Source: Ruminococcus sp. | Lineage (GTDB): Bacteria > Bacillota > Clostridia > Oscillospirales > Ruminococcaceae | Direction of reading: 5' to 3' | Length of the DNA stretch: 64,000 nt | Assembly (NCBI GenBank): GCA_017960805.1 | Contig: JAGCYM010000092.1 | Span: forward strand, 24,818 to 88,817 | Shown here: one piece after another, positions 1-64,000 of the stretch | How positions within the stretch are numbered: the first letter of the stretch is position 1 | How the letters are laid out: every line of letters starts with the position of its first letter | Notes under the pieces: model-generated | Database searches by the model: none | The model's input: only the letters and a program-made list of their open reading frames with translations | What the model was told of the DNA's origin: nothing | Position numbers and translations under genes: made by a program

Positions 1-457
1 AATATGTCCTGCTGTTCATGTTGCCGCCTGTCGGAGGAATATAATCATCCCATGATTTTTCTGTCCATGTCGATGTATTGAAGTAATCAGCTAATTCTGA
101 TACTTCATCCTGTGTAAGAACATACACAGAGGGATATGTTTCAATACAGCTGATGCAGATATATGCGCCGTGCAGATCTCCGAATGGTGGATCAGTTTCT
201 GAAGGATCACGTATGGGCTGTGAAGTTGCTTTTGTAGTTGTTGCTGAAGTCGTTGTAGCCGTAGTGGTTGTAGTCGTTGTTGTGGTTGTAGTAGTTATCG
301 TCGTCGTTGTAGTGGAAGTTGTAGTTGTTGTCTGCTCGATAGTAGCGACCGGAGGCGGCTTGATTATACTTTCGTCTTCAGAATTATTACTTCCGCATCC
401 TGCGAGAGGAAGACAGAGAAGGCTTGCAAGAGCCGCACTAAGTAATCTTTTATCCAT
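1..457 (-). CDS. Thr-rich lipoprotein, C-terminus cut off by window edge
   Basis: The reading frame runs leftwards from an ATG at 457 with AGGAG a few bases upstream and is still open at base 1, so only about 152 N-terminal residues are present. The N-terminus is a lipoprotein signal: KR, a hydrophobic stretch, then LPLAGC with the lipidated Cys at about residue 21. It is followed by an acidic patch and a stalk made almost only of Thr (about residues 44-80), like the linkers of Ruminococcus cell-surface and dockerin proteins. The globular part then begins (Cys-containing, around ICISCIE). Most likely an extracytoplasmic anchored protein; the function cannot be read from this part. The low-complexity Thr codons create a Val-rich frame on the other strand that is not a gene. 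Confidence 0.85.
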   Translation of the reverse strand, partial: MDKRLLSAALASLLCLPLAGCGSNNSEDESIIKPPPVATIEQTTTTTSTTTTTITTTTTTTTTTTTATTTSATTTKATSQPIRDPSETDPPFGDLHGAYICISCIETYPSVYVLTQDEVSELADYFNTSTWTEKSWDDYIPPTGGNMNSRTY

Positions 458-494
458 AATAAACTCCTATTCCCTGAAAAGATGCATATTAACT

Positions 495-533
495 GAAAAA
501 CAGGAGTATGTACCATTACCCATACTCCTGTTT
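495..533 (-). terminator. Rho-independent terminator after prsW-like gene
   Basis: On the minus strand AACAGGAGTATG pairs with CATACTCCTGTT, and the 3' arm is followed by a T run. It lies about 120 bases downstream of the PrsW-like gene and just upstream of the lipoprotein gene. Confidence 0.75.
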
Positions 534-653
534 ACGGTTTGCCTATATGGCACGGGCATTGAGTTGCTTTACAATATATAAAACAACTGAAAAATGTGTT
601 TCCGTGCAGATTGATAAAAAATATATTATGGGACTAAAGTCAAATATATAAGT

Positions 654-1376
654 CTATACCATGGTATATGTAGATTCAGTAATTGGTGAATCATCTCGTG
701 AGAGCCTGTTGACAGTCAGAAATGCAAGAATAGTGATCACTATATCGAACATCAGGAAAACGATTATAAGTATCAGGCTTTCGCTCATCAGGCAGAAGTC
801 GTAGAAACCATGTATCAGAATCGGAAGTATTATGGATATAGCAAAGCTTGCTATCGTGAGAGCGGTTTTCCTTGAGCATGAAGCTTTCTTGGCAACTCCG
901 TAGTAGTATCCCATGTATACCGCGAAAATCGTATGTGCCGGAACTGATGTCAGCGCCCGAAGAAGAGCAGTGAGGAATCCGCCGTCAAATACATAAAGGA
1001 TATTTTCAAGTGCGGCAAATCCAAGTGATACAGATACTGCGTATACTACCGCATCATATGTATAATTGAATTCTTTGGACTTCCATGTCCGTATCAGGAG
1101 CATAATAAACTTACAGCCTTCTTCAGCAACAGCTATAACGAAGAAACAGTCAATGAATTTGTATATGATGCTATCAGTACCAAATAAATATGCAAAAGGG
1201 ATAGGTAATAACAGTTCAAGTACTACTGCGGGGACTATTGAGAGTACGCCGAGGCCTACGAGCTGAAGCAGCATCTTCATCGGTTCTGGTTCTATCTTAT
1301 CCTTTTTCCGGATGTAGAAGAACAGCAGCACAGCGGGAGCAAGTGCGGCTGAAAGCAGATATCTTGCTTTAAACAT
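654..1376 (-). CDS. PrsW-family intramembrane metalloprotease
   Basis: A 240-residue polytopic membrane protein of the PrsW family (membrane-embedded zinc proteases; B. subtilis PrsW cleaves anti-sigma factor RsiW). The family signatures are visible: EEGCK at 85-89 (EExxK), FAALEN at 120-125 (FxxxEN), a His at 148 in HTIFAVYMG, and HGFYD at 189-193. About seven hydrophobic helices are predictable. A clear AAGGAGGA ribosome binding site sits inside the end of the preceding gene, whose stop codon is two bases upstream, so the two genes are co-transcribed and probably co-translated. The substrate is unknown. An ECF sigma/anti-sigma pair lies 26 kb away in this window, but nothing in the sequence ties it to this protease. 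Confidence 0.85.
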   Translation of the reverse strand: MFKARYLLSAALAPAVLLFFYIRKKDKIEPEPMKMLLQLVGLGVLSIVPAVVLELLLPIPFAYLFGTDSIIYKFIDCFFVIAVAEEGCKFIMLLIRTWKSKEFNYTYDAVVYAVSVSLGFAALENILYVFDGGFLTALLRALTSVPAHTIFAVYMGYYYGVAKKASCSRKTALTIASFAISIILPILIHGFYDFCLMSESLILIIVFLMFDIVITILAFLTVNRLSRDDSPITESTYTMV

Positions 1377-1378
1377 TT

Positions 1379-2653
1379 TTATTCCTCCTTAAGATTTTCA
1401 GGCGGTATCAGCTCAGCGATAGAGTTCTTGTTGTCAAATTCTGTACGGATGCCGAATAGATCATATATATCGTCAACAGTGAGGGTGAAGTAATTTGCAT
1501 ACTTGTATTGATCTCTGTTTGAGTATGTATAGGTATTGCTGTCCTTATCAAGATAAATCCTTTTTGTGCTGCCTGTGCTTTCAATGGCGTAAAGACGCAT
1601 AACAGGGGAGGGATCGGTTTCATCCTCACTGTAGAAATCAAGTTCATCATCACCGACTGGAACTACAGACATATTGGCGATTTCTGCAAGTATTTCCATA
1701 AGCGGGCAGTATGTAATATCATTGCCGTTCCGTGTAAAGCAGTCTTTCTGTGTGACAATGTAGTCATTTGTTATTGTGGAGTAAAGATCTAAAGTCATTC
1801 CTTCAATTGGCTTGCCATTGCAGTAGACCGCATATGAAGAACGTTTTATGTCATCAAACGCTGAATCCGGCAGGACCTCGTTATTTTCTTCCTTCTCGGC
1901 CCAGCCGACGTAGTATTCCTTACATTTTTTGATATAATCCTGCTTCGATGTGGACTGATACGGGAGCGAACCTTTTTGTGTGAAAGGAACATTCAGAAAT
2001 GAGGTCGATTCTCCGGATGGAGTACACACAGTAAAGCTGGGAGCCTGGTGAGAGAAGTAGTCGCTTTTTGTGCCGAATCTCTTGGAGTTATCAGGCTGTT
2101 CCAGGAAATAGTCGCCAGCGACATTATAGAGCAGCTCTGCAATCTCTGAGACGTCTTCATATGAACGGGCAGTCATTTTACAGAGATATGGTCCCTTGTC
2201 AAGCGCATATGAAGAATCAGGGTTGGATACAAAAACATATTCGTATCCGGAGTCGTTGAGTGCTTCGACAACTTTGGGGTCTGCGAACATTTTTGCTGCG
2301 GAGTAGTTATCAGTTGCAAACCAGTATTTGGTAAAAGTTCCGTAGCTTAGCTTCTGAACAACTGTGCATTCAACACCGTTCGTATCGCGATAGATATATT
2401 GTGTTTCGCGTTTGTCTTCTACCGTGCTTTCTTCCTGGCTTACAAGCGTGAAGTCAGTATTATAGCACGATTCGAGATAGTCTTCGATGTAGTTTGAAGT
2501 ATACGCTTTCCTGCCGTTATTATCAGCGTTGCATGATCTGAATGCAAGAAGTATAAATATAATAAGAGCGATAAACGCCATTAATGAGAAAATACTGATG
2601 CCTAAAACGATACCGCCTATGACTTTGGCAGCGTTTTCATTTTTGTTTTCCAT
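1379..2653 (-). CDS. Membrane-anchored protein of unknown function, upstream partner of PrsW-like protease
   Basis: I do not recognise this family. The protein (about 424 residues) has a short polar N-terminus, one strong transmembrane segment (roughly residues 12-42, ending LLAFRSC) and a large soluble domain, probably outside the cell, rich in Tyr, Asp and Ser. An ATG at 2665 is in frame, but the AAAGG sequence touches it directly; the ATG at 2653 has that same AAAGG at about 12 bases, so 2653 is preferred. The gene starts immediately after the T-run of the glyQS terminator and its last codons hold the RBS of the PrsW-like gene. Together they could form a membrane sensor or protease pair, but this is inference from adjacency only. 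Confidence 0.75.
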   Translation of the reverse strand: MENKNENAAKVIGGIVLGISIFSLMAFIALIIFILLAFRSCNADNNGRKAYTSNYIEDYLESCYNTDFTLVSQEESTVEDKRETQYIYRDTNGVECTVVQKLSYGTFTKYWFATDNYSAAKMFADPKVVEALNDSGYEYVFVSNPDSSYALDKGPYLCKMTARSYEDVSEIAELLYNVAGDYFLEQPDNSKRFGTKSDYFSHQAPSFTVCTPSGESTSFLNVPFTQKGSLPYQSTSKQDYIKKCKEYYVGWAEKEENNEVLPDSAFDDIKRSSYAVYCNGKPIEGMTLDLYSTITNDYIVTQKDCFTRNGNDITYCPLMEILAEIANMSVVPVGDDELDFYSEDETDPSPVMRLYAIESTGSTKRIYLDKDSNTYTYSNRDQYKYANYFTLTVDDIYDLFGIRTEFDNKNSIAELIPPENLKEE

Positions 2654-2671
2654 TTTTTCTGTCATCCTTTG

Positions 2672-2700
2672 AAAAAAAGCGGACAGCTGAGCTGTCCGCC
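2672..2700 (-). terminator. Rho-independent terminator of glyQS
   Basis: GCGGACAGCT pairs with AGCTGTCCGC on the minus strand and is followed by seven T residues. The T-run ends a few bases before the AAAGG that serves the next gene, so read-through would directly feed that gene. Confidence 0.85.
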
Positions 2701-2712
2701 GTCTGTTTGTTT

Positions 2713-4119
2713 TTAGAATTCCATCTTTGATTCGAGGAATGAAACAAGGTCGTCAATAGATATACGCTCCTGCTGCATTGTGTCACGGTCACGGACTGTT
2801 ACACAGTTATCCTTTTCGATTGTATCGAAGTCAACTGTGATGCAGAAAGGAGTACCGATCTCGTCCTCACGGCGGTATCTCTTACCGATTGTACCTGCCT
2901 CGTCGTAATCAACCATGAACTTCTTTGAGAGCATCTCGTAGATCTCTTCAGCCTTTGGAGCGAGCTTCTTGACGAGCGGGAGAACAGCACACTTGAAAGG
3001 AGCGAGAGCTGGATGGAAGTGCATAACTGTACGAACATCCTTCTTCTCATTGCCGTCCTTATCAGTTGAGATGAGTTCTTCCTCATCATAAGCCTCGGTA
3101 ACAACTGAGAGGAAGAGTCTCTCTACACCGAGTGAAGGCTCGATAACATATGGAATGTATTTCTCATTTGTCTCAGGATCAAAATATTCAAGTGACTTTC
3201 CGCTTGTATTGATGTGCTGAGTAAGATCATAGTCTGTACGGTCAGCAACTCCCCAGAGTTCACCCCAGCCGAATGGGAAGAGGTACTCAAAGTCAGTAGT
3301 AGCCTTTGAATAGAAGCAGAGCTCTTCAGGTGAGTGGTCACGAAGACGGATATTCTCCTCTTTGAGGCCAAGGCTCAGGAGGAAGTTCTTGCAGTAGCTT
3401 CTCCAGTAGTCAAACCACTCAAGGTCAGTGCCGGGCTTGCAGAAGAACTCAAGCTCCATCTGCTCGAACTCACGAACACGGAATATGAAGTTACCGGGGG
3501 TGATCTCGTTACGGAATGACTTACCTACCTGTGCAACACCGAAAGGTACCTTTTTACGGCTTGTTCTCTGGATATTAGCAAAGTTTACAAATATACCCTG
3601 TGCAGTCTCAGGACGGAGATAAATTTCGCTCTTGCTGTCTTCAGTAACGCCCTGGAATGTCTTGAACATGAGGTTGAACTGACGGATATCAGTGAAATTC
3701 TGCTTTCCGCAGTTAGGGCAGACAATATTCTTTTCCTTTATGTAGTCCATCATCTGCTCGTTTGACCAGCCTGCAACGTTTGTGCCGTCGAAGTCCTCGA
3801 TGAGGTTGTCAGCACGGTGACGTGTCTTACATTCCTTACAGTCCATAAGAGGATCTGAGAAGCCGCCGATATGACCGGAAGCTACCCATGTCTGAGGGTT
3901 CATAAGTATAGCGGAGTCAAGACCTACATTGTACTTGTTCTCCTGGACAAACTTCTTCATCCATGCATTCTTGATGTTCTTCTTGAGTTCAACACCAAGA
4001 GGGCCGTAGTCCCAAGTGTTTGCGAGACCGCCGTAGATCTCTGAACCAGGGTAAACAAAGCCCTTGGATTTACAAAGGTCAACGATTTTATCCATTACTT
4101 TTTCGTTGTTTTTAAGCAT
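2713..4119 (-). CDS. glyQS: Glycyl-tRNA synthetase (homodimeric class II)
   Basis: Charges tRNA-Gly in the cytoplasm. The 468-residue length and sequence fit the single-chain bacterial/eukaryotic type rather than the split alpha2-beta2 GlyQ/GlyS enzyme. Visible signatures are the N-terminal [13 protein letters not shown] segment, a Cys-rich insertion with CKECKTRH and CPNCGKQNF, class II motif 2 in [20 protein letters not shown], and the motif 3 region [12 protein letters not shown]. The C-terminal anticodon-binding domain starts near [12 protein letters not shown]. The start has GAGGT upstream at good distance and a consensus promoter sits about 40-65 bases further up. It is a single-gene unit closed by a strong terminator. 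No T-box is present, unlike for cysS, leuA and trpB2 in this window. Confidence 0.97.
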
Positions 4120-4157
4120 TTTAAGTACCTCTTTCGGTAAAAATTGTCATTGCTATT

Positions 4158-4186
4158 ATTTTACATCATTGACGTGAAAATGTCAA
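4158..4186 (-). promoter_or_regulatory. Promoter of glyQS
   Basis: On the minus strand TTGACA (4181-4186), a 17-base spacer, and TAAAAT (4158-4163). It lies about 40 bases upstream of the glyQS start. Confidence 0.75.
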
Positions 4187-4209
4187 GCACGCGATTAGAC
4201 GTATTTCAA

Positions 4210-4758
4210 TTATTCGAAGTATTTAAGTGGCTTCTGAGGTCCTACGTAAACTGTATTCTTGTCAAATGCAAGGATGATACCGATAATCGGGAAGAAGAAT
4301 ATGGAAAGAACGCACCATATCGTTTCCTTGCCATATGACTGTGTGAATATGTAGTGAAGATATCCTGCAAAAACAGCCATTGCCAAACTACCAACTATAG
4401 ATAATAATGAGAAGGGGAGACTTACAATGCTGAGAGCAGCCAATGCGCTGCTGTCACTTGCTGTTGCGATTGAAGTGAGTATTTGAGCAAAAGTATTACA
4501 TGCTGCTTGTGCAGCTGTTGCTATTAAGTATGCGACTCCGAGTTTGTAACTTCCTGTAGCGATCTGTGACATTACGATTGTATTATATATCGGTATGATA
4601 GCCTTCCAGCCTGGTTCGCCTGCTTTTTCGAAAAGCTTCCACATACCGACAAGAGTGATTATCAGAATAATAAGGCCGATGATTAATGCTATTCCGATCA
4701 TGAGTACGATAAAAATACCGAGTCCTGCGAGTACTGCCATTCCTTCGTTTGAGTTCAT
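4210..4758 (-). CDS. DUF5684-type small integral membrane protein
   Basis: A 182-residue protein with about four to five hydrophobic segments. The block WKLFEKAGEPGWKAIIPIYN following the first helix is typical of the DUF5684 membrane family (often annotated near signal peptidases), and the tail FDKNTVYVGP is repeated in the decayed copy just upstream. The start ATG at 4758 has GGAGG nine bases before it. It sits between cysS and glyQS on the same strand. Biochemical function is not known; a bitopic or polytopic envelope role is all the sequence supports. A second, broken copy at 4887-5052 shows that the gene was once duplicated in tandem. Confidence 0.8.
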   Translation of the reverse strand: MNSNEGMAVLAGLGIFIVLMIGIALIIGLIILIITLVGMWKLFEKAGEPGWKAIIPIYNTIVMSQIATGSYKLGVAYLIATAAQAACNTFAQILTSIATASDSSALAALSIVSLPFSLLSIVGSLAMAVFAGYLHYIFTQSYGKETIWCVLSIFFFPIIGIILAFDKNTVYVGPQKPLKYFE

Positions 4759-4886
4759 TTTTCATTTCCTCCGTTTTTTTGTTTTTTAATTTTGTGTGTG
4801 AATGATTTATCTTATAGCCGGGAAGTGACAGTTCAGTAACGTCTCCAGGCTGTAAGAACTATAAATGGATCTGCGCTGATAAAAAA

Positions 4887-5052
4887 TTATACAGTTCCAA
4901 CGTACTTGGTTTCTTTGTTGAATCCGATTATTGTAAAAATAACCTGAGTAGCATCGTGGAAATTGTGAACAGTTCAGTGATGCATAAATGCAGAGAAAAA
5001 CTGTGATGAGTTTTGCTATGGTGTATTTCCCTGTTGCTATCTTTGACATCAC
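4887..5052 (-). pseudogene. Decayed second copy of the DUF5684 gene
   Basis: Starting right after the cysS stop codon, one frame reads VMSKIATGKYTIAK-like residues that match the VMSQIATGSYKLG of the intact neighbour. After a frameshift and a large internal deletion a second frame reads TIIGFNKETKYVGTV followed by a stop, matching GIILAFDKNTVYVGP of the intact protein. The N-terminus and most of the membrane helices are missing. This is a relic of a tandem duplication, not a functional gene. The 81-residue open frame over this region is largely out of phase with the homologous residues. Confidence 0.7.
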
Positions 5053-5054
5053 TT

Positions 5055-6473
5055 TTACTTCTTTGTTATCTGTGTGCCTTCTCTCGTTTCCTTGATCTCG
5101 TAGCCTAACGCAGTAATCTTGTCTCTGATCTCGTCAGCCAGAGCGAAGTTCTTTTCCTTGCGTGCAGCCTTACGCTGCTCTACAAGTTCCATTACCTCGG
5201 CAGGAATATCAGAATCATCACTTTCAGCTGAAGAAGCTTTCTTCTCAGCCTTCTTAATCAGGTCAAGGCCGAGTACCTTGTCAAATTCACTGATAAGCGC
5301 AAGCTTTGTAGCGTTGTTTGTTGCTGATTTTAGTACATCATAGATAACAGTAATACCCATAGCGGTATTTATATCATTTCCAAGGGCTTCATGGAAGCTC
5401 TGCATAAGACGGCCATATTCAGCCTTGTCGATATCACCTGTTTTGTCAGCGGTTAGAGGAGCTATCTTAGCGATAAGCTTTTCAAATGTTACCTTGGCAT
5501 TGTCAAGGTTATCCCATGAGAACACAAGTGACTTGCGGTAGTGTGACTGCAGGCAGAAGAAACGGTAAATGATAGGATCATATCCCTTTTCTTCAAGGAG
5601 AGAAACTGTCAGGAACTCTCCACTTGATTTACTCATCTTTCCGCTGTTGGTATTGAGGTGAAGAACGTGGAACCAGTAGTTGCACCACTTATGGCCGAGG
5701 TATGCTTCGGACTGTGCTATCTCGTTTGTGTGATGCGGGAAAGCATTATCGATACCGCCGCAGTGAATATCAAGGTATTCACCGAGATTTTTCATGCTTA
5801 TGCAAGAGCACTCAATGTGCCAGCCTGGGTAACCAACGCCCCAGGGACTGTCCCATTTTAGTTCCTGATCATCAAACTTTGATTTTGTGAACCAGAGAAC
5901 GAAGTCAGCTTTGTTGCGCTTGTTGCCATCTTCTTCAACGCCCTCACGTACGCCTACAGCAAGGTCTTCTTCCTTGAAGTCATTGAATACATAGTACTTT
6001 TCAAGTTTTGAGGTATCAAAGTAGATGTTTCCGCCGGCTTCATAAGCATATCCCTTTTCCATAAGGGATGAAATAACGCGGATGAACTCGTCAATGTATG
6101 TAGTTGCCGGAACTACTACATCAGGAGTCTTGATGTTGAGTTTAGCGCAGTCAGCAAAGAAAGCGTCGGTATAGAACTTGGCTATCTCCATTACTGTCTT
6201 GTGTTCACGCTTGGCGCCCTTGAGCATCTTGTCGTCACCTGTATCACCGTCGCTGGTGAGGTGCCCTACGTCAGTGATATTCATGACACGCTTTACGTCG
6301 AGGCCTGTGAAGCGGAGGTATTTTTCAAGAATGTCCTCCATTATATAGCTTCTCAGGTTACCAATGTGCGCATAATGATATACCGTAGGTCCGCAGGTGT
6401 ACATGCTCACTTTTCCTGCTTCGCGTGGTATGAATTCCTCTTTTTTGTGAGAGAGGGAATTATATAGCTGCAT
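5055..6473 (-). CDS. cysS: Cysteinyl-tRNA synthetase
   Basis: A full-length 472-residue class I enzyme that charges tRNA-Cys. Visible landmarks are YTCGPTVYHYAHIGN (zinc-ligand Cys and the HIGH-type ATP motif near residues 26-40), the zinc region ECSC and HHTNE, and KMSKS in SGKMSKSSGEFL. The C-terminal part ends in the usual charged helix (RKEKNFALADEIRDKI). A GGAGGAACATT Shine-Dalgarno region precedes the ATG. Transcription is under a T-box leader that ends about 33 bases upstream. The stop codon is followed directly by the DUF5684 relic. Confidence 0.97.
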   Translation of the reverse strand: MQLYNSLSHKKEEFIPREAGKVSMYTCGPTVYHYAHIGNLRSYIMEDILEKYLRFTGLDVKRVMNITDVGHLTSDGDTGDDKMLKGAKREHKTVMEIAKFYTDAFFADCAKLNIKTPDVVVPATTYIDEFIRVISSLMEKGYAYEAGGNIYFDTSKLEKYYVFNDFKEEDLAVGVREGVEEDGNKRNKADFVLWFTKSKFDDQELKWDSPWGVGYPGWHIECSCISMKNLGEYLDIHCGGIDNAFPHHTNEIAQSEAYLGHKWCNYWFHVLHLNTNSGKMSKSSGEFLTVSLLEEKGYDPIIYRFFCLQSHYRKSLVFSWDNLDNAKVTFEKLIAKIAPLTADKTGDIDKAEYGRLMQSFHEALGNDINTAMGITVIYDVLKSATNNATKLALISEFDKVLGLDLIKKAEKKASSAESDDSDIPAEVMELVEQRKAARKEKNFALADEIRDKITALGYEIKETREGTQITKK

Positions 6474-6505
6474 AATGTTCCTCCTTAGATATGTTGCAGA
6501 TATGC

Positions 6506-6722
6506 AAAAACCTCCTGTGAAAATACACAGGAGGCGTGATTACGCGGTTCCACTCCGTTTTATAACTCTTATCCCTTAACGCGGGATACGCTGACGGATA
6601 CTTGATTCCCCGCCAGAGCTGACAGCCGCACTTCGCTTTTTCTGCCTGCTGGACTCACACCTACCGTCCGCTCTCTGAAAGACTGTGAAAAAGGTACTCT
6701 GACTGCTACGCCTTTGTTATAC
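6506..6722 (-). promoter_or_regulatory. T-box leader (cysteine) controlling cysS
   Basis: The minus strand shows the full T-box layout. Stem I contains the AGAGAGC...GGTGTGAG features, and TGC (6628-6630) in GAAGTGC sits at the specifier position, which fits a Cys codon. The T-box sequence GGAGTGGAACCGCGT lies at about 6541-6555, in the antiterminator. It is followed by a competing terminator in which CCTCCTGTG pairs with CACAGGAGG, then T residues (6506-6534). Uncharged tRNA-Cys is expected to stabilise the antiterminator and switch on cysS. Confidence 0.92.
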
Positions 6723-6728
6723 TTTTAT

Positions 6729-6757
6729 ATTATATACATCTCAGACGGATTTGTCAA
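6729..6757 (-). promoter_or_regulatory. Promoter of the cysS T-box transcript
   Basis: Perfect consensus on the minus strand: TTGACA (6752-6757), 17-base spacer, TATAAT (6729-6734). Confidence 0.9.
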
Positions 6758-6799
6758 GTGCCGATGGTGGCTTTTAGTGAGCGTTCATTTGGAATCCTT

Positions 6800-7428
6800 C
6801 TAGTCTTCAACGACCATCCAATCAGATAATGAGCGCTTTTCAGTGTCAAATGATACTCCAATTTTATATACTTTTCTATTGTCTGCAACAAATGGGAGCG
6901 AATAGCTTTTTTCATTAATCTGCTTTAAAGCTTCTTCTGCTGTTTTATCGCGTTTGAATTCGAAAAGATATATTTTTGTCTGTTCCAACTTTACAGTCTA
7001 TTCTACCTGAATAGGTATGCATTTCACATTCCGCAAATTGCCCGAGTAGTGTGAAAACAAGGTAAATCACGGTTTGAAAGTAATGTTCAAACGGATCATC
7101 TTTTGTAGTGTATGTTATTCTAGCAAAAAGAGCGACAAGGACATTTTTGATTTTATCGAGTTCACCTTTAATGATGTAATGCCTTAATGAAAAACATCAA
7201 TTCCAGAGCCCTTTGAACAGTTCTTTCCTTCCCAATATGCACGGAATGTTGACAATAGAAGACTTTTTCCGAAACGTCGCGGGCGACTCAAAAAAATGGA
7301 ACACTGGTCTTTGCAAGCTTGTATACATATTCAGTTTTATCAACATAAACAGCATTTATATCTCTCAGTTTTTCAAAATCTTGGATGCCGGCTGGGATGT
7401 TTCTTCTGTTGCTATCGACAGTGTTCAT
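6800..7428 (-). pseudogene. Broken AAA-ATPase-like / PD-(D/E)XK nuclease family gene
   Basis: The intact family has an N-terminal AAA-like domain and a C-terminal PD-(D/E)XK nuclease-like domain. Here an ATG at 7428 with AAAGGAG nine bases upstream opens RRNIPAGIQDFEKLRDINA...VDKTEYVYKL, the usual start. A frameshift in a run of seven T then precedes LSRPRRFGKSLLLSTFRAYW (the Walker A-like region). After a second frameshift most of the central region is missing. The C-terminal part (QTVIYLVFTLLGQF..., then YLFEFKRDKTAEEALKQI) spans two more frames. So there are at least three frame breaks and an internal deletion. The last stretch (6800-6988) is open but has no start of its own. Such genes occur in many copies in gut and rumen anaerobes and decay often. 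Confidence 0.85.
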
Positions 7429-7534
7429 AACTGTAATCTCCTTTGTTGATAATAAGGCGCAAACCGTTTTTATATTGTACATCAAATCCAGTGCGATTTC
7501 AAGAGGATTATCTTCTCTAAATTTTAGAACTTTT

Positions 7535-8029
7535 TCAGCTGTCAAACAAGTTAAACCGTCGTTGCAGATAGCATTCCATGAATAGAGCACCATTATTATC
7601 ATTAATTGGTATTTTTTTATTATTCCGGTTTCTTATTCCTTTGATAATCAGGATATTATTGCTCCATCTTTTTTCAGGTTCTTTTTTAGGGTATATTTTC
7701 TTCAAAATAAGGCGAGCGTACCTATTTTCGTTTTCTTTTTCTTTTCCTGGGAACACATCTGGATTATAATATGAAGTCTTCCCTCCGACCAAACCATATT
7801 CAACTTTATCGTATTCGAAGAATCTGATGTATGAGAAAAAATGATTTGTTTTATCACATTTTAAATCCTCAGCTATTATTTTTAGAGCGCCTCGGGGTTT
7901 GGAATCTAGTTTGATTATTTCGTATTCAATGTTTTGAGATTTAAGAGTATCTTCAATATATTCTTTGGAAAAGAATAAAAATTGCAATTTGATTCCATGC
8001 AGATTAATATCAAATTCCTTTGAGCTCAT
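7535..8029 (-). CDS. Hypothetical protein, C-terminus possibly frameshifted
   Basis: I do not recognise this 164-residue soluble protein. ATG 8029 follows AGAGG at a slightly long distance; an in-frame TTG at 8041 is less likely. The first about 145 residues look like a normal basic, aromatic-rich fold (FFSKEYIEDTLKSQNIEYEI, ending NRNNKK). The last about 20 residues follow a run of seven A and look different. One base fewer in that run would join the frame to a more protein-like continuation at 7443-7602 (NAICNDGLTCLTAEKVLKF...). So the gene may be damaged, or its true tail longer. It lies downstream of a lipoprotein gene with a 41-base gap and probably shares its transcript. Confidence 0.5.
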   Translation of the reverse strand: MSSKEFDINLHGIKLQFLFFSKEYIEDTLKSQNIEYEIIKLDSKPRGALKIIAEDLKCDKTNHFFSYIRFFEYDKVEYGLVGGKTSYYNPDVFPGKEKENENRYARLILKKIYPKKEPEKRWSNNILIIKGIRNRNNKKIPINDNNGALFMECYLQRRFNLFDS

Positions 8030-8070
8030 ATCTATTGTCAACCTCTTTTCATATATTAAGCCTGATGTTT

Positions 8071-8901
8071 TTAATCAGAAAGCGCTGCCTTTTCAAAATC
8101 AAATGTTGATGCAATTTTCAGTGCTGTTTTCAGGTCTGAATTCTGAACGAAAAATGTATATTCATAGTTCTCTGATGGCATGACACTGACTAAGTATTTG
8201 TCCTGTCCGTATTTATGGAGAAATACATGAGAGTTTTCTTTTTCAGAGATATATGCTTCGTTTCCGTAGAATCCGTAGACCATAGCACGCTGGTAGCGAA
8301 TAGTATTTGCTGTTTCGTTATCCGTGCTTTCAAGATCTTTTTCTGTAATAGAAAGCAAAGCAGTACATAATTCGTAGCGGGTATTTATTGTGTATCCGAG
8401 TTTTTCAAATGCAGGCGCACCATCGCCCGCGATGTAATCATATGGTACATTCAGCCTGTCGCTTAGTACGGACAAGACCTTAGCGGTATCATCATCTATT
8501 TCATCAGATTTGTTTTCAGACCAGTCAATTTCACCGAATTTGATTACTGAAATGTTCCTTTCATCTTTTTCTTCGGCATCAGCGAATGTAACAAATACTT
8601 TTGATGTTCCGATCTCCCTAAGTTCTGACGGGCCTTTGAATGTTACTCCGTTAGGAAATGTGAATTCTTCCCAGTCGGACGGTATTTCATTGCATTCATC
8701 CGGAATAGGGAGAAGTTGTGTATTGCAGTTGTTCATGTTATCAAGATACCATTTGATCTCTTCTTCCATCTCATCTTCAGAATAGCCTGAAGACGTCGAT
8801 GCAATTGTTGAGGACTGATCAGATTGATTCTTAGAATCCTTTCCGCAGCCTGAGAATGTGAGCAATGATAGTATCACGAGCGTTGATATGATTTTTTTCA
8901 T
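8071..8901 (-). CDS. Lipoprotein of unknown function
   Basis: The start is the ATG at 8901 (AGGAG eight bases upstream) rather than an in-frame upstream ATG. The product begins MKKIISTLVILSLLTFSGCG, a lipoprotein signal with lipidation at Cys19 (LTFSGC). The mature part is about 258 residues, acidic, beginning with a short Ser/Gln/Asn-rich spacer. No catalytic motif is evident. It is an exported, membrane-anchored protein of unknown role. The gene follows the terminator of the dockerin/radical SAM unit, so it is a separate transcription unit with the hypothetical gene at 7535-8029. Confidence 0.8.
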   Translation of the reverse strand: MKKIISTLVILSLLTFSGCGKDSKNQSDQSSTIASTSSGYSEDEMEEEIKWYLDNMNNCNTQLLPIPDECNEIPSDWEEFTFPNGVTFKGPSELREIGTSKVFVTFADAEEKDERNISVIKFGEIDWSENKSDEIDDDTAKVLSVLSDRLNVPYDYIAGDGAPAFEKLGYTINTRYELCTALLSITEKDLESTDNETANTIRYQRAMVYGFYGNEAYISEKENSHVFLHKYGQDKYLVSVMPSENYEYTFFVQNSDLKTALKIASTFDFEKAALSD

Positions 8902-8957
8902 GGTTTTTCTCCTGTATTTTAAAGGATACGCAGTCAACAGATACAGAATGATATCAG

Positions 8958-8992
8958 GAAAAATGAAAGGCGCGGACAGCTGCGTCCGCGCC
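8958..8992 (-). terminator. Terminator after the dockerin-like gene
   Basis: GGCGCGGAC pairs with GTCCGCGCC on the minus strand, followed by TTTCATTTTT. It closes the radical SAM/dockerin-like operon. Confidence 0.85.
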
Positions 8993-9096
8993 GATAGATA
9001 TACTTATATGAGACACTGAAATGAAAACAACTTAATATTTTCAGGCCAGCTGTTTTGTACTTTTCTGATATGAATTCGCAGTTATAAGATCGTAGA

Positions 9097-9780
9097 TTAT
9101 TCTTCGGAAGGAACATCAGGATAAACGGGAAGATCATCCTGGCTGAGGACTCCTGCATCTACCTGCAGGACAGTCAGTGCGTCCATGGCTGTGATGCCGC
9201 TTCCGGGCTCATAGCAGTCTGCGTTGCTCTGCCCACTGCGAATCGGGTATTGGTCTTTGTTTGCGATGTACTGCAATATCGCAACAGAGTCAGAAACAGA
9301 GAGCTTTAAATCTCCGTTAGCATCTCCATATGGCGGCGGCGTTGTGACAGCATACATAGTACTTCCTTCTGTACGTGTAACTTCCCATTCAGTTGTTGAT
9401 TCGATTATATCACCAATGAGAGGTGTAGCTGTTGTCGTGCCTACCATAGTTGTTGTTGTATCAACGCATGTTCCTTCTGTTAGAGTTTCCTCAAATGCAG
9501 TAGTCGTAGTAGTTGTGGTCGTGTTGACCTGAGTCCCCATTAAATATGTGCCTGTTGTTGTCGTAGTCGTAGCCTCGAATGTGCCTTCCAGAACTGTAGC
9601 CTCTTCAAATTCCGAGCGGTCAAGAGCAGTAGTAACTGGTTCTGTTATTGCATCAGGATTAATTGCAACACCAGCTGTACGGACCTGTTCCTCTGCAGAG
9701 GAAGCGTTTGCGGCACCGGCAGAAGCACTGACTGCGGCAGTGGCTAACAGTGCTGCAATTTCTTTTGTGAATTTTCTCAT
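9097..9780 (-). CDS. Secreted Thr-tract protein with degenerate dockerin-like repeats, coupled to a radical SAM enzyme
   Basis: A 227-residue exported protein. Residues 1-26 form a Sec signal peptide (basic start, Ala-rich core, cleavage near ANA-SS). Next come several Thr runs (six at 71-76, eight at 87-94, shorter ones near 108-117). The C-terminal 75 residues contain two dockerin F-hand-like repeats: YGDANGDLKLSVSDSVAILQYI at about 151-172, with good calcium-loop spacing, and NADCYEPGSGITAMDALTVLQ at about 186-206, whose loop is atypical. Only two Cys are present (105 and 189). The ATG overlaps the stop of the radical SAM gene (ATGA), and the GGAGG needed for its translation lies inside the end of that gene. 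It may be the enzyme's substrate or simply a dockerin protein in the same operon; the tight coupling favours a functional link. Confidence 0.88.
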   Translation of the reverse strand: MRKFTKEIAALLATAAVSASAGAANASSAEEQVRTAGVAINPDAITEPVTTALDRSEFEEATVLEGTFEATTTTTTGTYLMGTQVNTTTTTTTTAFEETLTEGTCVDTTTTMVGTTTATPLIGDIIESTTEWEVTRTEGSTMYAVTTPPPYGDANGDLKLSVSDSVAILQYIANKDQYPIRSGQSNADCYEPGSGITAMDALTVLQVDAGVLSQDDLPVYPDVPSEE

Positions 9781-10760
9781 CCTTTCATACCTCCATTTTC
9801 TCTAGTTATTATTTCGAGTGCAGTTAGAATTTGCACTTGTTCTTCCATACAAGCGGCTTCCGAAATGTCTTTAAGTGTGCCTGTTGTTGCCATTTTCCTG
9901 CAGGCGCAGGAGTTACGACAATATTCTGCTATCTCGCATCCGCTGCAACGTTCTGAGCGAGCTGAATAATCGGGATGATTTTCTCTTGCCTTGTCAGCTC
10001 TGATACCAACAAAAATATCACCGCAGCGATATTCTGTCAGATTCTGGAACTGTACGCATGGGTAGAAGTTCCCATCCCAGTTTATGAATATCTTCTTTCT
10101 GCATATCTCGCACAAGTGCGTTTCCTTTTTTCTGATAGCATTCTTTTTGGTTTCAAGTTCAAATACGAACAGATTTGGTATCTCAGCGATCTTGCGCCAT
10201 TGTTCTCTAAGAATATCACCTAACCGGTCAGGATCATCAGTTACAAGGAAAGAATCCATTACTGCGGATACTTTTTTAACCCCCAGATTTTTCAGATATA
10301 AGACATTATCATACAGATCAGGAAGGGTCTGTTCAGTGTATACCAGTTGCACAAGAGTCCTTGGCTGGTATTTGAGCAGTATTTTCAGGTTAGAATCAAG
10401 TAATGAGGTATCGACTCCGCGTTCAGTACATTTGATACCGTCGTGAGACATATTGATGATTATGTTTTTCCTCTCAGCGCACCATTTGATAAACTCTTCG
10501 TCCAGAAGAGTACCATTGGTTGTGATGACGAAACGGTTAGCCTTGATCTTTTCGCAGTAGTATTTTACGATGTCCTTATAGAGGAGAGGTTCACCGCCAA
10601 AAAGATATACTGTATCCGCGTCATTACGGTTTATAATGAAATCGGATATCTTTTCTCTGGTTTCGTCACTTATTGAGCCGTATTCTGTATTAAGGTGCCT
10701 TTCATAGCAATAGCTGCATTTCAGGTTGCATTTGTTTGTAATGCTTATAGTATAGTCCAT
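9777..10760 (-). CDS. Radical SAM/SPASM-type enzyme (putative peptide or protein maturase)
   Basis: A 327-residue radical SAM protein. The [4Fe-4S]-SAM motif CNLKCSYC (Cys 11, 15, 18) is at the extreme N-terminus, followed by the GGEP motif (YLFGGEPLLYKD) and a TTNGT strand. The C-terminal third is Cys-rich: HLCEIC, NFYPC, YRC, then CSGCEIAEYCRNSCAC, and a last Cys near CMEEQ. This is the arrangement of SPASM or twitch auxiliary cluster domains found in RiPP and sulfatase/peptide-modifying enzymes. It is first in a two-gene operon and overlaps the secreted Thr-tract dockerin-like gene by four bases. Substrate and chemistry are not known. I infer post-translational modification of the partner, but a peptide elsewhere is also possible. 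Confidence 0.9.
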   Translation of the reverse strand: MDYTISITNKCNLKCSYCYERHLNTEYGSISDETREKISDFIINRNDADTVYLFGGEPLLYKDIVKYYCEKIKANRFVITTNGTLLDEEFIKWCAERKNIIINMSHDGIKCTERGVDTSLLDSNLKILLKYQPRTLVQLVYTEQTLPDLYDNVLYLKNLGVKKVSAVMDSFLVTDDPDRLGDILREQWRKIAEIPNLFVFELETKKNAIRKKETHLCEICRKKIFINWDGNFYPCVQFQNLTEYRCGDIFVGIRADKARENHPDYSARSERCSGCEIAEYCRNSCACRKMATTGTLKDISEAACMEEQVQILTALEIITRENGGMKG

Positions 10761-10801
10761 GATATATCATCTCACCTCTGTATACAACTTGCTATAATAC
10801 C

Positions 10802-10830
10802 ATTATAATGATACACAATAAAAAAATCAA
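10802..10830 (-). promoter_or_regulatory. Promoter of the radical SAM/dockerin-like operon
   Basis: On the minus strand TTGATT (10825-10830), 17-base spacer, TATAAT (10802-10807), about 40 bases upstream of the start codon. The rest of the gap up to 11125 holds only this promoter and the terminator of the esterase gene. Confidence 0.7.
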
Positions 10831-10962
10831 TAGAATATTTCCAGAAAAAATTGTGCGGATCTAAGAATTAACCATTTTTCGATGGCTGAAATAATCTTTC
10901 ATATATTAGAGTGTTCAGGAAGCGAAATCACTCACTCGATTTAGATATTTTTATTATTTAAC

Positions 10963-11007
10963 TTAAAAGAACCTGCTGTCAGAAAAACTATTGTTTCTGA
11001 CAGCAGG
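10963..11007 (-). terminator. Terminator downstream of the esterase gene
   Basis: CCTGCTGTCAGAAA pairs with TTTCTGACAGCAGG, a 14-bp perfect stem. On the minus strand it is followed by TTCTTTT. Confidence 0.8.
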
Positions 11008-11125
11008 CAAATGAAAGCATACAGAGGGTCACAAATACAGCAAGAAATCTCTTCATCTGTATATTCCTTTGAAGTATTATCAAAGAATATACCCTGTTTG
11101 ATACAGAATATCTTAGCCGTTCTGA

Positions 11126-12688
11126 TCACAGCTGATTAATTAATGTTGAAGTATCTTTCGGGAAATCATCAGTTCTGAACGGCGCTACTGGAATGCCGTG
11201 AGTGCCTGCACTGAAGAGCCCTACAGAAGCGTAGTTTGTCCATTTGAAACGGACATTGACAGGATGCTTAACTTGGCTGCATCTGATATTTATCTGAGAA
11301 CCACCGATGATCTCAACTGAGTCAGCCGGATAGTATACTCCGTCAGCTCCGGCGAGTTCAAAGCCTTCGAGATGGTCATCTCCGCCAGACAGGCCACCGC
11401 TCGGATTCTGAAGGTATACTATCATGGTATCACCATGTCGAACTTCAAAGGATTCAAACATAGGTGCCGTTGTTTCAGATCTGTCCATGAGCATATATAC
11501 TTCGCTCATGGCCTGAAGATATAGACGATGTCCAACTACTGATTTATCGACCGGATGTATGTTGTTGAATTCTCCGCAGTCAAGAGCTACGGCAAGACCG
11601 GTATTCTTTATGGTCCTGAAAAGCTTCATCTGAGCCTCACGGATATATGCCCAGTGCTTGAAATCAGGATCCTCGCGGTACCGGAACATAGGGAGCTGCA
11701 CTATGAGAAATGCCATTTCATCATTGTGCCACTTATCACGCCAGCAGTGTATGAGATCAGACATAAGGTCATAATATGTTCCCGGACGGTTATCGTCCGA
11801 TTCTCCCTGATACCACAGAACGCCCTTGATCGTATATGGGCACACCCGGCTTACCATTGTCTCATACAGGCCGCATGGACGCATTGGATTCTTTATACCC
11901 ATAGGACCTGGATAGCGGTTTTCACCCGCTTTTGCCTGCAGGTCTGCCCACGGTATATCAGGGTCCTCTGCCCATATCGCGTTTGCCCGCTTATGCCATT
12001 CATCCTGATAAGCGGTGTATTCATCATAATCCGATATCATCTGCTCATCGGTTTTTCCTGTGATAGCCTTGTCATAATCATCTATGTATGGACGAAGCTT
12101 TGCGTTGTTTTCCAATACTTCACGCGGTACCCACGCGGAAGCGGATGTTCCGCCCCAGTTGCATCCTATGATACCAACAATACAGCCAAGCTTACGGCTT
12201 AGTTCCTTTGCGAAATACCAGCCTACTGCTGACCATGCGACAGAGTTGGTTTCTGATGCTGTTTCCCAGCGTGACGCAGCCTCAGCAGCTGAGTGCTCAT
12301 CTCCGAGCATTGAGCATTTCGGGGTGTAATAATAGCGGACATTCTCACGAGAGCAGTTCTTAAGTTCAGCAGCTCCGTTCTTGTCATTGCGGATCTCATA
12401 CTCCATGTTGGACTGACCGCCGGCGAGCCAAACTTCGCCGACTGCTACGTTGCTGAAAACTTTCTGGATAGCTCCGCATGTGATAACGAGAGAGCAGTCA
12501 TCACATTCCGGAAGAGCGGGAAGGATAGCTTCCCATCTGTTTCCGCTGATCACAGCTTCCGCACTGGCGTGCAGCTCAGGTATGCTTACGGTTATGCGCC
12601 TTTCGCTGCCTGAACATGTACCGAATATCCGGATATTGCTGTGACGCTGGAGCACCATGTTGTCGCTGAAAATTGGTGCTGTCTTCAT
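11126..12688 (-). CDS. Sialate O-acetylesterase family (SGNH-like carbohydrate esterase)
   Basis: A 520-residue protein of the sialate O-acetylesterase (DUF303/SASA) family, which removes acetyl groups from sugars. The catalytic Ser block is VWLAGGQSNMEYEI near residues 82-95. A second conserved block is GVLWYQGESD near residue 295, and NIHPVDK-like residues (ALDCGEFNNIHP) carry the family His. No signal peptide is visible: the protein starts MKTAPIFSDNMVLQ, the usual N-terminal strand of this family, so it is probably cytoplasmic or the start is as given. AAAGGAG precedes the ATG. It follows the second U32-like gene by 71 bases on the same strand, without a convincing terminator between, so it may be the last gene of the long ilv/leu run or have its own promoter. 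Confidence 0.92.
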   Translation of the reverse strand: MKTAPIFSDNMVLQRHSNIRIFGTCSGSERRITVSIPELHASAEAVISGNRWEAILPALPECDDCSLVITCGAIQKVFSNVAVGEVWLAGGQSNMEYEIRNDKNGAAELKNCSRENVRYYYTPKCSMLGDEHSAAEAASRWETASETNSVAWSAVGWYFAKELSRKLGCIVGIIGCNWGGTSASAWVPREVLENNAKLRPYIDDYDKAITGKTDEQMISDYDEYTAYQDEWHKRANAIWAEDPDIPWADLQAKAGENRYPGPMGIKNPMRPCGLYETMVSRVCPYTIKGVLWYQGESDDNRPGTYYDLMSDLIHCWRDKWHNDEMAFLIVQLPMFRYREDPDFKHWAYIREAQMKLFRTIKNTGLAVALDCGEFNNIHPVDKSVVGHRLYLQAMSEVYMLMDRSETTAPMFESFEVRHGDTMIVYLQNPSGGLSGGDDHLEGFELAGADGVYYPADSVEIIGGSQINIRCSQVKHPVNVRFKWTNYASVGLFSAGTHGIPVAPFRTDDFPKDTSTLINQL

Positions 12689-12758
12689 AATAAAACTCCT
12701 TTTCGATCTAAATATTTTTTAGAAGCGGTGCCTAGTCGCTTCTGATATATCTGCCGTT

Positions 12759-13718
12759 TCAGAATGATGTCTTTATAATTCCGCGTTTTGCAAGCTGGAT
12801 ATACAGACGAAGACGAGCTTCATCCCTGCATTCCGGCTTCACCATATAATACATGTAGTGTTCCATCAGATTGAACAGGTCTATAGTTCTTCCTTCTATC
12901 TTGAACTGTTCAAATCCCATCGGTATATACTTGTCCCAGATCGCGTCAGGAGAAATATGACTGCTCAGCTTACTGCTTTCGAAGATTGTACGATCCATGC
13001 ATCTGCATCCGAAAATCGCTTCATTCTGATACTCAGCGTACTTCGGGAGCTTGGTGAAGTCAAAGTCGGTATTAGGGTGCTTCTTTATGTGCTCAGCGTA
13101 CGCAAACTGTTCTGCTCCGATCACACGGTAATGCTCGGAACGGAGTTTGCACTGCGGATTGCAGCACGCGTTTACAAGAAGCTCACATTTCTTCTTGTCC
13201 TGTATTTTTTCAAGTGCTTCAAAGTTGTTGTTCAGATCATAGTCTATTACGACAATATGATAATCCTTCCCGATCTCTTCATAGAGTTTGTCAGGATCGG
13301 TTATGCGCTTGCAGGTTGAGCTTGTTATCTTGTAGTTCGGATAGTTTGTACGTATATATTCTTCAAGTATCGGCGAAGCGACGATGACCTCATTCATGCC
13401 GTTGTCAGCTAGGTGCATTATCATATTGCAGTAGTCATCTGAGAGATGCTTCTTTTCAATGAGAGGGTTTGTGAAAGTGAAGCGGAGCGGTATCCCGCGG
13501 TCGTTGAATGACTTTATTACTGTCTTTATGAAATTCTTGTCGCAGATCCCGTACTGGAAGCGTCCGCCGTTCCAGATGGCGGGCGGAAAAGTTCCGTATA
13601 CTGAGGCTATCTCAACGCCTTCGCGGAAGTAGTCAGGAAAGAGCCTGAGCATTTCCGCGAAGATCATATTGAAACCGTAGTGCTTGCTGAAATCAGGAAG
13701 ATGAAAACGTGCTTTCAT
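12759..13718 (-). CDS. U32-like iron-sulfur protein, second of a tandem pair
   Basis: A 319-residue paralogue of the gene just upstream (about half of the residues identical by eye). It resembles the peptidase U32/UbiU-UbiV superfamily: a TIM-barrel-like run of strands, the Cys cluster LVNACCNPQCKLRSEH near residues 180-195, and the hallmark GFEQFKIEGRT near 270-280. In this superfamily such Cys bind an iron-sulfur cluster. Two further Cys (GCRC, near 235) are specific to this copy. The N-terminus RFHLPDFSKHYGFN and the segment STCKRITDP are shared with the partner. It lies nine bases after the partner's stop with AAGGAGC in between, so the two are made together. Function unknown; proximity to HydE suggests a redox or radical-related role. 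Confidence 0.75.
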   Translation of the reverse strand: MKARFHLPDFSKHYGFNMIFAEMLRLFPDYFREGVEIASVYGTFPPAIWNGGRFQYGICDKNFIKTVIKSFNDRGIPLRFTFTNPLIEKKHLSDDYCNMIMHLADNGMNEVIVASPILEEYIRTNYPNYKITSSTCKRITDPDKLYEEIGKDYHIVVIDYDLNNNFEALEKIQDKKKCELLVNACCNPQCKLRSEHYRVIGAEQFAYAEHIKKHPNTDFDFTKLPKYAEYQNEAIFGCRCMDRTIFESSKLSSHISPDAIWDKYIPMGFEQFKIEGRTIDLFNLMEHYMYYMVKPECRDEARLRLYIQLAKRGIIKTSF

Positions 13719-13727
13719 GGTTGCTCC

Positions 13728-14666
13728 TTATCTGTATGTGAGAGCGCCGCTGTTCTCAAGTGCCTTGAGCAGTGTAAAGCGTGCTTCGTCGCGGCATTCC
13801 GGTTTTGCCATATAGTACATGTATGTCTCAAGGATATTGAGTGCGCTTGCTGTACGTCCCTCGATCTTGAACTGCTCGAATCCCATGGGAACATATTTCT
13901 CCCAGATATCATCAGGAGAGATATGAGTACGAAGGTTTCGGATCTCAAAAAGTCCTCTCTGTGAGTAAGGACAGTCACGGAAGTGCTGAGGGTCATATTT
14001 ATCTGGATTGAAAGGCATTCCGGGATGCTTCTTTATGTGTTCGTTGTATGCTATCTGCTGTTCGCCGATGCAGTGGTAGTGTGCGGAGCGGCGGGGGCAT
14101 CCTGGCTCACAGCACGCGTTTACAAGAAGTTCGCAGTCTTCCTTGCGAGGCAGCTTTGAGAGCACATCGAAGTTGTTATTGAAATCATAGTCCACAACTA
14201 CGATACTGTAATCCTTTCCGAGTTCTTCCTCAAGCTTTACAGGATCAGTGATGCGTTTGCATGTTGAGCTTGTGAGCTTGTATTTAGGATAGTTCTTGCG
14301 GATATAATCCTCGAGCAGGGGAGAAAATACAATAGCTTCATTGAGTCCGTTGTTTGCAACATTCATTACCATATTGCAGAACGGATCTGAGAGATGCTTT
14401 TTCTCAAGCGCTGGATTCGTGAATGTAAATCTGAGCGGTATTCCACGGCTGTTGAACGCCTTGAGGACTTCCTTTACGTATGCGCTGTCGCATACACCGC
14501 CCTGTGTGCGTCCGCCGTTCCAGATCGATGGCGGGAATACACCGTAAAATGATGCGATCTCAACTCCCTCACGGAAAAACTCAGGTTTGTTCTTGAGCAT
14601 TTCCGCGAACATGAGATTCAGATGATAGCGTCCCGAGAAATCGGGGAGATGGAATCTTACTCGCAT
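13728..14666 (-). CDS. U32-like iron-sulfur protein, first of a tandem pair
   Basis: A 312-residue protein with the same architecture as its tandem partner: N-terminal RFHLPDFSGRYHLN, the STCKRITDP segment, the cluster LVNACCEPGCPRRSAH near residue 185, and GFEQFKIEGRT near 265. These fit the U32 superfamily (ubiquinone hydroxylation proteins UbiU/UbiV and RNA-modification proteins such as TrhP), although it is shorter than classical U32 peptidases and I cannot assign a subfamily. AAGGAG precedes the ATG, 20 bases after the hydE stop. It belongs to the end of the ilv/leu/nadA/hydE run. Alternative reading: a stand-alone hydroxylase- or sulfur-transfer-like enzyme. Confidence 0.75.
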   Translation of the reverse strand: MRVRFHLPDFSGRYHLNLMFAEMLKNKPEFFREGVEIASFYGVFPPSIWNGGRTQGGVCDSAYVKEVLKAFNSRGIPLRFTFTNPALEKKHLSDPFCNMVMNVANNGLNEAIVFSPLLEDYIRKNYPKYKLTSSTCKRITDPVKLEEELGKDYSIVVVDYDFNNNFDVLSKLPRKEDCELLVNACCEPGCPRRSAHYHCIGEQQIAYNEHIKKHPGMPFNPDKYDPQHFRDCPYSQRGLFEIRNLRTHISPDDIWEKYVPMGFEQFKIEGRTASALNILETYMYYMAKPECRDEARFTLLKALENSGALTYR

Positions 14667-14686
14667 ATTATTCTTGTCTCCTTATG

Positions 14687-15724
14687 TCAATTGATACAGT
14701 CGCCGCGCTCAATGGCTACTTCATAGCCGGCGGCTTCTATTCGTCTTTGCAGGCAGGTGCGGCATTCTGCGGCCTCCTCGCCTGTACATATCTTGTTATC
14801 ATAGAGCTCATATTTCTTCCGGACATTTACGGGAGAGAGATTCGGCATAACGACATTGCACCCGGTCTGCAGTCCGAGTTCACGTCCGTTCGGAGCGATA
14901 GTTCCGAGTGCTGTTGTAGCAGGAAGAAGTACCTTCGGGAACATGAGCCTAAGTATTCCGAGAAGTCTCAGTGTAAGCTCAAGCGTTCCGCCTTTTTCCT
15001 CTGCGAAAGGTGTGCAGTGGTGTGGCACAAAAGGTCCTATGCCTATCATCTGAGGCTTCAGGTCCTGAAGAAAGCGGAGATCTGCGATCAGGTGATCTGT
15101 TGTCTGCCCCGGCGCTCCTACCATGAATCCGGCTCCGACCTGATAGCCGAGAGATCGGAGATCATAGAGGCACTGCTTTCGGTGAGCAAGGCTCATTTCT
15201 GAAGGGTGAAGGCTTCTGTAAAGCTCTTCATCTGCCGCTTCGTGACGAAGAAGGTAGCGGTCAGCACCAGCTTCCTTCATGCGCTTGTAGCTTTCATAGC
15301 TTCTTTCACCGAGTGAAAGCGTTATCGCACAGTCAGGATATCTTTTTCTCAGTTCAGAGATCACATCACACATGAAGTCATCTGTAAATGAACTGTCCTC
15401 GCCGCCCTGCATAACGAATGTGCGGAAACCGAGTTCATACCCGTTTTCAGCGCAGAGCATTATCTGATCGCGTGTGAGACGGTAGCGTTCTGCTTCCCTG
15501 TTGCTGCGCCGGATGCCGCAGTACAGGCAGTCATTTCTGCAGTAGCTGGAGACTTCTATAAGGCCTCTGAGGAATACTTTTTTTCCGTAGTGCAGCTGAC
15601 GTGTTTCATCAGCTCGGATACGAAGAAGTTCTGCGGCTTCTTTGTCATCTGTCTCGATGAGTATCCTGAGTTCGTTGTCTGTAAGATCGGAAGTGCTGAG
15701 CAGCTTTTCTATAAGCTTTGTCAT
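14687..15724 (-). CDS. hydE: [FeFe] hydrogenase maturase HydE (radical SAM)
   Basis: A 345-residue radical SAM protein of the BioB/HydE group. HydE acts with HydG and HydF to build the H-cluster of [FeFe] hydrogenase. The SAM cluster motif is YCRNDCLYCG (Cys 62, 66, 69), preceded by GLIEVSSY. The conserved block GIGPFVPHHCTPF and the C-terminal TGCNVVMPNLSPVNVRKKY are typical of HydE. The length matches the family. GGAGG precedes its ATG, and the ATG is one base after the nadA stop. No hydG, hydF or hydrogenase gene is in this window. BioB is excluded by the HydE-type C-terminal block. Confidence 0.92.
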   Translation of the reverse strand: MTKLIEKLLSTSDLTDNELRILIETDDKEAAELLRIRADETRQLHYGKKVFLRGLIEVSSYCRNDCLYCGIRRSNREAERYRLTRDQIMLCAENGYELGFRTFVMQGGEDSSFTDDFMCDVISELRKRYPDCAITLSLGERSYESYKRMKEAGADRYLLRHEAADEELYRSLHPSEMSLAHRKQCLYDLRSLGYQVGAGFMVGAPGQTTDHLIADLRFLQDLKPQMIGIGPFVPHHCTPFAEEKGGTLELTLRLLGILRLMFPKVLLPATTALGTIAPNGRELGLQTGCNVVMPNLSPVNVRKKYELYDNKICTGEEAAECRTCLQRRIEAAGYEVAIERGDCIN

Positions 15725-15725
15725 A

Positions 15726-16652
15726 TCAGCCTCCGAGTCTTATCATCTCATCGATGCATTTTCTTGCATCTGAGATGAGCTCGTCACTCATAAGTATCTC
15801 GAATGCTTCGCCGTTATTCATACCTAGAAGTGTATTGTAAACATCAGGAAGTGTTGTAAGCTTCATGTTACGGCACACGATATTTTTCGTTACCGGATAG
15901 AATTTCTTTTCGGGACATTCATACTGGAGATGCTCAGCAATTGAGGTCTCGGTTCCGATGATGAATTCCTTGGCGTCTGACTTTTTTGCGTAGTCCATGA
16001 TTCCGCTTGTGGAGCCGGCGTAGTCAGCGAGAGCGACAACTGCCGGTACACATTCAGGGTGTACGAGGAAGAGTGCGTCAGGATGTTCTTCCTTTGCCTT
16101 CTTGACTTCAGCAACAGTCAGCGCTGCGTGTGTTGGGCATCCTCCGTTAAGGAGCTTTATGTCTTTTTCAGGACACTGATCCTTTACCCAGCTTCCAAGG
16201 TTGCAGTCGGGGATAAAGAGGATCTTGTCTGTATCAAGGGCTCTGACTATGCGTAGCGCACTTGATGATGTAACGCATACGTCACATACTGTCTTGAGTG
16301 AGGCTGTAGTATTTATATATGCCACAACCGTACGATCAGGCTCCATAGCGTGTATCTGCGTTATGAGGTCCTTGTCCATCTGTTCAGCCATTGGACAGCC
16401 TGCGTCCTTGTTGGCAAGGAAGACTCTCTTCTGCGGAGAGAGCATCTTTGCTGTTTCTGCCATGAAGTGAACGCCGCAGAAGATTATATTCTCCGCGTCT
16501 GTCTTGGTAGCGTCAACACTGAGCTTGTAGCTGTCGCCTGTGAAGTCAGCGATCTCAACGATCTCACGCGCCTGGTAGCTGTGAGCGAGTATAGCTGCGT
16601 TTTTCTCCTTCTTGAGCTTAAGTATCTTATCCTGTAATTCACGAACTGTCAT
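15726..16652 (-). CDS. nadA: Quinolinate synthase
   Basis: A 308-residue enzyme that condenses iminoaspartate with dihydroxyacetone phosphate to quinolinate, the first committed product of NAD synthesis, using a [4Fe-4S] cluster. The three cluster Cys can be placed: FCGVHFMAE (Cys 59), VHPECVPAV, and NIVCRNMKL. Other conserved blocks are ILAHSYQ, DKDLI and VHPE. The length matches the short, thermophile-type NadA. Its start overlaps the stop of the zinc-ribbon gene (ATGA), and hydE begins one base after its stop. No nadB or nadC is present here, so quinolinate metabolism must be completed elsewhere. Confidence 0.95.
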   Translation of the reverse strand: MTVRELQDKILKLKKEKNAAILAHSYQAREIVEIADFTGDSYKLSVDATKTDAENIIFCGVHFMAETAKMLSPQKRVFLANKDAGCPMAEQMDKDLITQIHAMEPDRTVVAYINTTASLKTVCDVCVTSSSALRIVRALDTDKILFIPDCNLGSWVKDQCPEKDIKLLNGGCPTHAALTVAEVKKAKEEHPDALFLVHPECVPAVVALADYAGSTSGIMDYAKKSDAKEFIIGTETSIAEHLQYECPEKKFYPVTKNIVCRNMKLTTLPDVYNTLLGMNNGEAFEILMSDELISDARKCIDEMIRLGG

Positions 16653-16858
16653 ATGTTCTGCTCCTTCTCGGTTTCTTCTTTTTCGGGCATTTCAGCGCCG
16701 AACTGGATGTTTTTGCATTCGCCGCATACAAACATTTCCGCATTGCGGTACTGTTTCGGCACGTTGAAAAATCCTTTTTCAGTGAATCGCTGACTTGTGA
16801 AGTTCAGCGGTATTTTCTTTTCCAGAGTCATTTCGGCTCCGCATTTATTGCATGTCAT
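16649..16858 (-). CDS. Small zinc-ribbon protein
   Basis: A 69-residue protein with CNKCG at residues 3-7 and CGEC near 45-48, the four ligands of a rubredoxin-like zinc ribbon, then an acidic Glu/Lys tail. It overlaps leuB upstream and nadA downstream by four bases each (ATGA at both ends), so translation is coupled across all three. Short zinc ribbons of this type are often annotated as nucleic-acid-binding or protein-interaction modules; nothing more specific can be read. Confidence 0.8.
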
Positions 16859-17928
16859 AAAGCTTCAAGGATCCTTTCAGTCATTTCAGTGCAGGTGAGG
16901 GGAGTACCCTCCTGCGAGCCCATGATGTCTGCTGTACGGAAACCGGCATTAAGTACGCTGTCTACCGCTTTTTCGATACGGTCAGCTTCCTCTTTGAGTC
17001 CGAATGAATACTTCAGCATCATAGCGCCGGAGAGAATGGTAGCTATCGGATTAGCCTTGTTCTGTCCTGCTATGTCAGGCGCGGATCCATGTATGGGTTC
17101 ATACATTCCGCGTGTTCCGTCTCCGAGCGAGGCGGATGAAAGCATTCCGATGGAACCTGTTATCTGTGAGGCTTCATCAGAGAGAATGTCTCCGAACATG
17201 TTCGATGTTACTATGACATCGAACTGTCTTGGATCACGGACCAGCTGCATCGCAGCGTTGTCAACGAACATATCCGAGTACTCAACTTCAGGATAGTTCT
17301 CCGAAAGGCCATGCATGATCTTTCTCCATAGACGTGATGTCTCAAGTACATTTGCCTTGTCTATGCTGCACAGCTTTTTCTGACGTTTCATCGCGGTCTC
17401 GAAGGCGACACGACCGATGCGTTCTATCTCAGTGACACTGTAGCTTTCGGTATCGAAGGCTTCATTGCCGTATTTCCCTTCACGGTAGCCGCGCTCACCG
17501 AAATATATTCCTCCTGTGAGCTCGCGTACTATCATGATATCGAATCCGCTTCCCACTATCTCATCCTTGAGTGGTGAAGCTGATCTCAGGGCAGGATATA
17601 GCTTAGCGGGCCGCAGATTGGTGTAGAGCCCGAGAGCAGAGCGTATTCCGAGAAGCGCTTTCTCAGGCCTCCTGTCTCCCGGCATATCATCCCATTTCGG
17701 ACCGCCGACTGCTCCGAGCAGCACACTGTCGCTTGCGAGACAACCATTGACCGTCTCTTCAGGAAGAGGCATACCGGTCGCGTCTATTGCGCAGCCGCCT
17801 ATGAGATATGGTGTGAAATTAAAATCATGTCCGAATATCTGTGCTGTCTTTCTGAGTACTGATACGGCACCGTCCACTATTTCAGGACCTATGCCGTCGC
17901 CTCTTAACAGTGCGATCTCAGCTTTCAT
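16855..17928 (-). CDS. leuB: 3-Isopropylmalate dehydrogenase
   Basis: A 357-residue NAD-dependent decarboxylating dehydrogenase, third step of leucine synthesis. Family signatures visible: [16 protein letters not shown] at the N-terminus, [12 protein letters not shown], the substrate-binding [13 protein letters not shown], the [13 protein letters not shown] region, and the metal/NAD block [14 protein letters not shown] with [23 protein letters not shown] precedes the ATG. It follows the 150-residue membrane protein gene and overlaps the zinc-ribbon gene by four bases. Confidence 0.97.
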
Positions 17929-17966
17929 ATTTTTCTCCTGACTGCCCTGTCATCAAGGGCGGAGTT

Positions 17967-18419
17967 TTATTTTGTTAGGATAACAAGTCCCCGGAACGTA
18001 ACGAGTTCTGCGATGGCTCCGATTATTGAAATCAGAATGGTTATGCTGTTCAGCACCACCGAAAGAATGACTTTATACTCCTCACGGTTACGGACGGATT
18101 TGATGATACCTCCGATGCCTATGCACATTCCCATGAACCAGCCTATAGCGAGAAGAATAATGCTGTCTGCCATTCTGACCTCAACTATTCCGATGAATGT
18201 GAGTGAGGCGATTATGATGGCTATGACTGATACAAAAAGCTTTGTGTTGCTCTTTGTTATGGATGACAGCACGATTATCGCCATGGAAGCAATAAAGAAT
18301 ATTATGGTCGCGGCTATCGGAACTGCAGTTTTCCCTGTAGGCACTCCGGTTATGAGCAGAAGCTCAAGAAGGCCGAGAGGGAACATTATTACTGCGGGAT
18401 TAAGTCGCTTTCTGTTCAT
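17967..18419 (-). CDS. Small integral membrane protein inside the leu operon
   Basis: A 150-residue protein with about five hydrophobic helices and short loops (MNRKRLNPAVIMFPLG start, basic cytoplasmic end). I do not recognise a family. AGGAG precedes its ATG, nine bases downstream of leuD, and leuB begins 38 bases after its stop, so it is embedded in the leucine operon. A role in amino-acid transport is possible but unsupported: the length is too short for known leucine exporters and no motif is seen. Confidence 0.8.
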   Translation of the reverse strand: MNRKRLNPAVIMFPLGLLELLLITGVPTGKTAVPIAATIIFFIASMAIIVLSSITKSNTKLFVSVIAIIIASLTFIGIVEVRMADSIILLAIGWFMGMCIGIGGIIKSVRNREEYKVILSVVLNSITILISIIGAIAELVTFRGLVILTK

Positions 18420-18428
18420 GTCATTCTC

Positions 18429-18923
18429 CTATTTCACGGCACCGTTTGCTATCGAAGCAATAAGTCCGCCGTTTTCGATGATTTTCTGTATAAACTCAGG
18501 GAACGGAGAGGTTCTGTATTCTCTGCCGGTTGTCAGATTCCGTATAATGCCGTTGTCAAGATCGGCTTCGACTGAGTCACCCTCTTTGATATCATCAGCG
18601 GCTTCCGGACACTCGACGATTGCCAGTCCGATATTGATAGCGTTGCGGTAGAATATACGGGCAAAGCTCTTTGCGATCACAAGTGATATACCGCTTGCCT
18701 TGATCGCGATAGGAGCGTGTTCACGTGAGGAACCGCATCCGAAATTGAGCCCTGCAGTTATTATGTCACCCTGTTTCACACGGCTCACGAATGTCTTGTC
18801 AAGGTCTTCCATGCAGTGCGAAGCAAGCTCGGAAGGAACGCTTGTATTGAGGTAACGGGCAGGTATGATCACATCAGTATCAACATTGTCCCCGTACTTG
18901 ATTGCATTTCCTGTATATTTCAT
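18429..18923 (-). CDS. leuD: 3-Isopropylmalate dehydratase small subunit
   Basis: A 164-residue partner of LeuC in isomerising 2- to 3-isopropylmalate. The family blocks are [15 protein letters not shown] near residue 14 and the swivelling-domain signature [18 protein letters not shown] near residue 63. The ATG at 18923 overlaps the leuC stop (ATGA), with GGGAGG seven bases before it. An in-frame ATG at 18938 would include the RBS in the coding region and is rejected. The subunit length matches the short, archaeal/clostridial-type LeuD rather than the about 200-residue enterobacterial form. Confidence 0.96.
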
Positions 18924-20185
18924 TTCATTACCTCCCACGGACTTGTGATCCTGCCGGTAAGTGCACTCGCGGCAGCGGTCGCGGGGCTTGCGAGGTAGAC
19001 TTCGGAACCTGTGTGTCCCATTCGTCCTACGAAGTTTCTGTTTGTGGTCGTCACTGCGCGTTCGCCGTCAGCGAGAATTCCCATATATCCTCCGAGACAA
19101 GGGCCGCATGTAGGAGTTGATACAACAGCTCCGCTCTCAATGAATATTTTTAGGAGCCCCTGTTCCATAGCATCGAGGTATACCTGCTGGGTTGCCGGTA
19201 TTATAATGACTCTGACGCCTTTGGCGACGTGTCTGCCTTTCAGTATCTCAGCGGCAGCCTGTAGGTCTTCGATCCTTCCGTTAGTGCAGGATCCTATGAC
19301 GACCTGATCTATCTTGATATCTTCTATCTCATTGAATGTTTTTGCGTTTTCGGGAAGATGAGGGAACGCAACTGTAGGTTCGATCTCTGAAAGATTGATA
19401 TACAGTTTCTTATCATATTCGGCGTCATAGTCTGCCTCATAGATCTTGTGACTTTTGCTGCCGTGCTGATTAAGATAAAGAAGAGTTTTGTAGTCAGTCT
19501 CGAAAATACCATTCTTTGCTCCGGCTTCAATTGCCATGTTAGCAATGGTGAAACGGTCTGCCATAGAGAGCGAGGAGAGTCCTTTTCCGCCGAACTCCAT
19601 CGAGCGGTACAGCGCTCCGTCAACGCCGATCTTTCCGATAATGTGGAGGATGACATCCTTTCCGCTGACGTATGGACGAAGAGTCCCTGTGAGTTCTATC
19701 CGTATTGCCGAAGGGACCTTGAACCATGCTTTTCCTATAGCCATTCCGCACGCCATATCCGTAGAACCTACTCCTGTGGAGAATGCGCCGAGAGCACCGT
19801 AGGTACATGTGTGTGAATCGGCACCTATCACAACGTCTCCTGCTGTAACAAGTCCTTTCTCCGGAATAAGAGCGTGCTCTATTCCCATATCTCCCACATC
19901 GTAGAAATGGGTAATATCCATGTCACTGCAGAAGCTGCGGCAGGTTTTGCACTGTTCTGCCGCTTTTATGTCCTTGTTCGGAACAAAGTGGTCCATGATC
20001 ATTGTAATCTTTTCTTTGTCAAACACGCTGTCTTTTCCGAGTTTTGCGAATTCCTTAATGGCAACAGGGGAGGTGATGTCGTTGCCTAGAACCAGATCAA
20101 GTGAAGCCAGGATGAGATCTCCTGCCTTAACTGTACTGAGTCCCGCGTGTGCCGCAAGGATCTTCTGAGTCATTGTCATACCCAT
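18920..20185 (-). CDS. leuC: 3-Isopropylmalate dehydratase large subunit
   Basis: An aconitase-type [4Fe-4S] enzyme, about 421 residues, the clostridial/archaeal length. Cluster ligands are in [13 protein letters not shown] and [13 protein letters not shown]. The [20 protein letters not shown] block is also typical. The start is uncertain: ATG 20185 gives [15 protein letters not shown], the usual family N-terminus, while an in-frame GTG at 20194 sits closer to AGGA; neither spacing is ideal. It is translationally coupled to leuD. The gene follows a GNAT acetyltransferase gene by about 20 bases in the ilv/leu operon. Confidence 0.96.
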
Positions 20186-20205
20186 ATCGATCACGCTTTC
20201 CTGGA

Positions 20206-20769
20206 TTATTTGATATCACAGAAGAAAGTGACATCATTCTGTTTGGTAAAGTGGCTGCCGATTATCTTCTCAACATAAACCATGTCATACCATGTTGAGA
20301 ATTTGTATCCGCATTTATGGAATCGTCCGACTGTTGAATAACCGAGATGCTTATGGAACTCGAGACTGTTGTCTGTGAGGTATTTGTCTTCTGTTTCCGG
20401 TACTGCTATCCGTGCGTACAGGTTGGTGACACCCATTTTGCTGAGTGCTTTTTCAAGTTCAGAGTATAGCAGGCCACCTATTCCGCATTTCTGGAAGTCC
20501 TTGTGAGCGTAAACGGTCAGTTCAGCGGACCAGTCGTATGCGCTGTGGTCTGAAAAAGACGCAGCGTATGCAAAACCTACGATTTTTCCTTCTGTCTCTG
20601 CGATGATATACGGGTAGCGGGGGGATATTTCCTCGATACGTCTTCTGAACTCATCCACTTCAGGAACATCGTATTCAAATGAAATCGCTGTGTATTTGAC
20701 ATAGTAAGCGTATATATCCAGCAGCGCTTCAGCGTCTTCCGGAGTAACGCGTCTAATAAGCAGCTTCAT
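20206..20769 (-). CDS. GNAT N-acetyltransferase, phosphinothricin-acetyltransferase-like
   Basis: A 187-residue GNAT protein resembling the Pat/Bar and MddA/YncA group that acetylates amine or amino-acid-like substrates. Visible are the N-terminal [16 protein letters not shown], the SFEYDVPE strand, and the acetyl-CoA loop [15 protein letters not shown] (a QxCGIG variant of Q/RxxGxG/A). AAAGGAG precedes the ATG. Its position between ilvN and leuC is unusual for a branched-chain amino acid operon. A detoxifying role for amino-acid analogues or metabolites would fit, but that is inference. Confidence 0.88.
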
Positions 20770-20794
20770 ATCTATCGCTCCTTTTTTCAGAACA

Positions 20795-21301
20795 TTACTT
20801 TGCGGTCTTCAGACAGTTGTCACCGCGCTCTATTGCGACTATACCCGTACGGCACATTTCCATGATACCGTATGGTTTCATAAGGTCAATGAACGCGTCT
20901 ATTTTCTGCGTCTCACCCGTGAGTTCACAGATGAGGGCCGTTGTTGAGTAGTCGACTATCTTTGAGCGGAATATTTCAACCGCTGTCATTATGTCCTGCC
21001 TTGTTGTCGGAGAATTGCGAATCTTTATCAGCAGAAGCTCACGGATAACCGTGTCATTTGGATCGAGTATCTCGACTTCCTTGACGTCATGAAGCTTTTC
21101 GAGCTGCTTGAGTATCTTGTCGCGTATATCGTTGTCACCGTGGAACGCTACCGTAATTCTTGAGAAGCTTGCGGATTCCGTCTCACCAACCGTGAGACAG
21201 TCAATGTTGAATCCTCGGCGGGTGAACATTCCTGATACACGGGAAAGAACACCTGAGACGTTCGATACGATAACGCCTATTACGTATTGTTTGTATTCCA
21301 T
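20795..21301 (-). CDS. ilvN: Acetolactate synthase small (regulatory) subunit
   Basis: A 168-residue ACT-domain regulator of acetolactate synthase that confers valine feedback sensitivity and raises catalytic activity. The ACT start is GVIVSNVSGVLSRVSGMFTRRGFNIDCLTV, with the Asn, Gly and Arg of the effector loop. The second half (TRQDIMTAVEIFRSKIVDYS) is the usual C-terminal ACT-like domain. ATG 21301 has GAGGT six bases upstream; a GTG at 21307 is in frame but too close. The gap from ilvB is nine bases. Also called ilvH in some organisms. Confidence 0.95.
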   Translation of the reverse strand: MEYKQYVIGVIVSNVSGVLSRVSGMFTRRGFNIDCLTVGETESASFSRITVAFHGDNDIRDKILKQLEKLHDVKEVEILDPNDTVIRELLLIKIRNSPTTRQDIMTAVEIFRSKIVDYSTTALICELTGETQKIDAFIDLMKPYGIMEMCRTGIVAIERGDNCLKTAK

Positions 21302-21310
21302 GCTCACACC

Positions 21311-22966
21311 TCAATCCTGGCTGATTTGCATAGGGGACTGAACTGTTTCATCACAGTCAACAGCGCAGTCAATAACAAATGTGCCTTTATATGCGAAAGC
21401 TTCTTTCGCAAGCTTCTGAAGCTCTTCTGTGGTTGTAGCTCTTCCGCCCTTTGCTCCGAAAGCTTCCGCGACTTTTACAAAGTCTGTCTGGCGTCCGAGA
21501 GTTGTAGCTGAGTAGTGTTTATCATAGAAACTTGTCTGGATCTGACGGACCATGCCAAGAACACCGTTATTCATGATAACTACTACGAGCGGTACTTTCT
21601 GTGTGACTGATGTAGCTAGTTCATTAAGATTCATTCCGAAGCTACCGTCACCGGTGAAGAGAATTGTACGTTTTCCGGTAGCTGTGGAAGCACCGATAGC
21701 TGCTCCCATTCCGTAGCCCATTGTGCCAAGGCCTCCGGAAGTCAGGAAGGTGCGCGGCTTACGGAGCGGATAGAACTGCGCAGTCCACATCTGGTGCTGT
21801 CCGACATCTGTTACGATGATATCATCTTCTGACGCGATGCCGCTTATTACACCGATAATGTCATGCGGAGAGAGAATGGCTTCCGCATTATTGCGTTCTT
21901 TATCAGCCTGATTATATCTGCTGCGTTCTTCTCCGCGAAGTTCTTCGATCCGTTTACTCCATTCAGGGTGTTTCTGCTCTCCGAGCATTGGGATAAGTCT
22001 GTAAAGTGAGTCTTTGATGTCACCCTCGATAGCAAGGTCAGCGGTGATATTCTTATCCAGTTCGGCATTGTCTATATCAATGTGGATTATCCTTGGGTTG
22101 TTCTCGCCTTCAAATGCGGATCTGTCAGAGAAGCGGACGCCTAGTGCGATAACAAGATCTGCTTCAGTCAGAGCTGCAAATGATGCGTAGTGACCATGCT
22201 TTCCGTTCATTCCGAGAAAACGCGGATTGTCATATGGTACTGCTGACAGTCCCATAAGCGAACATCCGAGAGGAGCATCCAGCTTATCTGCGAGTGATAA
22301 TATTTCTTTTGAAGCTTTTCCGGTTACAACTCCTCCGCCGAAGTAGATGAATGGTTTCTGGGAGTTGTTGATCAGCTCAGCCGCTCTGCGGAGTTTGTTT
22401 TCTGATGCGAATGTGAGCGGATAAGGGCGAACAGGATCCGGACGTGGCTCGAAGTCCCATTCTGCGGTCTGAACATCCTTTGGAATATCAACAAGAACAG
22501 GTCCTGGCCTGCCGGATTTTGCTATCTTGAACGCTGAACGCAGAGTATCCGCAAGCTCACGGATATCCTTGACGATAAAGTTGTGCTTTGTGACTGGCAT
22601 AGTCACGCCGAGTATGTCAACCTCCTGGAAACTGTCACGGCCTATAAGGCTGCATGAAACGTTTCCGGTAATAGCTACTACAGGTACGGAGTCAAGATAA
22701 GCAGTTGCGATGCCTGTTACGAGATTTGTAGCGCCTGGGCCGGATGTCGCGATGCATACACCGACTTTCCCGGTTGAACGTGCGAATCCGTCTGCTGCAT
22801 GTGCTGCGCCCTGCTCATGAGCAGTAAGTATATGTTTAATTCTGTCTTGACTGAGATATAGCTCGTCAAACAGGTCGATTACCTGGCCGCCCGGAAATCC
22901 GAATACGGTATCACAGCCCTGTTCGATGAGAGTCTCAACGACAATTTTAGCTCCTGAAATTTTCAT
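21311..22966 (-). CDS. ilvB: Acetolactate synthase large (catalytic) subunit
   Basis: A thiamine-diphosphate enzyme, 551 residues from ATG 22966, that makes acetolactate for valine/leucine and acetohydroxybutyrate for isoleucine. The catalytic Glu lies in TAHEQGAAHAADGFAR, the FAD/structural region in CIATSGPGATNLVTGIA, and the ThDP motif in LFTGDGSFGMNLNELATS. The reading frame is open 26 codons further, but these overlap the promoter; MKISGAKIVVETLI is the normal family start, preceded by GAAGG. It is the first gene of the long operon and no T-box or leader peptide was found in front of it. Confidence 0.97.
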   Translation of the reverse strand: MKISGAKIVVETLIEQGCDTVFGFPGGQVIDLFDELYLSQDRIKHILTAHEQGAAHAADGFARSTGKVGVCIATSGPGATNLVTGIATAYLDSVPVVAITGNVSCSLIGRDSFQEVDILGVTMPVTKHNFIVKDIRELADTLRSAFKIAKSGRPGPVLVDIPKDVQTAEWDFEPRPDPVRPYPLTFASENKLRRAAELINNSQKPFIYFGGGVVTGKASKEILSLADKLDAPLGCSLMGLSAVPYDNPRFLGMNGKHGHYASFAALTEADLVIALGVRFSDRSAFEGENNPRIIHIDIDNAELDKNITADLAIEGDIKDSLYRLIPMLGEQKHPEWSKRIEELRGEERSRYNQADKERNNAEAILSPHDIIGVISGIASEDDIIVTDVGQHQMWTAQFYPLRKPRTFLTSGGLGTMGYGMGAAIGASTATGKRTILFTGDGSFGMNLNELATSVTQKVPLVVVIMNNGVLGMVRQIQTSFYDKHYSATTLGRQTDFVKVAEAFGAKGGRATTTEELQKLAKEAFAYKGTFVIDCAVDCDETVQSPMQISQD

Positions 22967-23015
22967 AATAATCATTTCCTTCTTTTTGTTTCTCGGAAAT
23001 ATGCGTACTATTCTT

Positions 23016-23044
23016 ATTTTACCATTATTTTGCGCTAAAATCAA
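23016..23044 (-). promoter_or_regulatory. Promoter of the ilvB-leading operon
   Basis: On the minus strand TTGATT (23039-23044), 17 bases, TAAAAT (23016-23021), 50 bases before the ilvB ATG. Leaves a leader of only about 45 bases, too short for a T-box. Confidence 0.7.
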
Positions 23045-23114
23045 GAAAAATCGTAAAATTGTTTGATTTTTGTTCGGGCATCTGATGCGTTCTGAAAGTG
23101 ATCATACACACAGC

Positions 23115-23144
23115 AAAAAGGCTCCCCAAAGCGAAGGGAGCCTT
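23115..23144 (-). terminator. Terminator after the nuclease gene
   Basis: AAGGCTCCC pairs with GGGAGCCTT; the minus strand continues TTTTT. It lies about 90 bases after the nuclease stop and insulates ilvB. Confidence 0.85.
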
Positions 23145-23232
23145 ATGCTGAAGAAGGATAAAGTATAATACTATAAGAAATGGCGAATTATGGCGGATAC
23201 AGGGATAAATAATAACTATGTGCACCTGATGA

Positions 23233-24327
23233 TTATGGATTGCACCGTTTGCATGGTTCGTATCCCTGAGCAATTATTTCATCCCGGGTTCCGTTGTATT
23301 CCAGCTTGTTCTTTTCCTTCATTGAATCAACGGAAGAGCATGAAGGATAGTGGAATTTGCGTGTGTTTGTATTCAGGATATATGTCTGTGACTCGGGCTG
23401 CGGATCCTCAATTATACGTTCATCCGTAGGAATATCAGTTACGGTAGCTATTGGAATGAATGTCTCTTCTATCAGATGGTTATCACCGTTTGAATAGTCT
23501 ATATAGATCTGTGGCTGGACATTATAACAGAAGACGTTGAACCTTATTCCTGAACCATCATCCTCAACAGACTGCGCTTCCATTAACACGCCTCTGCAGA
23601 CAAGTTCGCTTTCTATGAATATAGGGGTAACTCTGTAGAGAACGTGATTATTGGTTCTTTTGATGTATTTTGCAACTTTGTTTTCAAACGGTAGCATGCC
23701 CTCAACGTTCATATATCTTGTTCCAGTGATCAGATTGCGTTCATTGGCGTTTTCACCGGTAAGCTGCCAGCCAAGAACATGGCAGCGGTTGAACAGATAT
23801 TTGTCAGCGATCACATCATCATACCTGACGAGCTGAAATCCGGTCGGTCTTACGGAACCGATTTCTCCGCGTGGTTCAGTCGGCATAAGATCATAGCCGA
23901 GACACGCTGTACACTCTCCGCATCGTCCGAGATCATCCAGTGGACTATAGTATTCATAAGACTCTGTGGTGAAATCAGAGATGTCAAAAAACGGGATATT
24001 TCCATTGACTTCGCAATAAGGAGAACCCGTGTAAGATGGAAGACTGAAGAAATCGAATGAAGCGGGGACTGGTGAGATTGGATTTGTATCTTCTGTGGCA
24101 GCCTCGGTTAAAATCTCAGTTTCAGTTACTGTAGCCAGAGTTGTTGAAGCAACTGATGTGATAGTTGATTCAACATAATTTGAACTGGTTACTGTTGGTG
24201 CTTCTGTTGATGTGGATACAGATGGAAGTGACTGTGATTCCACGTCAGATTGATATGATACGGGCAACTCACATCCAAAGAGCAGTGTTCCGAGGATCAG
24301 AGCGGTTATAACAGATCTTCGCTTCAT
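23233..24327 (-). CDS. Exported DNA/RNA non-specific (NUC-type) nuclease, lipoprotein
   Basis: A 364-residue protein with a lipoprotein signal (LLFGCE, Cys19), a Thr/Ser-rich stalk to about residue 85, and a nuclease domain of the EndA/Spd type. The catalytic His is in YLFNRCHVLGWQL (His183, replacing the usual DRGH), with the metal-binding Asn region NERNLITGTRYMNVEG at 195-210. Before it lies a Cys quartet in GRCGECTAC. The last 45 residues, YILNTNTRKFHYPSC...YEPCKRCNP, form an Ada-like metal-binding tail often added to extracellular nucleases. It probably degrades extracellular DNA for nutrients or competence-like uptake; this is inference. It has its own promoter and terminator. Confidence 0.88.
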   Translation of the reverse strand: MKRRSVITALILGTLLFGCELPVSYQSDVESQSLPSVSTSTEAPTVTSSNYVESTITSVASTTLATVTETEILTEAATEDTNPISPVPASFDFFSLPSYTGSPYCEVNGNIPFFDISDFTTESYEYYSPLDDLGRCGECTACLGYDLMPTEPRGEIGSVRPTGFQLVRYDDVIADKYLFNRCHVLGWQLTGENANERNLITGTRYMNVEGMLPFENKVAKYIKRTNNHVLYRVTPIFIESELVCRGVLMEAQSVEDDGSGIRFNVFCYNVQPQIYIDYSNGDNHLIEETFIPIATVTDIPTDERIIEDPQPESQTYILNTNTRKFHYPSCSSVDSMKEKNKLEYNGTRDEIIAQGYEPCKRCNP

Positions 24328-24374
24328 TATATCACCACCTTTATAGCCGCGCAGGTATGCTGAATTATATTGGT

Positions 24375-24403
24375 ATTATACCATATTATGGACATGCTTT
24401 CAA
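24375..24403 (-). promoter_or_regulatory. Promoter of the nuclease gene
   Basis: Minus strand TTGAAA (24398-24403), 17 bases, TATAAT (24375-24380), about 45 bases upstream of the ATG. Confidence 0.75.
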
Positions 24404-24540
24404 CTGAAAAGAAAAAATATGCGCCTATCATCCTAAATGATATGAGTAAAAAACACTTTTGGCAATAATAAAAAATCGAAGTATAATTAACTTGGAAGTA
24501 AATTACTTTGAAGTTAATTATCGTTTAAATGAGGGCGGAT

Positions 24541-25018
24541 ATGTTAATCGGACGAGAAAGAGAACTTGCTGAATTAAACAGGTTATATGCGGAAGAACGA
24601 TTTCAGTTGTTTGTAATGTATGGCCGAAGACGTGTCGGAAAAACAACGCTTCTGAAAGAAATTTTCAAAGACAAGCCATCTGTTTTCTATTCTGCTGAGC
24701 AGAGTAATGAACATACTGTTTACTGATATTGACAGATGGTGAGGAACAGATAATAAAACACATGAGCAGATTGCAATTGATTTGACTGCAAGTGACGGAA
24801 ATGATTATCTTTTTGCAGAATGCAAATGGCGGAATGATCTTCTTGATAAAAGTGTTCTGAATAGTCTTAAAAGGAAATCACAGGTGTTTGACAGACAGCA
24901 GGAGAAAGTGTTCTATGTATTGTTTTCGAAGGGCGGATTTACTCAGGGTGTGATAGATGAAGCTGAGAAGGCTCCGCATCTGCTTATGTTTGATCTCAAT
25001 GATTTGATCACATATTGA
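24541..25018 (+). pseudogene. Deleted archaeal-type ATPase gene (ATPase_2 + DUF234)
   Basis: The start MLIGRERELAELNRLY with Walker A GRRRVGKTTLLKEIF is the N-terminus of the ATPase_2 family. It stops after about 62 residues (EQSNEHTVY). A second frame then gives the family's C-terminal nuclease-like end, GTDNKTHEQIAIDLTASDG followed by YLFAECKWRNDLLDKS, with a TGA where Trp is expected. About 300 residues between these parts are missing. So this is an internal deletion plus nonsense change. GGGCGG precedes the ATG. Such ATPases occur in multiple copies in Clostridia; this one cannot be functional. Confidence 0.85.
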
Positions 25019-25055
25019 TAGTGCTGTACTTTTTGAATTTGTTGCATAACGTATA

Positions 25056-25092
25056 ACAGCGGTATTCTCTTATGAAATGAGAATACCGCTGT
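25056..25092. terminator. Hairpin between the ATPase relic and leuA
   Basis: ACAGCGGTATTCTC pairs with GAGAATACCGCTGT, a 14-bp perfect stem lying between convergent genes. It lacks a strong T-run on either side, but its position fits termination of leuA. Confidence 0.65.
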
Positions 25093-25112
25093 ATTTGTCT
25101 GAAATGCATTAA

Positions 25113-26786
25113 TTATTTGTCGGTAAGCATATTGTTTACCGCACTGACTAGAGCCTTGATTGATGAAGTGATGATATCGTTATCAATACCTGTACCCCAG
25201 TAGTTCTTGCCTTCGCCGGTTACTATTTCTACGTATGATACGGCCTTCGAAGCAGAACCAACTTCAAGAGCATGCTCAGTGTAGGCATTGATGTTGAAAT
25301 CTGCTTCCGTGTACGAACGGATCGCATTGCTTACGGCGTCAAGACGACCGTTACCTGTATCAGTTGCAGTAACTTTCTTTCCGTCATAAGTAAATGAAAC
25401 CGTTGCCTCAATGCCATCGCGCTGTACGAAGTGTGTTTCTGTAACATGTATTGGCGAGATTATATCAACAAACTGCTGCTTGAAGATCTCATATACCTCA
25501 TCCGGTAGAAGTTCCTTGTGCTTCTTATCGGAAACATTCTTGACGATATATCCGAGTTTCTCACGCATCTTTTTCGGAAGGTCATAACCAAAGCGTGTTT
25601 CGAGAATGTATCCGATACCGCCCTTGCCAGACTGGCTGTTGATGCGTATAACATCTGCAGAGTATTCGCGCCCTATATCTTCCGGATCAAGAGTAAGATA
25701 AGGAACGGTCCAGTGGTCTGAATGGCCTTCTGCACGCCACTTCATACCCTTTGCAATAGCGTCCTGATGAGATCCGCTGAATGCTGCGAAAACGAGTTTT
25801 CCGGTATATGGCTGACGTTCATTGACAGCCATTCCTGTAAGACGTGTATAAACTTCATTTATTGCCGGGATATCGCTGAGATCAAGATGCGGATCAACGC
25901 CCTGAGTATACATGTTCATAGCAAGTGTGATAATATCGACATTACCTGTACGTTCACCGTTCCCGAAAAGAGTTCCCTCAACGCGTTCAGCACCTGCAAG
26001 AAGTCCCATTTCTGTATCAGCAACTGCGCATCCACGGTCGTTATGCGGGTGGAGAGATACTATGACATTATCACGGTACTTAAGATTTTCACACATGTAT
26101 TCGACCTGATTGGCGTATACGTGCGGCATGGATACCTGTACAGTAACAGGAAGATTTATTATGACCTTGTCATCAGGAGTAGGCTTCCAGACATCGAGAA
26201 CAGCGTTGCATATCTCGAGTGCGAATTCTGGCTCTGTTCCAGTGAAGCTTTCAGGTGAATACTCAAAGCGGAAATTGCCTTCATATTTCTCACGGTATTC
26301 CTTGCAGAGTTTTGCGCCTGTTACTGCAATTTCGATTATTTCCTCACGGCTCTTGCGGAATACCTGTTCACGCTGAGCTACGGAGGTCGAATTGTAGAGA
26401 TGGACTATGGCATTCTTGCATCCCTTAAGAGCTTCAAAAGTCTTTTCTATAATATGTTCACGCGACTGAGTGAGGACCTGAATAGTCACGTCGTCTGGTA
26501 TGAGGTTTTCTTCAATGAGGGTGCGGCAGAAGTCGTATTCTGTCTCTGACGCTGCAGGGAAACCAATTTCGATCTCCTTGAATCCAATACTTACGAGTTC
26601 CTGGAAAAATTCGAGCTTTTCGCCGAGGCTCATTGGAATGACGAGAGCCTGGTTTCCGTCTCTAAGATCAACGCTGCACCATACAGGAGCCTTGTCAATA
26701 TATGAGCGCTCTATCCATTTCATCTTAGTTTTGGGTGCTTCAAAGAACTGCCGCGTATACTTGCTTACATTTTTCATTGTCGCCAT
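25113..26786 (-). CDS. leuA: 2-Isopropylmalate synthase (LeuA type 2)
   Basis: Condenses acetyl-CoA with 2-oxoisovalerate, the first leucine-specific step. The protein is about 557 residues, the type 2 length. Seen are VDLRDGNQALVIPM near residue 35, the HPHNDRGCAVADTEMGLLAGAERVEGTLFGNGERTGN metal-binding and catalytic region, and a C-terminal LeuA regulatory (dimer) domain responsible for leucine feedback. ATG 26786 has AAGGAGG nine bases upstream; a longer in-frame start at 26822 overlaps the leader terminator and is rejected. It stands alone, 4 kb from the ilv/leuCDB operon, and has its own Leu T-box, so the pathway's entry step is under tRNA-Leu control. Confidence 0.96.
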   Translation of the reverse strand: MATMKNVSKYTRQFFEAPKTKMKWIERSYIDKAPVWCSVDLRDGNQALVIPMSLGEKLEFFQELVSIGFKEIEIGFPAASETEYDFCRTLIEENLIPDDVTIQVLTQSREHIIEKTFEALKGCKNAIVHLYNSTSVAQREQVFRKSREEIIEIAVTGAKLCKEYREKYEGNFRFEYSPESFTGTEPEFALEICNAVLDVWKPTPDDKVIINLPVTVQVSMPHVYANQVEYMCENLKYRDNVIVSLHPHNDRGCAVADTEMGLLAGAERVEGTLFGNGERTGNVDIITLAMNMYTQGVDPHLDLSDIPAINEVYTRLTGMAVNERQPYTGKLVFAAFSGSHQDAIAKGMKWRAEGHSDHWTVPYLTLDPEDIGREYSADVIRINSQSGKGGIGYILETRFGYDLPKKMREKLGYIVKNVSDKKHKELLPDEVYEIFKQQFVDIISPIHVTETHFVQRDGIEATVSFTYDGKKVTATDTGNGRLDAVSNAIRSYTEADFNINAYTEHALEVGSASKAVSYVEIVTGEGKNYWGTGIDNDIITSSIKALVSAVNNMLTDK

Positions 26787-26828
26787 AAAACATGACCTCC
26801 TTATCAGATAAGCTGCTGACACGAGGGT

Positions 26829-27137
26829 AATAAAAAAGTCCCCTCCATGCCTTGCATGGAAGAGACGAAGAAACTAATTTGCTCCGTGGTACCACTCTTC
26901 TTGACGTGAATCACGCCCACTCATCTGCGCCGATAAACGCATATCTCTGTAACGGGAGAGCCCGTTCAAACTTAATCCTGCATAACAAAGCGGGAGTAAG
27001 TTCTCCGCGCTCCATTGCGCATTTTCAGCCGACTGCTCAGGGAGGAGCTATGACCTGTATTTATCTGCCGCCTTTCACCAAGCGGCGGCTCTCTGTGGAA
27101 ATATCAACAGGTTTTATTTCCCATCATTGCATTTCAT
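26829..27137 (-). promoter_or_regulatory. T-box leader (leucine) controlling leuA
   Basis: Minus strand: stem I with CAGAGAGCCGCCGC and TTGGTGAAAGGCGG, and CTC at 27045-27047 (a second CTC follows at 27042-27044) at the specifier position, i.e. Leu. The T-box motif AGAGTGGTACCACGG is at about 26884-26898. The terminator pairs TTCCATGC with GCATGGAG and ends in six T (about 26832-26866). The leader is about 300 bases long. Confidence 0.9.
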
Positions 27138-27143
27138 ACTTGA

Positions 27144-27172
27144 ATTATACAATGGTTTTATTGTTTTGTCAA
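27144..27172 (-). promoter_or_regulatory. Promoter of the leuA T-box transcript
   Basis: Perfect consensus on the minus strand: TTGACA (27167-27172), 17 bases, TATAAT (27144-27149). Confidence 0.9.
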
Positions 27173-27356
27173 GATACATCTGCAAAATTAATTCCTGTGC
27201 GAACCTCCTGTGATCGGAGGAAGCAGTATGTTGCGCAAAGTGATAGTACATGGTATAATCTAACTTGACATTTCAAAAGAGTAGAGAAAATTATTTTTTG
27301 TTTTAACTGTAACGAATGTGAAATTGCTGAGTCTTATGTTTGAAGGCGGTGAAAAG

Positions 27357-27842
27357 ATGAACACCATTGAAGAGCTCTACAATCAATATTTCAAAGATAT
27401 TTACCTGTATCTTATGTCACTGTCACACAACGAGGACACTGCAAGAGAACTTACTCAGGAGACCTTTTTCCGGGCGATGCGTTCTGTTGAAAGTTTCCGT
27501 GGTGACTGCGATATCCGTGTATGGCTTTGTCAGATAGCAAAGAATGCGTTTCTGTCACAGTGCCGTAAAGATAACCGCTTCACAGGAGATGAGGTGCCTG
27601 ATACTATACCGGACACTTCTGTATCCATTGAGGACAATATTATAGACAAGGAACGTTCCATGATGATACATCAGATACTGCATGACATGAAAGAACCACA
27701 TAAGGAAGTATTCACTCTCCGGGTATTCGGAGAACTAAGCTTTGAGCAGATAGGTAATCTGTTCGGGAAGACCGAAAGCTGGGCGCGTGTAACCTTTCAT
27801 CGTGCAAAACTTATGATAATAAGTAGAATGGAGGAATCATAA
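27357..27842 (+). CDS. ECF-type RNA polymerase sigma factor
   Basis: A 161-residue sigma-70 family protein with only regions 2 and 4. Region 2 spans DIYLYLMSLSHNEDTARELTQETFF, and region 4 has the helix-turn-helix SFEQIGNLFGKTESWARVTFHRAK. ATG 27357 has GGCGGTG upstream; a longer frame from 27318 lacks a good RBS. It is immediately followed (stop codon to ATG contiguous) by a zinc-finger anti-sigma gene, the normal ECF pair. About 45 bases upstream, TGTAAC, 17 bases, GTCTTA resembles an ECF autoregulatory promoter. The signal it responds to is unknown. Confidence 0.92.
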   Translation: MNTIEELYNQYFKDIYLYLMSLSHNEDTARELTQETFFRAMRSVESFRGDCDIRVWLCQIAKNAFLSQCRKDNRFTGDEVPDTIPDTSVSIEDNIIDKERSMMIHQILHDMKEPHKEVFTLRVFGELSFEQIGNLFGKTESWARVTFHRAKLMIISRMEES

Positions 27843-28493
27843 ATGAATATCAGCTGTGAGATGATAAAGGATCTGCTTCCGCTATATAGTGATGGAGTAT
27901 GCAGCGAAGAAAGTAAAAAAGCTGTCGAAGAGCACATCTCAAAGTGCAGGGAATGCAAATCAGAACTTGACATGATGAATAAAAATCTGGTGCTTCCGGC
28001 AGAGAAAGATACCGGAGCGGTTAAACGGATCAAACGCCGTATCAGGCTCGAGAAGATCGTTACAGTAATTGCGGCAGGAATTGTGACTATTGGAGGACTG
28101 ACGTGTCTGAGCACCTGGATGATCAACACGGATAAGTCAATGAATGTGGAAAAGTATCACATCACAGAAAACGTGAGTGTTACTGAACATGATGGAGCCT
28201 TGTGGCTCAATGTGAATGGTACTGCATCGTCATTTTCATTTGTGTATCCTACCCTCAGTGATACTGACGGAGACCATTTCGGTTATGGAAAAGGCTTTGA
28301 AAAGGATAAGCTCAATGGAATGGGCTACACTCTAAAGCAGCGCCGTATAGACAGTTTGGCGTTTACAGAAATGGGAACAGACGGTTTTGAGAAGAAGATC
28401 AAGGATATGGATGAACTTGATAGTAATATTGAAAAGATATTCTACTACGATGATGTAAATAACAAAGAATATATTCTTTGGGAGCGCGATTGA
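27843..28493 (+). CDS. Anti-sigma factor with zf-HC2 zinc finger, membrane-anchored
   Basis: A 216-residue protein. The N-terminal anti-sigma zinc-finger domain (EMIKDLLPLYSDGVCSEESKKAVEEHISKCREC) has the HxxxCxxC signature near residues 31-38. One transmembrane helix follows at about 72-95 (IVTVIAAGIVTIGGLTCL), and then an extracytoplasmic domain of about 120 residues. This layout is that of RsiW-like factors that hold an ECF sigma at the membrane until proteolysis or a ligand releases it. ATG follows the sigma stop with no gap. A PrsW-type protease exists at 654-1376, but a functional link is only a hypothesis. Confidence 0.9.
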   Translation: MNISCEMIKDLLPLYSDGVCSEESKKAVEEHISKCRECKSELDMMNKNLVLPAEKDTGAVKRIKRRIRLEKIVTVIAAGIVTIGGLTCLSTWMINTDKSMNVEKYHITENVSVTEHDGALWLNVNGTASSFSFVYPTLSDTDGDHFGYGKGFEKDKLNGMGYTLKQRRIDSLAFTEMGTDGFEKKIKDMDELDSNIEKIFYYDDVNNKEYILWERD

Positions 28494-28494
28494 T

Positions 28495-28779
28495 ATGACT
28501 GAGAAAAGATTTTGTGTACCGGCAATAATAGCAGCTGGTGTTGCAGCGGTGCTGGGTATATTTAGTTTGCCGGCTGAGAGTATTGTGCTGTCAATCGGAG
28601 TTATCATATTCAGTATTGTAAAGAAAAATAAACTTCGTCCGCTTATACCTGTAATAATCAGCGTGCTTGCTCTGCTGATATCCGTACCTTTCCTTCTGCT
28701 CCTGATACACGGAGAGGTAACAGGAACAGGAACTTCGAATTACTGGCTGATGAGGCTGATATTTGGCAAATTACAATAG
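28495..28779 (+). CDS. Small membrane protein, third gene of the sigma operon
   Basis: A 94-residue, very hydrophobic protein with two to three transmembrane helices (FCVPAIIAAGVAAVLGIFSL, then SIGVIIFSIV, then LIPVIISVLALLISVPFLLLL) and a short polar tail. The ATG lies one base after the anti-sigma stop, so it belongs to the operon. No family recognised; resembles small DUF4190-like proteins in pattern only. Confidence 0.7.
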   Translation: MTEKRFCVPAIIAAGVAAVLGIFSLPAESIVLSIGVIIFSIVKKNKLRPLIPVIISVLALLISVPFLLLLIHGEVTGTGTSNYWLMRLIFGKLQ

Positions 28780-28793
28780 TGGTTGTGCATATA

Positions 28794-28828
28794 CAAAAAT
28801 ATCCCGCTCTCATATGAGAACGGGATAT
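28794..28828. terminator. Bidirectional terminator between the sigma operon and TM2 gene
   Basis: ATATCCCGCTCTCATATGAGAACGGGATAT is summarised as ATATCCCG pairing with CGGGATAT plus a near-palindromic centre; the minus strand ends in TTTTTG. It lies between convergent genes. Confidence 0.8.
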
Positions 28829-28843
28829 GCTGTTTACTATTAA

Positions 28844-29065
28844 TTATTCACCAAGAGGATTGCCGTTAGCATCAGTAGTGATCTTGCCCATGAGGATCAT
28901 GATACCCTCGATGAGGCCCCACCAAGCTCCGATACCGCAAGTACAAACAGTAACTATGATCTGGATGATAGCTCTCTTTGTGTTTCCAAGGTAAAACTGG
29001 TGAACACCAAAACCACCGAGGAAGATGCCGAGCAGACCTGCTGTCATTTTGGATTTCTGTTCCAT
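28844..29065 (-). CDS. TM2-domain membrane protein
   Basis: A 73-residue protein with the TM2 signature: a first helix with LLGIFLGGFGVHQFYLGN (the G-x-HxFYLG motif), a basic loop with KRAIIQ, and a second helix ending WWGLIEGIMILMGK. TM2 proteins are widespread small membrane proteins of unsettled role. A promoter (TTGATT, 17 bases, TATACT) lies about 90 bases upstream. Confidence 0.9.
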   Translation of the reverse strand: MEQKSKMTAGLLGIFLGGFGVHQFYLGNTKRAIIQIIVTVCTCGIGAWWGLIEGIMILMGKITTDANGNPLGE

Positions 29066-29153
29066 AACTAAAGTTCTCCTTTCAAATCCTTATGATAATA
29101 AGTAAATAGATAACCAGATATATAAAAATACATTTATAATCTGTACAACATCT

Positions 29154-29182
29154 AGTATATCACAGAGTTATCACAAAATCAA
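29154..29182 (-). promoter_or_regulatory. Promoter of the TM2 gene
   Basis: Minus strand TTGATT (29177-29182), 17 bases, TATACT (29154-29159). Confidence 0.6.
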
Positions 29183-29325
29183 TATGTATTTTGAACTTTT
29201 TTTAAATATATCAATAACATTCTGTTATTTGTGCAAAAAAAGTGCGTGAAAATTTGTAGTGGTTGTCTTATTTGTACAATTATCGACAAAATGACTTGCT
29301 TTTTGAAATTATTTTATTTTGTATA

Positions 29326-29354
29326 TTGACGAATTAAAACGAAAGTGGTAGAAT
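29326..29354 (+). promoter_or_regulatory. Promoter of the AIM24-like gene
   Basis: TTGACG (29326-29331), 17 bases, TAGAAT (29349-29354), about 50 bases before the ATG. The A/T-rich gap 29066-29405 holds only this and the divergent TM2 promoter. Confidence 0.65.
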
Positions 29355-29405
29355 AAAAACGTAGGGGATATCCCCAAAAATATGTTTTAAACAGGAGGCT
29401 TTGAA

Positions 29406-30080
29406 ATGAAATACGAAATTATCGGACAGACAGTTCCCGCAGTTGAAGTCACACTCAGCAATGGCGAGTCAATGTTTACCCAGTCAGGTGGCATGATCTG
29501 GCAGACAGAGGGAATCAAGATGAGCACAAATGCAAGAGGCGGTATTGCTCGCAGCCTTGGACGTATGTTCACAGGCGAATCTGTATTTATGGCTAACTAT
29601 ACAGCTGAGACAGAGGGCGCAAAGATTGCTTTCGGTTCTACGGTTCCTGGCTGTGTTGTTCCAGTTGATATCTCACAGGGCGAGATAATCGTTCAGAAGG
29701 GTTCTTTCCTCTGTGCTCAGCAGAGTGTAGACCTTAAGGCTACTTTTACTAAGAAATTCTCTGCAGGCCTCTTCGGTGGTGAAGGCTTTGTTCTCCAGCG
29801 TCTCTTCGGAAGCGGTATGGCTTTCCTTGAGGTTGATGGTGATAAGGTTGAGCGTACACTTGCTCCCGGCGAAGTACTCAAGGTTGATACCGGTAATGTT
29901 GTAGCATTTGAAGCTACTGTTAGCTATGATATAGAGACTGTTAAAGGTCTAGGCAACATATTCCTCGGCGGCGAGGGGCTTTTCCTGACAAAGCTTACTG
30001 GTCCTGGCAGAATAATTCTCCAGACTCAGAACTTCAATGACTTTGCTGGTAAGGTTATCTCAATGATCCCTGGAAAATAA
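29406..30080 (+). CDS. AIM24 / TIGR00266 family protein
   Basis: A 224-residue beta-rich protein of the TIGR00266/AIM24 family. The typical N-terminus VEVTLSNGESMFTQSGGMIWQ and the Gly-rich block LFGGEGFVLQRLFGSGMAFLE are present, and the same pattern recurs near the end (GNIFLGGEGLFLTKLTGPG). Found in nearly all bacteria, biochemical role unclear; the mitochondrial relative AIM24 affects inner-membrane complexes. AGGAGGC precedes the ATG. Monocistronic, with its own promoter and a strong terminator. Codon use is strongly biased to preferred codons, which suggests high expression. Confidence 0.92.
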   Translation: MKYEIIGQTVPAVEVTLSNGESMFTQSGGMIWQTEGIKMSTNARGGIARSLGRMFTGESVFMANYTAETEGAKIAFGSTVPGCVVPVDISQGEIIVQKGSFLCAQQSVDLKATFTKKFSAGLFGGEGFVLQRLFGSGMAFLEVDGDKVERTLAPGEVLKVDTGNVVAFEATVSYDIETVKGLGNIFLGGEGLFLTKLTGPGRIILQTQNFNDFAGKVISMIPGK

Positions 30081-30091
30081 TTGATTAAATT

Positions 30092-30135
30092 ATGCTCCCT
30101 GCAATCGACTTATCATCGACTGCAGGGGGCATTTT
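30092..30135 (+). terminator. Terminator of the AIM24-like gene
   Basis: TGCTCCCTGCA and its complement TGCAGGGGGCA form a stem extended by TCGA pairs, followed by TTTTT. Confidence 0.88.
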
Positions 30136-30160
30136 TCATATGACAGGTCCATGTCGATTC

Positions 30161-30189
30161 TTGACAATTCCTGTATTTTGAGATATAAT
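30161..30189 (+). promoter_or_regulatory. Promoter of yycJ-rlmH, followed by a leader hairpin
   Basis: TTGACA (30161-30166), 17 bases, TATAAT (30184-30189). The 5' leader then holds a perfect 10-bp hairpin, AAATGACCGC with GCGGTCATTT (30192-30226), ending 20 bases before the start codon. Confidence 0.85.
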
Positions 30190-30246
30190 CAAAATGACCG
30201 CAGGGCAGTGTGCCGAGCGGTCATTTCTATGACTTAAGGTGATAAA

Positions 30247-31032
30247 ATGGCAAGGCTGTATCCACTTTTCAGCTCCAGCAAGGGCAATTCATACTACATA
30301 GGTAACGAAAAGAATGGTATACTTATTGACTGCGGTGTAAGCTTCCGCAGACTGAATTCCGCTCTTGAGATGAACCATATTCCTCTTGAAGCTGTTCAGG
30401 CGGTCTTTATAACTCATGAGCATACCGACCATATTCAGGGACTAAAACTGCTTACCAAGAATACTGGCATGCCTGTCTATGGTACTAAAAGAACTCTTCA
30501 GCGACTAAGTGATACTGACAAAGTATCAGGAAACTCGCATCTCATAGATATATTCGGAAAGTCCATCGAGTGCTCTGGCTGTGAGATAACATGCTTCAGT
30601 ACACCTCATGATGCAATACACAGCTGCGGCTATCGTATAACTACTGAGGACGACAAAGTATGCGCAATCTGCACTGATCTAGGATATGTTACTCCTGAGG
30701 TAGATGCTGCACTGACTGGATGCAAGCTCGTAGTTCTGGAATCTAATTATGATGAGAATATGCTTCGTCATGGACCGTATCCTCTTTATCTTAAGGAACG
30801 TATCCTTTCCCAGAACGGACATCTGTCCAATCACTCCTGCGGAGATCAGGTAAACAAGCTTATCCGTCAGGGAACAACACACATAATACTCGGACATCTG
30901 AGTCAGGACAATAATCGCCCTGATATCGCTGATACTACTGTCCAGTCACATCTGGTCGGATTTACTCGCGGACGTGATTATCTCATGGGAGTTGCTCCCG
31001 TGGAAACGCAGGGAGGAGCTGTTATCTTCTGA
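30247..31032 (+). CDS. MBL-fold metallohydrolase, YycJ/WalJ-like
   Basis: A 261-residue beta-lactamase-fold protein matching the YycJ (WalJ) group, proposed to be a nuclease linked to cell-wall stress and DNA repair in Firmicutes. The metal-binding motif is ITHEHTDHIQG near residues 57-67. Further ligands are in TPHDAIHSCG, an Asp in CTDLGYVT, and a late His in HIILGHLSQDNNRP. In many Firmicutes this gene sits directly upstream of rlmH, as here: the two overlap by one base. The leader has a hairpin that may influence translation. Confidence 0.9.
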   Translation: MARLYPLFSSSKGNSYYIGNEKNGILIDCGVSFRRLNSALEMNHIPLEAVQAVFITHEHTDHIQGLKLLTKNTGMPVYGTKRTLQRLSDTDKVSGNSHLIDIFGKSIECSGCEITCFSTPHDAIHSCGYRITTEDDKVCAICTDLGYVTPEVDAALTGCKLVVLESNYDENMLRHGPYPLYLKERILSQNGHLSNHSCGDQVNKLIRQGTTHIILGHLSQDNNRPDIADTTVQSHLVGFTRGRDYLMGVAPVETQGGAVIF

Positions 31033-31505
31033 TGAATATTGAATTGATAGTTATCGGGAAACTTAAGGAGGAATATCTTCGCTCAGCATGTGCTGAGTAT
31101 ATAAAGAGGCTTGGAAGATACTGTACATTTACTCTTCATGAGCTTGATGAATGTCGTCTCAGTGATAATCCTTCAGAGAAGGAAATAGCCGCTGCGTTGA
31201 AAAAAGAGGGCGAGCAGATACGCAAGATCGCTAAGGGAATGATAATACCGATGTGCATTGAAGGAAAGCAGCTCACTAGTCCTGAGCTTGCTGAGAAGAT
31301 AAGCACTGCGGGAGTTGACGGAGTCAGCACAGTCACATTCATCATCGGAAGTTCATTTGGCCTTGATCCGGAGATCAAGGCAATGGGAGAGCTTAAGCTT
31401 TCGATGTCCAAGATGACTTTTCCTCACCAGCTCGCTCGTGTTATGCTGCTTGAGCAGATATATCGCAGTTTTCAGATATCAACTGGTGGGAAGTACCATA
31501 AATAG
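31032..31505 (+). CDS. rlmH: 23S rRNA (pseudouridine1915-N3)-methyltransferase
   Basis: A 157-residue SPOUT methyltransferase that methylates pseudouridine 1915 in helix 69 of 23S rRNA after 70S assembly. Family blocks are the N-terminal IELIVIGKLKEEYLRSACAEYIKRL, the SAM-knot residues FIIGSSFGLDPEIK, and the tail MTFPHQLARVMLLEQIYRS with GGKYHK at the end. The length matches E. coli RlmH (155). The ATG overlaps the yycJ-like stop by one base. Confidence 0.97.
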   Translation: MNIELIVIGKLKEEYLRSACAEYIKRLGRYCTFTLHELDECRLSDNPSEKEIAAALKKEGEQIRKIAKGMIIPMCIEGKQLTSPELAEKISTAGVDGVSTVTFIIGSSFGLDPEIKAMGELKLSMSKMTFPHQLARVMLLEQIYRSFQISTGGKYHK

Positions 31506-31523
31506 GATCAATCAATACATAGA

Positions 31524-31566
31524 AAGCCGCTCTAGGTCACTTTTTTGAACGACCTGAGAGCGGCTT
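31524..31566 (+). terminator. Hairpin terminator after rlmH
   Basis: AAGCCGCTCT pairs with AGAGCGGCTT, extended by GGTC/GACC. Little T-run follows; it also lies at the end of the minus-strand dockerin relic, so may act on both strands. Confidence 0.7.
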
Positions 31567-31572
31567 AATTAT

Positions 31573-31704
31573 TTATGATGTGAAGTATGTTTCGTAGTTT
31601 GTCCAGCCAGCTAAATAACGTGATAGGATAACAGAATCAAGGAGGTTAACCTCACCGTCTTTGTTGATATCAGCAGTGGCAGGGTCTACTGTAATAGATT
31701 CCCA
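31573..31704 (-). pseudogene. Orphan dockerin repeat (3' end of a lost minus-strand gene)
   Basis: On the minus strand, the last about 44 codons before a TAA at 31573 read ESITVDPATADINKDGEVNL, then LDSVILSRYLAGWT, then a short tail. This is a clear second repeat of a type I dockerin with its calcium loop. Upstream of it the frame has no sequence of its own: it runs antisense to the Thr-rich linker of the plus-strand gene. So the first repeat, the catalytic part and the signal peptide are gone. It is either a relic of deletion or one edge of an inversion. Confidence 0.72.
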
Positions 31705-31741
31705 GCTGATGTATAACAGCAGCGTTGTGGAGTCAATAAAA

Positions 31742-32773
31742 ATGGTTGATGAGAAGGAAACTACTACATCATCAGAAACATCAACAAGCGCTACGACAAC
31801 AGTGACTACAACAACCGGAATCGTAACATCGGAATCAACGTCAGAGAGCGGATCTGAAACAACTGTAACAGTTACGATCACTACAGTTGCTTCAAGCGTA
31901 ACAACAGCTTCAACTTCTCAGGAGACAACAGAATCATCCAGTGTGGTATCATCTGCAACGCTTACAAGTGCTACAGTATCAGATACTACAACAAGTACTG
32001 CTCAGACCGAAAGCGAAACAACTGTTTCATCTCAGCAGAACGGTACTACAACAACTATAACGAGTACCGCCGGAGATACAACGTCCGCTTCTACAACTGC
32101 AACATCTACACAGAGCGCTGCATCTACAACGGTGACGACGTCTGATAGAACAACTATGAGTGAAGGTTCAACTGAGACAGGAACCACGACTGTATCTACT
32201 GAGTCAGATACAACGACCACGACAGTATCAGAAACAATCCCAGCAGGTTCTGATACATCAACCAATACATCTACAGTAGCTACTACTTCAACTGCATCAG
32301 ATACTACAAGTATCATAAGTTCAACTTCGACCACAGCTGTTTCAGGTTCAGCAACTGTTGAGAGTTCGACTTCAAGCGCTGCAGGTTCATCCGTGACCAC
32401 GACTTCAACAGAAAGTTCTACAACAGCTTCTTCAACACAGACGACCACAGCGGCAACATCTACAGAGCCTGTAACAACTACAACGACAGAAGGCGGAGAT
32501 AAACCGGAGATTCCATATAACCTGGGAGATGTAAATGAGGATGGAAAGGTAGATGCAAAGGATGCATCACTCATACTCGTAGCATATGCAAAAGCGTCAA
32601 CAGGAGGAGAAGACGGATTTACCGAATTTCAGAAGCTTGCTGCGGAAGTAAACGGAGATGGAAAGATAGACGCTAAGGATGCGTCGTTTGTCCTTGCATA
32701 CTACGCGATGGTATCGACAGCATCAGGAGATGTTCCATCACTGAAAGAATTTGTGGGATCTAAAGCAATATAA
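31742..32773 (+). CDS. Thr/Ser-rich protein with C-terminal type I dockerin, N-terminus apparently lost
   Basis: The plus frame is open from 31661, but bases up to about 31704 are antisense to a dockerin relic, so I place the start at ATG 31742; no good RBS or signal peptide is seen. The protein is about 250 residues of Thr/Ser with scattered Glu and Val, then a dockerin: NLGDVNEDGKVDAKDASLIL and VNGDGKIDAKDASFVLAYYA, two full calcium-loop repeats with matching AKDAS recognition residues. Dockerins attach enzymes to cohesin-bearing scaffoldins outside the cell. Without an export signal this copy is probably a truncated remnant of a larger enzyme or adaptor, although the dockerin itself is intact. 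A strong terminator follows. Confidence 0.7.
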   Translation: MVDEKETTTSSETSTSATTTVTTTTGIVTSESTSESGSETTVTVTITTVASSVTTASTSQETTESSSVVSSATLTSATVSDTTTSTAQTESETTVSSQQNGTTTTITSTAGDTTSASTTATSTQSAASTTVTTSDRTTMSEGSTETGTTTVSTESDTTTTTVSETIPAGSDTSTNTSTVATTSTASDTTSIISSTSTTAVSGSATVESSTSSAAGSSVTTTSTESSTTASSTQTTTAATSTEPVTTTTTEGGDKPEIPYNLGDVNEDGKVDAKDASLILVAYAKASTGGEDGFTEFQKLAAEVNGDGKIDAKDASFVLAYYAMVSTASGDVPSLKEFVGSKAI

Positions 32774-32788
32774 CTTAACATAAGCAAA

Positions 32789-32820
32789 CAAGGCGGATCG
32801 TAAGTGATCCGCCTTGTTTT
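32789..32820 (+). terminator. Terminator of the dockerin gene
   Basis: AAGGCGGATC pairs with GATCCGCCTT, followed by GTTTTGTTT. It also separates the convergent TetR gene. Confidence 0.85.
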
Positions 32821-32840
32821 GTTTAGTTGCCATTTAAGTG

Positions 32841-33425
32841 TCATGGTTTAGAAATGAAGCCGCTTATACCATAAAACATAATGTTTCCGAGAGTGTTTGA
32901 AAGCTCCTCTATTGGGATTGCTCTGTTTGAATTGAACCACATCTGGTAAACTCTGATCATTCCGGATGTTGAATAATCAATTATCATCTGTAAGTCTGTT
33001 TCTGGAATATCAACTTGCTTTTTTAGTTTTTCCTTGGTTTTCTCTTTAAGAAGGTCAACTACTTTAGTAGCAAGGCTAACATTGCTGCTCATTTTCATCA
33101 GATGACTGTAAAATTCAAAGTCACTATTTATTATAGCTGTTAGTTTGTCAAATACTATCAGTGGATCTTTCATTGCTTCATATATATCAACATCATTAAG
33201 GTTGCTCTCAAGTGAATTGATAATGCTGTTTTCAATCTCATCAACCACCTGATGAATACCGCTGTAATAATTATAGAAGGTTTTGCGGTTTATATCTGCC
33301 TTTTCAGAAATATCCTTTATTGTTATTGTATTAATATCCTTTTCACATAATAATTCTGCCAGTGCTATGCGGATAGCTTTCTTTGTACGTGTTATTCTTC
33401 TGTCCGTGCGTTTGATATCATTCAT
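32841..33425 (-). CDS. TetR-family transcriptional regulator
   Basis: A 194-residue regulator from ATG 33425 (AAAGGA upstream). The N-terminal helix-turn-helix RTKKAIRIALAELLCEKDINTITIKDISEKADINRKTFYNYYSG is classical TetR. The C-terminal ligand and dimer domain is of the TetR_C type seen in small Firmicute regulators (TSGMIRVYQMWFNSNRAIPIEELS). An in-frame start at 33503 would lie upstream of the RBS and is rejected. It is divergent from a small membrane peptide gene and a lone fabF, and its promoter overlaps a palindrome, so self-control and perhaps control of the fabF unit are likely. The ligand is unknown. Confidence 0.9.
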   Translation of the reverse strand: MNDIKRTDRRITRTKKAIRIALAELLCEKDINTITIKDISEKADINRKTFYNYYSGIHQVVDEIENSIINSLESNLNDVDIYEAMKDPLIVFDKLTAIINSDFEFYSHLMKMSSNVSLATKVVDLLKEKTKEKLKKQVDIPETDLQMIIDYSTSGMIRVYQMWFNSNRAIPIEELSNTLGNIMFYGISGFISKP

Positions 33426-33541
33426 AGTAGTTCCTTTCATCATTTTTTTGAAAATGTGTTGCGAATACCACATTATCTGAGAAATGTGTGTATTAATCTG
33501 CACTTTGACAAAAAAATGTCCATTGGATTATTTCTACGTAT

Positions 33542-33573
33542 GTATTATAATACACATATGTGGCGAAAGTCAA
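33542..33573 (-). promoter_or_regulatory. tetR promoter with palindromic candidate operator
   Basis: Minus strand TTGACT (33568-33573), 18 bases, TATAAT (33544-33549). The -10 lies inside the palindrome GTATTATAATAC (33542-33553), part of a longer imperfect dyad TATGTATTATAATACACATA. A TetR dimer bound here would block the promoter. Confidence 0.55.
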
Positions 33574-33693
33574 TACTTAATTAATTGACGGTGAATCAAA
33601 ACACCTGATTGATCGGAAGGCAAACCAGTGACTGAACAGCAGCTCGCCTGCATAATGATATTATAGAATATATATTATACCAAGGGTGATGAC

Positions 33694-33828
33694 ATGAAAA
33701 GACTAATAACTAGGTTAGGGTTAATAATTGGTGTACTGTTTACGGCGGGAGTTGTATTCTTGTGTGGTGATCTTATTTTGGGGTTGATTGGTTTTGATAT
33801 TTACTGTCAAAAGAAAAAAGGAAAATAA
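33694..33828 (+). CDS. Small single-span membrane peptide
   Basis: A 44-residue open frame with AAGGGTG upstream of ATG 33694. The peptide starts MKRLITR, has one hydrophobic stretch of about 27 residues and ends with a basic QKKKGK tail. A TATTAT-rich promoter-like stretch precedes it. It lies 48 bases upstream of fabF on the same strand and divergent from tetR, so it may be co-transcribed with fabF. No family recognised. It could also be an upstream leader peptide. Confidence 0.5.
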   Translation: MKRLITRLGLIIGVLFTAGVVFLCGDLILGLIGFDIYCQKKKGK

Positions 33829-33876
33829 GTCACATAGTAATGAATGAAAAAGATATAAAACGAAAGATGTGTAAGA

Positions 33877-35112
33877 ATGAATAAAGTATACATAACAGGA
33901 ATAGGTACAGTTAATCCAGCTGGTAATAACGCAGCTGAGTTTAATGAGAACCTTAAGAATGGTAAATGCTGTATCTCAGAGTTTACCAGCGAAGATGCAG
34001 ATTTCCCGATTAAGGTGTGTGGCAGTGCTGCAGGTTTCAAGGCAGAAGACTATTTTTCTAAGAAAGAATTACGTCGTATGGACAGATTTGTTCAGTTTGC
34101 GGTTGTAGCTGCTGAAGAAGCTATACGTGACAGCAAGCTGGATCTCAAAGAAGTATCACCGTTCAGAAGCGGTGTTATTACAGGTGTAGGGTTTGGAGGT
34201 CTGCCGCATACAGAAAAAGAACACAGTGACTATTTGGAGCGCGGAAGCAAAGCTGTCAGCGCCTCATTTATTCCCGCAATGGTTCCAAATATGGCATCTG
34301 GAATTATTGCTATGAAAACAGGATTCAAGGGCAGTGACTTTTCAGTTTCTTCTGCATGTGCTTCTTCTACAAATGCAATTGGAGAAGCATACAGAAAAAT
34401 AAAAGACGGATATCTTGATGTATGTATTTGCGGTGGCAGTGAATCGACACTGACAGGTTTCTGCTTAAGTGCATTCGGAAATATGAAGGCGCTTTCAAAG
34501 TCATCTGATTCCATGAAAGCTTCTATACCATTTGATGCGAACAGAAACGGTTTCGTTCTGGGAGAGGGAGCTGGTATCCTCATTCTTGAGAGCGAGAAAC
34601 ATGCGCTTGAAAGAAATGCAAAGGTATATGCTGAGATCTGTGGATATGGTGCAAGCTGTGACGCTTTCCATGTAACTATGCCTGATCCGTCTGCTGAAGC
34701 AATATGCTATGCTATAAAGTCCGCCTTGTCTGAAGCGGAAATTTCTGAAAGAGAAATTGATTACATCAACGCACACGGAACTTCCACACATTTTAACGAT
34801 CTTACTGAGGCCAAAGCAATAAGAAGTGTCTTTGCAGATCGCACAAAGGATATTGCGGTAAATTCAACAAAATCAATTACAGGGCATCTTCTCGGAGGTG
34901 CAGGAGCTGTTGAATGCTGCGCTGTTGCACTGCAGATGAAAAACGGATATATACATCCGACCTGCGGAACTGAAACGATAGACAGTGAATGTGATCTGAA
35001 TGTTGTTCTCCATAATTCCATAGAAAGGAAAATAAATGCGGCATTATCACTTTCACTTGGATTCGGAGGCCATAACGGAGTTCTTTGTTTTAAGGCGCCA
35101 TCAATACAATGA
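33877..35112 (+). CDS. fabF: 3-Oxoacyl-ACP synthase II (FabF-type), stand-alone
   Basis: A 411-residue condensing enzyme of the FabF/KAS II type that elongates fatty acyl-ACP with malonyl-ACP. The catalytic triad is complete: Cys161 in SSACASST, His300 in NAHGTST and His337 in KSITGHLLGG, with Lys332 beside it. The N-terminus VYITGIGTVNPAGNN and the tail LSLGFGGHNGVL are typical. It is not next to other fab genes but to a tetR gene, a context seen for accessory ketosynthases. A role in polyketide or aryl-polyene synthesis cannot be excluded, but no ACP or other partner is present in the window. Confidence 0.9.
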   Translation: MNKVYITGIGTVNPAGNNAAEFNENLKNGKCCISEFTSEDADFPIKVCGSAAGFKAEDYFSKKELRRMDRFVQFAVVAAEEAIRDSKLDLKEVSPFRSGVITGVGFGGLPHTEKEHSDYLERGSKAVSASFIPAMVPNMASGIIAMKTGFKGSDFSVSSACASSTNAIGEAYRKIKDGYLDVCICGGSESTLTGFCLSAFGNMKALSKSSDSMKASIPFDANRNGFVLGEGAGILILESEKHALERNAKVYAEICGYGASCDAFHVTMPDPSAEAICYAIKSALSEAEISEREIDYINAHGTSTHFNDLTEAKAIRSVFADRTKDIAVNSTKSITGHLLGGAGAVECCAVALQMKNGYIHPTCGTETIDSECDLNVVLHNSIERKINAALSLSLGFGGHNGVLCFKAPSIQ

Positions 35113-35138
35113 TACAATCCTGAGGATTCTTTATACAC

Positions 35139-35173
35139 AAAAACGCGTTCTGTAATTAACAGAACGCGTTTTC
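35139..35173 (+). terminator. Terminator of fabF
   Basis: AAAACGCGTTCTGT pairs with ACAGAACGCGTTTT, a 14-bp perfect stem with a T tail. Confidence 0.85.
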
Positions 35174-35496
35174 TGATTAGAGATTTGAAATGGAATCTTT
35201 CGATGAAGAAAAACTATATAGATATCAATTCTCAGAAATTAAAGCTTCCAATCCTTTTTAAAGATCCTCCTGTTAATATTTTATATTTCTTCCTATATAA
35301 TATAACAGAGATTGAAGAATTTCAGTCCATAAAGCTTGCGGACAGTGGACAAAATTTGCATAAATGTTTATTGCGATATGAAATATGTTCAAAAGAAAAA
35401 GGTTATGCAACCATTTGATCACACAACCTTTTTCTATTTCATAGTTTTTCAATAATGGATATTCGTCTGACTTATATTGGAAAAGTCAAAATCTTA

Positions 35497-35808
35497 TTAG
35501 TATGATTTTGATTCAAGCGTTATGCACATCACTACATAGCCTATCATAAGTATGAGAGAGAAAATCGAGCTTCCCGAGAATCCTGATGTGAAAACACTGA
35601 TTACTGAAAAGACAAGGCAGACAAATGAGAGCTTTTTGCAAAGTGAGTAGTTTTCCTTAAATCCTGCGATTGCCATGAACAGTTCGACCAGAACTAAAAC
35701 AAGTGCAATTCCTGCGCCGAGGATACCGACTTTCAGGAAAGCATAGATTACAGAAATAGCTGCCATAACAATGATAAGAATATTGATTACCTTAAATGCG
35801 ATTTTCAT
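35497..35808 (-). CDS. Small membrane protein downstream of prfB
   Basis: A 103-residue protein with three to four hydrophobic helices (first KVINILIIVMAAISVIYAFL). AAAAGGAG precedes the ATG. The gap to prfB is 27 bases, so it is likely co-transcribed. No family recognised. The region 35174-35496 upstream on the other strand holds only an imperfect hairpin with T-run near 35397-35433 and no convincing gene. Confidence 0.7.
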   Translation of the reverse strand: MKIAFKVINILIIVMAAISVIYAFLKVGILGAGIALVLVLVELFMAIAGFKENYSLCKKLSFVCLVFSVISVFTSGFSGSSIFSLILMIGYVVMCITLESKSY

Positions 35809-35835
35809 ACTTTTTCTCCTTTTGATTTAAGTATA

Positions 35836-36954
35836 TCACTTCTGAAGAGTTCCATGTGAGAGCGACTTCAAATAAGCGTTGATGAATCCGTCAAGATCGC
35901 CGTCCATAACTGCCTGAATGTTACCGTTTTCAAAGCCTGTACGGTGATCCTTAACGAGTGTGTATGGCATAAATACGTAAGAACGTATCTGTGATCCCCA
36001 TGCGATCTGATTCTGTACACCCTTGATATCTTCTATTTTTTCAAGGTGCTCACGTTCCTTGATTTCGATGAGCTTTGAACGGAGCATCTTCATTGCATAG
36101 TCCTTGTTCTGATACTGGCTTCGCTGTGTCTGACAGGATACAACGATTCCGGTAGGCTTGTGTATAAGACGAACAGCTGAACTGGTCTTGTTAACCTTCT
36201 GACCGCCGGCACCGCTTGAACGGTAAACTTCCATTTCAATATCCTCGTCACGGATCTCTACTTCGATAGAATCATCAATTTCGGGCATAACTTCGAGAGC
36301 TGCGAATGAAGTATGACGTCTTCCGGAAGCGTCGAACGGTGAAACACGTACAAGTCTGTGAACACCAGATTCAGACTTCATATAACCATAAGCATTATCA
36401 CCTTCGATAAGAATTGAAGCGGACTTCAGACCAGCATCATCACCGTCGAGGTAGTCAAGAAGTTCAACTTTGTACTCGTGACGTTCAGCCCAGTGATTGT
36501 ACATACGATAGAGCATTTCTGCCCAGTCCTGTGCTTCAGTTCCGCCTGCTCCGGCATGGAATGTCAGAATAGCATTTGCGTTGTCATATTCACCAGTGAG
36601 AAGTGTTGAGAGTTTTTCTTCTTCGAGCTTTGTTTTGAAAGCCTCAGATTCGGATTTGATCTCTTCAACAGAACTTTCATCGTCCTCTTCTATGGATAGC
36701 TCGATGAGTGTTATGATATCCTCAAGGTTGTCATTGAGTTTTTTGAATTTATCTATCTTTCGCTCGAGGGCCTTTGTTTCCTGGAGCACTTTCTGAGAAT
36801 TCTCAAGGTCGTCCCAGAAACCGTCTTTAGCAGTTTCTTCATTAAGCTGAGCGACCCTTTCCTTAGCGGCTTTGATATTAAGAACATCAGAAAGTTCTTC
36901 CATTTCCTTACGATAGCCGACCATTTCAACTCTCAGTTCGTCAAGAATTATCAT
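35836..36954 (-). CDS. prfB: Peptide chain release factor 2, without programmed frameshift
   Basis: A 372-residue class I release factor recognising UGA/UAA. The codon-reading SPF motif is in VSPFDASGRRHTS and the GGQ peptidyl-hydrolysis motif in SSGAGGQKVNKTSSAVRL. The whole protein is in one frame from ATG 36954, starting MIILDELRVEMVGYRKEM; the in-frame UGA and +1 slip after about 25 codons, used for autoregulation in most bacteria, is absent. Length and domains are otherwise complete. It has its own promoter and seems to carry a small membrane protein gene downstream. Confidence 0.96.
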   Translation of the reverse strand: MIILDELRVEMVGYRKEMEELSDVLNIKAAKERVAQLNEETAKDGFWDDLENSQKVLQETKALERKIDKFKKLNDNLEDIITLIELSIEEDDESSVEEIKSESEAFKTKLEEEKLSTLLTGEYDNANAILTFHAGAGGTEAQDWAEMLYRMYNHWAERHEYKVELLDYLDGDDAGLKSASILIEGDNAYGYMKSESGVHRLVRVSPFDASGRRHTSFAALEVMPEIDDSIEVEIRDEDIEMEVYRSSGAGGQKVNKTSSAVRLIHKPTGIVVSCQTQRSQYQNKDYAMKMLRSKLIEIKEREHLEKIEDIKGVQNQIAWGSQIRSYVFMPYTLVKDHRTGFENGNIQAVMDGDLDGFINAYLKSLSHGTLQK

Positions 36955-36998
36955 AGTGATTTCCTTTCTTAAGTCAAAATTTGCACATATACATTGCT

Positions 36999-37027
36999 AT
37001 TATACCACAATCCTTGAGAGACTGCAA
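36999..37027 (-). promoter_or_regulatory. Promoter of prfB
   Basis: Minus strand TTGCAG (37022-37027), 17 bases, TATAAT (36999-37004). Confidence 0.65.
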
Positions 37028-37068
37028 CGATTTTTTTTAAATTCGCAAAAAATAATGAGAGCGGAAAC

Positions 37069-37214
37069 TTTTCAAAGTAAATGCAACAGAAACATCTGTT
37101 CTGAGTTGCGTTTGATTTGAAAAGTGAGGGGGTGCATTTAGTTTGAAAGTAATAATAACAACAAAGTGCAATAATACAATAAATAGTTATGTTGCATTTA
37201 ATCTGAAAGTAGTA
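37069..37214. repeat. Cluster of four related about 20-bp repeats, the first two forming a hairpin
   Basis: Consensus TTGCATTTARTTTGAAAGT. One copy is inverted (37069-37087), three are direct (37106-37125, 37133-37151, 37192-37214). The first inverted and direct copies pair as an imperfect 20-bp stem around a 17-base loop. The cluster lies in a gene-poor stretch (36955-37587) with coding relics on both sides. Confidence 0.6.
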
Positions 37215-37319
37215 GTTGAAGTTGATAAAAGCAAAGAGATAAGTAAGCGCTTTATGCCGCAGCTGACAGAATATCACATTGACAGAGGCTCGTTGTCAAC
37301 CGGAACGTGGAATAAATAG
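37209..37319 (+). pseudogene. Coding relic (C-terminal fragment)
   Basis: From about 37209 to the TAG at 37319 one frame reads VVEVDKSKEISKRFMPQLTE and then YHIDRGSLSTGTWNK. It looks like the end of a real protein but has no start, and the upstream sequence is the repeat cluster. I do not recognise the parent family. Confidence 0.35.
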
Positions 37320-37366
37320 CGACCTATTTGTGAAACTTAAATTGATTATTCATACATATCCCCATT

Positions 37367-37518
37367 TCAGCTTTCAGGAATAAACAACAGTTCATCAATC
37401 TTATGTTCTTCGATTTCCTTGACAGTCTTATCAAACTCAATACCACCTTTCTTTTTTTAGAAAGATTGATCATTCTTGTTATTAAATCTCTGTGATTTAC
37501 CGCATTTTTTTCTTGCAT
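37367..37518 (-). pseudogene. Coding relic (N-terminal fragment, frameshifted)
   Basis: Minus strand: ATG 37518 opens EKNAVNHRDLITRMINLSKK; after a run of A the protein-like sequence continues in another frame as GGIEFDKTVKEIEEHKIDEL and LFIPES, then stops. The rest of the gene is missing. Parent family not recognised. Confidence 0.35.
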
Positions 37519-37541
37519 TATCTGGAAATTTATGGTAAAAT
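37513..37541 (+). promoter_or_regulatory. Promoter of the zinc-ribbon/TPM operon
   Basis: TTGCAT (37513-37518), 17 bases, TAAAAT (37536-37541), about 45 bases before the ATG. Confidence 0.6.
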
Positions 37542-37587
37542 ATATTTGTTATAACTCCGGATTTGTTGGAGGTTAGGGTGAAAGGAG

Positions 37588-38655
37588 ATGGTTGATTTGG
37601 AGGCATCTGAGTATAAATGTCCAAATTGCGGCGCCGATCTGAAGTTCGACCCCACTATTCAGAAGCTTGGCTGTGAATATTGTGACAGTTCATTCACAAT
37701 TGAGGAAATAAAGAAGATTTACGCTGAGCTTGAGGCAATGCCGACTGATGAAGCAGTTGAAGAAGTAAAAGATGAATTTGTGGAACATACACAGCTTTAC
37801 CACTGTAAGAGCTGTGGTGCTGAAATAATGGCTGATGACCAACAGACTGCTCTTTTCTGCTATTATTGCCATAATCCTGTTATATTATCTGGAAAGCTTT
37901 CTGGAGATTACAAGCCGAATAAGGTAATTGGATTCAGGTATACAAGAGAGCAGGCTCTTGACGCTTTCAAATCATGGTGCAAGGGACGTAAATTTGTTCC
38001 TAGTGATTTTAAATCATCACAGCAGCTTGAAAAGATGACAGGTCTGTATGTTCCTTTCTGGGTAGCTGACTGTGATGTTGACGCAAATTACAGAGCTATA
38101 GGTAAGAAGGAGCGAACATGGACTTCCGGAGAGTATGTTTATACCGAGACAAAGGAATACAGAGTCGTCAGAAATGCACGAGTGCTTACAAAAGGCATTC
38201 CGGCGGACGGAGAGAGCAAAATCGATGATCTCCTGATGGAAGCTATCGAGCCTTTTGACTACAAGGACGTCAAGGATTTTTCAATGTCATACCTCAGTGG
38301 ATTCTTTGCGGATAAATATGATGTCGACCGTGCTGGTGTTTTTCCACGTATCCGTGAACGTGCTGACAAGGTCAGCCGCGAACTCATACACAACAGTGTA
38401 AAGGGTTATTCGTCCATAAAGATTGAAAACGAGAGCTACAATATACTCAAGACTGACTGGAATTATATGATGCTTCCTGTATGGTTTATGAGCTATAAGT
38501 ATAAGGATAAAGTTTATGAGTTCGCAATGAACGGTCAGACCGGTAAGCTTGCCGGTACCCCACCGCTTTCAAAGCCGAAACTTGTGGCATTTACGTCGTT
38601 TATTGGCGCTATTGTCTCCTTGATTCTGTTTTTAGGAGGTCTGCTGATACTATGA
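37588..38655 (+). CDS. Zinc-ribbon membrane protein (TFIIB-type zinc ribbon-containing)
   Basis: A 355-residue protein. It begins with a zinc ribbon KCPNCGADLKFD...LGCEYCDSSF (residues 10-36) and a second one, YHCKSCGAEIMADDQQTALFCYYCHNP (about 71-98). A beta-rich middle with GLYVPFWVADCDVDANYRA follows, and a single C-terminal transmembrane helix (last about 25 residues). Proteins of this layout are commonly annotated as TFIIB-type zinc ribbon-containing; they are not transcription factors by any evidence here. The stop overlaps the start of the TPM-domain gene (ATGA), so the two are co-translated and probably work together at the membrane. Confidence 0.85.
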   Translation: MVDLEASEYKCPNCGADLKFDPTIQKLGCEYCDSSFTIEEIKKIYAELEAMPTDEAVEEVKDEFVEHTQLYHCKSCGAEIMADDQQTALFCYYCHNPVILSGKLSGDYKPNKVIGFRYTREQALDAFKSWCKGRKFVPSDFKSSQQLEKMTGLYVPFWVADCDVDANYRAIGKKERTWTSGEYVYTETKEYRVVRNARVLTKGIPADGESKIDDLLMEAIEPFDYKDVKDFSMSYLSGFFADKYDVDRAGVFPRIRERADKVSRELIHNSVKGYSSIKIENESYNILKTDWNYMMLPVWFMSYKYKDKVYEFAMNGQTGKLAGTPPLSKPKLVAFTSFIGAIVSLILFLGGLLIL

Positions 38656-39590
38656 GACGTTTTATTTCAGTAGCCGTTACTGTACTGACACTAATATTTT
38701 TACTTCCTTTGTTTGCGACAACTGCGTTTGCTGACAATTCAGCGCAGGGGTGGTCAGGTGATACTTCCAAATCAGAAGTCAGGGATGATGCCGGAGTCTT
38801 TAATAGTCATCCTGAAACTCTTGAAGCACTCAATAAGGAAGTAAAAGAGATTTCAGCAAGAACTCAACTCAATATATATGTCATGCTGGCAGGACCTACA
38901 TACAGAATGAGTGATTCTGACACACCTACTTTCTGTGGCCGGGCTTATGATGAGTGGTTTGGTCCTGATACCGATGGAGTTTTCTTTTTCATTGATATGA
39001 CCGGAAAGAAACCAGCATATGACTATATTTCAACTGCTGGAAAAGCTATCATGTTTTTTGATGGCAAAACGGATGATATCCGTGAAGCAACATATGAATA
39101 CCTCCCTTCTTCTGATGAAGGCAATTATGCGGAGCATTACTATGATGTAAAGCAAGGCGTTGAATGCTTCCTGCGTGAAATAGAAAAGCGCCAGGGGGAA
39201 TTTAAATCGGGCTTAAAGTATTATTATGATAAGAATACAAAGAAGTACATATATTACTTGAACGGAGAACTCAAAATTTCTAAGCATAAGCCCCCGGCTA
39301 TATATATCAAGTCACTAATCTTTGCTCTTATCGGAGGCGCTATAGTTGATCTTATAGCATTCCTGATCGGTAAGAGGAACTACAAATTCAAGTCAAAGAC
39401 GAATCCGAATATCTATCTTTCTAAGGAAGAATCGAGATTCAGTACGAATAATGATGAACTTATAAGAACCAATACTTCCAGAACACATATTCCACAGAGC
39501 AGCGGAGGCAGCGGTGGCGGCCACCGTAGCTACGGAGGTGGAGGCGGTTTCAGTGGCGGAAGTCATGGAGGAAGCGGCGGACATCGCTGA
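38652..39590 (+). CDS. TPM-domain membrane protein with Gly/Ser-rich tail
   Basis: A 312-residue protein. A signal peptide (VAVTVLTLIFLLPLFATTAFA) leads into a TPM domain (about 40-190) recognisable from VRDDAGVFN, LNKEVKEISARTQLNIYVML and the DTDGVFFFIDM strand. TPM domains are found in phosphatase-like and photosystem-repair proteins. Then one transmembrane helix (KSLIFALIGGAIVDLIAFLIG, about 222-242) and a cytoplasmic tail ending in Gly/Ser/His repeats (GGGHRSYGGGGGFSGGSHGG). This tail is common in TPM membrane proteins (YgcG-like). It overlaps the zinc-ribbon gene by four bases. Confidence 0.88.
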   Translation: MRRFISVAVTVLTLIFLLPLFATTAFADNSAQGWSGDTSKSEVRDDAGVFNSHPETLEALNKEVKEISARTQLNIYVMLAGPTYRMSDSDTPTFCGRAYDEWFGPDTDGVFFFIDMTGKKPAYDYISTAGKAIMFFDGKTDDIREATYEYLPSSDEGNYAEHYYDVKQGVECFLREIEKRQGEFKSGLKYYYDKNTKKYIYYLNGELKISKHKPPAIYIKSLIFALIGGAIVDLIAFLIGKRNYKFKSKTNPNIYLSKEESRFSTNNDELIRTNTSRTHIPQSSGGSGGGHRSYGGGGGFSGGSHGGSGGHR

Positions 39591-39606
39591 TTTAAATCAA
39601 CAAATT

Positions 39607-39643
39607 AGTTGCAGTGAGCATTCGTGTGAACTGCAACTTTTTT
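39607..39643 (+). terminator. Terminator of the zinc-ribbon/TPM operon
   Basis: AGTTGCAGT pairs with ACTGCAACT and is followed by six T. Confidence 0.85.
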
Positions 39644-39701
39644 GTATGAGATTACTATTTTTGCCCACCAATATCATATTGTGAAAAACGATGAAAAATA
39701 C

Positions 39702-39731
39702 TTGACAAATGTGGGGGCATTATGATATAAT
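39702..39731 (+). promoter_or_regulatory. Promoter of the trpB2 T-box transcript
   Basis: TTGACA (39702-39707), 18 bases, TATAAT (39726-39731). Confidence 0.88.
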
Positions 39732-39737
39732 GTGCTC

Positions 39738-40022
39738 ATAAACCTGTGAAGAAGTGTGAGTATTCGCTCCATATTCGTTTCAGAGAGCCTGCGTTTGGTG
39801 CGAGCAGGTACGCGTAGCAGCGGAGAATGGACTTCTGAGGGCAAACTGAAAGGAACTGTTTCCGAGTATGTGAGCCGCAGCGGTACTGCGTTATCAAATC
39901 CCGTGTATCTTTAACAGTACACACGAGTGGACGTTTCAACGTCAAGCGGGGTGGCACCGCAGAAGCTTTATGTATATTTAGCTCCTGTCCCGGCATTAAT
40001 AATGTCGGACAGGAGTTTTTTA
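39738..40022 (+). promoter_or_regulatory. T-box leader (tryptophan) controlling trpB2
   Basis: Stem I carries CAGAGAGCCTGCG and TTGGTGCGAGCAGG; TGG (39828-39830) in GAGAATGGACTTC is at the specifier position, i.e. Trp. The T-box motif GGGGTGGCACCGCAG lies at 39948-39962. The terminator pairs CTCCTGTCC with GGACAGGAG and ends in six T (39982-40022). Uncharged tRNA-Trp should turn on the downstream gene. Confidence 0.94.
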
Positions 40023-40056
40023 TTGTCCGTATTTTAACGAAAAGGAGAAAATAGCT

Positions 40057-41427
40057 ATGTCAAACGAAAAGATCCCTTACAAAATTTACCTTGAAGAAAG
40101 TGAACTTCCGAAGCAGTGGTACAATGTGCGTGCTGATATGAAAAAGAAGCCTGCTCCGCTTCTTAATCCTGGTACAGGTCAGCCTGTTACAGCTCAGGAG
40201 CTTGGCGCTGTATTCTGTGATGAACTCGTTAAGCAGGAACTTGACGACACTACTCCATATATAGATATTCCTGAGGAAATTCTCTCCTTCTACAAGATGT
40301 ACCGTCCATCACCTCTAGTTAGAGCATATTGTCTCGAGAAGGCGCTCGGTACTCCTGCAAAGATCTACTACAAGTTCGAGGGTAACAACACATCAGGAAG
40401 CCACAAGCTCAACTCTGCTATTGCTCAGGCATACTATGCTAAAAAGCAGGGCCTCAAGGGCGTTACAACAGAAACAGGTGCTGGCCAGTGGGGTACAGCT
40501 CTTTCAATGGCTTGCTCATACTTTGGCCTTGACTGTCAGGTTTACATGGTTAAGGTTTCATATGAGCAGAAGCCTTTCCGTCGCGAGGTTATGCGTACCT
40601 ATGGTGCAAGCGTAACTCCTTCACCATCTACCACAACTGAGGTCGGCAAGAAGATCCTTGCTGAATTCCCTGATACAAACGGAAGCCTAGGATGTGCTAT
40701 CTCAGAAGCTGTAGAAGCTGCTGTAAGCAAGGAAGGCTACCGCTATGTTCTCGGAAGCGTACTTTCACAGGTACTTCTTCACCAGACAGTTATCGGTCTC
40801 GAATCCAAGATTGCTATGGATAAATATGGCATCAAGCCTGATATGATCATCGGTTGCGCAGGCGGCGGTTCTAACCTCGGTGGTCTTGTTTCACCATTCA
40901 TGGGCCAGAAGCTCCGTGGTGAGGCTGATTATCAGATCATTGCTGTAGAGCCAGCTTCATGCCCAAGTCTTACACGCGGAACATATGCATATGATTTCTG
41001 TGACACTGGTAAGGTTTGCCCTCTCGCTAAGATGTATACACTCGGAAGCAGCTTCATGCCTTCACCTAACCATGCTGGTGGTCTCCGTTACCACGGTATG
41101 AGCTCAATTCTTTCTGAGCTCTATGATCAGGGACTTATGGAGGCTCGTTCTGTTGAGCAGACTGCAGTATTTGCAGCAGCTGAGCAGTTCGCAAGAGTTG
41201 AGGGTATACTTCCTGCTCCTGAAAGTAGCCACGCTATCCGTGTTGCTATCGATGAGGCTCTCAAGTGCAAGGAGACAGGTGAGGAGAAGACAATCCTCTT
41301 CGGTCTTACAGGTACAGGTTACTTTGATATGTATGCTTATGCTGCATACAACGATGGAACTATGGGCGATTATATTCCAACAGACGAGGATATCGCTGCT
41401 TCTATCGCAAAGATGCCAAAACTTTAA
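40057..41427 (+). CDS. trpB2: Tryptophan synthase beta-like enzyme (TrpB2)
   Basis: A 456-residue PLP enzyme of the TrpB2 group, longer than ordinary TrpB (about 400). The PLP Lys is Lys117 in NNTSGSHKLNSAIAQ. The catalytic Glu is Glu139 in TTETGAGQWG, and the phosphate loop is GCAGGGSNLGGL. TrpB2 makes tryptophan from indole and serine, usually without a dedicated TrpA. No trpA or other trp gene is adjacent, so it probably salvages indole or replaces TrpB. Control by a Trp T-box supports true tryptophan synthesis. GGAGA precedes the ATG, and a strong terminator follows. Confidence 0.93.
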   Translation: MSNEKIPYKIYLEESELPKQWYNVRADMKKKPAPLLNPGTGQPVTAQELGAVFCDELVKQELDDTTPYIDIPEEILSFYKMYRPSPLVRAYCLEKALGTPAKIYYKFEGNNTSGSHKLNSAIAQAYYAKKQGLKGVTTETGAGQWGTALSMACSYFGLDCQVYMVKVSYEQKPFRREVMRTYGASVTPSPSTTTEVGKKILAEFPDTNGSLGCAISEAVEAAVSKEGYRYVLGSVLSQVLLHQTVIGLESKIAMDKYGIKPDMIIGCAGGGSNLGGLVSPFMGQKLRGEADYQIIAVEPASCPSLTRGTYAYDFCDTGKVCPLAKMYTLGSSFMPSPNHAGGLRYHGMSSILSELYDQGLMEARSVEQTAVFAAAEQFARVEGILPAPESSHAIRVAIDEALKCKETGEEKTILFGLTGTGYFDMYAYAAYNDGTMGDYIPTDEDIAASIAKMPKL

Positions 41428-41487
41428 TGATTGACAAGCAAAACATGTGAAAAAAGACTTTGATCTAATGTTTTAAAACTAAAGAAA

Positions 41488-41530
41488 AGCAGTTGTAAGA
41501 TTTCGAATGATTCTTACAACTGCTTTTTTA
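41488..41530 (+). terminator. Terminator of trpB2
   Basis: AGCAGTTGTAAGA pairs with TCTTACAACTGCT, followed by TTTTTT. Confidence 0.88.
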
Positions 41531-41951
41531 TCTGATTTGCGATATTCTGATTTTTGCTGTTCGGTTTGTCAGGGATTGTTCTCTAGATTATTCCTTTATT
41601 CAATGCAGAAGCAAGATAGTTTATTCGGAATGTTGGACGATGAGAGAGTCCTTGTTCACTCATTATATCAGCTGCCGACATTTCTTTGTCGCCGAGGACT
41701 TTCGTTAACCTGCTGATATTATCATCTTGGTCGGTATCTTGGTCGCTAACTAGGTCGGTCGAGCGACTAACATTTTCCATATTCTTCAATGTTGAATATA
41801 ATATTTCCAGCATCAGCTCTACAAAAACAGCAATTATTATTAGTAGGATGAGTTCCAGAAGTTTTATATCATTCAAAAAAGATCGGCTATTCAGCGGGCG
41901 GAGCCATATGAATAAGCTGCTCATATCTACTTGAAACATATCTACACTCAA
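41530..41951 (-). pseudogene. Relic of a RecG-C/winged-helix ATP-binding protein
   Basis: Minus strand: LTKVLGDKEMSAADIMSEQGLSHRPTFRINYLASALNKGII is the C-terminal winged helix of the AlbA/HATPase_4 (RecG C-terminal) family, summarised here as SAADIMSEQGLSHRPTF and INYLASALNKGII. The frame meets TAG where Glu is expected, then continues as TIPDKPNSKNQ, and after a one-base shift as KYRKSDKK, the usual end of this family. The N-terminal ATP-binding part is absent; the preceding about 50 residues are a hydrophobic, unrelated stretch. So this is a 3' fragment with a nonsense change and a frameshift. Confidence 0.75.
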
Positions 41952-42028
41952 TTTTTGCTTTACTTTTATCTGAAAATATGATAAGATATATTTACAGAAA
42001 AAGAAGTCACTGGGAGGGAGAGAAACAA

Positions 42029-43213
42029 ATGGAATATACAGAAACAGAAAGCAGATCTGAGATTGCTGCGCTTAGTCATGAGGTCTACCGACTCACTAAG
42101 CAGCTTGAGGAGCAGGAACAGCGGCATCTCAGTGAAGCTATGCCTGATAAATATGATCCGTTCGATAACCCTACGGATTATAAAGGTTTTTGCGGAGACT
42201 ACTCAAAAATACTTCCGCGTATAACTGAAGTGGGATATGAGATCCCGCTGGAACCTGATTTCAATGAGCGAAAAAACCTTAAGCGGTCATACCGGATAAG
42301 CGGTTGGATGATGATACTCCAGCTTGTGTTGAGTTCTGCGCTGGGCTATGGTATTATTCATCTGATCCATTATGTTATGGCATTGATGAATCCGGGTGCT
42401 GATCATTCTGCGGTCGTTGACTATGTTCGGGGATCATCAATACTTGTGTCAGTAAATATGATGGTTTATATCATATGTAATGTAAGTATAGGTGCATTAG
42501 GTATGAAATGGGCCGGAATAAAATATACATCGCTTGTACGGACTAAGGATTTCGGGATAGGAACGGCGTTTCAATATTGTATGATAGGTATTCTTCTGAG
42601 GACTATATCACTGTATGTAGTACTAGGAACGAGTGACATATTCGATAAGTATGGATTTGATTTGATTCCGGATATGAGTGGAATAGCAGATACATATCTT
42701 GGAAAAACAGTCGACATAATATATGTGGTTATGATAGCTCCGATAACAGAGGAATTCTTCTTTCGTGGAGTACTGCTAAGGACTCTTGCAAAGTCAAATC
42801 AGCGCTTTGCAATATTTGCTTCAGCGTTGTTTTTCGGACTGGTTCATGGTAATATTCAGCAGTTTATCCTTGCAACAATCATAGGAGTTTTCCTTGCACA
42901 TATCACAATTAAGCACGGATCAATCATACCGTCAATAATAGTGCATATATTCATAAATACAGTTTCCACTATTATAGGACAGATCGCTGTTATAAGCTCA
43001 GTAGCTTTAATCATCTGTTTCCTTGTTTTGTTAGCTGCTGCGCTTCTCGGAGTAATAATGCTTCTGGTTTTTCTTGGCGGAGATAAGATACCTTCAACTA
43101 CTCCCAAACAGGCACGAAGAGGATTGCTTGTTGCGGTTGGCTCTATACCATATACTGCATCAGTTGCTATATATGTGTTCTACATTGTATATAAGCTGGT
43201 CGTCAATAACTGA
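42029..43213 (+). CDS. CPBP-family intramembrane metalloprotease
   Basis: A membrane protein of 394 residues from ATG 42029 (GGGAGGGAG upstream; a longer frame from 41978 lacks an RBS). The N-terminal about 80 residues are polar with a short coiled-coil-like stretch (SHEVYRLTKQLEEQEQ). About eight helices follow. The CPBP (Abi/CaaX) motifs are ITEEFFFRGVLLRTL and FFGLVHGN, with a third His in IVHIFINT. Family members process prenylated or bacteriocin-related proteins or act as immunity proteins; no substrate can be proposed here. The gene is alone in its unit. Confidence 0.9.
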   Translation: MEYTETESRSEIAALSHEVYRLTKQLEEQEQRHLSEAMPDKYDPFDNPTDYKGFCGDYSKILPRITEVGYEIPLEPDFNERKNLKRSYRISGWMMILQLVLSSALGYGIIHLIHYVMALMNPGADHSAVVDYVRGSSILVSVNMMVYIICNVSIGALGMKWAGIKYTSLVRTKDFGIGTAFQYCMIGILLRTISLYVVLGTSDIFDKYGFDLIPDMSGIADTYLGKTVDIIYVVMIAPITEEFFFRGVLLRTLAKSNQRFAIFASALFFGLVHGNIQQFILATIIGVFLAHITIKHGSIIPSIIVHIFINTVSTIIGQIAVISSVALIICFLVLLAAALLGVIMLLVFLGGDKIPSTTPKQARRGLLVAVGSIPYTASVAIYVFYIVYKLVVNN

Positions 43214-43272
43214 GTTTGTGCATTTCAACAAATCCATTAAGGAAAAATCGTGCACAATTTTAGACTAGTATA

Positions 43273-43302
43273 TTGGACATTCACTTTGATTTATGTTATA
43301 AT
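43273..43302 (+). promoter_or_regulatory. Promoter of the 43.3-44.2 kb operon
   Basis: TTGGAC (43273-43278), 18 bases, TATAAT (43297-43302), about 45 bases before the ATG. Confidence 0.65.
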
Positions 43303-43348
43303 TTTAGTAGCAAATTAGGAACTTGTCTTAACAAGGAGGTCGATACCT

Positions 43349-44068
43349 ATGGAAATGGCGTTAGTCGTAGATATTATCACACATCTTCTCGGAAACAGTC
43401 TGACTGATACTACTGATATTCAGTCATTTGTCAATGATGAGAATGTTCAGGCACTCGTAGGCGTAGTCAAGGAACTTCTTGATGATGACTATAATCATTA
43501 TAACAATACGCTGCTTGCTATTCAAAGCAATGAGCTGGATAAGATAAAGATAAATATTGACAGTGCCAAGAGCCTTTATTATGAGGGACTTGACAATCCT
43601 GAGATAACCAAGCAGAAACTTGACAGTGCACATGATAAACTGCGCGAATCTCTCCTTACTCTCATGCGTTATGTTGAGAGATATGTCGGACAGCTTCGTA
43701 ACTGTAATGACAGATTTAACCGTGGTTCTCTCTTTGGTCAAAGGAATCTAAATGCAGAGATAGACAAGAATATATCTCTTCTCACCAAGTCGATGAAACT
43801 CTTTACATACACTGTAAAGCTGGACTATGCAGTTAACTCTGTACTTCAGTACAATGTTGAGCGTTCATTCAGCAATCCGTGCCGTGATATGGTAAAGTTT
43901 ATTGAAGACGAGAAGATACATCGTCTTGTTCTTTCACTTTGCGGAGACAATGATGAAGTGTACGATTTCTGGTATCATATGGATAACAATCTGAGAGTTT
44001 ACCTCGACCCGCCGCTTAAATATAAGCAGATAGGAATGGATGAAAATGAGCAGAAGGCAAAGAGTTAA
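43349..44068 (+). CDS. Cytoplasmic, helix-rich protein of unknown function
   Basis: A 239-residue protein with no membrane segment or signal peptide. It is predicted to be mostly helical (KDELLDDDYNHYNNTLLAIQ-like stretches, residues 35-150). I do not recognise the family. The RBS AAGGAGG is nine to ten bases before the ATG. Its 3' end overlaps a small membrane protein gene, so the pair is co-translated and might form a membrane-tethered complex. Confidence 0.7.
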   Translation: MEMALVVDIITHLLGNSLTDTTDIQSFVNDENVQALVGVVKELLDDDYNHYNNTLLAIQSNELDKIKINIDSAKSLYYEGLDNPEITKQKLDSAHDKLRESLLTLMRYVERYVGQLRNCNDRFNRGSLFGQRNLNAEIDKNISLLTKSMKLFTYTVKLDYAVNSVLQYNVERSFSNPCRDMVKFIEDEKIHRLVLSLCGDNDEVYDFWYHMDNNLRVYLDPPLKYKQIGMDENEQKAKS

Positions 44069-44222
44069 TAAGGATTCATCAAACACCAAAAAAGAAATTG
44101 CTGTTATCGCAGCTTCTTCCTTGATCCCTGTAGCAGGAGCGGTAATTGCCCCTATACTTGTTGCAAAAAAGGTTCTTCCGAAGGTGTCTGAATCTATTAG
44201 CAAACGTAAAAGCGGTTCTTGA
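44046..44222 (+). CDS. Small membrane protein overlapping the preceding gene
   Basis: A 58-residue protein starting MSRRQRVNKDSS, with one hydrophobic hairpin or helix (IAVIAASSLIPVAGAVIAPILV) and a basic tail. It overlaps the 239-residue gene by about 23 bases in another frame. ATG 44046 is ten bases after AGGA; ATG 44040 is in frame but too close to it. A terminator follows 20 bases after the stop. No family recognised. Confidence 0.55.
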   Translation: MSRRQRVNKDSSNTKKEIAVIAASSLIPVAGAVIAPILVAKKVLPKVSESISKRKSGS

Positions 44223-44242
44223 GACTGATAATAAGCTTAAGT

Positions 44243-44285
44243 ACGGTATTTCTGATGAATTTCAGAGATACCGTTTCTTTTCTTT
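44243..44285 (+). terminator. Terminator of the 43.3-44.2 kb operon
   Basis: ACGGTAT...TCTGA pairs with TCAGA...ATACCGT, followed by TTCTTTTCTTT. Confidence 0.8.
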
Positions 44286-44309
44286 ACAGGGATAATCCCG
44301 AAAAGGCTA

Positions 44310-44350
44310 GGGGGATATCCTTTCGATTCCATATCGAAAGGATATCCCCC
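44310..44350. terminator. 18-bp perfect hairpin between convergent genes
   Basis: GGGGGATATCCTTTCGAT pairs perfectly with ATCGAAAGGATATCCCCC around a five-base loop. It sits 14 bases after the stop of the minus-strand gene. There is no clear T-run on either side, so its terminator function is inferred from position. Confidence 0.6.
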
Positions 44351-44363
44351 CTTATTAGATCGA

Positions 44364-46070
44364 TTATTTTATATTAAATGCACGTTTAAGCTTGGCTTCT
44401 ACACTTGGTTCGAATAATCCTTCTTCAATAAATTGAATAACATTCTTTTGTAAACTTTTTGGCATAGTTCTTAGATCTTTAATCGACAAAGCTTTGATCA
44501 TTTCATTCGCTTCATTAATTTCATCAATATCAGGAACATATGATTCGTTATATCCTTCATTCGCTTTTTCATTTAGATAAGAATAAAGCTTCTCTATATC
44601 ATCAAGTGAATCAACAATTTTCAGTTTAATACCAAGTTCATTACACAAAGAAGAAAGTAATGATAAAGTACGAAGATCTGAAACCCAAATAGACTCAGGA
44701 ACCGTATTTAACTCTAGAAGCGAATCGGCAAATGCTTCAAGAATGTCTCCGGCTTCTTTATTATAATCCCTAGCTGATATTACTGGTAAAGACAGAGAAG
44801 TATCGGAAAACACAACAAGAAGAAGTGCTTCGAAATAAGGAAGTTCATTTGGTGAGTCCTGAAGTGGCATTTTTGGATATACTATCTTGCACTTCATAGT
44901 TCCTTTCTTCTTTAATTTTTTCAGAGCAGAAACTGTTTTTTTATCAGCTGCTGGAGTCGGATATGCAGGTTTAAATTCAGTTGCAAGTTCGATTGTTTCC
45001 CAATCATAGCTGTCCGCTTTGGGAATCAGATAAGGTATCTTAATATTTTGGGTAAAACCAAGCTTAGTCTTTGAAGTTTTTTTCAGCATTTTTGATACAT
45101 GAAGCGATGCCTCAATAGCTTCTCTGAGTATTCCGTATTCGCTGTCATCAAGAATGTCATGTTCCATAAGGTATGGTACTTGACGCCTAAAAATAGGATA
45201 ACACTTTGTTTCATTCAAACAGATTCCCTTTTTGTCAGCATAAGCGTTAAGAGAATTCAGCTGAGAAATATTGTGCTCAGATTTCTGCTCATAGTAGATT
45301 TGCAGGCAGTTTTGTGTGATCACAGCCTCGAATTCATCTGAATCATTGTCAGAATCCAGAAAGTGTATGAAACGGTAAAAGGATAGTATTCCCTTATTTC
45401 CATAATAGAAATACATCATGTTCTCATTACCATCATCCGAGGATGAGAGCATGCAATATCCATCTTCACCATTAGACAGCCTGATTGCAAAAATATCTGA
45501 ATGATCCAGTTTTTTCCACAGTAAAGTGTCCCTTAATCGAATTGCAGCATCATACACTTCGTCCGGGACTGGAACAGGAAGTTCTTCAGGTTCTTCAAAA
45601 TCATTGTCATAGTCATCATCGTCAAAATCGTCACTGTCAATGTCAAAGGAATCATCGTCTGAGAAATCTGGATATTGATCCGGAGCATCACCGTGTGTTC
45701 TGATGACTTTTGCAGATCCTGTGTCTTCATTTAGCACTTTTAAAACCTTACACTGAAAGTACCATTCATCACCAAAATCAAAGAGATAAAGGAACTTTTT
45801 ATTAACTTCGAGCCCAGTGAATTGCAGTTTGACTTGGTCTGTGGTCGGATCTCCGTCTTCATTATATGAGAAATAACTATTTTCTTGATCCCACGCTCTG
45901 TTGTTCATAAAGAATGCGTGCTGATGATCATTATCAAAATCAAAAGCTTCCAGTATAGAATCAGAAAGATCGGCAAGCGTTTTATTTCCGGCAATCTGTA
46001 TATGCCTGTAACATCCTGTACCACATGAAACGCTGATAACATATGATTTGACGTTCATTCTTATTTTCAC
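44364..46070 (-). CDS. PRiA4b ORF-3-like domain protein
   Basis: A 568-residue cytoplasmic protein. Residues about 10-120 match the plasmid pRiA4b ORF-3-like domain (HIQIAGNKTLADLSDSILEAFDFDNDHQHAFFMN, then LYLFDFGDEWYF). An Asp-rich stretch follows (about 140-165, DDDYDNDFEE), then an about 380-residue region I do not recognise. The start is GTG 46070 with GAGGTGAT eight bases upstream; ATG 46058 is also in frame. The role of the domain is not known. The gene is divergent from the diguanylate cyclase and has its own promoter. Confidence 0.82.
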   Translation of the reverse strand: MKIRMNVKSYVISVSCGTGCYRHIQIAGNKTLADLSDSILEAFDFDNDHQHAFFMNNRAWDQENSYFSYNEDGDPTTDQVKLQFTGLEVNKKFLYLFDFGDEWYFQCKVLKVLNEDTGSAKVIRTHGDAPDQYPDFSDDDSFDIDSDDFDDDDYDNDFEEPEELPVPVPDEVYDAAIRLRDTLLWKKLDHSDIFAIRLSNGEDGYCMLSSSDDGNENMMYFYYGNKGILSFYRFIHFLDSDNDSDEFEAVITQNCLQIYYEQKSEHNISQLNSLNAYADKKGICLNETKCYPIFRRQVPYLMEHDILDDSEYGILREAIEASLHVSKMLKKTSKTKLGFTQNIKIPYLIPKADSYDWETIELATEFKPAYPTPAADKKTVSALKKLKKKGTMKCKIVYPKMPLQDSPNELPYFEALLLVVFSDTSLSLPVISARDYNKEAGDILEAFADSLLELNTVPESIWVSDLRTLSLLSSLCNELGIKLKIVDSLDDIEKLYSYLNEKANEGYNESYVPDIDEINEANEMIKALSIKDLRTMPKSLQKNVIQFIEEGLFEPSVEAKLKRAFNIK

Positions 46071-46101
46071 TTTTTATCACCTCTGAAAAACTTGATATTT
46101 A

Positions 46102-46130
46102 ATTGTATCATTATTTCTGCTTGATTTCAA
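46102..46130 (-). promoter_or_regulatory. Promoter of the PRiA4b-like gene
   Basis: Minus strand TTGAAA (46125-46130), 17 bases, TACAAT (46102-46107). Confidence 0.65.
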
Positions 46131-46161
46131 TAGCTTTTGATAATTCATGAGCAGATAATTA

Positions 46162-46190
46162 TTGAAATCTGTTTTCTGTAATGATATAAT
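46162..46190 (+). promoter_or_regulatory. Promoter of the diguanylate cyclase-CotH unit
   Basis: TTGAAA (46162-46167), 17 bases, TATAAT (46185-46190), about 40 bases before the start codon. Confidence 0.75.
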
Positions 46191-46231
46191 AATAGCATGC
46201 AATATAAATAGTAGAGAACAGGAGAATGAAA

Positions 46232-47257
46232 ATGGAGCCGGCTAAATTGAAAAAAGTTGCAGTAGTCATTAATAGTATCATTTTGCTTTTGGTATTTGGA
46301 CATATGCTTTTTTTCTATAATATTGATGTGCCTTTTCTTGTAGCGTTCAGTATTCCGGATGCCTGTATTTATTTGATCGGTTTTATTTTGATATATTTCA
46401 ATAAACTTCGTGCGTATGTATGGATGGTGTATTGCTGGGTAACATTATATACAGGTGTGACGACAGTCTGTATCGGCAGCGGATACGGATTCCATCTGTA
46501 TTGTTTTTCATTGATACCTATTTTTTTCGTAACAGAATACATATCATACAAAATAAAGCCGAGAACTATGAGAGCTGTGCCTGTAGGTATAGTCAGTGCT
46601 ATTTTCTATATTCTCTATACTTCCTACTCAACGTTTTATGGACCTGTCTTGGATTTCGACCAGCATCACAGAACGATGTTCTGGAGCTTCAATGCCCTGA
46701 TAGTATTCTGTTTCCTCATTTACTTCTCTAACTATCTGATCAAGATAATTATAAACTCTGAAGAAAAGCTTACTCAGGCTGCTCAGATTGATCAGCTTAC
46801 CAATCTGTATAATCGTCATTATATGTACGAAAAACTGGTAACCATAACAAATGAGGATATACAGTGTGTTCTTGCTATTACTGATATTGATAACTTCAAG
46901 CGTATCAATGATACTTATGGTCATAACGCAGGTGATGAGGTGCTAAGATGCGTATCTGAACAGATCAGTAAAGAATGCCCGGACTGTGAAATATCAAGAT
47001 GGGGTGGTGAAGAGTTCCTGATCATTTCTTATGTACCATTTGCGGAAACAATTACAATGATGGATAATCTGAGAAAGAAGATAGAATCTAGCCATGTTAA
47101 TTTTGAAACGGAAGAGATAGCGGTAACTATTACGGTCGGGATTGCTTCCAGATGTTCAGGTCAAAAACCTAATGAATGGATACAGATCGCAGATAACAGA
47201 TTGTATCATGGAAAGAATAATGGCAAAAACTGTATAGTTACAGGAATTGATACTTGA
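46232..47257 (+). CDS. Membrane diguanylate cyclase (GGDEF)
   Basis: A 341-residue protein with about six N-terminal helices (to residue about 180) followed by a GGDEF domain. The active-site loop is RWGGEEF, and metal and substrate residues are seen in TDIDNFKRINDTYGHNAGDEVL. A linker (SEEKLTQAAQIDQLTNLYNR) joins the two. It makes cyclic di-GMP from GTP in response to an unknown membrane signal. The RxxD inhibitory site is not evident before the loop. ATG 46232 has AGGAG seven bases upstream; an earlier ATG at 46226 is too close. A CotH-like lipoprotein gene follows by 60 bases. Confidence 0.93.
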   Translation: MEPAKLKKVAVVINSIILLLVFGHMLFFYNIDVPFLVAFSIPDACIYLIGFILIYFNKLRAYVWMVYCWVTLYTGVTTVCIGSGYGFHLYCFSLIPIFFVTEYISYKIKPRTMRAVPVGIVSAIFYILYTSYSTFYGPVLDFDQHHRTMFWSFNALIVFCFLIYFSNYLIKIIINSEEKLTQAAQIDQLTNLYNRHYMYEKLVTITNEDIQCVLAITDIDNFKRINDTYGHNAGDEVLRCVSEQISKECPDCEISRWGGEEFLIISYVPFAETITMMDNLRKKIESSHVNFETEEIAVTITVGIASRCSGQKPNEWIQIADNRLYHGKNNGKNCIVTGIDT

Positions 47258-47317
47258 AAAGTGCAAAAATAAACATACTTGCCTGAGAATTATATAGAAG
47301 ATGAACTGAAGGGAACT

Positions 47318-48790
47318 ATGATAAAGAGAAGACATAAAATGATTCCGCTGTTTCTGGCAGCGGCACTGATAACATGTATCTGCACTTCGTGCTCGGATAA
47401 AACCGCTTCAAACGAGGATGAAGGAATCCATGCTGAATATGAGGAGGCTCTGTTTGAAAAGGGGAGACTTAATGATATTCAGATCAGCATGGAAAACTGG
47501 GATGATTTTTTCGAACAGACAATGACTAAAGAATATAACTGGATGGATGAGCTTGTTTCAAAGACTCCAAAGGAATATGATGCCTGCAATGTGATTATCA
47601 ACGGTGAAGAAGTTGATAATGTCGGTATCCGTGCAAAGGGAATATTAACATTGAGAACAGCGGCCAATACGGAATACAATAAATTCAGTTTAGTTCTTAA
47701 GTTCAATAAGTTCACTGATAAGCAGAAGTATCATGATCTCAGGATGCTTGATCTGAACAGCAATCTGTTTGATGCTACATCAATGAAGGATGCTGTTACT
47801 TATGATATGTGCAGATACATCGGACTTCCTGCGCCGCTCTGCAATTATGCGAAAGTATCTGTTAATGGTGAGTATTATGGATGCTATCTTGCAGTTGAAC
47901 CTGTCGATAAGGATTTCTGCAAACGCAATTTCGGAAAGGATTACGGTAGTCTGTATAAGGCTTTGCACAACCTTAATTATGAACCTTTGGGATTACACAG
48001 ATACAAGTACATAAAAGATATGGTTAAGATACAGAATTCATCATTTTCGAGTGTCAAATCCGCGCTGAAAAGTGTCCATAAAAAGCGTGATATGGATGAG
48101 CATGTTGATATTGACGCAGTTCTGAAATACATGGCAGTTCAGACAATGGTCGTAAATATGGACGGTCTCACCGGAGATATCACACATAACTATTATCTCT
48201 ATGAGAGTGATGGAAAGATAAGCCTCATTCCATGGGATTATGATATGGCTTTTGGTGGTATGCTCCGCTCTGATGATGAAATGTTCAGCAGACGTATGGA
48301 ACTGATGAGTGAAGGCAACTTTGACAAGGAAGAATGGGAAAAGGAACGAGAACTTGCCTACAAGGAAGAAATTCAAACGCTCGTAAATCTTCCTGTTGAT
48401 ACGCCATTTGTAGTGGATCTGTCAGAACGCGAGTTCTTTATGAATTTACTGAGCAACAATGAATACAGTAAGAAATACCATGATTATCTTTCTGTTCTTG
48501 CTGAGGAATATGTGCAGGGCGGTGAGCTTGATAATACTATAAAATACTATACAGATGAAATAGAAGAGATAGTCGGAACTGAGGAGAACTCGTATTATAA
48601 GCATGATGACTTTGCACCTGCGGTCGAGCAACTCAGAATGTTTCTCGAGAAGAAATCAGAATCGGTCATTGGACAGCTGAACGGAAGCATTCCTTCAGAC
48701 CGTGACGGACAGGCTGAGGCACCAGAGACTCTAATCGATACATCTGACCTTGATGTGCGTGTCATGGGAGAAATGTGGTATCACGTATAA
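47318..48790 (+). CDS. CotH-kinase-family lipoprotein
   Basis: A 490-residue protein. The start at ATG 47318 (GAAGGGA upstream) gives a lipoprotein signal MIKRRHKMIPLFLAAAL...CICTSC, with lipidation near Cys26. The CotH fold follows: the NVGIRAKG strand with its conserved Arg/Lys, KFNKFTDKQKYHDLRMLDLNS, the MKDAVTYDMCRYIGLPAP block, and the active-site-like IPWDYDMAFGG. In spore formers CotH phosphorylates coat proteins; in ruminal cocci extracellular CotH proteins occur with cellulosomal and adhesion components. The gene is downstream of a diguanylate cyclase and may be co-transcribed, which would place a surface protein under cyclic di-GMP-linked expression. That is inference. Confidence 0.9.
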   Translation: MIKRRHKMIPLFLAAALITCICTSCSDKTASNEDEGIHAEYEEALFEKGRLNDIQISMENWDDFFEQTMTKEYNWMDELVSKTPKEYDACNVIINGEEVDNVGIRAKGILTLRTAANTEYNKFSLVLKFNKFTDKQKYHDLRMLDLNSNLFDATSMKDAVTYDMCRYIGLPAPLCNYAKVSVNGEYYGCYLAVEPVDKDFCKRNFGKDYGSLYKALHNLNYEPLGLHRYKYIKDMVKIQNSSFSSVKSALKSVHKKRDMDEHVDIDAVLKYMAVQTMVVNMDGLTGDITHNYYLYESDGKISLIPWDYDMAFGGMLRSDDEMFSRRMELMSEGNFDKEEWEKERELAYKEEIQTLVNLPVDTPFVVDLSEREFFMNLLSNNEYSKKYHDYLSVLAEEYVQGGELDNTIKYYTDEIEEIVGTEENSYYKHDDFAPAVEQLRMFLEKKSESVIGQLNGSIPSDRDGQAEAPETLIDTSDLDVRVMGEMWYHV

Positions 48791-48810
48791 TAAGAATTAT
48801 CATATTGAAA

Positions 48811-48843
48811 AATAAAAGGGCTATCGGAATGATCCGATAGCCC
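48811..48843 (-). terminator. Terminator of pckG
   Basis: GGGCTATCGG pairs with CCGATAGCCC, and the minus strand continues TTTTATTTTTC. It lies between convergent pckG and the CotH-like gene. Confidence 0.85.
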
Positions 48844-48858
48844 ATAGTTGTTATTGGA

Positions 48859-50676
48859 TTACTTGTTGAGGTTAGCTTCGATAACGTCGAGCTCATCGTA
48901 GAGAGCCTGAGGAATGTTACCACCCTTAGCCTTGATGTCCTCGTCGTAGTATCTTCTCATCTCAGCAATCTCCTTCTTCCACTCTTCCTTGTCAACTGTA
49001 AGGAGAGCCTGGAGAGCTGTAGGAGAAACCTCGTCCTCTATGCCGCTGAGGTTGATGTCCTCAGGCTTGGGGAGGAATCCGATAGGAGTCTCAACAGCGT
49101 CAACTTCGCCGTCAACTCTCTTGATGATCCAGTCGAGAACACGCATATTCTCGCCGTAGCCTGGCCAGAGGAAGTTGCCCTGGTCGTCTGTTCTGAACCA
49201 GTTTACATTGAAGATCTTAGGAGCCTTGCTTCCGAGTCTTGCGCCCATCTCGAGCCAGTGAGCCCAGTAGTCACCTACGTTGTAGCCAATGAATGGCTTC
49301 ATAGCCATAGGATCGTGACGGAGAACACCTACTGCACCTGTAGCAGCTGCAGTTGTCTCAGAAGAAACAGCAGATCCGATATATGTACCGTGTGTCCAGT
49401 CGAATGACTGATATACGAGAGGAGCAGTTGTAGCTCTTCTACCACCGAAGATGATAGCTGATACAGGAACACCCTCAGGATTGTTGAATTCAGGAGAAAT
49501 GCATGGACAGTTCTTTGCAGGTGCTGTGAATCTTGAGTTGGGGTGAGCAAGCTTCTTGCCTTCTGCTACCCAAGCCTCACCGTCGCACTTGATACCTGTC
49601 CACTCTGTTGCATCCTTAGGCGGATTCTCGTTGAGCTTCTCCCACCATACAGTGTTGTCGGAGTTGTCAAGAGCAACGTTTGTGAAGATAGCGCCTTCCT
49701 TTGTGCAAGCGAGAGCGTTGTAGTTTGACTTAGCGTTTGTTCCGGGAGCAACGCCGAAGAAACCGTTCTCAGGGTTGATAGCGTAGAGTCTGCCATCCTT
49801 GCCAGGCTTCATCCAAGCGATATCATCACCTACTGTGAATACCTCATATCCGTCCTTCTTGTATCCCTCTGGTGGGATGAGCATTGCGAGGTTTGTCTTA
49901 CCGCAAGCTGACGGGAATGCAGCTGTTATGTACTTGATGTCACCATTTGGCTTCTTAACGCCGAGGATGAGCATGTGCTCAGCCATCCAAGCTTCGTTCT
50001 TACCCTGGAAGGAAGCGATACGGAGTGCGAAGCACTTCTTGCCGAGGAGAACGTTTCCGCCGTATGCGGAGTTGATGGACCAGATTGCGTTGTCCTCAGG
50101 GAACTGTACGATGTATCTGTTCTCAGGATCAACGTTAGCCTTTGAGTGGAGACCTCTTACGAAATCATCGGAGGTGTCACCGAGGTTCTCGAATGCCTGC
50201 TTGCCCATACGTGTCATGATGTTCATGTTAAGAACAACGTAGATAGAATCTGTAACTTCAACGCCTACCTTAGCGAGAGGAGAACCGATTGGTCCCATGG
50301 AGTAAGGGATTACATACATTGTTCTGCCCTTCATAACGCCGTCATACATAGGTGTGAGCTTAGCCTTCATCTCGTCAGGAGCCATCCAGTTGTTTGTAGG
50401 ACCTGCACCCTTCTTTTCCTTTGAGCAGATGAAAGTTCTGTCCTCAACTCGAGCAACGTCGTTAGCGCGTGTTCTGTGGTAGAGACAGTTTGGGTATTTC
50501 TCCTGGTTGAGCTTGTACATTTTGTCCCAGCTGTCATCTGGAAGAGAAGTTACCTCTTCAATAAGAGCGTCGATCTGCTCTTTTGAGCCGTCGATCCATA
50601 CTACCTTGTCGGGCTTGCAGAGAGCAACCATCTCGTCAACCCATTTTAAAACATTGGGGTTCTTTGTCAGTGACAT
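48859..50676 (-). CDS. pckG: Phosphoenolpyruvate carboxykinase (GTP)
   Basis: A 605-residue GTP-type PEPCK interconverting oxaloacetate and PEP with GTP/GDP. The kinase-1 loop is FPSACGKTNLAM, and the mobile loop contains the reactive Cys. The PEPCK metal-binding region VGDDIAWMKPGKDG and the base-binding stretch NWFRTDDQGNFLWPGYGENMRV are also visible. In succinate- and acetate-forming rumen bacteria this enzyme runs from PEP to oxaloacetate as a CO2-fixing step toward succinate; this direction is inferred from physiology of the group. Codon use is heavily biased toward preferred codons, implying high expression. It has a perfect promoter and a terminator. Confidence 0.97.
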   Translation of the reverse strand: MSLTKNPNVLKWVDEMVALCKPDKVVWIDGSKEQIDALIEEVTSLPDDSWDKMYKLNQEKYPNCLYHRTRANDVARVEDRTFICSKEKKGAGPTNNWMAPDEMKAKLTPMYDGVMKGRTMYVIPYSMGPIGSPLAKVGVEVTDSIYVVLNMNIMTRMGKQAFENLGDTSDDFVRGLHSKANVDPENRYIVQFPEDNAIWSINSAYGGNVLLGKKCFALRIASFQGKNEAWMAEHMLILGVKKPNGDIKYITAAFPSACGKTNLAMLIPPEGYKKDGYEVFTVGDDIAWMKPGKDGRLYAINPENGFFGVAPGTNAKSNYNALACTKEGAIFTNVALDNSDNTVWWEKLNENPPKDATEWTGIKCDGEAWVAEGKKLAHPNSRFTAPAKNCPCISPEFNNPEGVPVSAIIFGGRRATTAPLVYQSFDWTHGTYIGSAVSSETTAAATGAVGVLRHDPMAMKPFIGYNVGDYWAHWLEMGARLGSKAPKIFNVNWFRTDDQGNFLWPGYGENMRVLDWIIKRVDGEVDAVETPIGFLPKPEDINLSGIEDEVSPTALQALLTVDKEEWKKEIAEMRRYYDEDIKAKGGNIPQALYDELDVIEANLNK

Positions 50677-50766
50677 TAATATATACCTCCTAAAAGATTA
50701 TCATTTCAGTGTGACTCGACAAAGTCACGCAGGGAAACCAAAAAAAACGATTTACCCTCAAATACT

Positions 50767-50795
50767 ATTATATACAATTTATGTCAAACTGTCAA
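50767..50795 (-). promoter_or_regulatory. Promoter of pckG
   Basis: Minus strand TTGACA (50790-50795), 17 bases, TATAAT (50767-50772). It leaves a leader of about 85 bases. Confidence 0.88.
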
Positions 50796-50968
50796 TAGTG
50801 CCGAATGATATTTTTCTGTCATACAATTATGCGTATATAATTACGGTTTCACGTCTATAATTGCAAAATAAATCATGTTCTATTATTATATATGCACAAT
50901 TGTTTCAACATATGCTTGTATAAAAGGTAGAAAAATATTTATAAGCGGATGCATGTCATTATATATTG

Positions 50969-50997
50969 TTGAAAAATCTGATTTTTTATGGTATAAT
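50969..50997 (+). promoter_or_regulatory. Promoter of the cytidylate-kinase-like gene
   Basis: TTGAAA (50969-50974), 17 bases, TATAAT (50992-50997). The remaining part of the 50677-51045 gap is A/T-rich without other signals. Confidence 0.75.
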
Positions 50998-51045
50998 ATG
51001 CTATATACAGTGATGTAAATAATCATAGAAGCGGAGGTCATTACA

Positions 51046-51684
51046 TTGAAGAAAAACATCATAACAATCGAACGTCAGTATGGCAGCGGCGGAAGTTCAA
51101 TAGGCAAGCTTGCTGCGGAAAAACTCGGAGTAAATTACTACAACAGACAAATACTAGAAATGACTGCCGATAAATGCGGCATATCCGCGGAGTATCTTGA
51201 ATCAGCGGAAGAGAGTGTTCCTACCAGCTTCCTGTATTCGCTGCTGTTATCAGCGAATCCCGGACGTACTATGGAAGAGAATCTGCCCCTGTCAGATAAG
51301 GTATTCCTTATGGAAAGCAGGATCATAGCTGAGATCGCAGAACGCGAGACCGGATTTGTTCTTGTAGGAAGATGCGGAAGCTATATTCTTGAAGATAAAG
51401 GATGTTTCAGCGTTTATATCTATGCGCCGCATGAAGCCAGAATCCAGAGAGCCATATCAAGTTATGGAGTAGCTCCGAACAAGGCAGAGAACACGCTTAA
51501 GAAGATCGATAAACGCCGTGAGACATTCTTTAATGTCAATACTGGCAGAAACTGGCAGGATAAAGATCAGTATTCGCTTTGTCTTAACAGTGCCGAGCTC
51601 GGTGATGAACTGTGCGCGGAAATAATAGTAAAGGCGTATAACGAGTATAATGCTCGTTTCAGATCCGAAGCCGGGATCAAATGA
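51046..51684 (+). CDS. Cytidylate kinase-like family protein
   Basis: A 212-residue P-loop protein of the cytidylate_kin2 family. The P-loop is ERQYGSGGSSIGKLAAE near residues 9-25, followed by LGVNYYNRQILEM and VGRCGSYIL. Such proteins resemble Cmk but are usually extra copies whose substrate is not established. The start codon is TTG with GGAGGT seven bases upstream. It is a single-gene unit with its own promoter and a terminator shared with the convergent ABC operon. Confidence 0.88.
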   Translation: MKKNIITIERQYGSGGSSIGKLAAEKLGVNYYNRQILEMTADKCGISAEYLESAEESVPTSFLYSLLLSANPGRTMEENLPLSDKVFLMESRIIAEIAERETGFVLVGRCGSYILEDKGCFSVYIYAPHEARIQRAISSYGVAPNKAENTLKKIDKRRETFFNVNTGRNWQDKDQYSLCLNSAELGDELCAEIIVKAYNEYNARFRSEAGIK

Positions 51685-51717
51685 ATCAGACTAATGAAAT
51701 AATATCTCTCTATAAGA

Positions 51718-51757
51718 AGAGCCTCTCCGTCATTGATGAATGACGAAGAGGCTTTTC
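51718..51757. terminator. Bidirectional terminator
   Basis: AGCCTCTcCGTCATT pairs with AATGACGaAGAGGCT, followed on the plus strand by TTTTCT. It separates the kinase-like gene from the end of the large ABC operon. Confidence 0.85.
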
Positions 51758-51787
51758 TGCTTGAGGAAAGCTGTATATAGTTTCTGA

Positions 51788-52819
51788 TCAGATTCCGGTG
51801 ATACCTGAGCGCGCGATGCCTTCAGTGAAGTATTTCTGGAGGCAGACGTACAGCAGAAGTATCGGTGTTATCGAAAGCAGACAACCCGCTTCCTTCCAGA
51901 CAATCTGTTCACGAGGCGAGATCTCTACTGAAGCTGACTGGAAGAGCCTTATCTTCAGTTCGACATCAAGATTTGTAAGCATTCTGGCCAGTGTATTAGT
52001 ATTGACGAAGAATGTTGAGCTTACATAATAGTCGTTCCAGTACCATACTACAGAGAAGAGAAATACTGTAAGGAAAGCAGAACCGGCATTAGGTATCATA
52101 ACCCTGATAAAAGTCTTGAGCGGACCGCATCCGTCGATGTATGCAGCATCTTCGAGTTCCTTCGGAAGTCCGCGGAAGAACTGACGGAAGATAAGTATCA
52201 TAAGACCAGAACGGATTCCGTTCGCGGTAATAGCCGGCAGATACATAGTCCACAATGTATCGATAAGGTTTATTGTGAACAGTCCGCGGATTCCGAAGTA
52301 ACGGAACTGAGTGTACAGCGGTAGTGATATTACCTGTGTCGGAACAAGTATCATCATTATAACGATACCGAACAGCAGTCCCTTGAACTTGAATTTAAAC
52401 CGCGCGAAGCCGTAACCTGTAAGAGCACAGGATACTACCTGCACAAAGGAACATCCGATGTTCAGGATAAGTGTGGTCTTCAGAGTGTTCCAGAAGTCCA
52501 TAGCAGTGAGTGTTTCCCTGAGTACATTGAGCGTGAAGTGACGTGGGATCCACATAACAGTCGGATCAGTCATATCTGATCTTTCACGGAAGGTACAGCT
52601 CACCATGTAGATGAGGGGATATAGTATTACAAAGCCGAGACCGAAAAGTATAACGAATCGGAATATTGGCCATACTGCATCCATAACTGCCTTACGTCTT
52701 ACATAGCCGCGTTCCTCAGCTGTCATGGACTGCATGCGGAGTTTCTTTGCCTGTCGGGGCGTCAGACCATTGCCGATTTCACTTTCGTTCTTGACAACAG
52801 ATCCTGTTGTATCAGTCAT
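51788..52819 (-). CDS. Carbohydrate ABC transporter permease, MalG type (second pair)
   Basis: A 343-residue permease with six predicted helices after a polar N-terminus of about 45 residues. The EAA loop is EDAAYIDGCGPLKTFIRVMI near residue 240, which contacts the ATPase. The C-terminal RSGITG end is usual for MalG/YcjP-like subunits. It is the last gene of the eight-gene operon, 13 bases after the MalF-type partner. A longer than usual N-terminal extension and an insertion before the last helix distinguish it from the first pair's MalG. The sugar is unknown. Confidence 0.92.
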   Translation of the reverse strand: MTDTTGSVVKNESEIGNGLTPRQAKKLRMQSMTAEERGYVRRKAVMDAVWPIFRFVILFGLGFVILYPLIYMVSCTFRERSDMTDPTVMWIPRHFTLNVLRETLTAMDFWNTLKTTLILNIGCSFVQVVSCALTGYGFARFKFKFKGLLFGIVIMMILVPTQVISLPLYTQFRYFGIRGLFTINLIDTLWTMYLPAITANGIRSGLMILIFRQFFRGLPKELEDAAYIDGCGPLKTFIRVMIPNAGSAFLTVFLFSVVWYWNDYYVSSTFFVNTNTLARMLTNLDVELKIRLFQSASVEISPREQIVWKEAGCLLSITPILLLYVCLQKYFTEGIARSGITGI

Positions 52820-52832
52820 ATCATCGCCCCCC

Positions 52833-53804
52833 TTATTCTACTTCATAGTAAACGAAACGGCTTACTATGAGTGATACGATTCCGACAGCCACGAGGACAA
52901 TTATGAAATAGATCCATGCCATTGCAGCTGCTTCACCGAATTTCCATTCCTCTTTCATAGCGAGGATACGGCCCATAACAGTATTTGTCGGGCTTGTGAA
53001 GGAATCGATGACTGTGAAAATAAGATTTGCCAGTATAAAAGGGCTGACATATGGAAGAGTAATCTTCCAGAAGAATTCCCATGCGGTTGCCCCTTCAATC
53101 TGAGCAGCTTCTTTTGCCGAGGGCGGTATGTTCTGCAAAGCTCCTAGGAAGAGGAGGATCTGTATACCGCTGGACCAGACGATTCCGAATATGTTGTCCG
53201 CGACTGTAGATATCATTGTGCTCATATTGTCGCTGATTCCGTATATTCCGAGGAACTGCAGTAGCTGTCCGACAAGATTGGTTGAGAACATTGTTGAGAA
53301 CTGTGCTGCGCCGGTGTTTCCTGTCGAGTTCATATCGCCGCTGATTATCTTATATACCGGACCTGTAGCGATAATAACAGGAAGGAAGAATATTGCTCTG
53401 GAGAGTGTTCTTCCTCGGAATTTCTGGTTCAGTATGACAGCGATGAACAGAGAGAATATCAGAACAAGCGGGGTCTTCCACAGTGTTTCTTTGAGTGTGT
53501 CCGAGAGATAGGATGTATAATTCGGATCAGAGCCGATAACATAATAATATTTAGACATGCCGACAAAGTCGGTCATCATTTTTCCTTCGCCGATCGAAAC
53601 CTCGTTGAAGGAATACCAGAAGGATTTTACCAGCGGTATGAGAAAGAAGAAAAGTGTTCCGATCATCCATATTGAAATAAATCCATATCCGTAAAGCTGC
53701 TTGCATCTTTCATAAGTAAGCTTTCTGCGTTTATTTACAGGCTTCGGAGATGGAGATCCGGGTTCTGTGACCGTTTCCTCGTTTTTTATAGCTTCTTCTG
53801 CCAT
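52833..53804 (-). CDS. Sugar ABC transporter permease, MalF type (second pair)
   Basis: A 323-residue permease with six helices and the EAA loop KEAAQIEGATAWEFFWKITL near residue 230. The N-terminus is basic (KPVNKRRKLTYERCKQLYGY) and the second extracytoplasmic loop is long. Its ATG overlaps the DUF5696 stop by one base (TGATG), so translation is coupled to that protein. It works with the MalG-type gene downstream and an ATPase encoded elsewhere. Confidence 0.92.
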   Translation of the reverse strand: MAEEAIKNEETVTEPGSPSPKPVNKRRKLTYERCKQLYGYGFISIWMIGTLFFFLIPLVKSFWYSFNEVSIGEGKMMTDFVGMSKYYYVIGSDPNYTSYLSDTLKETLWKTPLVLIFSLFIAVILNQKFRGRTLSRAIFFLPVIIATGPVYKIISGDMNSTGNTGAAQFSTMFSTNLVGQLLQFLGIYGISDNMSTMISTVADNIFGIVWSSGIQILLFLGALQNIPPSAKEAAQIEGATAWEFFWKITLPYVSPFILANLIFTVIDSFTSPTNTVMGRILAMKEEWKFGEAAAMAWIYFIIVLVAVGIVSLIVSRFVYYEVE

Positions 53805-56635
53805 CAGTTGCTGGCACCTCCTTCCTCCTGATCTGCAAACGATATTCTGTTTCCGCCGTATTCGACAGTCTTTTCATTAAGATCTACCTTTACGATGGTA
53901 CCGTTTGAAAATGTTGTTGTTATCTGATCTCCGTTGTCACTGACAACGTAATCCGTTATTGTACTGTCGCTTACACTTTTCAGCAGAGGGTCAAGAAGCT
54001 TGTATTCCTCCGCAGCAGTGTCTGCCCAGTAGTGATAGTTTGCATAATAGTATTTATCGTAGTCAGTATCCTTGAGCTTACTCGTCTCGTTATAGATCAT
54101 ATCGTAGCTGAGCTGGCTTCCGGTTGCTGCAGCCATCAGAAGAAGCTCCGATGGGTCAGCGTCGCCGTTTACAGGAGTTGTTGAATACGGTATGAGTCCG
54201 TGCATTACCATCTGGTAGAACGGAATGTCTTCGTTGAAAATATCGAATCTGCTGGATGAGAGCGGGACATTAGTGATGTGGCTGACATATGGCCAAGCGT
54301 AAGCGTTCGCACTGTCAGCTATGAAGCCGTTTTCAAGTGAGCTGCTCAGACTGTCGAACGTTTCCTGTGCCAGTGTCATCGCCTTATATCTGGAGATGTT
54401 TTTCTTGCCGTAGTCGCCGTATAGTGATGAGGCGGCATTGTCAACAGATACTCCTGACAGACCAGCCTTGGAATAGTTCTTTGCCAGTTTGTCATATACA
54501 TCGGTGAAATAGCTCGGGGACAGAAGCGACATATTCTTCTTGAATCCGTCAGGAATTCCGTACGCTCGGTCGTAGCTGACTATACGTGAGTATGAACCGG
54601 AAACTCTTACACAGGTGCTGGTGAAAGAATAGTAGCCGTTGCCTGAGTAGAAGTCCCTGTTGCTTGAGGCCGGATAGAATTCAAAGCCGCTTTCGTCTAT
54701 GAAGTCTGTAAGCTTTTTGAAACTGCTCTTTCCTCCTAGAGTTCCCGAAGCGGAGGCACCGGTATCCACCTTGCGCCTTATTCCGTCATTAGTCCATCCG
54801 TTGTAGGAGACTACCATATTATCAACGCCCATGTTCTTGAGTTCAGTGAGGATCTCAAGAGCTTCGTCATATTTCGTTACGGCCTGCTTTAGTGTGACCG
54901 GTATTCCCATCACAGGTTTTTTCTTCAGCGTTCCGCCGTACAGATCAACATACATTGCATTGTCTGATGTCTTGGGCTCGACACCGTCCTCTTCAATAAG
55001 ATACTGCCTGTAGCGGTTTGCGATATCTACATAGCTTGCGCCGTTTTTATCTACAGGATAGTAGCGAAGCTCAATATCATCAGATTTTATATCTCCGTTT
55101 TCGAATACCGTAAGCTTGTCGCTGTTGTTTCCGGACATGTAGAATGTGTCTGTTCCGCGGAGAATGAATGTGAAATTGCAGAGGTTGTAGCTGCTGTTGG
55201 ACTGCTTTGATACCTGCGTTGTGAGGTATGCGTTGGAGTCACCCTTAGAGGCAACGACCAGCATTGCGTTATCTTCCTTGACAATTCCGTAAACAGGCAT
55301 GTAGATCTGTTCTGTTATTGTGCCTCTGCTGGTTGGTACAACAGTAACGTCAGGACCGTAGACACGCTGCTGATAAGCGTTTGTTTCCATAGTCTTGTTG
55401 TTGTTGAACCTTACAAGAGCACCGCTTCCATCCGGAATGACAAAGTAGCCGTCTTCTTTATCAGACGCGGCTCCGAAGCTGCCCATGAGAGTCACTTCGG
55501 TTGCTATCTTTTCATCCTTGGGTTCCTTTATATCAGAAACTTTCAGTGAAGCCTTCAGATGATCTTCTTCGAGCGTGTATTCAACCGGGAAACTGAAGCC
55601 GGTTTTCTTGTAATTGTAAGTTACCTTTATACCATTCTTGATGTCACTTACGCTGATCTCGCAGTCATCAGTGCCTGAACGCAGAACGTTATTGTTTGAG
55701 CGCTTGGAAGGTATACCGTAGCGAAGAGTGTTTGAAGACCTGAGCTCGTTAACGAGAAGGGGAGTCGCAACGTTGTCCCGTGTAGCTTCTATAGGAGATG
55801 ACCACCAGATATAATTTGTCTTTTTGTTCTTGAGTCCGAAGTTTCCAAGACGGTCATCCACGAGCATTATATACTTGTCATTTTCTGCACATTGTCTGAA
55901 TGATCCTGTGACGTGCTTGCGGTCCATGGTTATCCATACGAAAGAGCTTTTGTCAGAATTCAGGTATATCCTTTTTCCGTCTTCAGTTCCTGATTCGGTA
56001 TATGTTTCAAGCACTTTTTTATAGTCGCTGTCCATTCTGTCGAGTGTCAGACCATCAATTGAACTGAAAATCAGAGGATTATCTATCGAGGATATGACTT
56101 TTCGAATGCTTATCGGTTTTGAAAGATCGTTGTCTACATATAGCAGGAAGCGTTTTGCTTCACTCACATACATCTTTCCGGTATCACATTTGGTGCTGTC
56201 ACTGAATGTCGCAAGTGCTTCTTCGCTGACCGGGTCAACGGCAACGAGATCACCCAGCTTTTTTAATTCGCTTATTACGTCATCAAGTTCCTTCTGCTCA
56301 TCGGTATAATCAGATTTCTTTTCTGGCTTTCCGCCGTTTTTTGCCCAGATATTGTCTTCCATGTCCTTGTCTTTGACATAGATATCCACGCCGTCAACGG
56401 TACCGATATGTCTGAGGTACTGTGTAATGTTAATAAACTCTGCTCTGACTTTTTCTTCGGTTTCCTTGAGCTTGGCTGCCTTTCCTTCAGTGGTTTCTTC
56501 AGAGTTTTCTTCGTCTTCAGCGACTTCGGCGGCAGTATCAGTTTCATCATCACTGTCAGCGTAGATATTCGCGGAAACAGTCATCATTGAAACGGCGAGC
56601 AGGCACAGGAGAGTGCGTTTAATCTTATTCTTCAT
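53804..56635 (-). CDS. DUF5696 domain protein, exported
   Basis: A 943-residue protein. ATG 56635 has GGCGGTG upstream; an in-frame GTG at 56644 is inside that RBS. A signal peptide of about 30 residues (LLCLLAVSMMTVSANIYADS) is followed by an acidic Glu/Asp-rich linker. Then come beta-rich modules to about residue 540, and a region with repeated strand-helix units (YDEALEILTELKNMGVDNMV, SYNGWTNDGI, FEFYPASSNRDFY) that looks like a TIM barrel of glycoside-hydrolase kind. This matches DUF5696, a family found beside sugar ABC transporters; the activity is not established to my knowledge. It lies between a Yip1-like gene and the second permease pair, suggesting a surface role in handling the transported substrate. 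Confidence 0.85.
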   Translation of the reverse strand: MKNKIKRTLLCLLAVSMMTVSANIYADSDDETDTAAEVAEDEENSEETTEGKAAKLKETEEKVRAEFINITQYLRHIGTVDGVDIYVKDKDMEDNIWAKNGGKPEKKSDYTDEQKELDDVISELKKLGDLVAVDPVSEEALATFSDSTKCDTGKMYVSEAKRFLLYVDNDLSKPISIRKVISSIDNPLIFSSIDGLTLDRMDSDYKKVLETYTESGTEDGKRIYLNSDKSSFVWITMDRKHVTGSFRQCAENDKYIMLVDDRLGNFGLKNKKTNYIWWSSPIEATRDNVATPLLVNELRSSNTLRYGIPSKRSNNNVLRSGTDDCEISVSDIKNGIKVTYNYKKTGFSFPVEYTLEEDHLKASLKVSDIKEPKDEKIATEVTLMGSFGAASDKEDGYFVIPDGSGALVRFNNNKTMETNAYQQRVYGPDVTVVPTSRGTITEQIYMPVYGIVKEDNAMLVVASKGDSNAYLTTQVSKQSNSSYNLCNFTFILRGTDTFYMSGNNSDKLTVFENGDIKSDDIELRYYPVDKNGASYVDIANRYRQYLIEEDGVEPKTSDNAMYVDLYGGTLKKKPVMGIPVTLKQAVTKYDEALEILTELKNMGVDNMVVSYNGWTNDGIRRKVDTGASASGTLGGKSSFKKLTDFIDESGFEFYPASSNRDFYSGNGYYSFTSTCVRVSGSYSRIVSYDRAYGIPDGFKKNMSLLSPSYFTDVYDKLAKNYSKAGLSGVSVDNAASSLYGDYGKKNISRYKAMTLAQETFDSLSSSLENGFIADSANAYAWPYVSHITNVPLSSSRFDIFNEDIPFYQMVMHGLIPYSTTPVNGDADPSELLLMAAATGSQLSYDMIYNETSKLKDTDYDKYYYANYHYWADTAAEEYKLLDPLLKSVSDSTITDYVVSDNGDQITTTFSNGTIVKVDLNEKTVEYGGNRISFADQEEGGASN

Positions 56636-56654
56636 ATGTATCACCGCCGTTCCG

Positions 56655-57284
56655 TCAGACTCTTATTCTGTAAGAGAGCTCAGTGTATATGGTCGAGATG
56701 AAGATATACACCTGCTGTACAAGTGACATGAACAGAACAAGCAGGAACAGCATTATCAGCATCGCGACGATGGTGAGGATTATTGCGAATACCGTCTTTC
56801 CGAAGCTGTACTGATGAACTGACTTGATAGCGGAGAACAGCAGTATAACTGTCCATCCGGTTCCGATTATCCTTATTGCTTCCATGAATACGTACTCATC
56901 ACGTATAAGGAAATGTGAAAGGAATACGTTTATAAAACGCTGAGCTATGTATGGTATCAGCGCATATGCACTGTATACACATATGTTGCGCATCGTGCCC
57001 TCACCGTCGAGGAGAGTACATATAGACCAGTTGCCTATTACCCACGCAGCAAAGAGTACTATCGTCTGCATGATGTATGGTATGACGTTGAATATCTTGT
57101 CATTGGTAACATAGAACTGTACGCCGTACCATCTTCCGTATGCTATCTGGGAGAGGAACAGCATGAACACTATAAGAAAGGCTATCTTAAGTGAACCTGA
57201 TTTCTTCCAGCGCATGTCCTCGAAGCCTTCAACGGGATGTGTGACTGCGTGTTTTACCCACTGTGCGGGTGTCAGATCCATCAT
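56655..57284 (-). CDS. Yip1-family membrane protein
   Basis: About 210 residues. The start is ATG 57284 (or 57281) with GAGGAGG inside the end of the NHL gene; a longer open frame to 57440 is antiparallel overlap with the NHL gene's basic tail and is rejected. After a short amphipathic start ([21 protein letters not shown], a pattern typical of this family: P-x-EGF/DMRW) five to six helices follow. Yip1-type proteins in Firmicutes frequently occur in sugar ABC operons; their function is unknown. It is translationally coupled to the NHL protein. Confidence 0.82.
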
Positions 57285-57288
57285 GGTG

Positions 57289-58953
57289 CTATTCCTCCTC
57301 TCTCTTTTCTTTTTCAGCGGTTTTAATCTCGGATTTTGCTCTGGATATTTCTGCTTTAAGCTTAGCTGCTTCCTCAGCTGCCTTGGTTTCGGCTTCGAGG
57401 GTCTGTAATGCTTCCGCGGCCTCGCCTTTGTTAAGGTCAAGTCCTGTTACGTCTGCGTCTGCGGGAACTGCTGCGGCAGCTGCGAGAGCTCGTCTGCGTT
57501 TTTTCATTACAGCGCCAAGTGCGAGCAATGCTATTATTATCGCTCCGGCAACAGCAAAAATAAGGCCAAAGTGTTTTTTAAGGAATTCCATTCGGTATCC
57601 TTCAAAAGCCTTGTTGTATATACTTCCGATACCTGCGATCTTGGCATATTTCATCGAGCCTTCATAATCTCCTTTACGGAGAAGTGCTGATGCTACACCA
57701 ACGTTTGCACGCCAGTAGTTGCCGTCGCGTTTGAGAACTTCAAGCCATGGCTCGAGGGCTTCTTCATAGTAACCCGCATTGTAGTACGTAGTTGCCTTGT
57801 GAACTATTCTTCCGAAATCTGTCTCGGTGAAAATAGTAACGGTATCCTTGCGGTTGTCAACAACGTAAAGTTTGTCATCCTTTGATTCCAGAGCGGCAAC
57901 CTGATCGAAGCTTCCGACCTGTTTCCCGATAGTTCCTGTTATAAACAGCAGATGACAGTCTTCGTCGTACTGGAAGATTCTTCCAGTTGTGAAGTCCAGA
58001 CAGTTTATGTTTCCGTCCTCTGCGATATCAATATCACATATAGCAGGAGCGAGAAGTTTATTCTGAGATGTATCATACATCGGTGCGTAGTCGCCGTAAA
58101 CGTAGTCGTTGCTGGCGAAGATGTTGTTACCTGCAGCGTTCAGTTTCTTTACAGTATCTGTGGTCTGTGTTGACGATGCGGTGCAGGTGAAAATAAAGTC
58201 ACCGTCTATGTCGAAGCTGGTAATACCTGTCGGGACTTTTCTCATACGGCGAGCGCGCTTTTCTTCAGACATGAACAGATTTTTGAAGTAATTGCCGACT
58301 ATCTCGGCTGTAGGCTGAACGCGGTTTGCTCCGTAGAATCCGATGAATTCTCCCTCCGGATTAAACATTGCCGCACCGGTGGTAATATTACCCAGCACAA
58401 CATATACATTTCCGGCTTTGTCAGCGATTACACGCTGAGGCAGGAATGTTCGCTTCTGGTCATATATTTCAGAAGTCGGTTTTGTGATCTCATTCTGAAC
58501 ATTTCCGTCTTTGTCGCATATGAGAACACGGGCGTTCTCATTGTCTGCTATATACATCAGATCGTTCTCAGCAGAGATGAATACGCCCTGAGGATTCTTC
58601 AGCCTTGTTGCTGAGCCGTCCGGCATGGTAAAGCTGTCATAAACCTTTATAGCTTTGCTGAAATCAGTATCTATTGCAACGATACGGTTGTTGCCTGAAT
58701 CAACGACGTAGAAAATGCCATTGTGGTCACAGAAGATGTCGTTTGGAGACTCAAACGGACCTACATCAAGATCATATCCTGATACAGTACGGTCAGCGAT
58801 GTAGCCTGCCTGAGAGGGAATAGCCTCACCCCAGCGATCGTAGTTATAGACTTCATAAGGTTCACGGGCACTTGCTGTAAGGGCTGTTATACAGCCACTG
58901 AGCAGCGTGCATGACAGGGCGAGGTTTATGAGCATGCGTGATAGTTTTTTCAT
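57289..58953 (-). CDS. NHL-repeat membrane protein with TPR and C-terminal transmembrane helix
   Basis: A 554-residue protein. A signal peptide (to about residue 28, LTASA) leads into a beta-propeller of about six NHL repeats, seen as [61 protein letters not shown] and later copies, each with the (P/N)xGV...VxDxxNxRI pattern. TPR-like helices follow at about 385-450 ([23 protein letters not shown]). Then one transmembrane helix (about 466-487) and a charged, Ala/Glu/Lys-rich cytoplasmic tail. The propeller is outside the cell and may bind sugars or the DUF5696 protein. The stop is five bases before the Yip1-like ATG. Function unknown. Confidence 0.85.
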
Positions 58954-58966
58954 GCAGCGTCCCTCC

Positions 58967-59845
58967 TTAGTCCTTGATGCCCGAGTGTGCCATAGTCTCT
59001 ATGACCTGGCGCTGTGCGAGCATGAATACAACGATGGGAGGAATGAGCATAAATACAGCTGCTGCAGCGGCAACGCCTGCTCTGGCGAGGCCTGCTGAAG
59101 CTGCCTGGTTAACAACAGTCGGGAGTGTCTTGTACTGTTCCTGGAATACCATGGAACCAGCCTCGATTCTCCAAGCAGCCTGGAATGCAAATATGATTAT
59201 AGTCATGAGAGCCGGCTTCTGATTAGGCATAACTATCTGCCAGCAGATACGGAACAGTCCTGCTCCGTCAACTTTCGCCGCTTCTATCATCGCGTCAGGT
59301 ACCTGACTTATCGACTGCCTCATAAGGAAGAGTCCCATCGGAGAGGCTATCGAAGGAAGGATAAGAGCGAGAGGATTGTCTATGAGTCCGAGTTTTGCCA
59401 TTACTATGTACTGCATGATGTAAATGACATTCGACTGGTAAAGAAGAGCGATTACGATAATGCTGTTTATCAGTTTGCTTCCGGGAAATTTGCATTTTGC
59501 GAGTACAAATGCCGCCATTGAAGCAAATATGCACTGAAGAAATGTAACGGAAACAGTAACAGCGACGCTGTTGAACACGTATCTTGAGAAAGGAACACGG
59601 TTGCTGTTGAGCACCTCGAACATGTCACTGAAATTATCAAGTGTAGGACGTATCGCGTACAGCTTCGGCGGGAAGATGAACAGTTCCTCTACGGGCTTGA
59701 TCGACATGATGAGGATAAGGTAGATGGGAAACAGCATGAAAAGGCCGAGTACTGTCAGAAACAGAAAAATAAGTATTGTTCCGCCTATTTTTCTTCCGGC
59801 CTGTTTGTTTGAAGCTTTCAGCTTCATGGTGTTGACCTGAGTCAT
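58967..59845 (-). CDS. Carbohydrate ABC transporter permease, MalG type (first pair)
   Basis: A 292-residue permease with six helices and the EAA loop IEAAKVDGAGLFRICWQIVM near residue 200. The end AHSGIKD is typical of MalG-type subunits. It lies 12 bases after the MalF-type partner and 13 bases before the NHL gene. Differences from the second MalG (51788-52819) are large, so the two pairs are not a recent duplication. Confidence 0.93.
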   Translation of the reverse strand: MTQVNTMKLKASNKQAGRKIGGTILIFLFLTVLGLFMLFPIYLILIMSIKPVEELFIFPPKLYAIRPTLDNFSDMFEVLNSNRVPFSRYVFNSVAVTVSVTFLQCIFASMAAFVLAKCKFPGSKLINSIIVIALLYQSNVIYIMQYIVMAKLGLIDNPLALILPSIASPMGLFLMRQSISQVPDAMIEAAKVDGAGLFRICWQIVMPNQKPALMTIIIFAFQAAWRIEAGSMVFQEQYKTLPTVVNQAASAGLARAGVAAAAAVFMLIPPIVVFMLAQRQVIETMAHSGIKD

Positions 59846-59857
59846 CGTCCCACCTCC

Positions 59858-60799
59858 TTAGTCCATATATTTGCTCAGTACTTTGCTGATGAGTTTGTTC
59901 AGCAGGTACATGACGACGAACAGTACCATGCATATTGCTGAAGCATAGCCCATTTCGTATCTGACCCATCCGTAGTCATATGCATGGGTCATTATTGTGT
60001 GTGCCTTATAGTCCGTGCTCGGGAAACCTACGAGGTTCTGAGCAACGGTGCCTGCAGTGAATGAGCTTACTATCTGCATTACTGCGGCGAACATAAGCTG
60101 AGGTCCCATTGAAGGGATTACTATGTAGATCAGTTCCTGCCAGCGTGTACGGATACCTTCGATAGCTCCCGCTTCATACATGGAACGGTCGATATTCTGG
60201 AATCCGGCGCGAAGCGCGAGGAAGCCAGCTCCAAGTGAGATCCAAAGCTGAACCACGATTGTTACACCAAGGATGTATCTTCCGTCAGTGAGCCACTGAA
60301 CAGGGCCGTTTATCAGTCCCAGGTTTATCAGGAAAGAGTTGGCGTAACCGTTCATATCACCGCTGAATATCAGTGTCCACGCAGTGTACACGTTAGCGAG
60401 TGAAGGTGCGTAGAAAATGAGAGTAAAGATGGTCTTAAGCTTCGGATGAAGCTCATTAATGAGCCAGGCCAGGAGAAAGCAGAGTATATAGCTTATTGGT
60501 CCTGTGAAAAGTGCGAAAACTATTGTAACTCTTATGGACTTTACAAAGATCTTGTCCGAGAGGAAAAGAGTCGTATAGTTTGACAGCCCGACGAATTTCG
60601 GAGCCTGTGCCATGTTAAAGTCGGTGAAACCCATAGGGAGGGACATCACAACCGGCACAACGGTGAATACAATGAAGAATATCATGAAAGGTGCAAGCAT
60701 GAGATAGCATGATTTGTTCATCTTGAACGACCGCCACATCATGGCGCGTTCTTCACGCTTTGTCCTTTTTCCGATATCTTCCGCAGATATCTGAGCCAA
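59858..60799 (-). CDS. Sugar ABC transporter permease, MalF type (first pair)
   Basis: A 313-residue permease with six helices and the EAA loop YEAGAIEGIRTRWQELIYIV near residue 215. The N-terminal region WRSFKMNKSCYLMLAPFMIFFIVFTVVPV is typical of MalF/UgpA-type subunits of the CUT1 class. It directly follows the giant solute-binding protein gene (17 bases). The ATG is preceded by AGGAGGAAC. No ATPase gene is nearby; CUT1 systems in Firmicutes often share a single MsmX-like ATPase. Confidence 0.93.
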   Translation of the reverse strand: MAQISAEDIGKRTKREERAMMWRSFKMNKSCYLMLAPFMIFFIVFTVVPVVMSLPMGFTDFNMAQAPKFVGLSNYTTLFLSDKIFVKSIRVTIVFALFTGPISYILCFLLAWLINELHPKLKTIFTLIFYAPSLANVYTAWTLIFSGDMNGYANSFLINLGLINGPVQWLTDGRYILGVTIVVQLWISLGAGFLALRAGFQNIDRSMYEAGAIEGIRTRWQELIYIVIPSMGPQLMFAAVMQIVSSFTAGTVAQNLVGFPSTDYKAHTIMTHAYDYGWVRYEMGYASAICMVLFVVMYLLNKLISKVLSKYMD

Positions 60800-60816
60800 G
60801 AGACGTTCCTCCTTCT

Positions 60817-63750
60817 TTATTTTTCTTTTGTAGAAAGGCCAAGGTTCTTGCGCTTTCTTGTAATTTCGTCATTGATGTCACGGTTATACCATATCAGTGT
60901 GTCACGAGGATTCTCGCCTTCGTTGATCGTTTCTCTGAATGCGTTCATGATATTTCTTGTAACCGCATATGACGACGGGATTATAGGTATCTCAACAAGT
61001 TCAGCCTGCTGTGCCGCGAGTCTGTCATACTCGCTGTGAGACCATGACAGTTGTTTAAGGGCTTCGGTGTTGGCAGTATCAAATCTTCCCAATGTTCCGA
61101 GCAGGCCTTCAATCTGTGTTCCGTAGCGGACCTGAGTGTCGGTATCTGTGAACCACTTGATGAATTCCCAGGCGTTTTCCTTGTTTTTGACCTTCTTGAA
61201 GATAACTGCTCCGGCGCCGTTTGAGTTGGCTGCGTGTGAAACAGTGCCGTCGTCTCTCAGAGTTCCGGGAACAGGACAGAAATCCCATAATCCCTTTATT
61301 TCCGGAGATGCAACCGTAAGCTGATTGAAGAATGTGTAGTTGGAAATAACAATGGGGTATTCGCCGGTCCTGAATCGGCTGAATGCATCATACTGTTGAA
61401 CAAAACTGTATTTTGTGTAGAAGTCAGTCCACTCCTCAAAAGACTGAACTGCTTCTATTGAATCAAATGTGGATGCTGTCTGTTCAGAGTTGTAGTAATT
61501 TACACCCTTCTGAAGCAGCAGCATTGCGAAAGTGTGTCCCGTTTCTGTAGCAGGTGAAATGTTTGTAGGCGGAAGTATCAGACCTACATTCATGTAGTTG
61601 CGCTGCAGAGAGGGGAGCATATCAATAAGCTCTGTCCATGTTTCAGGCGGTGATGTATAGCCGAGTTCGGTCAGAACGTCAGTGCGGTAGAACATCATCG
61701 GGAATGTCTGACTTATTGGAAGTCCGTAAGTTCCGTCACCGTACTGATAAGGCGTCATTGCGTTTTCCTGGAAACGGTTCTTGACACTGTTGAAATCCGA
61801 GAATTCGGATACATCAACAAGAAGGTCCCTGGCAGCGAGGTTTACTGGAAATTCTCCGCCGAGGAAGAGTGCAACATCAGGGCCTTTTCCTGCAAGAGTT
61901 GCTTCGACCACTCCGCCGACAACTAGGTTGACCGCAATTGGGATATTATATTCCTGCATGAATTCATTCTCAGTCATTTCCTTTACTACCTGAGCCTGGT
62001 CACGACCGAGAGAGACCCATACGTTAATGGCATCTTCACCAGTAACATCGGAGAGGGTAGTGTAATCTTCAAAGAATGAGCCGATGAATGACTTTACACT
62101 GAATGCGATGGATTTGCCAAGTTTTTCCTTGCTGCTAGCAAACTTTTCGCCTTTGGTAGCAAATTCGATATAGTCTACTTCGAGAGGCTGATCGCGGTAG
62201 TCTCTTTCCCATGCGGAGATAGAAGCAATATTATCCTTTATCTGTGTGAGGTAATTCGGGATCCTTAATGGCTTTGCGGTACACTTATCAAGAATGACAG
62301 TCATCGTTTCCAGAGATGCAGCCTCTGATCCTGCCGTGCCGGAAAGACTTTCTATCTCTCCCTGGATCTCTTTCAGTTCCTGCGAAAGACGCTTGAATTC
62401 GCTGACGAGATCCGGTATCTTTTCGTGAACATAGTAGTCGGTATACTGATCAGGGGCTGGTCCTGTTATCATCAGGATCTTACGGTAATACGTATTCAGG
62501 TCAGTTACGACCTCATCAAGCTTTCGGAGAGAGTTTCCGATCTCGCCTGGTACGCATTCCATTGTGATGGTGTGATCTGTATCAGCAGTGAGATAAACAT
62601 ATATGTCTTCTCCGTTTTCTGCTTTTGGAGTAACCACGTTCCAGTCGTTATCATAGAAGAATTTAACCTGATCAAGTTCCTTGCAGGTAACTTCGCCGTC
62701 TATGTATATTCTTCTGTTTGAATAGAAGCCGCGCATCTGGTTCTGGCGTGACTTGATCCCTATTCTGTACCAGCCGTCTTCACCTATCTGATCGTTTGGA
62801 ATTGTCCACGAAACAGACTGGAGTGCTTTTTTCCAGTTGCCTGATCCGAGAGTGTTGTATACGACTTTTCGCGGATCAGACGGGGATACGATATAGCTGG
62901 TATTGTCATATGTTGGATAGAGGGTTGAATCGGATTTGAATGTGGCGTTTTCTCCTTCAATCCTGAAAATATTCTTTGCGGAAGAAGAGGATACGGAATT
63001 CTCCAGACTACTTCTGTATTCTTCATATGTCGGAAGTTCTTCCGGATTATAGAAACGCAGATTTTCTATCGCAAGTTCAGCGCGCTCAGAAGAAAGAGTG
63101 ATCTCATGTCTGCCCTTTTCCAGATAGAAGAACAGGGGATCACCGAACAGTCCGTCGATATCTCCGAAGGCACATTCCTTCCACATACCCTTCTGGATCT
63201 GCGAAGGACGTACCTGGTTCCCGCGTGAATCAGTATGAATATCTGTTTCGTTAATCCAGACGCGGTTCAGAGTGAGACGTGTCGCGGTATCATACGGAGA
63301 TTTGCCGTCTATCTTCATTGAGAATTCTATCTGTGAGCTGTTTGATTCTATTGGAAAGTAACTTATGCCAAGGCAATAGATACCAGCTTCCTCAACATTG
63401 ATATCATAGGAGAGCTCTCCGTCGGCACTTTCCCATATGAGTACATTGTCACGTATGTCATCGTCAGAACCGTAGCTTCCGGTCGCAAATGTACCGTTTG
63501 TAGCTGTTTTGTATGCGGTGGCACTTATATTTATTTCCTTCTCCGGACGCTTTTCGCCGGAGTATTCATCATAGTAGTCACTGTAAGAGGGGATTCCTGT
63601 ATCTACAGGTTCGATATAGAAATAGTCATCATTGAGCGGAGCTGTTACATCAGCTGCCAAGGCGTTTGTTACGCCTGAGAAGCTTCCGGCTGAAATAATA
63701 CATGACAATACGCCGAAGGACATCCTTCGGCAAATCTTACTAATCTTCAA
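60817..63750 (-). CDS. Very large multidomain extracellular solute-binding protein
   Basis: About 977 residues, more than twice the normal size of a family 1 solute-binding protein. The start is TTG 63750 with AAAGGTGG six bases before it; the frame is open to 63927 but those codons overlap the promoter. The signal peptide is SFGVLSCIISAGSFSGVTNALA. The first about 540 residues contain two beta-sandwich, carbohydrate-binding-like modules (around EAGIYCLGISYF and EDGWYRIGIKSRQNQ) and a helical linker (KIPDLVSEFKRLSQELKEIQ). The last about 430 residues form the solute-binding domain: VWVSLGRDQAQVVKEM, GKGPDVALFLGG, GDGTYGLPISQTFPMMFYRTD, and the tail AWEFIKWFTDTD. It lacks a lipobox, so is secreted or retained by other means. 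First gene of the operon. Confidence 0.9.
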   Translation of the reverse strand: MKISKICRRMSFGVLSCIISAGSFSGVTNALAADVTAPLNDDYFYIEPVDTGIPSYSDYYDEYSGEKRPEKEINISATAYKTATNGTFATGSYGSDDDIRDNVLIWESADGELSYDINVEEAGIYCLGISYFPIESNSSQIEFSMKIDGKSPYDTATRLTLNRVWINETDIHTDSRGNQVRPSQIQKGMWKECAFGDIDGLFGDPLFFYLEKGRHEITLSSERAELAIENLRFYNPEELPTYEEYRSSLENSVSSSSAKNIFRIEGENATFKSDSTLYPTYDNTSYIVSPSDPRKVVYNTLGSGNWKKALQSVSWTIPNDQIGEDGWYRIGIKSRQNQMRGFYSNRRIYIDGEVTCKELDQVKFFYDNDWNVVTPKAENGEDIYVYLTADTDHTITMECVPGEIGNSLRKLDEVVTDLNTYYRKILMITGPAPDQYTDYYVHEKIPDLVSEFKRLSQELKEIQGEIESLSGTAGSEAASLETMTVILDKCTAKPLRIPNYLTQIKDNIASISAWERDYRDQPLEVDYIEFATKGEKFASSKEKLGKSIAFSVKSFIGSFFEDYTTLSDVTGEDAINVWVSLGRDQAQVVKEMTENEFMQEYNIPIAVNLVVGGVVEATLAGKGPDVALFLGGEFPVNLAARDLLVDVSEFSDFNSVKNRFQENAMTPYQYGDGTYGLPISQTFPMMFYRTDVLTELGYTSPPETWTELIDMLPSLQRNYMNVGLILPPTNISPATETGHTFAMLLLQKGVNYYNSEQTASTFDSIEAVQSFEEWTDFYTKYSFVQQYDAFSRFRTGEYPIVISNYTFFNQLTVASPEIKGLWDFCPVPGTLRDDGTVSHAANSNGAGAVIFKKVKNKENAWEFIKWFTDTDTQVRYGTQIEGLLGTLGRFDTANTEALKQLSWSHSEYDRLAAQQAELVEIPIIPSSYAVTRNIMNAFRETINEGENPRDTLIWYNRDINDEITRKRKNLGLSTKEK

Positions 63751-63898
63751 TTCTATCCACCTTTCATGAGGATGAGTGGCGGCCGTTCTGAAGAAATAAT
63801 ACATGCGGAACGGCGATTTTGTGAAGTTAATGGCAGGCTGCCTAATGCCTGCTGATATATGAAGCAGTATGAACGAACTGCATAAAACCTTATGAATA

Positions 63899-63927
63899 AT
63901 TATAACAAAATTATAAAGAACTGTCAA
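63899..63927 (-). promoter_or_regulatory. Promoter of the eight-gene ABC operon
   Basis: Perfect consensus on the minus strand: TTGACA (63922-63927), 17 bases, TATAAT (63899-63904). The leader of about 140 bases contains a small hairpin (GCCGTTC with GAACGGC, about 63782-63815) ending about 20 bases before the RBS. Confidence 0.88.
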
Positions 63928-63957
63928 GGAAATTGCCTATATATAATAAGTACAACG

Positions 63958-63994
63958 CTATTGTACACATCAATGATACTAATGTGTACAATAG
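63958..63994. promoter_or_regulatory. Inverted repeat, candidate regulator binding site upstream of the ABC operon
   Basis: CTATTGTACACAT (63958-63970) and ATGTGTACAATAG (63982-63994) are perfect inverted 13-base arms separated by 11 bases. The centre lies about 50 bases upstream of the -35 of the ABC operon promoter, a position typical for an activator. No regulator gene is visible; it may lie beyond the window edge. Confidence 0.65.
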
Positions 63995-64000
63995 TATCTG

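Follow-up and report, generated by a model that had tools for sequence, protein, structure and literature searches.

A radical SAM/SPASM enzyme and an adjoining dockerin protein in Ruminococcus: a candidate RiPP-like two-gene unit with repeated glycine motifs

In the window (the whole stretch of 64,000 nucleotides of Ruminococcus DNA that we analysed), a radical SAM/SPASM enzyme gene is followed directly by the gene of a secreted dockerin protein that, judging from strict pairing across the genus, is very likely the dedicated partner of the enzyme. We favour the reading, at a probability of roughly 0.6, that the two genes form a RiPP-like maturation unit, in which the partner would be modified in the cytosol at multiple Gly motifs with its signal peptide as leader, and then exported and docked. 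The relatives of the enzyme suggest that the window comes from near Ruminococcus flavefaciens. The features of the locus, all on the minus strand, were as follows.

10971..11008, minus strand: terminator-like stem before the pair (consensus match only)
10802..10830, minus strand: promoter-like site TTGATT-17-TATAAT before the enzyme gene (consensus match only)
9777..10760, minus strand: radical SAM/SPASM enzyme gene, 327 aa (ORF and domain matches)
9790..9794, minus strand: Shine-Dalgarno sequence GGAGG of the partner, within the codons of the enzyme C-terminal ENGG (read directly)
9097..9780, minus strand: secreted partner gene, 227 aa, with signal peptide, repeat region and dockerin (ORF, alignment, dockerin matches)
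9700..9780, minus strand: signal peptide with n-region MRKFTKEI, residues 1-27, proposed leader (conservation; cleavage site by eye)
9355..9678, minus strand: region rich in Thr, residues 35-142, with PhixG motifs in tandem, proposed modification sites (motif counts, alignment)
9136..9330, minus strand: predicted dockerin of R. flavefaciens group-1 type, residues 151-215 (Pfam match under cut-off, AlphaFold model, PDB match)
8969..8992, minus strand: terminator-like stem-loop 3' of the partner gene (consensus match only)

Both ORFs lay where the initial annotation had placed them, and the stop of the enzyme ORF and the partner ATG shared the four bases ATGA that it had reported. Of 41 orthologues scored, 39 had an SD-like site at most 18 nt from the start of the partner gene. 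The initial annotation had also described one promoter and one terminator enclosing a two-gene unit. The pair is conserved and such sites are present, together with an extra upstream stem, but their numbers in the region were not far above chance (promoter-like sites: 11 versus 6.1 ± 2.5; terminator-like stems: 3 versus 1.8 ± 1.4). Because these counts lie near chance, we base the two-gene unit on conservation and not on the promoter and terminator scans.

The enzyme matched the Pfam families Radical_SAM (PF04055, 63.2 bits; cut-off 29.5) and SPASM (PF13186, 22.0 bits; cut-off 21.5). C11, C15 and C18 form the radical SAM cluster CxxxCxxC, and the SPASM pattern CX9-15GX4C - CX2CX5CX3C - C was found at C217/C235, C272/C275/C281/C285 and C304, in agreement with the Cys-rich SPASM-like end recognised earlier. 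CxxxCxxC and the seven-Cys SPASM spacing recurred in 44/44 enzymes checked. Since the radical SAM barrel starts at once (first strand at residue 2), the enzyme lacks an N-terminal RRE. Its predicted structure had a SPASM maturase fold. The nearest solved fold, the thioether enzyme CteB, and the best NCBIfam match, PapB (NF047865), point to a PapB-type ranthipeptide maturase that forms Cys-to-Asp/Glu thioethers, but the score of 112.1 bits is far under the cut-off of 340, and together with the substrate evidence given below we consider this reading extremely unlikely. Two further identities were rejected: SCIFF maturase (TIGR03974), for which the score of 80.9 bits was far under the cut-off of 425, and anaerobic sulfatase maturase (anSME; TIGR03942), for which the score of 54.4 bits missed the cut-off of 349.45. 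The residue after the YPC Cys was Val in 30 and Ile in 14 of 44 enzymes, in place of the Asp of anSME, which we take to be catalytic.

Across the genus, with enzyme presence called at E ≤ 1e-60, the enzyme was found in 34 of 125 genomes, and the partner adjoined it in 34/34, which is the outcome that the co-occurrence check proposed in the initial annotation had looked for. The partner lay directly after the enzyme in 43/43 orthologues (56-80% identity) as well as in the window. The DNA pattern of the leader occurred in 32 of the 125 genomes, in one copy each and always adjoining the enzyme, and the remaining two enzyme-bearing genomes carried one-residue variants, MRKFIKEI and MRKFTREI, in the same place. 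None of the 91 genus genomes without the enzyme at this threshold contained the leader pattern (MRKFTKEI), and the reversed DNA pattern, used as a control, had zero occurrences in the 125 genomes. Within 6 kb on each side, as far as the contigs reached, any other gene family was shared by at most 7 of 44 loci, at varying positions; the unit thus consists of two genes in varied surroundings. Enzymes paired with an unrelated short Cys-rich peptide and orthologues without an adjoining dockerin gene, either of which would speak against the pairing, were sought among these loci and not seen. These results bear out the earlier proposal that the neighbouring protein is what the enzyme acts on, insofar as it very likely is the dedicated partner.

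The partner carries the three elements that had been read from it before: a Sec-type signal at the N-terminus (judged by eye), Thr runs (4 runs of at least 3) and a dockerin. Leader residues 1, 3, 4 and 8 were invariant in 44 sequences. The window partner scored 14.5 against Pfam Dockerin_1, under the cut-off of 22.9; among the 43 partners, 36 had a Dockerin_1 match at E ≤ 0.1, and 7 of 10 scored separately were above the cut-off. In the AlphaFold model of the partner, residues 151-220 had block pLDDT values of 79-94, and the top PDB match was 5m2o_B (E 2e-3; rmsd 1.3; TM 0.79, normalised to the target length; 34% identical residues in 68 columns), from the complex of an R. flavefaciens group-1 dockerin with the ScaB cohesin. 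The C-terminus is thus, by its modelled fold with two loop-helix repeats, a predicted type I dockerin. The second repeat had been called atypical; it proved to be an ordinary form, found also in further dockerin proteins that this genome encodes, in which Val replaces Cys. Cohesins are encoded in 124 of the 125 genus genomes, that of the window among them, and together with the dockerin they support the earlier view that the partner is probably a cellulosome-type protein. The pair itself occurs in only about a quarter of the genus, compared with nearly all for the cohesins. Many partners (L082, L095, L101 and others) also carried varied extra sequence C-terminal of the dockerin: SH3_3 (3/43), FG-GAP (2/43) and several unnamed sequences. 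Zinc-ribbon/LIM-like Cys clusters (CxxC...CxxC) lay amid the repeats of L108 and L110. A comparable Cys cluster lies inside the Thr linker of another protein of the window's own genome (L185, G000:C34).

Between signal peptide and dockerin, the linkers were very dissimilar (repeats of EEIPPLAGEPLPPDEFIEPTTV in L093, DEDMYEIGTTTSASL in L104, TTTTTTGTYLMGTQVNTTTTTTTT in the window). The alignment of 43 partners had a mean column identity of 13%, with Gly at window residues 37, 103 and 123 at 93%. The feature retained across these divergent linkers is a repeated [LIVMFYT]-x-G-[TDVE] motif, present in 221 copies in the 43 linkers versus 95.5 ± 8.2 in composition-keeping shuffles, a test that counts related linkers as independent. 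PPxxG was likewise enriched (92 versus 4.9 ± 2.1), as was Asp at 6 residues past the motif Gly (129 versus 23.0). The window partner contains TAGVAI, LEGTFE, LMGTQV, TEGTCV, MVGTTT and LIGDII, plus a looser TEGSTM. Motif density was 3.93 per 100 aa in Thr-rich partner interiors, compared with 0.56 per 100 aa (5 in 900 aa) in 22 other Thr-linker proteins from genus loci. The L093 repeat, used as a query, gave matches in 20 of 125 genomes, with all 21 matches at the enzyme-partner locus; because it missed 14 of 34 partners, the window's included, the query is insensitive to copies elsewhere and rules out only close ones. We infer with moderate confidence that these motifs are the modification sites.

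The linkers also bear on other targets and chemistries. The initial annotation had named the Thr tracts, or the Cys-containing second dockerin repeat, as the target. Thr runs of at least 3 in 36/43 partners and Cys in 30/43 dockerin regions would suit such a target, but TTT was missing in 7/43 partners, and Cys was missing in 24/43 linkers and 13/43 dockerin regions, so that Thr runs and Cys are excluded as the general target; the linker of L093 has neither. Furthermore, these genomes encode other proteins whose Thr linkers are plain and nearly motif-free, and we regard action on Thr or dockerin Cys as very unlikely. The Asp enrichment would favour the PapB-type thioether chemistry introduced above, but the linkers do not show the CX3D/E motifs of such substrates: the same 24 linkers are Cys-free, and Cys lay within 8 residues of the motif in only 15 of 221 cases. 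TvgB turns the Val of tandem TVGG motifs into cyclopropylglycine, at -2 Da each (PMC9062424), and a Val/Ile cyclopropyl synthase of this kind would act on the residue before the Gly. In the Ruminococcus linkers, however, that residue was Val or Ile in only 65 of 221 motifs, Ala being the commonest (77) with Met and Glu also present; cyclopropylglycine therefore cannot be the general product, and such a synthase has little probability here. Only the Gly is invariant in the motif, and thus no clear chemistry is indicated.

Secreted neighbours also accompanied enzymes of further families, which shared 26-30% identity with that of the window. In one family of the same class (f67, an enzyme clade at 30% identity), a related enzyme was present in 57 of 115 genomes, and a sample of 46 loci from 60 matches yielded, after filtering, 44 loci with the enzyme. 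At 35 of these 44, at least one adjacent lipoprotein-like ORF of less than 200 aa carried at least two [LIVMFY]-x-G-[TDVEGAM] motifs, and the pooled 62 ORFs held 165 such motifs versus 55.4 ± 6.7 in shuffles. A conserved leader, MKI-x-P-x-K-x-YKKPLYAIG and variants, was found in 43/62 ORFs (29/44 loci). Within this leader family, Ala, Asp, Glu, Gly, Met or Ser preceded the Gly in 117/120 motifs, which further argues against a Val/Ile cyclopropyl synthase. The repeats of L301 (EPTTAGVMIPTED, PTLAGDVYVPES, PILAGEIYLPEAE) closely resemble those of Ruminococcus, as does EEVATAGVPALTEEL of L172 in another family, where the count alone was not significant (3 versus 1.2). Single-protein enrichment at p < 0.05 was found in 6 of 11 f67 lipoproteins and in 0 of 14 secreted lipoprotein neighbours of relatives outside f67, each tested singly. 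Control lipoprotein-like ORFs near SCIFF maturases showed a far smaller excess (70 motifs versus 48.6 ± 6.1), but since they too beat every shuffle (maximum 67), part of the f67 excess is non-specific. None of the 7 f67 lipoproteins scanned matched Dockerin_1, which speaks once more against the dockerin Cys as target. The R. flavefaciens enzyme clade forms a long branch without a settled place in the tree, so the resemblance may be convergent; common descent of the motif in Ruminococcus and its relatives is plausible.

Two further sequence forms recurred in secreted proteins beside related enzymes: an HGxGxGSxGC...PxFLSEEEA-like stretch (L188, L189, L190, L258, L259) and an HHGGxGxPxYxVxLTEQEAL-like stretch (L114, L192, L257). 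Scans of some of them against Pfam and NCBIfam gave nothing above cut-off, and proteins of these two forms are perhaps a second substrate type.

The repeats could instead be a folded or polymer-forming beta structure of bactofilin-like kind, with Gly at the turns and the enzyme acting elsewhere or at a single site. AlphaFold placed strands at residues 68-80, 83-96, 108-118 and 128-138, with low confidence (block pLDDT 51-71). Hydrophobic residues at -2 and +3 of the motif and a sub-threshold Bactofilin match in one f67 lipoprotein (14.2 bits; cut-off 27.9) would be consistent with this structure, as would the even spacing in some partners (22,22,22,22 in L093; 18 then 21-22 in L088). However, among 32 linkers measured, the majority were unevenly spaced (median CV 0.32, range 4 to 74), the top PDB matches of the model covered the dockerin only, although an absent match is no proof, and the motif goes with the enzyme gene. 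We consider beta structure in place of multi-site modification rather unlikely; modified strands, that is, beta structure plus modification, are possible.

We therefore return to the two-gene maturation unit and the course that it would take. The enzyme would be translated first, and the ATGA overlap and the Shine-Dalgarno sequence inside the enzyme gene would cause the substrate to be made beside it. In the cytosol, the RRE-less enzyme would recognise the signal-peptide n-region MRKFTKEI and modify the [LIVMFYT]-x-G-[TDVE] motifs of the repeat region one by one. The modified protein would then be exported by Sec, with removal of the signal peptide, and its dockerin would dock onto a scaffoldin cohesin. 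Because Sec export is followed by cohesin docking, the product would stay a modified protein and not be released as a peptide. The genes show the genetic features of a RiPP in the broad sense: a linked putative maturase, a candidate ribosomal precursor, and a conserved leader and core. That the partner is the substrate is strongly suggested by the genomic pairing, and its modification is likewise a prediction; we give moderate confidence to the signal peptide as recognition element, and export and docking are predicted from the domains of the partner. The weakest step is the chemistry. After the rejections above, the candidate reactions are oxidation, cross-linking and epimerisation around the motif Gly, all independent of Cys, and we favour, at less than even odds, a two-electron oxidation per motif (cross-link or dehydrogenation, -2 Da) at the Gly or its neighbours. 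A radical SAM epimerase placing D-residues beside each Gly would leave the mass unchanged; it would be multi-site and Cys-independent and would tolerate variable residues around an invariant Gly, but we judge it decidedly unlikely. The broader proposal, to which we give somewhat less than an even chance, is a new class of Cys-independent radical SAM maturation at tandem PhixG motifs, with the secretion signal as leader and products that would remain permanently on the cell surface, docked to the cellulosome in R. flavefaciens and as lipoproteins in f67, the repeats serving as structural or binding material.

Other radical SAM genes were observed in the window and elsewhere. A tandem pair of proteins with clear mutual similarity (319 and 312 aa; window 12759-14666, minus strand) adjoins another radical SAM gene (14687-15724), presumably HydE-like. 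L169 (G031:C30, 7000-11200) and L170 (G004:C136, 126-2455), in the same genus, contain a separate cluster with two tandem radical SAM genes, accompanied in L169 by three short Cys-containing peptides in tandem and by a gene that, judged by eye, resembles a subtilase; it looks like an ordinary RiPP cluster. In L173 (G002:C30, 4335-5720, minus strand), a gene for a 61-aa very Cys-rich peptide has a radical SAM gene downstream.

In the open-licence literature, judged by title and abstract, no paper dealt with a dockerin protein as the partner of a radical SAM enzyme, and the papers mentioning both were, by title, transcriptome and genome reports. If true, the main reading would mean a radical-made enzymatic modification of a cellulosome-type protein, which was not found in that literature, and would connect the breakdown of plant fibre in the rumen with RiPP chemistry. 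With only two genes, the pair would also be a simple system for studying a SPASM reaction that acts on repeats without Cys, and would provide a test of the Sec signal peptide as a maturase leader, with dozens of natural enzyme-substrate pairs open to comparison. A SPASM maturase with a tandem-core substrate is known in kind; new chemistry is a possibility.

Among known systems, anaerobic sulfatase maturases act on sulfatases before export, at one site per sulfatase, and SCIFF substrates are Cys-rich. The enzyme resembles anSME (4k36-4k39) as a SPASM enzyme of similar fold, and it differs from the SCIFF maturase CteB (5wgg, 5why), which is about 94 residues longer at the N-terminus. The partner shares the dockerin fold and sequence pattern of R. 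flavefaciens group-1 dockerins (5m2o), but the carrier protein in the window has PhixG repeats and no recognised catalytic domain. Bufferins and other MNIO-modified proteins are likewise RiPP-like precursors with Sec signals, some of them lipoproteins and some long, and their authors give preliminary evidence that the bufferin signal peptide belongs to the recognition sequence; unlike the present pair, they depend on Cys-based motifs and on an iron oxidase that is unrelated to SPASM enzymes and in most cases has a partner protein (PMC12452194). TvgB likewise acts on tandem short Gly-centred motifs and does not require Cys (PMC9062424), whereas its TVGG motif has Val before the Gly, a position that varies in Ruminococcus linkers, and its five-gene cluster has an oxidase and peptidase/transporters where here two genes recur. 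PapB and the ranthipeptide maturases are SPASM enzymes close in length to the present one (the family model has 330 positions) with multi-site substrates, but PapB requires Cys and Asp/Glu and couples the one to the other (PMC9413430), whereas most linkers here are Cys-free and the probable substrate is a secreted dockerin protein.
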